Assembly: GCA_007695365.1 (NCBI GenBank)
Contig: REDV01000067.1
Location: forward strand, 1-32,745
DNA from: Cryomorphaceae bacterium
GTDB taxonomy: Bacteria > Bacteroidota > Bacteroidia > Flavobacteriales_D > SKUL01
Direction: 5' to 3'
DNA length: 32,745 bases
The translations under genes and the position numbers were made by a program. The notes under the pieces were generated by a model. That model made no database searches. It was not told the DNA's origin and was given only the letters and a program-made list of their open reading frames with translations. This document shows, piece by piece, positions 1 through 32,745 of this stretch (its first letter is position 1; each line of letters begins with the position of its first letter).

Positions 1-3000
1 CGGGTAATGGTACCGGCACACTCGTCGCCGTCAACGATGTCGCCACCGTGGGTGATGCTTACGATACCGCAGTTGTCAACAGCCGTAATAAGGCTGGTGT
101 CGGGAGCAGGTACGTCATCAATACAGTCGTAGCTGGCATCGGGCGCACACTCGGTGATTACCGGAGCCTGATCGTCGAACACGAAGATGCTTTGTGAAGC
201 CGTAGCGTTGTTGCCACAGTCATCGGTAGCACTCCAGGTGCGGATGATGGTGTAAGACTGAGGACACTCACCTTCTTCGATCATCTCGCTGAAGATCACA
301 TTCAACTCTTCGGTGCAGTTATCGGTAGCGGTTACTACAGCCGGCTCGGGAATGTTGTCGCAGCTTGCTTCGGTGTCCATTGGAACACCAGCCAATACAG
401 GCGCAATAGAATCGTTAAACGCGATAATCTGTGAGTACTTGGCGATATTACCGCACTCGTCGATTGCATCGTAAATACGGGTAATAAAACCATCGCACTC
501 GTTTCCATTCATGATGTCACCGGCGTGAACAATTTCAACAGGTCCGTCGCAGTTGTCTTCTGCTTCGAGGAGTGCAGTATCCGGAGCGGGAACATCACTG
601 AAGCAAGAAAGGAAGAGGTCATCAGGCACCATAGTAAACTCGGGCGCAATGGTGTCTTCTACCAATATCACTTGCTCAATGGTGGTGCTGTTTCCACAGT
701 TGTCAGTAGCAGTCCAGATGCGGGTAATCTCGTAAGAGCACAAATCTGTGAACTGAGGTCCTTCCTGTCCGTCGAGGAAGATGTTACCCCAACCAGCTAC
801 GTTGTTTCCATCGTAGAAACCGCTGAAGTAGAAGCGGGTGTACATACCCCACTCAGTGTTGCGATTGTTGGCTACGTCTCCAAGCTGGAAGCCATTACCT
901 ACTGGCAGATCGGCCTGGGTAAGGTTCAGGAAGAATCCTTCGTAGTCAAGTACTCCAATCAGCTTGCTCAACCCGGGGTTGATGGTGTAGTAGCTCCAGT
1001 CGTTGTATTCATTGGTAACAAGGTTGTTGTCATCAATGTAGATGCCACCATCTTCGTTCCACTCATCCCATGCTTTTCCATTCTGGAGCCAGAGATCAAC
1101 TTCCCAACCTTTTTGGTTGTAGGTTGTGCTGATTACCGTTCCTTGCAGTCGGGCATTTCCATCAGAATACTGAATGATAGATGCTCCATCCTGGAACTGG
1201 TACTTGTCATTTCCTGGCAGGAAGGTGGCCAGACGCAGTGCAAAGTCATCACCTACAGCAGTGGTAACGCTTGAGATGCTTTGAGCACTGGTAAGTTCGG
1301 TGAATGAAATAGTCACCTCGTCTGCACAATTGTCGGTAGCAGTGAGCTCTTCTGGCTCGGGCACATCATCCGGACATTGAACCACCAGATTATCAGGAAC
1401 AGAATCAAACTCGGGAGCAGTGGTGTCAACGATGGTAATTACCTGAGTGTGCGACACAGTGTTTTCGCAAGTGTCGGTAGCGGTCCATGTACGCAAGATG
1501 GTGTATGCCTCGGGGCAAGCACCTTCCTCAGTGGTTTCACTGAATTCTACAATAACATCAGCATCACAATTGTCGGTAGCGGTTACCATTGCAGGTGCAG
1601 GGATTTCTTCGCTGCACTCAATGGTTGTATCAGCCGGCAGGTTGTGAAGGGTAGGAGCAACGGTATCAACCAGGGTAATGAACTGCTCAAACACTGTTTG
1701 ATTTCCACACTGGTCGGTTGCAGTCCATACACGCTGAATCACACCGGGGCATCCACCTGAGAAGAAGGTCTCTTCAAAATCGATATCCACCTCGCTGCAA
1801 TTATCTTCAGCCTCCAAATCTGCAGGATCGGGCACGTTTGCACAGTCAACTGAGATTTGCATTGCTGGCGGATTGATAAATACCGGTGCTACATCGTCGT
1901 TGTAAGTAATGGTTTGCACGCACTCAGTGCTGTTACCACACTCGTCAGTTGCAACGTATGTGCGAATGATTGTTCCTTCACAATCATCACCGTCCCATTC
2001 ATCACCTGCGTGTGTAATGGTTACCTCACCACAGTTGTCAGTTGCTGTTACCAGAGAGATGTCGGCAGCAGGAACATCATCAATACAGCTGTACTCTGCA
2101 TCGGCAGGGCACTCGGTAACTTCAGGGGCGGTTTCGTCAACGATTGTAATAACCTGAGAAGCTGCAGTAGTATTTCCGCATTCGTCAGTGGCCATCCAGG
2201 TACGGGTGATGACAGATGCCTGTGGGCACTCTTCATCCTGCTCAACCGTTTCGTTGAACATGACAGCCATTGCAGCAGTACAGTTGTCTGAAGCAACTAC
2301 ATCAGCAGGAGCAGGAATTTCTTCTTCACATGAGAGCGTGATATCTGCAGGTACACCGGCCAATACGGGTGCAACTGTATCTGCAACAATGATGGTTTGA
2401 ATGTATTTGGCAAGATTACCGCAAACATCTACTGCATCAAACGTGCGATTGATTACTCCGTTGCATTCGTCACCTTGAATGAAGATATCTCCTGCAAAGG
2501 TGATTTCTACGGGACCACCACAGTTGTCCTCGGCGGCGAGCTCAGAAAGATCAGGAGCAGGAATGTCAGCAAAACACTCGAAGAAGAGGTCATCAGGAGT
2601 TTCAGTAAACTCAGGAGCTGTAGTGTCTTCAACGGTGATGGTTTGGTTTACGATGTTCACGTTTCCGCAGTCATCGGCGGCAATGTAGAAGCGCTCAATT
2701 TCGTAAACGCAAAGGAATTCTGTTTCAGGGTTATCTTCACACTCCTTGTCAACATTGATGTCACCGTGACCGGAAACACTGTTTCCATTCAGCACACCCT
2801 CATAGTGGAACCAGCCGGCAAGACCGTTATTAGAGTTTTTGCCGTTGGCAGCAATACCGCACTGGAATCCGAAGAAATAGTTGGCAGGCATGTGGCTCAA
2901 CTGGAGGAATGAACCTGCAAATTCACCGGCGCCAATCAGGAATGAGTTGTTGTTGTCAAGCTCGTAGTAGTCCCAGTCCAGGTAATTGTCTTCTGCGAGC

Positions 3001-3270
3001 ATGAGGTCATCTTTGTAGCTTCTGCCAAGCTCGCTCCAGTCATTCCAGTCGCGCTTGTTCTCGAGTCGCATGAAAACTTCCCACTGTTGGTTGGGGTTAT
3101 TGATCGCAGTGACTGTACCGGTAATGATCGCAGAACCGTCAGCATACACTTCCATGGTACCCACTCCTGGTTCAAATACGTAGTAGTCGGTTGCACCAGG
3201 AAGGTTAAAGAGAACAATGCTCCAGTCAACACCTGGGCCAACCGCGGTGGTAAGTTCGCAGGTTTCGTCA
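1..3270 (-). repeat. Higher-order protein-coding repeat, unit about 1.96-1.99 kb
   Basis: Within the giant gene, a block of about 655-660 codons recurs. Three landmarks give nearly the same offset: the TTAVG start of the nested domain (3237 versus 1251, 1986 bp), the VPDDLF/TPDDLF repeat (2583 versus 612, 1971 bp) and the CIDDVPA repeat (2077 versus 115, 1962 bp). The repeats occur in the same order in each unit: interrupted repeat, DDLF repeat, LAGVP repeat, then CIDDVP repeat. The second unit is cut by the window edge. The copies are clearly diverged in protein sequence, so this is an old duplication rather than an assembly artefact. Confidence 0.8.
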
Positions 3271-5030
3271 CCAGGGAAAATGGGAGTTTCGAAGTACCAT
3301 GCGCTCACGTCGGCGGTACAGTTGTCAATTGCAGGAATTTCTACAAAAGGAGGAACGTCTTCTTCACACTCGACAGCTATGTCTTCGATGTCTTCTATGA
3401 ACTGAGGAGCTTCGGTGTCGTTGTATTCAAACACCTGCGTGCAGGTATATTCGTTTTGACACTGGTCGAATGCAACGTAAGTGCGCGTTACAGTACCTGT
3501 ACACTCGTCGCCATCAACCACGTCACCTTCCCATGAAACCACAACATCACCGCAGAGACCGGAAGTATCAACAGCATCGGTATTGGGTTCAGGTACGTCA
3601 GTTGAACATTGCACTGTTTCACCTTCCGCACAAACAATGGCTGCGTTGGGATCGTTGCTGGCAATGATGTTTTGTACACAGCTCAACCCTTCAACTGTGC
3701 TGCCGTCAGGAGCAACGATAAACCAGGTGCGGTTGATTTCGGTAACGGGGCAAGTAGAAACAACCTCATCGGTGTAGTCTGCTGAATATATTCCTTCTGG
3801 ATCACCCGTGATGGTAGCATTACCTGTAACTTCGGGGTCGGTTCCTTGCTGACAGAAGACGGAAGCATCTTCGGGGCATTCAATGTCAACACATACGTTT
3901 ACTTCCACCCAAACAGGGTTGGTCATTTCATAACATCCTTCCTCGGCATCAGCATCAATGTCTGCGATATTACCATCTACTTCGAGGCCGGTGATTTCAC
4001 CAGCGTAAGAGATGCCGTAGATGGCATACAATGCCGGGTCGTATCCTTCAAAGTCAAAATTTCCGCTTTGGTTAATCTCGAGGATGTCGCCATCAGCGTT
4101 GGTAAGTACAAAGTCGTAAAATTCACTCGGAGTAACTGCACTTGTCAATACCTGCACGGTTTTGTCGGCGTCGGTATTACAGATCTCCACATTGTTTCCG
4201 GTAAGTGAAGGAGAGGTAAGGTTACCTGCCTGGCAGAAGAAAATGGAGAAGCTGCTTCCTTTGATGAAGACGCCGGAGTCGTATATCGCATCGGTAACGT
4301 CAGCGATAGCAAAACGGAAGGTGTAGGTAGAGTCGGGAACTACAGCAACATTAGCAGTAAGAACAACTGTAAAGCCGTTGTAGGCAATGCTTGAGCCGTT
4401 GTTGTTGTTAACGTAGAACTCCGGGAAGAAAGGAGCACAAGCCTGACCGTTATCATTGATGTTGTTAATGGTAACAGGGTGACTGGTGCCTGGCACCAGC
4501 GCCACATTTGTGTTGGCGTACAATCCACCATCTGGATTGGGGCCATTCACAAAAAACGCAAACACATCGTTAAAGCTTGAGCAAACAAATTCGGGGTACT
4601 CTTCAGATCCGAAAACGTACTGAACCGAAATGTGATTGTCGGTAGGCACGAAGTCGAACTCCAGAATACAGGCGTCGTTGGTGCTCAGACCACCAACCAA
4701 TGCAGCTAATGCAGCATCTCCGGATGTGTTGTGCGCTGTTGATGCGAAGAAACTGGCCGGATTGGCGACTTCAGTGGCTAAGCCGGTCGTTAGAAGTATG
4801 CCTTCGTCCAGGTTCAGGTTCGTAGCATCTCCGTTGCTAAACAGTCCTGCGCCATTAGGGCCGCAGGTAAGAGATACGTTGCTCACAGATACACCACTGC
4901 CTACAATGGAGCTGGCAAGTTGATGAGCATCTGATGAGCTGACAACATTGAGCTGCGCTGATGCCGGGCTGGCTATCAGGCAACACAACGCGATCATCAT
5001 ACTTGTAAAATGCGCGTAAAAGTTTTTCAT
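1..5030 (-). CDS. Giant secreted repeat protein with choice-of-anchor L domain (3' end beyond window)
   Basis: An open frame of at least 1676 codons starts at the ATG at 5028-5030 and is still open at the left edge, so the C-terminus is not seen. Residues 1-26 form a signal peptide ending in SPASAQ. Residues about 27-260 match the choice-of-anchor L family (motifs GSGVSVSNVSL, LDEGILLTTG and QYVFGSEEYPEF). The rest is a chain of about 75-90 aa Ig/HYR-like repeats of the form (C-x-PxP-DNC-x-CP-x-RTW-x-ATDxCGN-x-DxxAP), usually with four Cys each. Two repeats are interrupted by a Trp-rich domain of about 170 aa (738-1280 and 2735-3270). The neighbouring T9SS cargo locus suggests export by T9SS, but its sorting domain would lie outside the window. 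It starts 48 bp after the small exported gene and may be cotranscribed with it. A surface adhesin or structural role is inference. Confidence 0.88.
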   Translation of the reverse strand, partial: MKNFYAHFTSMMIALCCLIASPASAQLNVVSSSDAHQLASSIVGSGVSVSNVSLTCGPNGAGLFSNGDATNLNLDEGILLTTGLATEVANPASFFASTAHNTSGDAALAALVGGLSTNDACILEFDFVPTDNHISVQYVFGSEEYPEFVCSSFNDVFAFFVNGPNPDGGLYANTNVALVPGTSHPVTINNINDNGQACAPFFPEFYVNNNNGSSIAYNGFTVVLTANVAVVPDSTYTFRFAIADVTDAIYDSGVFIKGSSFSIFFCQAGNLTSPSLTGNNVEICNTDADKTVQVLTSAVTPSEFYDFVLTNADGDILEINQSGNFDFEGYDPALYAIYGISYAGEITGLEVDGNIADIDADAEEGCYEMTNPVWVEVNVCVDIECPEDASVFCQQGTDPEVTGNATITGDPEGIYSADYTDEVVSTCPVTEINRTWFIVAPDGSTVEGLSCVQNIIASNDPNAAIVCAEGETVQCSTDVPEPNTDAVDTSGLCGDVVVSWEGDVVDGDECTGTVTRTYVAFDQCQNEYTCTQVFEYNDTEAPQFIEDIEDIAVECEEDVPPFVEIPAIDNCTADVSAWYFETPIFPGDETCELTTAVGPGVDWSIVLFNLPGATDYYVFEPGVGTMEVYADGSAIITGTVTAINNPNQQWEVFMRLENKRDWNDWSELGRSYKDDLMLAEDNYLDWDYYELDNNNSFLIGAGEFAGSFLQLSHMPANYFFGFQCGIAANGKNSNNGLAGWFHYEGVLNGNSVSGHGDINVDKECEDNPETEFLCVYEIERFYIAADDCGNVNIVNQTITVEDTTAPEFTETPDDLFFECFADIPAPDLSELAAEDNCGGPVEITFAGDIFIQGDECNGVINRTFDAVDVCGNLAKYIQTIIVADTVAPVLAGVPADITLSCEEEIPAPADVVASDNCTAAMAVMFNETVEQDEECPQASVITRTWMATDECGNTTAASQVITIVDETAPEVTECPADAEYSCIDDVPAADISLVTATDNCGEVTITHAGDEWDGDDCEGTIIRTYVATDECGNSTECVQTITYNDDVAPVFINPPAMQISVDCANVPDPADLEAEDNCSEVDIDFEETFFSGGCPGVIQRVWTATDQCGNQTVFEQFITLVDTVAPTLHNLPADTTIECSEEIPAPAMVTATDNCDADVIVEFSETTEEGACPEAYTILRTWTATDTCENTVSHTQVITIVDTTAPEFDSVPDNLVVQCPDDVPEPEELTATDNCADEVTISFTELTSAQSISSVTTAVGDDFALRLATFLPGNDKYQFQDGASIIQYSDGNARLQGTVISTTYNQKGWEVDLWLQNGKAWDEWNEDGGIYIDDNNLVTNEYNDWSYYTINPGLSKLIGVLDYEGFFLNLTQADLPVGNGFQLGDVANNRNTEWGMYTRFYFSGFYDGNNVAGWGNIFLDGQEGPQFTDLCSYEITRIWTATDNCGNSTTIEQVILVEDTIAPEFTMVPDDLFLSCFSDVPAPDTALLEAEDNCDGPVEIVHAGDIMNGNECDGFITRIYDAIDECGNIAKYSQIIAFNDSIAPVLAGVPMDTEASCDNIPEPAVVTATDNCTEELNVIFSEMIEEGECPQSYTIIRTWSATDDCGNNATASQSIFVFDDQAPVITECAPDASYDCIDDVPAPDTSLITAVDNCGIVSITHGGDIVDGDECAGTIT

Positions 5031-5078
5031 GTTAGCGAAATTAAAGGGGGTTTCTGAATACAATAGGTTTGAGATGAA

Positions 5079-5450
5079 TTACTCACCAATAGGGTTTTCT
5101 TCCAAACGTTCAGCGAAGTGCGCGTTCCAGGCAGCTACATCCCAGTTTGGTTTGTTGTTGCCTTTCACAACGAGAAGCACTTTGCCCTCAGAAGGCATGC
5201 CGCGAAGAAGAAAGTTTTCGCAACAACGAGCCTGAAAATACTGCGTCATTTCTGCCGGACTTTCAAAGCTCATATGCGAAACGTCGATGATGAAGTGGCC
5301 GTCTGGCTCATCGTTCGCGTTAAGTTCGATGAATCCTTCGGGGGTTAGATTGGCCAAACGCACGTCTTGTGCTGATAGTGTTCCGAAAAGCAAGAGCCCT
5401 ACAAAAGTGAGCATGCTTGTTTTAATGAGGGTAAGTAGTTGTTGCTTCAT
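5079..5450 (-). CDS. Small exported protein of unknown function (123 aa)
   Basis: The ATG at 5448-5450 is followed by a clear signal peptide (MKQQLLTLIK, then a Leu/Val/Phe core ending LFGTLSAQ), giving a mature protein of about 95 aa. I do not recognise the family. The mature part has an Asn/Asp-rich start (ELNANDEPDGHF), a segment IDVSHMSFESPAEM, a vicinal cysteine pair in QARCCENF, and a Trp-containing end (NKPNWDVAAWNAHF). It lies between the terminator of the SprF/OmpA operon and the giant repeat gene, 48 bp upstream of the latter on the same strand, so the two may share a transcript. No consensus TAnnTTTG box was found upstream. A periplasmic or secreted location is supported by the signal peptide; the function is unknown. 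Confidence 0.75.
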   Translation of the reverse strand: MKQQLLTLIKTSMLTFVGLLLFGTLSAQDVRLANLTPEGFIELNANDEPDGHFIIDVSHMSFESPAEMTQYFQARCCENFLLRGMPSEGKVLLVVKGNNKPNWDVAAWNAHFAERLEENPIGE

Positions 5451-5784
5451 AGCTATGTGTTTGATTTTACGTTTTGAAAAAGTTTCAATATTTCGACTTA
5501 GTGAAAATTGACCACGACAAAATTCTGATTTTCGTAGATGAATGTCAAGGGAATGATGTTAAAATGTAGTTTGTTGGTGTCAAGTGCCTGTTTATCAAAT
5601 CAAAATAATGCAGTTCCATTTCCAGGGAAACCTGGAGCAACGGAAATGTGTTTGTGTCGGTATTATTGTAAAGTTCTCGTTATCAATTTTTTTAGAGATT
5701 ACTCTGCCTAATGGCACTAAAAAAGGGTCGTTCATAAGTACGACCCTTTAACCTTCTCAAATCGAGATATAATGTCCCCGTAGG
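5451..5784. other. Intergenic region of 334 bp with one terminator
   Basis: This AT-rich gap separates the PD40-OmpA gene from the 123-aa exported gene, both on the minus strand. It holds the terminator at 5722-5749. The remaining bases should contain the promoter for the downstream genes, but no exact TAnnTTTG box with a TTG at the right distance could be found. No ORF, tRNA or repeat was recognised here. Confidence 0.6.
5716..5749 (-). terminator. Rho-independent terminator of the adhesin/SprF/OmpA operon
   Basis: The arms AAAGGGTCGT (5722-5731) and ACGACCCTTT (5740-5749) form a perfect 10-bp stem with an 8-nt loop. Read on the minus strand, the stem is followed by a T run (the A run on the plus strand that begins at 5719). 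It sits 36 bp beyond the stop of the OmpA-family gene, where an operon terminator is expected. Confidence 0.85.
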
Positions 5785-7173
5785 TTAGTCTCTGAAATAA
5801 ATCTCTACCCTTCGGTTGAGTTGGCGTCCCTCTTCTGTGGCATTGGATGCCGCGGGCTGCTTTTTGCCCTTGCCGGCAATTTCAATTCTTTTTGCGGCAA
5901 TGCCTTTTGACTCCAAATATTCTCTGGCGGCATTCGCCCGGTTTTTCGATAGCGGAAGGTTGTATTCCTGGCTACCGCGATCATCACAGTGGCCTACCAG
6001 ACGTACATTCAAACCGGCATCTTTTTTAAGCTCTTCAACTACAACGTCGAGTACTTCCTTGCTTTTGGTGCGCAGAAAATATTTGTCGTAGTCAAAGTAG
6101 ATGTTATCCAAAGCCTGATTATTTGCAATTTGGCTGCGAGGGTCAATAGGCTTCTGGTCTATTCCCACCACCTTAATGGTATCGTCTTCTTCGAAAACTC
6201 CATCATCACCAAGTTTGGGGTCAGCCGTGTCATCTTCTTCAGCAATCACAGCGTCGTCATCATCTTCTTCCTCTTCAACCACCAATCGGGTGCTGTATAT
6301 GTTGGCAATGGTGTCGTTGCGGCTACTGCAAAAGAAGGCTGTTCCATCTTCGTAAAGAGAAAAGTAGGCATCAAAATCTCCGGAGTTCACTCCAGAGAGG
6401 TTTACCGGAACACTCCAATTGGTCCAGCCTTCATCTTGTCGGTCTGAGTAAAAGATGTCATATCCACCCATTCCGGCACGTCCGTCGGTAGCAAAGTAAA
6501 GTCGTTGTCTGTCGGGAGAGAGGTAGGGTGAAATTTCATCACCTGTTGTGTTGATTCTCTCACCCAGGTTAACAGGAACATTCCAGCTTCCCTGCTCATC
6601 CTTGAGTACAATGTAGAGGTCATTTTTTCCTTTGGAGAAGTTATCCTGCATGGATATGAACATGATATCTTCTTCAGGAGTGACATAAAAGCTATAGAAC
6701 TCATTTACCGGATTCACGCCAGGAACTTTTTCATTTACAGGTGTAGTCCATTTTCCTTCCTGATAGGTAGATTTCGACAAACCGATGCCAGTTTGGTTGC
6801 GGCGCTCATAAGTGTTCACCAGATAAATGGTGTTGCCGTCCTCGCTGATTCCGGCCACGGCATTGTTGCCTTTTGAGTTGAGCGGCCCGAGATCGTTGGA
6901 GGCATCGCTCCAGGTGCCATCATCGTTTTTTCGGCAATGCCAAATGTCGTGGCCACCTTTTACACCGCCTGTGTTATCAGGGTGAAAGGAGCGAACAAAG
7001 AACAGCACGGATCCGTCTTTCGACATCAAAGGCAAGCTTTCTTCGGCAGCACCGCTGTTTACCGCATCAGGCATTTTTTCGGGATTCTCGAATCGCGGCA
7101 CCTGAGCTTCTACAGACATCAGGCTGAAGGTCCAAACAGCCATCAGGGAAACACAAAGTCGTAATAGGTTCAT
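5785..7173 (-). CDS. PD40 beta-propeller and OmpA-domain peptidoglycan-binding protein (T9SS-associated)
   Basis: The protein is 462 aa from the ATG at 7173; a GTG at 7182 is a less likely start. A signal peptide ends near SVEAQ. Residues about 40-290 contain WD40-like PD40 repeats (LFFVRSFHPD, YLSPDRQRLYFATDG, GGYDIFYSDR). An extremely acidic linker at about 298-331 contains runs of E and D. Residues 350-462 are an OmpA C-terminal domain (IYFDYDKYFL, LVGHCDDRGSQEYN, LSKNRA, NRRVEI), with the Asp and Arg residues typical of diaminopimelate binding. Such proteins tether outer-membrane complexes to peptidoglycan; PorE of the T9SS is one example. It starts 13 bp after the PorP/SprF gene and is the last gene of that operon, so a supporting role in secretion or anchoring of the large cargo is the best inference. 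Confidence 0.88.
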   Translation of the reverse strand: MNLLRLCVSLMAVWTFSLMSVEAQVPRFENPEKMPDAVNSGAAEESLPLMSKDGSVLFFVRSFHPDNTGGVKGGHDIWHCRKNDDGTWSDASNDLGPLNSKGNNAVAGISEDGNTIYLVNTYERRNQTGIGLSKSTYQEGKWTTPVNEKVPGVNPVNEFYSFYVTPEEDIMFISMQDNFSKGKNDLYIVLKDEQGSWNVPVNLGERINTTGDEISPYLSPDRQRLYFATDGRAGMGGYDIFYSDRQDEGWTNWSVPVNLSGVNSGDFDAYFSLYEDGTAFFCSSRNDTIANIYSTRLVVEEEEDDDDAVIAEEDDTADPKLGDDGVFEEDDTIKVVGIDQKPIDPRSQIANNQALDNIYFDYDKYFLRTKSKEVLDVVVEELKKDAGLNVRLVGHCDDRGSQEYNLPLSKNRANAAREYLESKGIAAKRIEIAGKGKKQPAASNATEEGRQLNRRVEIYFRD

Positions 7174-7186
7174 GAGCGGCACTGTT

Positions 7187-8170
7187 TTAGTTTTTAAAGA
7201 GCATTAGTCCGAGTACAATTTCGTGGCTACCACTGCTGAAGGTGTTCAGGCCGGATAGCGTGTAGTCGTATGAGTATCCAACACGCACAAGGTCAGCAAT
7301 CGTAATTCCCAGCATGGCAACTACGGCATCTTCGTGACGGTAACCTACCCCAAGCCAGAATTTCTGCTGATAGTCAAGGCGCATGTTTACATCAAACGAG
7401 AGTGGGGCAGGCCCCTGGTATCGAAGCATGGTGCTTGGTGTTAGACCAAAGTTTTCGCCAAGCCCCAATCTGTAGCCCGCAACCACATAGTGGTGGTCTG
7501 CAAGTCTTGCATCGCTAAGTTCATTGCCTCCAAAGGCAATTTGATTTCTCATGAGCTGGTACAAACCATAGCCGATAAAAAATCTGTCGCTGTAGAACAT
7601 GGCACCGAGATTCAGGTCAAACATATTGGCTTGCTCTCCCTGGCCCACAAAGCGGTTAAATGTGTCGTCATTGGCATCTTGCAGAGTGATGCGGTTCAAG
7701 TCGAACTGCATTCCTGTCCAGCCCAAAGATGCACCCAGGGAGAAGTTGTACTTCTTACCTACAGGAATATGCAAGGCGTACCCCAAATTGATAAATGTTC
7801 GTTGAAACGGACCGTATTCATCTACCATTGCAATACCACCTAAAGCGTGCTTCAGCTTTCGTTTTCCGGTTTCGGCCGGTGCAGCGTACAAGTCAGGTCG
7901 GCTGATGGGGATAGATAATGAAGGGCCGGTATCTTTATCCTGCTTACCCAACACACCTGTTGCGCTGAGGTAGTAGGTTTTAGGCGCATCATCTATTCCA
8001 ACCCATTGCTGTCTTGTGCTCAGGTTGATGTCGAGATAGTCATTCATACCCGCAGCAGCCGGATTCACAACATACATATTGTGCATATACTGACTGTACT
8101 GTGGCAGTTGCTGGCTGTATGCAACTGAAGCTATGAACACCAGGGCTAAAGAGCTTAGATATCTTTTCAT
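7187..8170 (-). CDS. Type IX secretion membrane protein, PorP/SprF family
   Basis: The 327-aa protein has a signal peptide ending in AYSQ, followed at once by the family hallmark QLPQYSQYMHNMYVVNPAAAG. The rest alternates short amphipathic strands with Gly/Asn turns, as expected for an outer-membrane beta-barrel, and ends in LMLFKN. In Flavobacterium johnsoniae, SprF is needed for secretion of SprB, a type B-CTD adhesin encoded next to it. Here the gene lies 20 bp after the stop of a type B-CTD giant protein and 13 bp before an OmpA protein, so a cargo-specific export or attachment role for the upstream adhesin is likely. The symbol is left blank because Bacteroidota genomes carry many paralogues. 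Confidence 0.92.
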   Translation of the reverse strand: MKRYLSSLALVFIASVAYSQQLPQYSQYMHNMYVVNPAAAGMNDYLDINLSTRQQWVGIDDAPKTYYLSATGVLGKQDKDTGPSLSIPISRPDLYAAPAETGKRKLKHALGGIAMVDEYGPFQRTFINLGYALHIPVGKKYNFSLGASLGWTGMQFDLNRITLQDANDDTFNRFVGQGEQANMFDLNLGAMFYSDRFFIGYGLYQLMRNQIAFGGNELSDARLADHHYVVAGYRLGLGENFGLTPSTMLRYQGPAPLSFDVNMRLDYQQKFWLGVGYRHEDAVVAMLGITIADLVRVGYSYDYTLSGLNTFSSGSHEIVLGLMLFKN

Positions 8171-8190
8171 GGCTGTGTTTGTCTCTCAGT

Positions 8191-11100
8191 TTATCGGATG
8201 ATGGTTACGGTACCAACTTTGGGTTCGGACCCGTCTTTGAAATCAATTACGTAGTAGTATGCCGCAACCGGAAGTGGTTGGTTGTTGTAGGTTCCATCCC
8301 AGGGGTCGTTGTATCCTACGGATTCAAAGATTTTGTTACCCCAGCGGTTGTAGATCATCACTTCGGTAATGGGAGTTACACCGGGGATGTTCCAAACATC
8401 GTTGGTGCCGTCGTTATCGGGGGTAAATCCACTTGGAATCTCGAAGAACACGGTTACGGTAACCTGATCTTCGTAACGGCATCCGTTTTCGCTGGTGTAG
8501 GTTACCGTGTAGGTAGTGGTAACAGTTGGTGATGCAACAGGGTTGGGGCAGTCGGTACAGCTCAAGCCTGTGGCGGGTGACCACTCGTAGGTGCCTCCTT
8601 CGGGAGTTCCCGTGGCTTCAAGGTCTGCCGATTCACCTGGTCCGATGGTTACATTCGGGCCAGCATTTACGCCACCTTCAGACTCCACGATGATGGTCAC
8701 AAAGTCAGTGGTAGAGGGGCAAATATCTCCACCGATTACTGTCCAGCTCAACACGAGTTCACCGGGCTCAATGTTCGAAACTGTTGCGTTCGGATCGCTG
8801 GGGTCGGAAATATCTGCTGAGCCACTCACGATCTCCCAAAAACCTACTCCCTCGCCGGGGTTATTAGCTTCCAGGGTTGTTTCGTTGCCGTCGCAAAGCA
8901 GTTGGTCAGGTCCGGCATCTGCCGCGTCGGGGTCTTCTTCAACCGTCACGGTAAAGGTGCAGGTGCTGACGTTACCCGATGCATCCACGGCCTCATAAGT
9001 AACGGTAGTGGTGCCGATAGGGAAGGTAGCCCCCGGGCCGGGACCCTCGGTTTGGGTAAGGCTTGTTACCTCACAGTTATCAGTGGCACTGATGTCCCAG
9101 TCAACCTCAGGCTCACAGGTTTCGATGTTTCCTGGACAAGCAATAACAGGTGCTTCTTCGTCTGTTACAGTAACTACAAAGCTGCAAGAGGCCGTATTTC
9201 CGGAATTGTCGGTTACCGTCCATGTTACGGTAGTGCTTCCTACCGGGAAAGTGGCACCACTCTCAAAGCCTGAAGTAAGCGACAGTGTAAAGTCACAGTT
9301 GTCATCGCCAACAGGTGGTTCGTAGTTAACTACTGCACCACAAACGCCCTCGTCATTGGATAAGGTAATATCAGAGGGGCAGTCAGAAATGGTTGGGTCT
9401 ATTTCATCAATGATGGTGATGGTAAAGCTACAGGTTGCGGTGTTGCCTGAGGCATCCACGGCTTCGTAGGTAATGGTGTGCACCCCGATATCGAAGGTGC
9501 TTCCTGAAGGCTCACCTTCAATCAAGTTGATTTCAACCACTTCGCAGTTGTCTGTTGCCGTGGGCAGGTCGTAGTTAACTTCAAACTCGCATTCGTCTTC
9601 GGTAGCGGTTATGGTAATGTTCTCGGGACAAGTTATCACCGGATCTTCTTCGTCAACTACAGTGATTACAAAACTGCAGGTAGCAGTATTGCCCAGGGTA
9701 TTTATGGCGGTATAGGTGATGGTTGTGGTACCGAGCGGGAAGAATGCTCCGGGTTCCAGACCTGCATTCAGCTCGAGTGTTACATCGCCTCCACAGGCAT
9801 CTTCAGCCACGGGTAGCGGGTAGTCCACAAAGGCGCCACAAGTGTCAGCATCATTGGAGACAACGATGTCGCCGGGGCAAGTGATGGATGGGTCACTTTC
9901 GCCAATGACTGTTACGGTAAACTCACAGATAGTAACGTTTCCACTCTCATCAGTTACTTGATAAACGATGGTGGTAACTCCCACAACAAATTCGCTTCCA
10001 GAGGCTGGTCCTGAAATCAGTTCAATGGTTAAATTGTCGTCGCAGTTGTCTGTTGCTGTGGGTTCAGGGTAGTTTACAATTGCTGTGCAGTCTTCGTTAT
10101 TAGCGTCCACAACAATATCATTGGGGCATTCAACCACCGGGGCAATGGTATCCAGTACGGTGATGGTGAAGCTACACTCAGCGGTGTTTCCGCTCAGATC
10201 TGTAACCGTCCACGTTTCGGTATTGGTTCCCACCGGGAAGAAACCTCCGGGGCCCACTCCGCTAGTCAGTGTTGTTACTGCTCCGGGGCAATTGTCCTCA
10301 CCCACAGGCGCTTCGTAATCAACGTTGGTTCCACATGCTGTAGGGTCTGCGTAAGCAATTATATCCTCAGGACATTCAATAGTAGGAGGCACGGTTTCTA
10401 CCACAGTAATGGTGAAACTGCAGGTAGCGGTATTGCCGGAGGCATCTTCAGCTTCAATCACAATGGTGTGCTCACCGGCTGGAACTGTGGTTCCGGGAGC
10501 CGGACCTGAAATAAGTTCTACAGTTACCCCCGGGCAATTGTCTTCGGCAGTTGGGAACTCGTAATTGAGGTCCGTGGTGCAGTCGCCTTCGGGTAGAATG
10601 ATGGTTTCATCACCCGGACAGTCCGCAAAAGTGGGGTCTTCGGTGTCATTCACGATAATGTTGAAATCGCAGAAATTCTGATTGCCTGCCTGATCCGTGA
10701 ATGACCACACAACAGTTGTGGAACCTACCGGGAATGTAGAGCCCGGTGCAGGGCCTGAAACCTGCTCTACAATGATGTCGTTGTTGTCGCAGTTATCAGT
10801 GGCAGTTGGTGCGGGGTAATCTACAACTGCAGAGCAGAGGCCTGGGTCGTTGTCGGTTACGATGTCTCCACAATTCGGTTGTGGGGGTTCAACGTCGTTT
10901 ACTGTGACGTTAAATGTACAAGTGGCTGTATTTCCGGCAGCGTCTTCAATTTGATACACTACGCCTGTTGTTCCCACCGGGAAGAATCCGCCAGGGCCGA
11001 TGTCTGTTAGAAGGGATATGGTGAAATCATCACAGTTGTCCGATCCAGTTGGCATGGGAAAGTTCACATTGGCACCACATTCGCCGGGGTCGTTATCTGC

Positions 11101-13197
11101 AACGATGTCGTCGGGGCAGGTGATTTCAGGGGCGATGTCATCAACCACAGTCACGGTAAAGCCGCACTGGGCAGTGTTGCCACTGGCATCCATAACCTCA
11201 AAGGCAACAGTGGTAGTTCCAACCGGGAAAAATGAGCCGGGAGGCAAGCCATCAATAATTGTTGTGATTGCTCCGGGGCAATTGTCGGTTCCGAATGGCG
11301 GATCGTACATCACAACAGCCCCACATTCATCCGGGTCAACACTTACAACGATGTTTTCCGGGCAAACTATTTCGGGTGGAATGATTTCCAATACGGTTAT
11401 ATTGAATGAACAAGTGGCTGTATTTCCGGCTGCGTCGGTTACCTGAAATTCCTGTACTGTGGTGCCGGTAGGGAAGATATCTCCGGATGCCAAACCTTCA
11501 GTTTGAAATACAGGTCCTACGCCCGGGCAGTTGTCGGTGGCTACGGGAAGGTCAAAAACGACGTTGGTAAAGCATTCTCCTTCTTCAAGTTCAATGACAA
11601 TATCTTCAGGGCATTCGAGTGCCGGTGGCTCAACATCTTCCACGATGATATCGAATGCGCAGATAATTTCATTGCCGCTACCATCAATAATTTGGTATTC
11701 GATGGTAGTGTTTCCCAGCGGAAACTCCGACCCCGAAGGCAAACCTCCTATTTGCTCAATACTGGCAACAGGACATTCGCTTTCAATTTGAGGCTCTTCG
11801 AACTCTACTACGGCCGAACAGAAGCCTTCATCTGTTCCAACGGTTATATCTTCCGGACAGACTACCACCGGTGGCACGGTGTCAACCACTATAATGGAAA
11901 AAGAGCAACTATCGCTGTTTCCAAGGGTGTCGGTTACCAACCAGGTTTCAATGGTGGTTCCGATGGGGAAAGAGGAGCCTGAGCCAAGACCGGCTATCTG
12001 AACAATTTCTACGGTGCTGCATTCGCTGCTTCCCACAGGCGGGTCGTAATTTACAACGGCTTCGCAGGTCGCTGGGTCGGCATTGACTGTTATGTCATCC
12101 GGGCAATCAATCATCAGGTTGCCATTGGCAATAACGTTGATGGTGTCAGAGTCAATCTCACAGTCGCCATTGAATATGGTGTACACAAATTGGTTGAGAC
12201 CATTGCTCAGGTTGGTTACCTCAGTTGTGGCGCTGTCGGGGAATTGAATGACTCCGTTTCCGGTAAGCACGGACCATTGACCAACGCCAAAGCCCGGGGT
12301 GGTTGCTGAAATGGTGGTGAAATTTTCACAGATGTTTTGATCGGGTCCTGTTTCTGCTTTTTGGGGAGGGTCACCTTCAGTGATAATCAAGGTGTATTCG
12401 CCGTCGTTAAAATTAAAAAAGCCTTCTACGGTGATGTAGTAGGTTCCGGCGGGCAGATACGCGCTAACTTCGGATTGTGCACCGCAAATATCATCATTCT
12501 CAACGATCAACCCGCTGCAGCAGTCTGTGCTAAGATATATCCATGTATCCCAAAAAGTAGAGTCGCAGGTGGAGAAGGTGTAAAAACCATCACAAAGAAC
12601 AATTACCTCGATGGTCTGGTCGTCAGATGGTCGGAAGTTACAGTCGTTTCCGGCGCCGTTGGTGTTCCCTGTAATGGTTACCGGTGCAAACACCGTAAAA
12701 TCAGGATTACATCCCGGAGCGTCTGCTGAGATGTTGCTCGACCAGGTTCCTGAAAATTCATTGAGACAATTGGTGTTGATTTCTTCTATGTTCACCGAGG
12801 CACTGCTAGGGTCGCCATCCACAGTAAGGGTAAAACTGAAACACGGACCGAACTCGCCATCGTCAGTAACCCAGAATTGACCGGGAAGACCGTCGAAAGA
12901 GTAAGTAATGGTACCGCCCGCAATATTGGCAATGGCGGCTCCGCCTGTGTATGGGTTAATGATTTCAGGAGCTGAGGTTTCCAGGATGTTCAGGCCGCCA
13001 CTCATAAAAATGACTGGGCCGTTTTCCGATCCTCGTTCACCTACACACATCAGCACATCAAAGCTGAAAGTGCCGTCTCCGTTGTCAACCAGATTGTTCG
13101 CAGTGACGCTCGGTGAAAAGTCACATGCGAGCACAGGTACTGTGAATCCGAGCAGCAACAGCAACCCGAGAGAAACTTTAGTAATGGTTCGCTTCAT
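8191..13197 (-). CDS. Giant T9SS cargo with 13 HYR repeats and gliding-motility type B C-terminal domain
   Basis: The protein is 1668 aa from the ATG at 13195-13197; an upstream in-frame TTG at 13227 lies inside the promoter box and is rejected. The signal peptide ends near VPVLA. Residues about 25-290 form a Cys-containing head that includes a PPC-like segment (about 190-285), followed by an Ig/PKD-like segment (ETGPDQNIC). Residues about 363-1422 hold 13 HYR repeats of about 82 aa, most with four Cys (CPxDI, xCxAxV, DNC, CSF). Another GPDQ-type segment and a PKD-like domain follow. The C-terminus (about 1586-1668: IPSGFTPDNDGTNDVW, IYNRWGNKIFES, WDG) is the type B T9SS sorting domain. It is the first gene of an operon with PorP/SprF and OmpA. 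A surface adhesin or filament is inferred. Confidence 0.93.
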   Translation of the reverse strand: MKRTITKVSLGLLLLLGFTVPVLACDFSPSVTANNLVDNGDGTFSFDVLMCVGERGSENGPVIFMSGGLNILETSAPEIINPYTGGAAIANIAGGTITYSFDGLPGQFWVTDDGEFGPCFSFTLTVDGDPSSASVNIEEINTNCLNEFSGTWSSNISADAPGCNPDFTVFAPVTITGNTNGAGNDCNFRPSDDQTIEVIVLCDGFYTFSTCDSTFWDTWIYLSTDCCSGLIVENDDICGAQSEVSAYLPAGTYYITVEGFFNFNDGEYTLIITEGDPPQKAETGPDQNICENFTTISATTPGFGVGQWSVLTGNGVIQFPDSATTEVTNLSNGLNQFVYTIFNGDCEIDSDTINVIANGNLMIDCPDDITVNADPATCEAVVNYDPPVGSSECSTVEIVQIAGLGSGSSFPIGTTIETWLVTDTLGNSDSCSFSIIVVDTVPPVVVCPEDITVGTDEGFCSAVVEFEEPQIESECPVASIEQIGGLPSGSEFPLGNTTIEYQIIDGSGNEIICAFDIIVEDVEPPALECPEDIVIELEEGECFTNVVFDLPVATDNCPGVGPVFQTEGLASGDIFPTGTTVQEFQVTDAAGNTATCSFNITVLEIIPPEIVCPENIVVSVDPDECGAVVMYDPPFGTDNCPGAITTIIDGLPPGSFFPVGTTTVAFEVMDASGNTAQCGFTVTVVDDIAPEITCPDDIVADNDPGECGANVNFPMPTGSDNCDDFTISLLTDIGPGGFFPVGTTGVVYQIEDAAGNTATCTFNVTVNDVEPPQPNCGDIVTDNDPGLCSAVVDYPAPTATDNCDNNDIIVEQVSGPAPGSTFPVGSTTVVWSFTDQAGNQNFCDFNIIVNDTEDPTFADCPGDETIILPEGDCTTDLNYEFPTAEDNCPGVTVELISGPAPGTTVPAGEHTIVIEAEDASGNTATCSFTITVVETVPPTIECPEDIIAYADPTACGTNVDYEAPVGEDNCPGAVTTLTSGVGPGGFFPVGTNTETWTVTDLSGNTAECSFTITVLDTIAPVVECPNDIVVDANNEDCTAIVNYPEPTATDNCDDNLTIELISGPASGSEFVVGVTTIVYQVTDESGNVTICEFTVTVIGESDPSITCPGDIVVSNDADTCGAFVDYPLPVAEDACGGDVTLELNAGLEPGAFFPLGTTTITYTAINTLGNTATCSFVITVVDEEDPVITCPENITITATEDECEFEVNYDLPTATDNCEVVEINLIEGEPSGSTFDIGVHTITYEAVDASGNTATCSFTITIIDEIDPTISDCPSDITLSNDEGVCGAVVNYEPPVGDDNCDFTLSLTSGFESGATFPVGSTTVTWTVTDNSGNTASCSFVVTVTDEEAPVIACPGNIETCEPEVDWDISATDNCEVTSLTQTEGPGPGATFPIGTTTVTYEAVDASGNVSTCTFTVTVEEDPDAADAGPDQLLCDGNETTLEANNPGEGVGFWEIVSGSADISDPSDPNATVSNIEPGELVLSWTVIGGDICPSTTDFVTIIVESEGGVNAGPNVTIGPGESADLEATGTPEGGTYEWSPATGLSCTDCPNPVASPTVTTTYTVTYTSENGCRYEDQVTVTVFFEIPSGFTPDNDGTNDVWNIPGVTPITEVMIYNRWGNKIFESVGYNDPWDGTYNNQPLPVAAYYYVIDFKDGSEPKVGTVTIIR
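8932..12114 (-). repeat. Array of 13 HYR-domain coding repeats
   Basis: Thirteen consecutive modules of about 245 bp encode the pattern CPxDI...DxGxCxAxVxY..P...DNC...GxxPGxxFPxGTTTVxYxxxDxSGNTAxCSFxITVxDxxxP. Most modules keep four cysteines, which suggests two disulfides per module. Module 13 (VIACPGNIETC) has lost the usual second strand region and is shorter. Module 10 has DAC instead of DNC, and modules 1 and 2 have SEC. The modules differ enough in sequence that the array is diverged rather than recently expanded. Confidence 0.9.
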
Positions 13198-13224
13198 GGC
13201 AAATGGTCGTTCGATTTTGCGAGC

Positions 13225-13256
13225 CAAATATATCGTTTATACCCGAATGACTACAA
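13225..13256 (-). promoter_or_regulatory. Promoter of the HYR adhesin operon
   Basis: On the minus strand a perfect Bacteroidota -7 box, TATATTTG (13225-13232), is preceded by TTG (13254-13256) with 21 bp between them. The -7 box lies 27 bp upstream of the ATG at 13197, leaving a leader of about 20 nt. This fits the known TTTG-N19-21-TAnnTTTG consensus. Confidence 0.7.
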
Positions 13257-13399
13257 TTGGTAGGTGCTTTTTTTTCGTTGGTCGTATCGGGTTGATTGGC
13301 TGTATCCAACATGTTAAAAAGCGCCAATTTGGTTCGACTGCGAATTGTTCAGCTTGACTTGAGTCGCCCAAAAGTCTTCGGGTTTTTCGGGTGCAGGTA

Positions 13400-14260
13400 T
13401 CATCTCTCAGGGCGAATGTCCTCACCACATCGAAAACAAAAGGCAGCGTCCTTTTTATGCCCGGTTGTTTTGCATGCAGGGCATACAAAAAGCCGCAAAT
13501 CAGAAACGTCTATATCCTTAGCCTTGAGTTTTCGTCTGGTTACTTCAGACGACACAATCCCTGTGGGCACAGCTATGATTCCGTAACCCAGTATCATCAC
13601 AATCACGGCAAGTGTTTGCCCTAAGGGTGTGATAGGGGTAATGTCGCCATAACCAACCGTGGTTAACGTAACAATGGCCCAGTAGATACTTCGTGGTATG
13701 CTGTTAAAGCCTGAGGCAGCACCTTCAACCAAGTACATGATGGTGCCAAAAATGGATACGATACTCAACACCGCAAAGATGAAAACCAGAATTTTCACTC
13801 CGCTTCCTCTTAACGCAAATATCATCTCCCTGCTCTCGCGGGTAAACCGGTCCAGCTTGAGTATCCTGAAAACACGCAACAAGCGCATAACCCGGATAAT
13901 CATCAGACTCCGGGCGAATGGGAAAACCAAACTGATAAAAGTGGGCAGAATGGCGAGTAAATCGATTACTCCGTAAAAGCTCCTGATGTATCGCAGTTTG
14001 TCATTGGCGCAGTATATCCGCAAAGCATATTCTGCCGAGAAAAGCACGGTGATAATCCACTCAAGAACCAGAAACAAGGTTTCGTTTCCTTCGCGAATAA
14101 AGTCAACACTCTCAAGAATAACGAGGAGAACGCTGAAGAGTATGACCCAAAGCAAAATCACGTCGAATCGCTTGCCAGCCGGGGTGTCCGACCTGAAAAT
14201 GATTATGTACAAGCGCTCCTTGTCGAAGAAGCTTGCAGGGGTCACGGGTTGGTTGTTCAT
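13400..14260 (-). CDS. Voltage-gated-type potassium/ion channel with C-terminal zinc ribbon
   Basis: The protein is 286 aa from the ATG at 14260. An in-frame TTG at 14281 would add 7 residues and has a good Shine-Dalgarno (AAGGAG at 14290-14295, 8 nt away), so the start is uncertain. The hydrophobic segments fit six helices. An S4-like helix carries spaced arginines (RSLMIIRVMRLLRVFRILKL). The pore has the K+ selectivity filter TVGYGD at about residue 206. The C-terminus (about 260-280) contains CPAC, GH, then CFRCG, a zinc-ribbon pattern seen in related bacterial ion transporters. The gene faces tex across 85 bp. An inner-membrane K+ channel is the confident part; the function of the ribbon is not known. 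Confidence 0.88.
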   Translation of the reverse strand: MNNQPVTPASFFDKERLYIIIFRSDTPAGKRFDVILLWVILFSVLLVILESVDFIREGNETLFLVLEWIITVLFSAEYALRIYCANDKLRYIRSFYGVIDLLAILPTFISLVFPFARSLMIIRVMRLLRVFRILKLDRFTRESREMIFALRGSGVKILVFIFAVLSIVSIFGTIMYLVEGAASGFNSIPRSIYWAIVTLTTVGYGDITPITPLGQTLAVIVMILGYGIIAVPTGIVSSEVTRRKLKAKDIDVSDLRLFVCPACKTTGHKKDAAFCFRCGEDIRPER

Positions 14261-14265
14261 CGATA

Positions 14266-14273
14266 CAAATGTA
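14266..14273 (-). promoter_or_regulatory. Possible -7 box of the ion-channel gene
   Basis: TACATTTG on the minus strand matches TAnnTTTG and lies 5 bp before the ATG at 14260. No TTG occurs at the expected -33 distance. If the box is used, the mRNA would start close to the ATG and the alternative TTG start at 14281 would not be transcribed. Confidence 0.4.
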
Positions 14274-14333
14274 GCAGACAAATGATAAGCTCCTTATCTT
14301 GTATCTATGCCTTTTTAAAACCACCGCCCGTAA

Positions 14334-14341
14334 TACCTTTG
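14334..14341 (+). promoter_or_regulatory. Possible -7 box of tex
   Basis: TACCTTTG is a perfect TAnnTTTG match and ends 4 bp before the tex ATG at 14346, so transcription would begin at or next to the start codon. No clear TTG lies 19-21 bp upstream; only a T run at 14312-14316 is present. Confidence 0.5.
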
Positions 14342-14345
14342 TCCC

Positions 14346-16493
14346 ATGCAGCTTCAACACGCCATAGATTACCAACCGGGGCAGGGGCCTCAAAACGCAC
14401 AGGCCGCGCTTAAATTACTCGAAAGCGGAGCCAGTATTCCTTTTATCGCCCGCTACCGAAAGGATGAATGCGGAGGGCTTGATGAGGTTCAACTGCAACA
14501 ACTCGAAAAATGGAAGCAAGGCTTTGATGCTCTTCAAAATCGCAGACAGGCAATGCTCAAAAGTTTGGAAGAGCGTAATTTGATAACGGAAAAACTTAGA
14601 GAAGAGCTGTTGGCTGCCAATACTTTAACAGCCCTCGAAGACCTTTATCTTCCCTTCAAGTCACAGCGTGTAACACGGGCAGATCAGGCGCGAAAAGCCG
14701 GCCTTGAGCCCCTGGCCAAAATGATGATGGCCGGGCAGGACGGCAATCCTGAAGACATGGCCCGACGTTTCGTGAAGGGACCAGTTAAAAATACGGAAGA
14801 TGCCATTTCAGGAGCAATGGATATTGTAGCGTCGTGGGTGAATGAACACCTTGCGCTCAGAAACAAACTGCGGCGTGTGTTTCAGAACGAGGCTTTGGTA
14901 AAGGCAGAAGTTATGAAGGGCAAGGAAGAAGAAGCCGAGGTTTATCGCGACTATTTTAACTTCGAAGAACCGGCCCGAAAAATAAAGGCTCACCGCATAC
15001 TGGCCGTGTTCCGCGGCGAAAACGAAGGCCTGTTAAAGCTTTCAATTGCACCCGACAGATCGCGCTGTTTGTCGCTTATTGAATCACAGTTTGTGCGTGG
15101 TGAAGGCGCAGGTGCACAACACATAAAAAAGGCCTGTGCCGATGCCTACTCACGACTCTTGCGGCCGTCGCTGCAAAACGACCTTAAGCAGGAACTTCGC
15201 GAAAGGGCAGAGGAAGAGGCCACCCGGATTTTTGTGAACAATTTGCGCCAACTTCTGATGGCTCCTCCACTGGGAGCCAAAAGGGTGATAGCCATTGACC
15301 CGGGATTTAAATCGGGTTGTAAAGTGGTGTGTCTGGATGAACAAGGACAATTGCTGGCGCATGATACCATCTATCCTCATCCACCACAGCGAAAAACCAA
15401 TGCTGCCCGCAATGCCCTTCAAACCCTGGTGCGGGCGCACAACATAGAGGTTGTCGCCATCGGAAATGGAACGGCGGGTCGCGAAACAGAAATGTTTATA
15501 AAAGGCACGCCGTTTAAATCAGACCTCGATGTGTACATGGTAAACGAAGATGGGGCATCCGTTTATTCAGCATCATCGGTGGGTAGGGCAGAGTTCCCAA
15601 AGCATGATGTTACTGTGCGGGGAGCCGTATCCATTGGACGCCGGCTGATGGACCCATTGGCTGAGCTTGTGAAGATTGATCCGCAGTCGCTTGGAGTAGG
15701 GCAGTATCAGCACGATGTGGAAAAGAACCGTTTAAAACGCGCCTTGCAGCAGTGTGTGGAATCTGTTGTAAATGAGGTAGGAGTGGATATCAATACGGCA
15801 AGTCCGTATTTGCTGGCTTACGTAAGTGGATTGGGAAGTTCAACCGCTCAGTCCATCGTTGATTACCGCAGTGGGAACGGACCCTTCAAAAACCGAAAAG
15901 AACTGCTCTCAGTGCCCGGACTTGGAGCTAAAACCCATGAGCTTTGTGCAGGGTTTTTACGCATTCAGGATGGAGATGAGCCACTGGATAACACCGCGGT
16001 ACACCCCGAATCGTATGCCCTGGTGAAGGCCATAGCCAAGAATCTCGGCGTAGATCACTCAAACCTGATTCGAAATACGGAACTCATTCAAAAAGTTGAT
16101 CGCGATAAATGGCTTAAAAAGGGGGTGGGAAGTTTTACGCTCAATGATGTACTGGCCGAGCTGGAAAAACCCTCTCGCGACCCGCGCCGCAGGGCCTATA
16201 TGGTTGAGTTTGACAAACGCATCAGCAGCCCATCCGATTTGGTAGAAGGGAGCGAAATGTGGGGCGTTGTGACCAATATTACCAGTTTTGGAGCCTTTGT
16301 GGATGTGGGTGTTAAGCAAGATGGTTTGGTGCACATATCCGAACTGGCAGACCGTTTTATCTCCGACCCCTTTCAAGTGGTTCAAATCAACCAACCGGTT
16401 CGGGTGAAGGTGCTTTCTGTGGATGTGCCAAGAAAGCGTATTGCACTCAGCATGAAACAGGCTACCCTACGCACTCGCGATAATCAGGGTTGA
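14346..16493 (+). CDS. tex: Tex family RNA-binding transcriptional accessory protein
   Basis: The 715-aa product matches Tex in length and order of domains. The N-terminal Tex helical domain contains the conserved IPFIARYRKDECGGLDEVQL. A YqgF/RNase H-like domain starts near residue 313 (RVIAIDPGFKSGCKV). Helix-hairpin-helix motifs lie at about 478-560 (VGVDINTASPYLLAYVSGLG, LLSVPGLGAKT). A C-terminal S1 domain spans about 634-710 (VVTNITSFGAFVDVGVKQDGLVHIS). Tex is a cytoplasmic nucleic-acid-binding protein linked to transcription and RNA metabolism; its exact role in Bacteroidota is not settled. The gene stands alone, divergent from the channel gene, and its last 10 bp overlap the 3' end of the convergent alkB. 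Confidence 0.96.
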   Translation: MQLQHAIDYQPGQGPQNAQAALKLLESGASIPFIARYRKDECGGLDEVQLQQLEKWKQGFDALQNRRQAMLKSLEERNLITEKLREELLAANTLTALEDLYLPFKSQRVTRADQARKAGLEPLAKMMMAGQDGNPEDMARRFVKGPVKNTEDAISGAMDIVASWVNEHLALRNKLRRVFQNEALVKAEVMKGKEEEAEVYRDYFNFEEPARKIKAHRILAVFRGENEGLLKLSIAPDRSRCLSLIESQFVRGEGAGAQHIKKACADAYSRLLRPSLQNDLKQELRERAEEEATRIFVNNLRQLLMAPPLGAKRVIAIDPGFKSGCKVVCLDEQGQLLAHDTIYPHPPQRKTNAARNALQTLVRAHNIEVVAIGNGTAGRETEMFIKGTPFKSDLDVYMVNEDGASVYSASSVGRAEFPKHDVTVRGAVSIGRRLMDPLAELVKIDPQSLGVGQYQHDVEKNRLKRALQQCVESVVNEVGVDINTASPYLLAYVSGLGSSTAQSIVDYRSGNGPFKNRKELLSVPGLGAKTHELCAGFLRIQDGDEPLDNTAVHPESYALVKAIAKNLGVDHSNLIRNTELIQKVDRDKWLKKGVGSFTLNDVLAELEKPSRDPRRRAYMVEFDKRISSPSDLVEGSEMWGVVTNITSFGAFVDVGVKQDGLVHISELADRFISDPFQVVQINQPVRVKVLSVDVPRKRIALSMKQATLRTRDNQG

Positions 16494-17527
16494 ACGGCTT
16501 TAACTCTCGGGTTCATAACGCGGAACCAGGCGGGAGGCAGAAGCGTGAGCAACATCATACCCGGATAGCCGGTGGGCATCTGCGGACTGTCGTCGTGGTG
16601 CATGAGAATCTGGTATTTCCGGCTGGCCTTGTAGTGATGGTCTGAGTGGCGCGAAAGCTCAAAGAGAATAAGCCGCCCCAGCATGTGGTCGCTGTTCCAC
16701 GAATGTTTGGGAAGCACACGCTCGTACCTACCCGGTGCAACTTCCTTGCGGAGTAATCCGTAATGCTCAATGTAGTTGATGATTGCCAGCAGCAAAATAC
16801 CCATCAGCGCGGCGGCGGCAAAGGCACCGAGAGCCTTCCAACCAAAAACGACGGCAATCACCACGAGAAGAATTGCCTGCAAAGATTGAAACCACAACAT
16901 GTCATTCTTAGCCGAGAAGAATGAATCTCCTCTTTTGCGCAGTTCATCAAGTTGAATACGCCACGCGTGAACATAACCGGAGACTACCGTGCGCCACCAG
17001 AATGCGTAAATACTTTCGTTGAACCATGCGGTTTCCGGATCAATAGGGGTGGAGACATAACGGTGATGGCCCCGGTTGTGCTGCACGTAGAAATGCGCAT
17101 TGAGTGAGGTCATCAGCAGCAGATTCGCCACAATGCGGTGGGCGCGCTCCTTGCGGTGACCCAGTTCGTGGGCCACGTTGATTCCAAAAGCGCCACAAAA
17201 AGTTCCCATGGCCAGAATGGCGCCAATCAGCTCGAAGGTCTGCAATGGCTCAAACGCAACGAGAAAAAGAAACCTTATCAACAGCAAAAAGTGAAAGGGA
17301 ACGATGAGGTAAATCATCACATCAAAAAGCCAGTGGTCTTTGAAACGCTCCTCTTCTTCGTCGCTGATGTTTTCCGGGTCGGGCGGAAAGAGCAGTTCCA
17401 TCGCAGGGATCACTCCAAATGCCAGAATGACTGTGCTGTAAAGCCACCAACCCTTCCATTCAAAAGACAGGAAGGCGACCAGCGGAAAAATCAACACTGT
17501 GAGGTAACGAAAAGCGCGTGTAACCAT
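16484..17527 (-). CDS. alkB: Alkane 1-monooxygenase (AlkB-type membrane di-iron hydroxylase)
   Basis: The 347-aa integral membrane protein has the histidine clusters of the AlkB/fatty-acid-desaturase-like family: HELGHRKERAHR near residue 122, HNRGHHRYVSTPIDPETAW near 152, NYIEHYGL near 250 and RHSDHHYKASRKYQ near 293. Several hydrophobic helices precede and separate them. The family hydroxylates terminal carbons of n-alkanes, using electrons delivered by rubredoxin and rubredoxin reductase. Neither partner is encoded in this window, so electrons must come from genes elsewhere, or the substrate may differ. The gene is monocistronic with its own promoter and converges on tex with a 10-bp overlap of coding ends. 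Confidence 0.88.
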   Translation of the reverse strand: MVTRAFRYLTVLIFPLVAFLSFEWKGWWLYSTVILAFGVIPAMELLFPPDPENISDEEEERFKDHWLFDVMIYLIVPFHFLLLIRFLFLVAFEPLQTFELIGAILAMGTFCGAFGINVAHELGHRKERAHRIVANLLLMTSLNAHFYVQHNRGHHRYVSTPIDPETAWFNESIYAFWWRTVVSGYVHAWRIQLDELRKRGDSFFSAKNDMLWFQSLQAILLVVIAVVFGWKALGAFAAAALMGILLLAIINYIEHYGLLRKEVAPGRYERVLPKHSWNSDHMLGRLILFELSRHSDHHYKASRKYQILMHHDDSPQMPTGYPGMMLLTLLPPAWFRVMNPRVKAVQP

Positions 17528-17546
17528 GTTCGATGCTATTACAGGC

Positions 17547-17577
17547 TAAAGTTACGCAATCGTTCCTGTGTCAGCAA
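17547..17577 (-). promoter_or_regulatory. Promoter of alkB
   Basis: On the minus strand TAACTTTA (17547-17554) matches the -7 consensus except for its last base and is preceded by TTG (17575-17577) with 20 bp between them. It lies in the gap between the DUF551 gene and alkB, 19 bp before the alkB ATG, which suggests alkB is transcribed separately. Confidence 0.55.
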
Positions 17578-17602
17578 GGCAGTAAAATGTGACAGGGAGA
17601 AC

Positions 17603-17890
17603 TTACTCGTCAAATCCTGCCGGTGGATCAGGTATCGGACGCCAGTGAGTGATATCCTCAAAGTAGTGGTTGGATTGACCTTCGCCCACCCAGAAATGCC
17701 GTGCTGTATTTTTTTGCAGGGCCTTTTCTTCGGACAGAAAATCTTTCTGAAATTTCATGACGATGACCCGAATACGAAGCTTGTCTCCGGTTTTTCCGGG
17801 CAGGTACACCTCGTTGTTCGGAATAAACACCAATACCCTCTCACCATCGGACGGCAGGGCTTCTTTAACCGATATCCATTCTGAACCCAT
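17603..17890 (-). CDS. DUF551-domain protein (95 aa)
   Basis: The protein begins GSEWISVKEALPSDGERVLVFIP and ends DITHWRPIPDPP, the two conserved ends of DUF551 (WISV..LP..G..VLV, then THW.PLP.PP). The function of the domain is unknown; it is most often met in phage and plasmid genes. Here it is the last gene after the S8 protease, with a 21-bp gap. The sequence TAAGGAG lies upstream of the ATG at 17888-17890, though at a longer than usual distance (about 14 bases). No signal peptide is seen, so it is probably cytoplasmic. There is no other phage-like gene around it. Confidence 0.75.
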   Translation of the reverse strand: MGSEWISVKEALPSDGERVLVFIPNNEVYLPGKTGDKLRIRVIVMKFQKDFLSEEKALQKNTARHFWVGEGQSNHYFEDITHWRPIPDPPAGFDE

Positions 17891-17911
17891 AACCTTTTGC
17901 TTAACTCCTTA

Positions 17912-20512
17912 TTAGTGTTTCACAAGCTTCAGTACTCGGTTACCTGATTGCCCCGATACGCGAACAAAGTAAAGTCCGTGTGATAAACCGTTAAGATCGA
18001 TTTGCGATTCGCCGGTGGTTCCGTGTACCTGCCATTGCATGATAGCCCTTCCGGTTCCATCCAGTAAGCTTACATTGAGTAGCTGTTCTACCGAAGCCCA
18101 GCGCAGCGTAGCCTCGTTGCGCGCCGGATTGGGAAATAGTACCAAATCAGACATCCAAAGTTCTTCCACAGCAAGTGGGTCTGATTCGGAATATATCGAA
18201 ATATTGTTGATGTACAGGTTGTTGCCCCGTCTGTTTTCGGTCTGAAAGATGGGAATCACATATTCTCCACTCGCCACATCACTCAGGTCAATGACTTCTC
18301 TGCGCCATTGCTCTTCAATAGTCGGCACAAAATAGGGGGTGCTCACATCCCAGGTGCTCAGGGCTTCACCGCCCTTTTTGTACACTAGTACCGGCTCCGT
18401 TTCGTTGCATTCACTGGCTACATACACCCTGAGGGTATCGTAGGCCAGGGGTGGCGAATTTCGGAGCTGGTATGCAAGGTCAAAGGCCAGGAACAGGTTT
18501 TGAGTGCCAGCAGGAACAGCCACTTTGGGTCCCACAAAATCATCGAGCTGACTGGCACGCGGGGCGTATTCCGACAACTCAACACGCATACACACGGCCG
18601 AATCCAAAGAGACCGGCAAGGTAAATGGCTCCCAGGTTATTTCGTTGTCGGGGTTTTCGATGTGCCAGGTTGAGAGGTTGATGTTTTCTGTTTCAAATGT
18701 TTCCACGAAATCAATCTCTTCGGACGTTTTAATGGCAAAGCGCGCAAAAAGCTGGTTGTTCAGTACATCCTGCTCAATGAGCTCTTCAATTGGTTCTACA
18801 CCGAAGAACATCTCAGTGTATCCGCTGGAAAGAGTGGTGTAGGCAGGAAGTGTCACATCTAACCAGGCGTTGGGAGCCAGGGTTTCGGTGTACTCAAAGC
18901 TTTGTTCTGTCTCACCCGGGATACCGTAATGAACTTCAAAACCGCTAATCGGTTGCGAACCGAAATTGCGCACCCGAATAATGGGTTCAATGGTGTTTTC
19001 GCAGGTGGCATTTACACTTGGCCAAACAATTTCCTGCAGCACCAAATCGTGGTCAGCAATGAAAGGGGGCTCGGGCACGTAACCCATTCCTGTGAGGTAT
19101 TCAAAGGCGTCCACCAGGTTGATGATTCCCATACCGTAAGTATTGTCTTCGCCGGGTTCACCCAAATCAATGGCGCTGTAGTAGAGGGCTTCGAGGATGT
19201 CTTTGCCGGGCAGGTAAGGGAACGCTTCTTTCAGAAGCAGTACAGCACCTACCGCATGGGGGCAGGCCATGGATGTACCCGAAAGGCTCGCGTATTCGTT
19301 TTGTCCAACCGCCGAGCGCACGTTTTGTCCGGGTGCTACCACTTCGGGCTTAATCAGTATGGATCCTTCGCCTCCACATTGGCTCGGCCCTCTGCTCGAA
19401 AAGCCGCTGATGGGTAAACTGGCCACATTGCCGTTTACACTTCCCACTGTAAAGATGTTTACCTCGTTGGAGTTGATGTTGTGCGGAACGCTCATGGTCA
19501 TCGGTTCGGGGCCGCTGTTTCCGGCAGAACTCACGTTGGCAATTCCGGCAGCTTCCACAGCCAGAAACATTTGGGTCATGTCCTCGTCGCAATAGGGCGA
19601 TTCTTCCGAGGCAGAGCGACCCCATGAATTGTTGATGGCATGCGGAACATCATCACTGGTGTTGATATCGCCGTCCGGGTTAAGACTCCACTGGTAAGCA
19701 AGCAGGTAGGCGTGAAGGGGCTTTACCTGCGACTGGCTGTTGGCAACGGGGTCTGTGGCAATAAAGTAGGCGTTGAAAGCCAGTCCGATGGTGTCGTTCA
19801 TGGCCGAATCCAGTCCGAGAACAGTGCCGGAGGTGTGTGTGCCGTGGCTACCGGATTTGTCTCCGGGAAACTCAAGGTCATAACCCAGCCAGCTTTCGGA
19901 CAGAGGTACCCGATGTCCTTTCCACTGCTTTTTAAGGGCAGGGTGGTTGGGCCACACACCGGTATCAACGCTCATCATGGTGGTTCCGCGGCCGGTGTAT
20001 CCCATTGCCCATAGAGCAGGCGCTCCTACCACGGTAAGTCCGGGTTCGCTGCTGTTTTGCGCTCTGGGCGTTGGTTCCGGTGCACGCACGGGCTCAATCA
20101 GCGCAAAGGGTGATTCATCGAGCAGAATGCCGCGCAGGTCGGGGTGATGCCGCAACGCTTCAATTCCTTCGGGTTTTAATTGCAGGGCCAGCATGTTCAC
20201 GATAAAAATCTCAGGACCTGGCTGGTAAGCAATGTTGTTATCATCCAGAAATTGCAGCATATCGCGTTGACTGCGTTGGGCCAACTTCCGGGTTGTTTGA
20301 ATGACCGCTTGTGGCCTTTCGTTTACAGGTGTCTGCAACGCATTGAAGGAGAGTTGAAGCGAATCAATGTTGGCCTGTTCGTGAAATGAAAGCAGAACCG
20401 GAATCCAATCGCGGTTTTCATTCATGACGCTTTCCAAACGCGGTTCAAGGGTTGCTTGTGAAAGGAGTGTGTAGTGGATGGCAATGAATAAAAGCGCGGA
20501 TAGGTATCTCAT
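17912..20512 (-). CDS. Secreted S8 (subtilisin-like) serine protease with T9SS type A sorting domain
   Basis: The 866-aa protein starts at the ATG at 20512, where a good signal peptide (MRYLSALLFIAIHYTLLSQ) begins; a longer frame to 20569 would run into the upstream gene. Residues about 25-130 look like an I9-type propeptide. The catalytic domain has Asp183 (SVDTGVWPNHP), His226 (GSHGTHTSGT), the oxyanion region (INNSWGR, SSAGNSG) and Ser414 (GTSMACPH). A CARDB-like segment, a jelly-roll/MAM-like region and a C-terminal type A sorting domain (LFPNPARNEATLRW through LYFVRVSG) follow. The gene starts 1 bp after the stop of the MORN-repeat gene, so translation is probably coupled. An extracellular or cell-surface protease is expected. 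Confidence 0.94.
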   Translation of the reverse strand: MRYLSALLFIAIHYTLLSQATLEPRLESVMNENRDWIPVLLSFHEQANIDSLQLSFNALQTPVNERPQAVIQTTRKLAQRSQRDMLQFLDDNNIAYQPGPEIFIVNMLALQLKPEGIEALRHHPDLRGILLDESPFALIEPVRAPEPTPRAQNSSEPGLTVVGAPALWAMGYTGRGTTMMSVDTGVWPNHPALKKQWKGHRVPLSESWLGYDLEFPGDKSGSHGTHTSGTVLGLDSAMNDTIGLAFNAYFIATDPVANSQSQVKPLHAYLLAYQWSLNPDGDINTSDDVPHAINNSWGRSASEESPYCDEDMTQMFLAVEAAGIANVSSAGNSGPEPMTMSVPHNINSNEVNIFTVGSVNGNVASLPISGFSSRGPSQCGGEGSILIKPEVVAPGQNVRSAVGQNEYASLSGTSMACPHAVGAVLLLKEAFPYLPGKDILEALYYSAIDLGEPGEDNTYGMGIINLVDAFEYLTGMGYVPEPPFIADHDLVLQEIVWPSVNATCENTIEPIIRVRNFGSQPISGFEVHYGIPGETEQSFEYTETLAPNAWLDVTLPAYTTLSSGYTEMFFGVEPIEELIEQDVLNNQLFARFAIKTSEEIDFVETFETENINLSTWHIENPDNEITWEPFTLPVSLDSAVCMRVELSEYAPRASQLDDFVGPKVAVPAGTQNLFLAFDLAYQLRNSPPLAYDTLRVYVASECNETEPVLVYKKGGEALSTWDVSTPYFVPTIEEQWRREVIDLSDVASGEYVIPIFQTENRRGNNLYINNISIYSESDPLAVEELWMSDLVLFPNPARNEATLRWASVEQLLNVSLLDGTGRAIMQWQVHGTTGESQIDLNGLSHGLYFVRVSGQSGNRVLKLVKH

Positions 20513-20513
20513 G

Positions 20514-21149
20514 TTATTGATTTGTTTCGGGTGTTGCTTGTTGTTCAGGAAGAGGTTCCGGGCGTTCAAAATCCATTTCCATCCACTCTCTGCTGCGGAG
20601 CTTTCCGTTGCGTTTGTAGGTGGTGAAGTAGCCTACGGGATTCCCTTCTTCGTATTGTTGCTGAGTCATTAACTGCCCGCTCTTGTAATAGGTTTTCACC
20701 AGTCCGTGCAATTTGCCTTCGCGGTAGTTGATTTTTTCGTTTACCTCGCCATTGGTAAAGTAGATGATATGGGTTCCGTGCAGCACGCCGTTTTGAAAAA
20801 CACGTTCCTGGTAGATTCGACCTTTTTCGTCGTAATCGGCAAAGCGACCGTGGGGCACTCCGTCTGAGTATTCTCCTTCGGCCAGCATGTGCCCGTTTTT
20901 GTAGTAGGTGATGTTTTTGCCGTCGAAAAAGCCGTGCTTAAACTGTTTCACGGAAAGCAATTCACCATTGCGATAGTACTCTTTCCACTCACCGTGTTTT
21001 TTGCCTTTGGCGTCGTAATAGCCTTCGGTTTTGAGTTGGCCGTTGGAAAACAACTCTTCAAAACGCTCTGTTTTCTCCTGGGCCATCAAAGCCTGGGGCA
21101 GGATCAGGAAAAGTGCACATGCCGCAAGGGTGGTGAACAGTTGTTTCAT
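20514..21149 (-). CDS. Exported MORN-repeat-variant protein (YwqK-like)
   Basis: The protein is 211 aa from the ATG at 21149 (MKQLFTTLAACALFL); the frame extends 5 codons further but the signal peptide fits this start. After a signal peptide ending ALMAQ, about seven copies of a 20-25 aa motif follow (NGQLKTEGYYDAKGKKHGEW, NGELLSVKQFKHGFFDG, NGHMLAEGEYSDGVPHG), ending in a Pro/Gln-rich tail. This is the MORN_2 repeat often labelled YwqK antitoxin; the signal peptide and context argue against an antitoxin role here. It lies 100 bp after mnmE and 1 bp before the S8 protease. A weak promoter-like box (TATCTTCG on the minus strand at 21214-21221) lies in the gap. The function is unknown. Confidence 0.82.
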   Translation of the reverse strand: MKQLFTTLAACALFLILPQALMAQEKTERFEELFSNGQLKTEGYYDAKGKKHGEWKEYYRNGELLSVKQFKHGFFDGKNITYYKNGHMLAEGEYSDGVPHGRFADYDEKGRIYQERVFQNGVLHGTHIIYFTNGEVNEKINYREGKLHGLVKTYYKSGQLMTQQQYEEGNPVGYFTTYKRNGKLRSREWMEMDFERPEPLPEQQATPETNQ

Positions 21150-21249
21150 GTTAGCCGCAGCCAAAAATTCAGCAGCTTGTAATACAAACTGCCGGGTTGA
21201 TTAAGTGAAGCTACGAAGATACGGGACTTTGGCGGAAAGAAAAAAGCTG

Positions 21250-22629
21250 TTACTTACCGATACAAAACCGCGAAAAGATATTCCCGAGCAGATCGTCGGT
21301 GGATATCTGCCCCGTAATCTCGCCCAGGTGGTGAAGCGCCTTGCGGATGTCGGTAGCGAGTAGGTCGCCCGAAATGCCCTGCTCCATAGCATGGGCGGCA
21401 TCACTCAGGGCATTGGATGCATTTTTCAGGGCCTCGTAATGACGGGCGTTGGTTACCACGAGCGAGCCCGTGTCGTGCTGATCTGCAAACGCGCACAGGG
21501 CATCTTTGAGTTCATCGAGTTGTTGCTTCTCGCGCGCTGAGATGGAGATGACAGGGTAGGTTTCGTACATTTTTAACCCTTCGAGGTTCGGAGCAGCGCG
21601 GTCGGTTTTGTTCACAATTACAATGACCTGCTGGTTTCCGGCTTCGGTGGCACGGCGGATTTCATCCCACTCGTGCTGAAGTTGTTCTGTATCTCTCCGC
21701 ACCGAATCAATCATGTAAAGTACTACAGACGCAGAAGCTATTTTTTCAAAAGTGCGCACAATGCCCAGCTTTTCTACGTGGTCGGTGGCTTCGCGAATGC
21801 CGGCGGTATCAATAAACCGAAACACCAGTCCGTTCATCTGAATTTCATCTTCTACGGTATCGCGGGTAGTACCCGGAATTTCAGATACGATGGCTCGCTC
21901 TTCGTTCAGCAAAGCATTGAGCAAAGTGGATTTACCCACATTCGGTTCGCCCACAATCGCTACCGGAATACCGTTTTTGATGACATTTCCCAGCGCAAAG
22001 GAATCCATCAGATTGCGAATGAGGGATTGAATTTCAGAGAGCAGCGCACTTAACTGCGAGCGGTCGGCAAATTCCACGTCTTCCTCGCTGAAATCCAGTT
22101 CAAGCTCAATCAGCGATGCAAAGTCAATCAGTTGTTCGCGCAAGCGGTTGATTTCAATGCTAAATCCTCCGCGCATCTGCTGCATGGCCAGTTTGTGCGC
22201 GCCTGCCGATTCGGAGGCTATCAGGTCGGCCACCGCTTCTGCCTGGCTCAGGTCCATTTTTCCGTTGAGGTAGGCCCGCAGGGTAAACTCGCCGGGCTCG
22301 GCCAAACGGGCACCGCTGTTTAACAAAACCTGCAAAATACGCTGCCTGATGTAGGGCGAACCGTGGCAGGAAAGCTCAACCGTGTCTTGACCGGTGTAAG
22401 ATGCCGGAGCGCGAAAAAGGGTAAGAACGACGTCATCAATCAACTCATCTTCGTGCTGAAAAGTGCCGTAAAAAACGGCAGGAGCCGGTTTTGAGCTTAG
22501 TGCTTTGGAAAAGTGGGCTTGAACCACATCCACCGCCTTCGGGCCTGTCATACGGATAACGGCCAGCGCGCCTACGCCGGGTGGAGTAGAGAGGGCGCAG
22601 ATGGTATCGTCGGGACTGTGTTGTTGCAT
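21250..22629 (-). CDS. mnmE: tRNA uridine-5-carboxymethylaminomethyl modification GTPase MnmE
   Basis: The 459-aa product starts at the ATG at 22627-22629 (MQQHSPDDTICALSTPPGVGALAVIR). The N-terminal folate-binding domain has the conserved GEFTLRAYLNGKMDLSQAEAV. The inserted GTPase domain has the P loop GEPNVGKST, the switch PGTTRD, DTAGIR and NKTD. The C-terminus ends LLGNIFSRFCIGK, including the catalytic Cys of the C-terminal FCIGK motif. With MnmG it installs the cmnm5 group on U34 of some tRNAs in the cytoplasm. The gene is divergent from sucD and a -7 box sits 5 bp before its ATG. Confidence 0.97.
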   Translation of the reverse strand: MQQHSPDDTICALSTPPGVGALAVIRMTGPKAVDVVQAHFSKALSSKPAPAVFYGTFQHEDELIDDVVLTLFRAPASYTGQDTVELSCHGSPYIRQRILQVLLNSGARLAEPGEFTLRAYLNGKMDLSQAEAVADLIASESAGAHKLAMQQMRGGFSIEINRLREQLIDFASLIELELDFSEEDVEFADRSQLSALLSEIQSLIRNLMDSFALGNVIKNGIPVAIVGEPNVGKSTLLNALLNEERAIVSEIPGTTRDTVEDEIQMNGLVFRFIDTAGIREATDHVEKLGIVRTFEKIASASVVLYMIDSVRRDTEQLQHEWDEIRRATEAGNQQVIVIVNKTDRAAPNLEGLKMYETYPVISISAREKQQLDELKDALCAFADQHDTGSLVVTNARHYEALKNASNALSDAAHAMEQGISGDLLATDIRKALHHLGEITGQISTDDLLGNIFSRFCIGK

Positions 22630-22634
22630 CGCGG

Positions 22635-22642
22635 TAAAGTTA
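22635..22642 (-). promoter_or_regulatory. Possible -7 box of mnmE
   Basis: TAACTTTA on the minus strand matches the first seven bases of TAnnTTTG and lies 5 bp before the mnmE ATG at 22629. No TTG was found at the usual -33 distance. The predicted transcript would begin at or near the start codon. Confidence 0.45.
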
Positions 22643-22735
22643 GCCAATGCACAAGAACCAGAGCATTGCACCGATTATGGTTTTGCCCGAAGGCATCAGG
22701 CTTAACAAACGATGTGAAAGCACATAAAATTTGGG

Positions 22736-22766
22736 TTGGATAAGACCTGTCAAAACCCTAATTTTG
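22736..22766 (+). promoter_or_regulatory. Promoter of sucD
   Basis: A TTG at 22736-22738 and the perfect -7 box TAATTTTG at 22759-22766 are separated by 20 bp. The box ends 19 bp before the sucD ATG at 22786. This fits the Bacteroidota consensus and indicates that sucD is transcribed on its own. Confidence 0.7.
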
Positions 22767-22785
22767 GCCGCCAAATAATGAAACG

Positions 22786-23664
22786 ATGAGTGTACTCGTA
22801 AACAAGAATTCCAAGGTTATTGTGCAAGGCTTTACCGGAGGTGAAGGAACTTTTCACGCCGGACAGATGATAGAATACGGAACCAACGTAGTGGGGGGAG
22901 TTACCCCCGGAAAAGGAGGCCAGGAGCACCTGGGCCGCCCGGTTTTCAACACCGTTTCGGATGCCGTGAAAGCCACTGGAGCAGATGTTTCAATTCTTTT
23001 TGTGCCACCTGCATTTGCCGCCGATGCCATCATGGAGGCAGCCGACGCCGGAATCAAAGTAATTGTAACCATTACCGAGGGAATTCCTGTGAATGACATG
23101 GTAAAGGTAAAACGCTACATTGACGATAAAGACTGTACCATGATTGGCCCCAACTGCCCGGGCGTAATCACGGCCGGCGAAGCCAAGGTGGGCATTATGC
23201 CGGGCTTCGTATTCAAAGCCGGCAATGTGGGCATTGTTTCCAAGTCAGGAACATTAACCTACGAGGCAGCCGACCAGGTGGTAAAAGCTGGCATGGGTAT
23301 TACCACAGCCATTGGTATTGGTGGAGACCCCATCATCGGAACCACCACGCTTGAGGCCATTCAGCTTTTTATGAACGACCCAGCTACTGAAGGTATCGTG
23401 ATGATTGGCGAAATTGGTGGTGAGCTGGAAGCCCGTGCTGCAAAGTGGATCAAAGACAACGGAACCAAACCGGTGGTGGGTTTCATTGCCGGTGAAACGG
23501 CGCCGAAAGGCCGCACCATGGGCCACGCCGGAGCCATTGTGAGCGGTGAGCACGAGTCCGCTTCTGCCAAAAAGAAAATCATGCGCGAGTGCGGTATCCA
23601 TGTAGTGGATTCTCCCGCTGAGATCGGCAAGAAAATGGCCGAAGTTCTTGGCGTAACGGCTTAA
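22786..23664 (+). CDS. sucD: Succinate-CoA ligase, alpha subunit
   Basis: The 292-aa protein is close to the usual 290 aa for SucD. It shows the CoA-binding fold (VIVQGFTGGEGTFHAGQMIEYGT, GGVTPGKGG), the TIGPNCPG-type motif (MIGPNCPGVI), the SKSGTLTYE motif and the phosphorylated histidine in GHAGAIV at about residue 247. With the beta subunit SucC it converts succinyl-CoA, ADP or GDP and phosphate to succinate, CoA and NTP in the citric acid cycle. sucC is not adjacent, which is common in this phylum. It has its own promoter and is followed by a terminator. Confidence 0.97.
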   Translation: MSVLVNKNSKVIVQGFTGGEGTFHAGQMIEYGTNVVGGVTPGKGGQEHLGRPVFNTVSDAVKATGADVSILFVPPAFAADAIMEAADAGIKVIVTITEGIPVNDMVKVKRYIDDKDCTMIGPNCPGVITAGEAKVGIMPGFVFKAGNVGIVSKSGTLTYEAADQVVKAGMGITTAIGIGGDPIIGTTTLEAIQLFMNDPATEGIVMIGEIGGELEARAAKWIKDNGTKPVVGFIAGETAPKGRTMGHAGAIVSGEHESASAKKKIMRECGIHVVDSPAEIGKKMAEVLGVTA

Positions 23665-23684
23665 TCAGAAAAACAGAAAATATG

Positions 23685-23717
23685 AATCCCGATGCCATGG
23701 TGTGTCGGGATTTTTTT
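23685..23717 (+). terminator. Rho-independent terminator of sucD
   Basis: The arms AATCCCGA (23685-23692) and TCGGGATT (23705-23712) form an 8-bp stem, followed directly by a T run to 23717. It lies 20 bp after the sucD stop codon. Confidence 0.85.
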
Positions 23718-23763
23718 GTGAAACCCTGCCAAATGAAAGGGCGCTTTCTTCGAGCGGATTCCG

Positions 23764-23771
23764 TAACTTTG
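23764..23771 (+). promoter_or_regulatory. Possible -7 box of the AI-2E family transporter gene
   Basis: TAACTTTG is a perfect TAnnTTTG match, located between the sucD terminator and the transporter gene. No TTG is present 19-21 bp upstream. It would give an untranslated leader of about 90 nt, unusually long for this window. Confidence 0.5.
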
Positions 23772-23776
23772 GAATC

Positions 23777-23866
23777 CCGTATCGTTGCGGGGTTTGACAA
23801 ATGAGTAACCCCAGGGCAACTCAATGCTGTGGGTGGTGATTCCAAAGGCTGAAGGAGGTTTTCCTC
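23777..23866 (+). promoter_or_regulatory. Possibly structured leader with hairpin over a strong Shine-Dalgarno
   Basis: The leader between the -7 box and the ATG at 23867 contains a hairpin, GGGGTT (23789-23794) with AACCCC (23807-23812). Near its end, GAAGGAGG (23851-23858) is a strong Shine-Dalgarno, unusual here, and its GAGG (23855-23858) can pair with CCTC (23863-23866) just before the start codon. A 12-codon reading frame begins at ATG 23801 and ends at TGA 23837-23839. I do not recognise a known riboswitch. The pairing is seen by eye; regulation is inference. Confidence 0.35.
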
Positions 23867-24910
23867 ATGATGGATTTTAAGAGTTTGCACACAACCAACA
23901 GACTGCTGATGATTATCGCGGTGCCCGTGGTATTTTACATCCTGAAGTTGCTGTCTTTCATATTTGTGCCTCTACTTCTGGCTGTTTTCATATCACTGAT
24001 ATTTATGCCGATGGCAAGGGGTTTGGCGAGAAGAAACGTGCCTCATGTGCTCTCGCTCCTGTTGGTATTGATCATCATCACAGCCACCATTTTTGTGAGC
24101 ATAAAAGTGGTTCAGCTTTCAGGACAGGAGATTGTGGCCGGCAAGAGCGAGTTCTACCAGAATCTCGATCAAAAGGTTGGTAGCTTTATTGTGCCATATG
24201 CACGCATGCTCGGTATCAGCGCAGATACCTATGACAGCGCCATCAAAAGTATCCTCACTGATCCGCGTGTAAGTGATACGCTGTACGATAACTTCGGAAT
24301 AACCTTTGGCCTTGTGCGAAAAACTGTTACGCTCATTCTGCTCACGCTTTTCTTTCTGATACTGCTCCTTGCAGGTTCGCTGAATTTCAAGGATATCATG
24401 TCGGACACAATGTTCAAGAATTCCACCCGGAGCGTAAAAACCTTTATGAACATTGAGCGGAGCATCGTGAAGTTCCTCAAGGTGAAGTTCTTTATGAGCC
24501 TTGGTACCGGTGTGGGTTTCACTTTGATTTGCCTGTTTTTCGACATTAGCTTCCCGCTGTTTTGGGGCTTGCTCGCTTTTGCCATCAATTTTGTGCAGAT
24601 GATCGGCTCAGTGATATCCACAGTGCTGGCGGCCGTTTTTGTTTTTATCGAGAAGGACATGCCCGGTACAGCCCTGGGGATATCATTGCTTTTTGTGGGA
24701 GTTCAGGTTGTTTTTGGTTCTATTCTGGAGCCGATCCTCATGGGTCGCAGTTTTTCCATCAACATCATTGCCGTGCTGATTATGCTGATGTTCTGGGGGT
24801 TTTTGTGGGGCATCCCCGGCCTGATTCTCGCCATTCCGATTACGGCGTTGCTGAAAATTATTTTCGAGCAATTCTCCAATACCAAAGTGCTCGCGAGATT
24901 GATGTCGTAG
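23867..24910 (+). CDS. AI-2E family (PerM/YdiK-type) membrane transporter
   Basis: The 347-aa protein has about eight hydrophobic segments and the layout of the AI-2E/PerM family. Two N-terminal helix groups come first (LLMIIAVPVVFYILKLLSFI, LLLAVFISLIFMPM), then a soluble stretch (about 95-140), then a C-terminal membrane region with FDISFPLFWGLLAFAINFVQMIGSVIS and GSILEPILMGRSFSINIIAVLIMLMFWGFLWGIPGLILAIPI, the most conserved part of the family. Family members have been linked to autoinducer-2 export or Na+/H+ exchange, so the substrate here is unknown. A strong Shine-Dalgarno (GAAGGAGG) supports the ATG at 23867; a second ATG follows directly. Confidence 0.9.
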   Translation: MMDFKSLHTTNRLLMIIAVPVVFYILKLLSFIFVPLLLAVFISLIFMPMARGLARRNVPHVLSLLLVLIIITATIFVSIKVVQLSGQEIVAGKSEFYQNLDQKVGSFIVPYARMLGISADTYDSAIKSILTDPRVSDTLYDNFGITFGLVRKTVTLILLTLFFLILLLAGSLNFKDIMSDTMFKNSTRSVKTFMNIERSIVKFLKVKFFMSLGTGVGFTLICLFFDISFPLFWGLLAFAINFVQMIGSVISTVLAAVFVFIEKDMPGTALGISLLFVGVQVVFGSILEPILMGRSFSINIIAVLIMLMFWGFLWGIPGLILAIPITALLKIIFEQFSNTKVLARLMS

Positions 24911-24971
24911 TCCCTTTCGATTAATATTGGGTGTGGAGTGAATTGAATTTCCACAAAATCAATGCAGTCAC

Positions 24972-25000
24972 AAAAAAGTGCTTTACACCGGAACTTTTTT
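24972..25000 (+). terminator. AT-rich hairpin after the AI-2E transporter gene
   Basis: AAAAAAGT (24972-24979) and ACTTTTTT (24993-25000) form a perfect 8-bp stem with a 13-nt loop, ending in a T run. It lies 61 bp after the transporter stop. The stem is weak, so its role as terminator is uncertain. Confidence 0.45.
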
Positions 25001-25060
25001 AGCGCTTATGCGTAATAAGAGAGGATTTGGTTAATAGATTGGTTAACATGATTGGTTAGA

Positions 25061-25096
25061 ACAAGCGCGGCCCGACGAAAGTCGGGCCGCGCTTGT
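25061..25096. terminator. Strong GC-rich hairpin between convergent genes
   Basis: The arms at 25061-25076 and 25081-25096 are a perfect 16-bp inverted repeat (ACAAGCGCGGCCCGAC and its complement) closed by a GAAA tetraloop. It lies 22 bp past the stop of the minus-strand lipoprotein gene and between convergent genes, so it most likely acts as a terminator for both. Long T runs do not follow on either strand. Confidence 0.7.
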
Positions 25097-25118
25097 TGTA
25101 TAAAGAAGTATTCAGCGT

Positions 25119-25970
25119 TTACTTAATCTGAATAATGAGGTAACTTGTGGTACTCCAGAACAATTCGGGGTTGGTGATGATGAGCTTGTAGTCTTTGTCT
25201 GTTTCTCCTTCAAATGTGTAGGCTTCCGATGGGTGAGGTGAAAGCAGTTCGGCCTTTTTAGAACTCAGGTTGATTTCTGTAACCTCACGCTTGTCAATGG
25301 TCACAAAGTCATCCCGATTAAAATCCTGACGCATTTTTTTGCCCGCAATCAGTCCCGCACGCTCGGCAATATCCAATTCTTTCAGCTCTTTAAAGGTGCC
25401 TATTACGTAGTACACCTCGTTGGTTGTAGTGGTGAGCTGGTCGAGATTGGTTTGCGTTTTTCGGATCTCCGCAGCCAATTCCTCGTTCATCTTATTGAGA
25501 ATATCAATGGTGAAATTAGCGGCAACCAGGTTTTGCTTGAGATCTTCAATTTGTTTGTCCTTTTCTACAATTTGCCTTTCCAGCCCGTCAACAATGTTCT
25601 TGTAGCGCCCAACTTCGCCTTTGTAGTTGGAAACGGTTTTGTTGAGCTGGGCAATCTGTTCTTTGTTGGCCTGCAGCAGGGCGTTGATGTCCTGAATTTC
25701 GGCTTCAATGGCCGCGCGTTGATCGGTAGAGAGTTCAATGTTTTTACTTTCCAGCCGAATGGTTTCCTCACTTTCGCGAATCATGGCGAGATTGCGCGAA
25801 ATGGTGGCAAAGCTTTCATCAAATGCCACCAGTACAGAGTCTTTGTTTGCCGACTCCATTTCGAGCCGCGTTTTTTCGTGTTCCAGTTGTTCTATGCGCT
25901 GCTCAAGCTCCTGAGTGTTGCAAGACGCCAATAGTGCCAGTAACAGGCCGAGGGAAAGTAGGTTTTTCAT
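25119..25970 (-). CDS. Coiled-coil lipoprotein (283 aa)
   Basis: The start is the ATG at 25970 (MKNLLSLGLLLALLASC); the frame extends 13 codons further upstream without signal features. The lipobox LASC puts the lipidated Cys at residue 17. Residues about 20-185 are Leu/Glu/Lys/Gln-rich heptads, a long coiled coil. The C-terminal third (about 190-283) is globular, with NEVYYVIGTFKELKELDIAERAGLIAGKK and KDYKLIITNPELFWSTTSYLIIQIK. It resembles coiled-coil lipoproteins of Bacteroidota, some of which carry adhesin names (Cbp1-like), but I cannot confirm that label. An envelope-anchored location is supported. The acidic surface-export tract seen in the next lipoprotein is weak here (NTQELEQ). Confidence 0.82.
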   Translation of the reverse strand: MKNLLSLGLLLALLASCNTQELEQRIEQLEHEKTRLEMESANKDSVLVAFDESFATISRNLAMIRESEETIRLESKNIELSTDQRAAIEAEIQDINALLQANKEQIAQLNKTVSNYKGEVGRYKNIVDGLERQIVEKDKQIEDLKQNLVAANFTIDILNKMNEELAAEIRKTQTNLDQLTTTTNEVYYVIGTFKELKELDIAERAGLIAGKKMRQDFNRDDFVTIDKREVTEINLSSKKAELLSPHPSEAYTFEGETDKDYKLIITNPELFWSTTSYLIIQIK

Positions 25971-25987
25971 GGTTGTTCTGTTTGACG

Positions 25988-25995
25988 CAAAGTTA
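25988..25995 (-). promoter_or_regulatory. Possible -7 box of the coiled-coil lipoprotein gene
   Basis: TAACTTTG on the minus strand is a perfect TAnnTTTG match, 17 bp before the ATG at 25970. A TTG at 26012-26014 is only 16 bp further upstream, shorter than usual. Confidence 0.45.
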
Positions 25996-26071
25996 ACAGA
26001 AGCACCCATGCCAAAAACAGTGGATTACGAACTTTATTCACCGCTATTGGTGAATGATGCAAGGCTTATTC

Positions 26072-26671
26072 TCAGGGTTGCACAGCACCGCGGACATTCC
26101 AGTTAATGCTGGCTCCGGTGCGATTCAGAAAGCGCGACCACACCTGGTCGCTTTCAGCCCACATCCAGTCGCCATGCCCGTGCGCAGGCCCCGGATCGCA
26201 GCCGATGTAGCGGCCCTCTGTGGCCACCTGAAAACGAATGGTAACCCACAAAGGGTTGTCCTCGATAGCAATATTGATGGTATCTGGAATGGAGACAAAA
26301 TTCCAGTTGTTGCGGTTCAATTGCGTGATGTTGGAGGAATAGACCAAATCGTTGGGACTTTGGGTTCCACCTTTGTAAACACGGACTTGTGAGCTAAGCG
26401 GCTCGCTGGCAACGTAAAACTGTATACCGGCCAGTTTTCCGCCTTGAAGATTCTGCTGATCGGCAGGAGAGAAGCGGGCACCTTGCTCGTACAATCCGGG
26501 CTCCAGTACAGGTGCATCCACATTGTAAGTGTCGTGATGAAGTGCTTCCAGTCCGGAAGGCAGCGAAGGAGCGTAGTTTCTGACCTCCTCCTCCTCATCG
26601 TCGCGGTTACACGCAACAGTTACCAGTAATAAAAGGGGAAGAGCAAGCCATCGGAGTTGAAAGTGATTCAT
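26072..26671 (-). CDS. Lipoprotein of unknown function with surface-export-like acidic tract (199 aa)
   Basis: The start is taken at the ATG at 26669-26671 (MNHFQLRWLALPLLLLVTVAC), which gives a correct lipobox with Cys21. The mature end, CNRDDEEEEVRN, carries an acidic stretch right after the lipid anchor, like the lipoprotein export signals that send lipoproteins to the cell surface in Bacteroidota. The rest is a compact beta-rich domain with GLYEQGARFSPADQQNLQGGKLAGIQFYV, RVYKGGTQSPNDLVYS and ADNPLWV-like strands (IEDNPLWVTIRF), resembling small jelly-roll domains. I do not recognise a named family. The gene is separated by 65 bp from the start of the next minus-strand lipoprotein gene (101 bp to that gene's ATG at 25970) and may be transcribed alone. 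Confidence 0.8.
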   Translation of the reverse strand: MNHFQLRWLALPLLLLVTVACNRDDEEEEVRNYAPSLPSGLEALHHDTYNVDAPVLEPGLYEQGARFSPADQQNLQGGKLAGIQFYVASEPLSSQVRVYKGGTQSPNDLVYSSNITQLNRNNWNFVSIPDTINIAIEDNPLWVTIRFQVATEGRYIGCDPGPAHGHGDWMWAESDQVWSRFLNRTGASINWNVRGAVQP

Positions 26672-26781
26672 AACGGTAAATTTTGGTAAAAGTACGACCC
26701 TCAAATAACATGCCCTTTAGGGCCAATCCCAAAGCTAATTGTTTACTGACTCATGTCATTTTTTAGAGCGGCCATGAATCA

Positions 26782-26789
26782 TACTTTTG
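26782..26789 (+). promoter_or_regulatory. Possible -7 box of the flavodoxin/Lol-like operon
   Basis: TACTTTTG is a perfect TAnnTTTG match, 18 bp before the ATG at 26808. No TTG was found at the expected distance upstream. The following six genes are on the same strand with short gaps, so this could be the operon promoter. Confidence 0.45.
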
Positions 26790-26807
26790 TCATTCAATGA
26801 ATGAATT

Positions 26808-27305
26808 ATGCCTGGAAAAGTAGCCGTCATTTACGCCAGCAGACGAGGAGGAACCCGCCTTTTTGTTGAGCGCCTCCAACAAGAGCTGGGTGCTGCTCAA
26901 TGTGAGCTGTACGACCTCAAAGAAAATCCCTCACCAGTCATTGATTCTTCGGCAATCCGTGTGGTAGGTGGTCCGGTGTATGCCGGAAACATGCTCGAAG
27001 AAGTAAAAAAGTATTGCGAAAGCCAGCAGCAGGCGCTTTTGCAAAGTCGCCTGGCACTCTTTATGTGCGGAATGAATGAGCCGGCATTTGCAGAGCAGCT
27101 TAAAAATGCGTTCCCGGAACCATTGCAGCAACACGCTTTTTGTGTGAAAGCAGTTGGAGGGGCTTTTGATTTTGATAAACTCAATTGGTTTGAGCGATTC
27201 CTGGTAAAACGAATTTCGGGCGTGCGAAAAAGTACGGCACACTACCTGGAAGACAATATTGGCGCACTGGTAGGCGCAGTAAAGGCCGAAATGACCCAAC
27301 CCTGA
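26808..27305 (+). CDS. Flavodoxin-domain protein, HemG-like
   Basis: The 165-aa protein has a flavodoxin-like fold. It starts with strand VAVIYASRRGGTRLFVERLQQEL, whose loop is where FMN phosphate binds. The motif VVGGPVYAGNMLEEVKKYCE follows, then RLALFMCGMNEPAF, FCVKAVGGAFDFDKLNWFERFLVKRISGV and a C-terminal helix. The GG.FDFDKLNWFER.L part is typical of HemG-type protoporphyrinogen oxidases (Flavodoxin_5). HemG oxidises protoporphyrinogen IX with menaquinone, but many homologues have other roles, and no heme genes are nearby. It precedes the LolA-like gene by 6 bp and is probably cotranscribed with the lipid-trafficking operon. Confidence 0.75.
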   Translation: MPGKVAVIYASRRGGTRLFVERLQQELGAAQCELYDLKENPSPVIDSSAIRVVGGPVYAGNMLEEVKKYCESQQQALLQSRLALFMCGMNEPAFAEQLKNAFPEPLQQHAFCVKAVGGAFDFDKLNWFERFLVKRISGVRKSTAHYLEDNIGALVGAVKAEMTQP

Positions 27306-27311
27306 ACCATC

Positions 27312-28058
27312 ATGAAGAAATCATTCTCCATTCTATTGCTGGCATTTTTCTGGGCTTTGACGGGCATTGCCCAGGATGCGGGCGAGATTATCCGCAAAAT
27401 GGAAGATCGCATGCGCGGCGACGAAGTGTATATGGAGGTTACCATGGAAATTGTACGCCCCCGCTATACCCGCAGCATGAGCATGAAAAGCTGGGCCCTG
27501 GGCGAAGACTATTCGTTGATTCTTGTGACAGCACCGGCGCGCGATCGCGGTATTGCCTACCTCAAGCGCGACAAGGAAATCTGGAACTGGATGCCTTCCA
27601 TTGACCGGCTCATTAAATTGCCACCTTCCATGATGTCGCAATCGTGGATGGGGAGCGATTTTACCAACGACGACCTCGTGCGCGAAAGCTCAACCATCAC
27701 CGATTACGAACACAAACTGCTGGGGCAGGAAGAAACAGGTGGATACATGTGCTACAAAATTGAGATGATTCCCAAGCCTCACGCAGCGGTGGTTTGGGGC
27801 AAAGTATGGGTTTGGGTTTCCTCTGAACACTACTTTCAGCTACGTACTGAGCAATACGACGAACGTATGGAGTTGGTGAATACCATTGTTTTCAGTGATG
27901 TAAAAGACCTCGGCGGAAGGGATATTCCTGCACGCATGGAACTCACTCCGCACGATAAAAAAGGACATAAAACCGTGCTGGTTCAGGAATCGGCCGATTT
28001 TAGTCCGGGCCTCGACGTATCTTTCTTCTCCATTCAAAACCTGCAACGCGTACGATAA
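27312..28058 (+). CDS. LolA-like outer-membrane lipoprotein-sorting protein
   Basis: The 248-aa protein has a signal peptide (MKKSFSILLLAFFWALTGIAQ) and matches the LolA-like 'outer membrane lipoprotein-sorting protein' family: AGEIIRKMEDRMRGDEVYMEVTMEIVRPRYTRSM, then YSLILVTAPARDRGIAYLKRDKEIWNWMPSIDRLIKLPPSMMSQSWMGSDFTNDDLVRES, then YKIEMIPKP and RTEQYDERMELVNTIVFSDVKDLGGRDIPARMEL. Such proteins carry hydrophobic cargo across the periplasm in a half-barrel fold. Canonical LolA is about 200 aa, so this is a longer relative. It precedes two FtsX/LolC permeases and a LolD-type ATPase, so it is a plausible partner chaperone; whether the cargo is lipoprotein or lipid is not known. Confidence 0.85.
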   Translation: MKKSFSILLLAFFWALTGIAQDAGEIIRKMEDRMRGDEVYMEVTMEIVRPRYTRSMSMKSWALGEDYSLILVTAPARDRGIAYLKRDKEIWNWMPSIDRLIKLPPSMMSQSWMGSDFTNDDLVRESSTITDYEHKLLGQEETGGYMCYKIEMIPKPHAAVVWGKVWVWVSSEHYFQLRTEQYDERMELVNTIVFSDVKDLGGRDIPARMELTPHDKKGHKTVLVQESADFSPGLDVSFFSIQNLQRVR

Positions 28059-28091
28059 TTCTATGTGTAAACCGGCAAATACCCATAGCGC

Positions 28092-29318
28092 ATGTTCACC
28101 TTAATCGTTTTGGCATGGCGCAATCTTTGGCGCAACAAACGCCGCACATGGATCACCGTATTCTCGGTGGTTTTTGCGGTTTTCCTGGCTATTACACTCG
28201 AGTCGGTTGACAGGGGCTCGCAAGAGCAAATGGTGGAGAATGTGGTTGGTTTCTCAACCGGATACATCCGAATTCAGGATACGCTTTTCAAAGAAGAGCC
28301 CTCCATTGACAATACCATGTTTTACAGTGATGAACTGGAGAAGGCCCTGCTTGAGGAATTTCCGGCCATCGATTACCTCGTGCCTCGCATCGAAAGCCAC
28401 GCACTGGCAGCAGGCGAAACCAAGTCGAGGGTGGTATTGCTTATGGGAATTGACCCCGGGCAGGAAACGCGCTTCAACGATGTGCGTCATCGCTTACGCG
28501 AGGGCAGTTATTTTGAAGAGGGTAGTGGCACTGCGCTCATTGGCCTGGGGCTGGCCCAAAATCTAGAGCTCGGTGTGGGCGACACACTCGTCATGCTCGG
28601 TCAGGGTTTTCACGGCATGACAGCTGCCGGAAAATGGCCCGTGGGCGGAATTATCCATCACCCGGTACCCGAACTCAACGAAATGATTGTGTACCTCACC
28701 ATCGATGATGCACAGTGGTTCTTTATGGCCGACGATCGCCTTACTTCGCTGATGGTTACTCCGCGCAATCATTCGCGCCACAAGCAGCTTGCAGATGCCC
28801 TGGCGGCATCTTCACTACTCCATGACTACAGTGTATATACCTGGGAGGAATTGCAACCTGAACTGGTTCGTACCATTGCCTTCGACCAGGCGGGTACCAA
28901 AATATTTTTGCTCATCCTGTATGTGGTCATTGCTTTTGGAATATTCGGAACGGTGCTCACCATGACCCTTGAGCGCGAACGAGAATTCGGAATGCTCATA
29001 AGCCTCGGGCTTCACCGCTGGAAACTGGGATTGGTGGTCTTTGTAGAAACACTTATCATCAACGGAATGGGGGTGCTCATCGGAGCGCTTTTGTCGCTTC
29101 CGGTGATATTCTATTTCTATTTCAACCCCATTGGCCTCGGCGTAGAACTGGAGTCGCTCATGGCCGAGTACGGAATGGATGCGGTGCTGCCTTTCTCACT
29201 CGACCCACGCATTTTTACCGAGCAGGGCACCATGGTGTTTTTCATCAGTATGGTGATTGTGGCCTATCCGCTTAGCAGAATAATGACATTGAACATACTC
29301 GATGCTTCACGAAAATAA
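28092..29318 (+). CDS. ABC transporter permease, FtsX/LolC-type (first)
   Basis: The 408-aa protein has the four-helix FtsX/LolC layout. One N-terminal helix follows LAWRNLWRNKRRTWIT. A large extracytoplasmic domain spans about 40-265. Three C-terminal helices follow (about 270-295 IFLLILYVVIAFGIFGTVLTMT, 315-345 and 375-400), with the coupling-helix-like LEREREFGMLISLGLHRWKL between them. This is the mechanotransmission (MacB/LolCDE) class, which extracts lipids or lipoproteins or drives periplasmic work rather than importing solutes. It is followed after 6 bp by a second permease that shares the WRNxWRNKxR start, so the transporter is probably a heterodimer. The start is at an ATG after a 33-bp gap. 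Confidence 0.88.
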   Translation: MFTLIVLAWRNLWRNKRRTWITVFSVVFAVFLAITLESVDRGSQEQMVENVVGFSTGYIRIQDTLFKEEPSIDNTMFYSDELEKALLEEFPAIDYLVPRIESHALAAGETKSRVVLLMGIDPGQETRFNDVRHRLREGSYFEEGSGTALIGLGLAQNLELGVGDTLVMLGQGFHGMTAAGKWPVGGIIHHPVPELNEMIVYLTIDDAQWFFMADDRLTSLMVTPRNHSRHKQLADALAASSLLHDYSVYTWEELQPELVRTIAFDQAGTKIFLLILYVVIAFGIFGTVLTMTLEREREFGMLISLGLHRWKLGLVVFVETLIINGMGVLIGALLSLPVIFYFYFNPIGLGVELESLMAEYGMDAVLPFSLDPRIFTEQGTMVFFISMVIVAYPLSRIMTLNILDASRK

Positions 29319-29324
29319 GACACC

Positions 29325-30536
29325 ATGATACTGCGAATGGCATGGAGAAATATCTGGCGCAATAAGTTGCGGAGCATCACCATTATGATGGCCGTGGCGC
29401 TGGGACTTACGGCCGGAGTGTTTGCCTCGGCCATGATCAACGGAATGATGCAGTCCAGATTTCACGAGTTTATTGAAAACCAAATTTCCCACCTTCAGTT
29501 GCATCATCCCGATTTTGTGGGTCAGCAGGAAGTGTATCAGCACACCGGTGTGCCACGCGACCAACTCGACCGGGTACTGGAAAACCCAATGGTTCGCGCG
29601 GCTACTGTTCGCACAAAAGTACACAGCATGATTGCATCGGCCACCTATACGGGCGGAGTTGAGCTGATGGGAGTACTGCCTGAAAATGAAAAGCAAACCA
29701 CCGGTTTTCACAACAATGTGGTGGAAGGAAATTACCTCGAAAAGCACGGTACCAATGAAATCCTGTTGGGGAGCGCCCTCGCCGAAAAAATGCGCGTGCA
29801 GGTGGGTTCCCGGGTGGTGCTCACGTTTCAGGATGTTGACCACAACATGGTCAGCGCGGCCTTCCTGGTTACCGGTCTGTATGAAACGGGCTACACCCGC
29901 TATGATGAGAGTTTTGCACTCGTTCACATGGATTATCTCAACAACCAGATTAATATTGGAAATTCGTTTCACGAGATGGCCCTTCTGCTCACCGATATTG
30001 ATCACATCCCCGCCATGACAAAAGAATTGGAAGTGATGTTTCCCGGTTTGCACGTGCGCGCCTGGAACGAAGTGAGCCCGGAGATGAGCGTTCTGGTTGA
30101 AGCGGGCGATGTATTTGCCTACATTTTTCTTGTGATTATCCTGCTCGGACTCGCCTTTGGACTCCTCAATACCATGCTGATGGCCGTGTACGAGCGCACC
30201 CGCGAAATCGGTATGATGATGGCCATTGGCATGAACAAGCAGCGCATTTTTGCACTCATTCTTTTCGAAACCCTTGCGCTATCGTTGGTTGGAGGAGTAT
30301 TCGGAATTGTGGGCTCCTGGGCTATTGTTTCGTGGGTGAGCAGGGTAGGAATTGACCTGTCTGCCTTTGACGATGTGATGAAAGAAATCGGCTTCTCGCC
30401 GGTAATTTACCCCGTACTGGAGACTGCTTTTTTCATCACGCTGATCTTGTTTGTGATGCTCACGGCTTTGATTGCTTCCATATACCCTTCACTGAGGGCC
30501 ATGCGCCTCAATCCCGCTGAATCCGCCAAAAGATAG
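29325..30536 (+). CDS. ABC transporter permease, FtsX/LolE-type (second)
   Basis: The 403-aa protein is a diverged paralogue of the preceding permease. The N-terminal motif MAWRNIWRNKLRSITIMMAVALGLTAGVFA leads into the first helix. A periplasmic domain covers about 40-260, and helices lie near 262-285 (VFAYIFLVIILLGLAFGLLNTMLMAV), 315-340 and 365-390. The cytoplasmic turn YERTREIGMMMAIGMNKQRIFALILFETLAL is the FtsX-family coupling segment. It ends SIYPSLRAMRLNPAESAKR, also typical of the family (the 'P...A' motif). A 7-bp gap separates it from the ATPase gene. It is expected to form the inner-membrane complex with the first permease. Confidence 0.9.
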   Translation: MILRMAWRNIWRNKLRSITIMMAVALGLTAGVFASAMINGMMQSRFHEFIENQISHLQLHHPDFVGQQEVYQHTGVPRDQLDRVLENPMVRAATVRTKVHSMIASATYTGGVELMGVLPENEKQTTGFHNNVVEGNYLEKHGTNEILLGSALAEKMRVQVGSRVVLTFQDVDHNMVSAAFLVTGLYETGYTRYDESFALVHMDYLNNQINIGNSFHEMALLLTDIDHIPAMTKELEVMFPGLHVRAWNEVSPEMSVLVEAGDVFAYIFLVIILLGLAFGLLNTMLMAVYERTREIGMMMAIGMNKQRIFALILFETLALSLVGGVFGIVGSWAIVSWVSRVGIDLSAFDDVMKEIGFSPVIYPVLETAFFITLILFVMLTALIASIYPSLRAMRLNPAESAKR

Positions 30537-30543
30537 AATTGCT

Positions 30544-31227
30544 ATGTCTGTAATCCGCACCCAAAACCTCACCCGCATCTACAACCCCGACGAAGTGCCG
30601 GTGTACGCTCTGAACGATGTTACCCTGAGCTTTGAGGAAAAAGAGTTCACCTGCGTGATTGGTCCATCGGGCTCGGGGAAATCCACCTTGCTCAATATGA
30701 TTGGCGGGCTGGACAAACCCACATCGGGAGAGGTGTATGTGGACGAGCAGCGTATTGATAAAATGTCTGAAAACAAGTTGATTGACTTTAGGTTGCAGCA
30801 CATAGGCTTTGTTTTTCAGTATTTCAACCTTATACCTGTACTTACAGCCTATGAAAATGCTGCTTTTATCATGCAGCTTCAGGGCAGACCCGAGTCTGAG
30901 ATCCGCGAGCGTGTGACCACTTTGCTTGATGAGGTAGGCCTCTCCAAACGGATGGATTACCGCCCTGCACAGCTTTCGGGAGGTGAGCAGCAGCGTGTGG
31001 CTGTGGTGCGGGCCATGGCATCCAAACCCCGGTTTATTCTGGCCGATGAACCCACGGCCAACCTCGATTCCAAAGCAGCCTTTCGGTTGCTTGATATCAT
31101 GGCACAACTCAATGATGAGGAGGGAATAACCTTTATTTTCTCTACCCACGATCAGCGGGTGATTGACCGCGTGCGACGCGTGGTTAAAATGGTGGATGGC
31201 AAAATTGACGAAGACGTTGTGCGGTGA
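30544..31227 (+). CDS. ABC transporter ATP-binding protein, LolD/MacB-type
   Basis: The 227-aa protein has all nucleotide-binding motifs: Walker A GPSGSGKST (about residue 40), Q-loop FVFQYFNLIPVLTAYEN, signature LSGGEQQRVAVVRAM, Walker B FILADEPTANLD and the H-loop FSTHD. The phrase FQYFNLIPVLTAYENAA is typical of the LolD/MacB/FtsE group. It would power the two FtsX-type permeases encoded just upstream. The gene overlaps the next one by 4 bp (GTGA), which supports translational coupling. Confidence 0.96.
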   Translation: MSVIRTQNLTRIYNPDEVPVYALNDVTLSFEEKEFTCVIGPSGSGKSTLLNMIGGLDKPTSGEVYVDEQRIDKMSENKLIDFRLQHIGFVFQYFNLIPVLTAYENAAFIMQLQGRPESEIRERVTTLLDEVGLSKRMDYRPAQLSGGEQQRVAVVRAMASKPRFILADEPTANLDSKAAFRLLDIMAQLNDEEGITFIFSTHDQRVIDRVRRVVKMVDGKIDEDVVR

Positions 31228-32381
31228 GTTTGCGTTGCGTCACGTTGTGGGTAGCATGGCTGATATCAGGAGTACTCAGCGCTCAGACCTACCCGGAGGC
31301 TCCGAGGCTCGACGGTTATGTGAAGTACCTTCCGTCGTTGAGGCTCTCGAGCGACCTCGATGAGGTTTTCTTTGACCAGTTGGTGCACAACCGCATCAAT
31401 TTCAACTGGCAAATTGCCGAACCCGTAAGAGTACACGCCGGGTTGCGTACGCGTGTGTTTCAGGGATACAATGTGCGAAATGTGCCGTTCTACCGATCAT
31501 TTCTTGAGCAGGATTTTGGTGCCATTGATGCCTCATGGGTATTGTTTCAGGAAGGCTCGTGGATGATGCACACTACACCCGACCGGTTTTTTGTGGATAT
31601 AGAGAAAGGCAAGTGGAGGGTTCGCGCTGGTCGGCAGCGTATTAACTGGGGTATTAACATGGTATCCAATCCCAACGACCTTTTTAATACCTACTCCTTT
31701 TTTGATTTCGACTACGAAGAACGTCCCGGTACCGACGCATTGCGGGTGCAGTACTTTGCGGGCTCACTGTCGAGGATTGAGGTAGCGGTTGCCCCCGGGC
31801 GAACTTTGAACGAATCCGTAGCGGCCATGCTCTACAGTGCCAACTTCAGCGGTTACGACCTTCAGGCTATTGCCGGGTACTTTCGCAACCGACTCGCACT
31901 GGGGGGCGGTTGGGCAGGAAACATTAAATCTGCAGGCTTCAAGGGCGAGGTAACTTTCTTTAGTGATCTTGAGCCTGTTGAAGGCATTGAAGCATCCAAC
32001 CTGGTGCTTGCTTTTTCTGCGGATTACCTCTTTGGCAACGGCATGTATGTGCTGGTGGAATACCTCTTTAACCAACAACGCAGGGGAGTGGAAGCCGACC
32101 TGATGCTCTTTGTACAGCCGCTCTCTGCCGACAACCTCTCGTTTACAGATCACGCCGTGTTTGCCACGTGGCGCTATCCGTTCTCGCCGGTTTTCAGTAC
32201 CGGACTTGCCGCTTTTTACTTCCCCACAGAAAGCGGTATGTTTCTCTCTCCTTCGGTAGAGTGGAGTGTGCGCCAAAACCTCGATTTCATGTTTATTTCG
32301 CAGTTGTTTATGGGCAGGCAGGGCAGTATACTTTCACAGGCCGGCTACCTCGGGGCAGTGGTGTTGAAGTGGTCTTTTTAG
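31224..32381 (+). CDS. Predicted outer-membrane beta-barrel protein of the ABC operon
   Basis: The start is a GTG at 31224 within the GTGA overlap with the ATPase stop, giving 385 aa with a signal peptide (LRCVTLWVAWLISGVLSAQ). The mature part alternates amphipathic strands with Gly/Asn turns (RINFNWQIAEPVRVHAGLRTRVFQ, WRVRAGRQRINWGINMVSNPNDLFN, RNRLALGGGWAGN, YLFGNGMYVLVEYLFNQQ) and ends in VLKWSF, a C-terminal Phe as in outer-membrane barrels. The 'R.GRQRINWG...NPNDLF' segment resembles DUF1302/porin-like proteins that sit next to LolA-like genes elsewhere. A barrel is inferred from pattern only. As last gene of the operon it could receive cargo at the outer membrane. Confidence 0.75.
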   Translation: MSLRCVTLWVAWLISGVLSAQTYPEAPRLDGYVKYLPSLRLSSDLDEVFFDQLVHNRINFNWQIAEPVRVHAGLRTRVFQGYNVRNVPFYRSFLEQDFGAIDASWVLFQEGSWMMHTTPDRFFVDIEKGKWRVRAGRQRINWGINMVSNPNDLFNTYSFFDFDYEERPGTDALRVQYFAGSLSRIEVAVAPGRTLNESVAAMLYSANFSGYDLQAIAGYFRNRLALGGGWAGNIKSAGFKGEVTFFSDLEPVEGIEASNLVLAFSADYLFGNGMYVLVEYLFNQQRRGVEADLMLFVQPLSADNLSFTDHAVFATWRYPFSPVFSTGLAAFYFPTESGMFLSPSVEWSVRQNLDFMFISQLFMGRQGSILSQAGYLGAVVLKWSF

Positions 32382-32448
32382 TATGAACCGCAGCGCCCAG
32401 GAATGCAGTAACCCTTTTCAGTCTTAACATATACTAGAAGCACAGCTT

Positions 32449-32745
32449 TTAGTGTTGTACCACGACTTTACCGGCAGATACTTTTTGGTTATTCTGCCAA
32501 AGCTGGTAGAAGTACATGCCGGATCGTTCGTGGCGGGTATCCCACAGTACCTGGCCTTCGTAGTTATCGCCGAGATCAAAAGACCTGATTATGCGGCCGC
32601 TGACGTCGAAGATGAGAATTGTAGAACGAACCGTACAGGTACTGCACCGAAAAGTTACCCGGTCATTGGCGGGATTGGGGAACACCTGCAATGCAACAGC
32701 ATCTTTCTCATCTACTGAAGTGTACAGTGGTACTTTCTTTAGTTT
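32449..32745 (-). CDS. C-terminal part of a T9SS type A cargo protein (5' end beyond window)
   Basis: An open frame runs from the right edge to the TAA at 32449-32451, at least 98 codons, with no start needed inside the window. The reading at the edge is KLKKVPLYTSVDEKDAVALQVFPNPANDRVTF. The motif FPNPANDRVTF, then ILIFDVSGRIIRSFDL, then SGMYFYQLWQNNQKVSAGKVVVQH is the type A T9SS sorting domain. Nothing can be said about the cargo's function. The gene converges with the ABC operon; no hairpin was seen in the 67-bp gap. Confidence 0.88.
   Translation of the reverse strand, partial: KLKKVPLYTSVDEKDAVALQVFPNPANDRVTFRCSTCTVRSTILIFDVSGRIIRSFDLGDNYEGQVLWDTRHERSGMYFYQLWQNNQKVSAGKVVVQH

Follow-up and report, generated by a model that had tools for sequence, protein, structure and literature searches.

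A conserved five-gene set of the Bacteroidota that may relay a lipid or amphiphile from the inner to the outer membrane

Five adjacent genes of a Cryomorphaceae bacterium, coding for a LolA-like periplasmic carrier, two permeases, an ATPase and a predicted outer-membrane barrel, form a real, conserved and selected module of the Bacteroidota that recurs far beyond chance. Our preferred reading, to which we give a probability of roughly 0.55, is that these genes provide an accessory, inducible, ATP-driven route by which an inner-membrane lipid or amphiphile reaches or crosses the outer membrane. The delivery of lipids other than LPS to the outer membrane, and the way in which Bacteroidota construct theirs, are largely open, and a compact, conserved combination of engine, carrier and outer-membrane protein would make a whole route accessible through one deletion. 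A literature search, with few subscription journals in scope and with PF17131 and LolA_like among its terms, returned no paper on the ABC-driven five-gene set. Every part of this set, and its overall plan, has precedents.

Results

Organization of the locus

The window (the whole stretch of DNA that was analyzed, 32,745 nucleotides) contains the following features:

26782..26789, + strand: candidate Bacteroidota -7 promoter element TACTTTTG, 18 bp 5' of the flavodoxin start
26808-27305, + strand: flavodoxin (PF12724, Flavodoxin_5, 80.2 bits)
27312-28058, + strand: LolA-like carrier (PF17131, LolA_like, 182.7 bits; cut-off 30), 6-bp gap after the flavodoxin
28092-29318, + strand: permease 1 (Pfam MacB_PCD and FtsX), 33 bp behind the carrier
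29325-30536, + strand: permease 2 (Pfam MacB_PCD and FtsX), 6 bp behind permease 1
30544-31227, + strand: LolD/MacB-type ABC ATPase (PF00005, 119 bits), 7 bp behind permease 2
31224-32381, + strand: outer-membrane barrel, 18 strands predicted, GTG start, overlapping the ATPase gene by 4 bp

The gene coordinates and spacing given in the original prediction agree exactly with the open reading frames on the + strand. The promoter element is a match to the pattern TANNTTTG, and its position is suggestive only, because the window shows no excess of such matches over chance (13 observed; 18 by chance).

The five-gene set is conserved in order and under selection

A profile made from an alignment of eight barrels was searched in a species-level genome collection, which revealed barrel relatives in at least 562 of 585 candidate stretches. 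When 86 loci were examined, the exact order LOLA-PERM1-PERM2-ATP-BARREL on one strand was present in 51, most of the remaining loci were interrupted by contig ends, and three carried an additional permease pair ahead of the barrel. In those 51 loci, the median gaps from carrier to barrel were 37, 15, 28.5, and 3 bp. Joining a PF17131 search and a barrel-profile search, run independently on 296 Bacteroidota genomes, placed a PF17131 protein upstream of the barrel on the same strand and within 9 kb for 67 of 72 barrel matches, mostly at a distance of 3.1-4.4 kb, which is the length of three genes. The set, initially proposed from a single sequence, therefore recurs in fixed order, and it is present in at least the Flavobacteriales, Cytophagales, Bacteroidales, Marinilabiliales, Saprospirales, and Balneolales.

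Within the order, the barrel profile matched 8 of 60 relatives. The barrel search had indicated that the module is absent from a congener (G001), a conclusion that was overturned on finding that the G001 contig stops inside permease 1; counting this partial copy, the module is present in at least 9 of the 60. The congener is 91.5% identical to the window in the carrier and 95.6% identical in permease 1, and with dN/dS values of 0.046 and 0.040, respectively, both genes are under purifying selection.

Relation to the Lol lipoprotein pathway

The original prediction regarded a barrel in the receiver position as attractive on the grounds that Bacteroidota lack an obvious LolB. That premise does not hold: LolB1 is documented in Bacteroidota (PMC11885536), and the source genome encodes one at C91 (NF053559, 182 bits; cut-off 50) in addition to LolA1 at C41 (180 bits; cut-off 100). 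Among order relatives, LolA1 and LolB1 exceed their cut-offs in 57/60 and 60/60 genomes, respectively, as against the eight with the module barrel. Against the LolCE equivalog TIGR02212, permeases 1 and 2 score 91 and 131 bits, compared to 175.6 bits for a LolE-like permease adjoining rbfA in the same genome; the cut-off of 362 fails to separate such proteins in this phylum, because the rbfA-linked permease misses it as well. The window ATPase (225 bits against TIGR02211, under the cut-off of 307.75) is only the fourth-best LolD-like match in the genome, the three others scoring 245-269 bits.

A housekeeping Lol function as the main role was rejected, since LolA1, LolB1 and better LolE and LolD candidates lie elsewhere in the genome. 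A separate, complete and essential Lol set together with absence from most relatives had been named beforehand as grounds for refuting the prediction; we observed a separate LolA1 and LolB1 with better LolE and LolD candidates, and the module is missing from most order relatives. Of the two kinds of cargo originally envisaged, lipoproteins are weakened by this separate set and by the patchy distribution, and another lipid is favored. The module is probably an accessory relay of the Lol type and not the cell's lipoprotein pathway. Its likeness to Lol (E. coli LolABCDE; Bacteroidota LolA1/LolB1) lies in the LolCE-type permease fold, the LolD-type ATPase and the LolA-superfamily carrier. Unlike Lol, it has no LolB, it places a barrel at the outer membrane, its carrier is from a different Pfam family, its permeases fall into their own clades, it is accessory and patchy, and a regulator stands in front of it at most loci.

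The last gene product is predicted to be an 18-strand barrel

The last protein belongs to no Pfam family (DUF1302, PF06980, scored 13.7 bits; cut-off 23.2), and a sequence search for a solved relative found none. The AlphaFold2 model (mean pLDDT 92.4, pTM 0.86) is, as had been anticipated, a barrel, with 18 strands by our own count from its DSSP elements, and the C-terminus, ...KWSF, fits the expectation for an outer-membrane barrel. Failure of this protein to form a barrel had also been named beforehand as a ground for refutation, and the model speaks against it. The closest solved structures are 18-strand porins, with chitoporin at Z 24.4 (324 residues, rmsd 3.2), followed by OprD/Occ (Z about 23) and AlgE (Z about 22). 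Among the 50 matches listed were porins, AlgE, Wzi, and LamB and no Omp85, LptD or FadL, which excludes none of these.

Conserved alignment columns define an invariant core, GRQRxNWG...NxND.FN, located mainly within a long loop (residues 139-169). Comparison of the barrel profile with DUF1302-positive barrels of RND-type sets gave a probability of 98.7% and an E value of 2e-16 across the GRQRxNWG core; judged by these profiles, the window barrel is a distant DUF1302 relative.

Carrier and permeases

NCBIfam contains no family for the window carrier or the window barrel, and the carrier did not match the LolA equivalogs TIGR00547 and NF053572. Its proposed LolA-like nature is backed by PF17131 and by its solved relatives in the LolA superfamily (9tp6, 4z48, 3buu, and 3bk5). 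The carrier has a signal peptide without a lipobox, as read by eye.

The model of permease 1 superimposes on LolE (9xro_E) with Z 29.8 over 373 residues (rmsd 4.4). The top nine rows of its structural matches are all LolE or LolC (Z 24.5-29.8), and MacB reaches at most 19.7, so that the modeled fold is of the LolC/E type and nearer to LolCE than to MacB. Permease 1 carries a conserved GQG[FY]xGxxAAG loop where LolC has its Hook; in this region both permeases lack six residues relative to E. coli LolC and have conserved loops of their own, and the C93 permease of the genome is likewise short. Phylogenetically, the two permeases resolve as sister clades, separate from E. coli LolC and LolE and from the LolE-like proteins of the genome, with the housekeeping permeases on long branches and their exact placement unsure. 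The heterodimeric LolCE-type permease of the original prediction is thus upheld by the fold of permease 1 and by the two separate paralogous clades.

RND-driven counterparts and other known systems

Sets with an RND-type pump in place of the ABC transporter are known from other bacteria, and we found them in Bacteroidota, with a PF17131 carrier, a homologous barrel and an MMPL protein. Loci L181 and L182 have the order TetR-carrier-barrel-MMPL, L184 has MMPL-carrier-barrel, and L189 and L190 have TetR-MMPL-YtfJ-carrier-barrel (Pfam was run on representatives; L182 and L190 were assigned because they closely resemble L181 and L189). Some barrels among them exceed the DUF1302 cut-off. These sets share with the module a PF17131 carrier beside a homologous barrel, and a TetR regulator, but an MMPL pump replaces the two permeases and the ATPase; conversely, the module engine has no RND (MMPL) pump and consists of two FtsX-type permeases and an ABC ATPase. 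Homologous carrier-barrel units are thus paired with two unrelated engines (ABC and RND), which suggests that engines are swapped and that the cargo is set by the carrier and the barrel. A TetR-MMPL-carrier-hypothetical set of P. gingivalis is strongly induced under iron or haem limitation (PMC10434189, PMC10470040); this set, in which the PG1178 product is the candidate barrel, probably belongs with the RND-type sets.

In Castellaniella defragrans, apolar monoterpenes leave the cell through AmeABCD, in which an RND pump works with a DUF1302 barrel and a LolA-superfamily protein of the DUF1329 family (PMC6394551). The module resembles it in having a carrier, a DUF1302-type barrel and an inner-membrane engine, with the homology running via other DUF1302-positive barrels and not via AmeA itself. 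It differs in being ABC-driven where AmeABCD is RND (proton-driven), in a PF17131 instead of a DUF1329 carrier, and in having no counterpart of the extra AmeC. The Borrelia set BBJ23-BBJ29 (LolA-like, MacB-like, Omp85), a proposed exporter of a non-polar ligand, likewise clusters an ABC transporter, a LolA-like carrier and an outer-membrane barrel (PMC13078400), but its permease is a homodimeric MacB-like protein, its barrel is of the Omp85 family and it includes TPR proteins, whereas the module has a permease heterodimer and a porin-like barrel. With MacAB-TolC the module has in common the MacB_PCD/FtsX domains of its permeases; unlike MacAB-TolC, it has no MacA-type adaptor or TolC among its genes, and the predicted fold of permease 1 is nearer to LolCE.

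Regulators and other neighbors

The flavodoxin, which the original prediction placed in front of the set, is indeed there in the window but lies outside the conserved set. It is co-linear in 2 of the 60 genomes searched, namely the source genome and congener G001, where it is 82% identical to that of the window in the same gene arrangement; none was found in the other 58 genomes or in the 86 survey loci. Membership of the module was rejected on the basis of this restriction to the genus among the 60 genomes, and an assignment as HemG equivalog was rejected as well (30.7 bits; cut-off 142). The flavodoxin is a genus-specific passenger where most relatives carry a TetR or MarR regulator: of the 57 loci that leave room for such a gene, 29 have a TetR gene immediately ahead of the carrier and 12 a MarR-like one (41/57 together).

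A patatin phospholipase follows the barrel, or a second permease pair, directly in 8 loci, a CAP-domain protein lies between ATPase and barrel in 12, and a single-permease cousin sits in a ketosynthase, FabG-like and KASIII (chalcone-synthase-like) cluster, each of these links being confined to one lineage or to cousins. No gene in the window indicates a lipid pathway. The regulators and the patatin and CAP neighbors suggest an inducible system that handles a lipid or amphiphile; inducibility of the window copy is carried over from the relatives, because these carry the regulators and the window has the flavodoxin in that slot.

Proposed mechanism and alternatives

The computed results comprise the five-gene unit with its fixed order, modeled folds for permease 1 and the barrel, homology to the RND sets, and a separate LolA1 and LolB1. 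The direction of transport, the contacts between the parts, the order of hand-over, the class of cargo and inducibility in this organism go beyond these results and are our inference. In the proposed scheme, the heterodimeric LolCE-type permease, powered by the ATPase dimer, would draw the cargo from the inner membrane and pass it to the LolA-like carrier, which would hold it in its half-barrel and cross the periplasm; the 18-strand barrel would then accept it and release it into the outer membrane or to the outside.

A possible though less likely function is the efflux of toxic hydrophobic compounds, with the module as an ATP-driven relative of Ame- or MacAB-type systems that clears the inner membrane of antibiotics or of amphiphiles from the environment. 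The one-component TetR/MarR regulators before the carrier (41/57 loci) would suit drug efflux equally well, AmeABCD with its DUF1302 barrel, DUF1329 protein and RND pump expels monoterpenes (PMC6394551), and the modeled barrel is porin-like. Nevertheless, the set has no membrane-fusion protein or TolC, the fold predicted for permease 1 is nearer to LolCE than to MacB, and the strict five-gene order with a carrier protein indicates a defined, lipid-like cargo.

We consider it improbable that the module is a second, specialized lipoprotein pathway, in which some of the lipoproteins would travel with the carrier and be inserted, or brought to the surface, by the barrel. The predicted LolCE-type fold of permease 1 speaks for it, since LolCE-type permeases with an established function extract lipoproteins, and surface lipoproteins of F. 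johnsoniae localize even when every known LolA and LolB is missing, which implies another route (PMC11885536). Against this stand the occurrence of the barrel in 8/60 order relatives, compared to a nearly universal LolA1 and LolB1, the TetR/MarR control, the RND counterparts, and an 18-strand porin-like barrel with no known insertase fold. Import or retrograde transport, with the barrel taking up an outside molecule that the carrier and permease return to or sense at the inner membrane, is very improbable: type VII ABC proteins can act as mechanotransmitters and the nearest solved barrels, among the matches listed, include the OprD/Occ substrate-uptake porins, both of which we counted in its favor, but neither an importer-type ABC nor a periplasmic binding protein is present, LolCE-type permeases with an established function work outward, and the RND counterparts are expected to be exporters.

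A barrel subfamily in soda lakes

In the barrel tree, all 27 loci labeled as soda-lake or haloalkaliphile fall inside one clade of 34 rows that spans several orders. The habitat label changes 6 times on the tree, compared to a mean of 22 (minimum 15) with shuffled labels; the tree carries a signal of taxonomic order as well (14 changes; 36 when shuffled). The 80 loci of the tree were selected by similarity to the window, whose closest named relative is a soda-lake MAG, and the habitat labels were taken from record titles, resting partly on what we take the sample names to mean. Misbinning alone is insufficient to explain the habitat clade, because isolates (Cecembia, Nitritalea, and Natronoflexus) are among its members. 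A more speculative and rather doubtful extension of the preferred reading is that the module is an undescribed ATP-powered lipid exporter, the ABC twin of the RND carrier-barrel sets, of which one subfamily has been exchanged among soda-lake Bacteroidota orders, and that its cargo is an envelope lipid aiding cells at high pH. With a small proton gradient in soda lakes, ATP drive would have the advantage there over proton drive.

Variation of the module among related loci

In the barrel tree (80 loci, L041-L120), a single barrel subfamily holds all loci from soda lakes and haloalkaliphiles and covers several orders, and a regulator of the MarR type, a patatin gene downstream and a second permease pair are features found only or mostly in this subfamily. 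Its distribution might reflect habitat-linked horizontal transfer, a possible reading that carries the caveat that L041-L120 were picked by similarity.

At L047, L050 and L057, the same operon contains an additional permease pair, either before or after the barrel; L049 and L066 also have an additional pair, in a gene order that differs from that of the other three. Possibly, the two permease pairs have two cargo specificities and share one ATPase and one carrier.

At one locus, the module is interrupted:

L024:2123-5010 (genome G040): three extra genes between ATPase and barrel

Two of these have hits to HEC-01, a candidate defence system (HEC-01A, 400 bits; HEC-01B, 206 bits), and the third matched no family.

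Related genes outside the module

The single-permease cousin of the module lies in a longer row:

L185 and L196, consecutive genes: ketosynthase, FabG-like reductases, ATPase, KASIII/chalcone-synthase-like protein, one permease, PF17131 carrier, barrel, NmrA-like protein

This row could be a lipid or polyketide gene cluster carrying its own exporter. The solitary PF17131 genes of L194, L195 and L199, whose neighbours include neither transporter nor barrel, are a different paralogue.

Records under other taxon names and another gene in the window

The Bacteroidota module is also present in L092, L105 and L103, whose record titles name Thalassobius, Thalassovita and a PVC group bacterium; these contigs are probably misbinned. 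Elsewhere in the window is

25119-26009, minus strand: coiled-coil protein, match to the Cbp1 family collagen-binding adhesin (NCBIfam NF052320)

and its product exceeds the family cut-off (201.9 bits versus 90).
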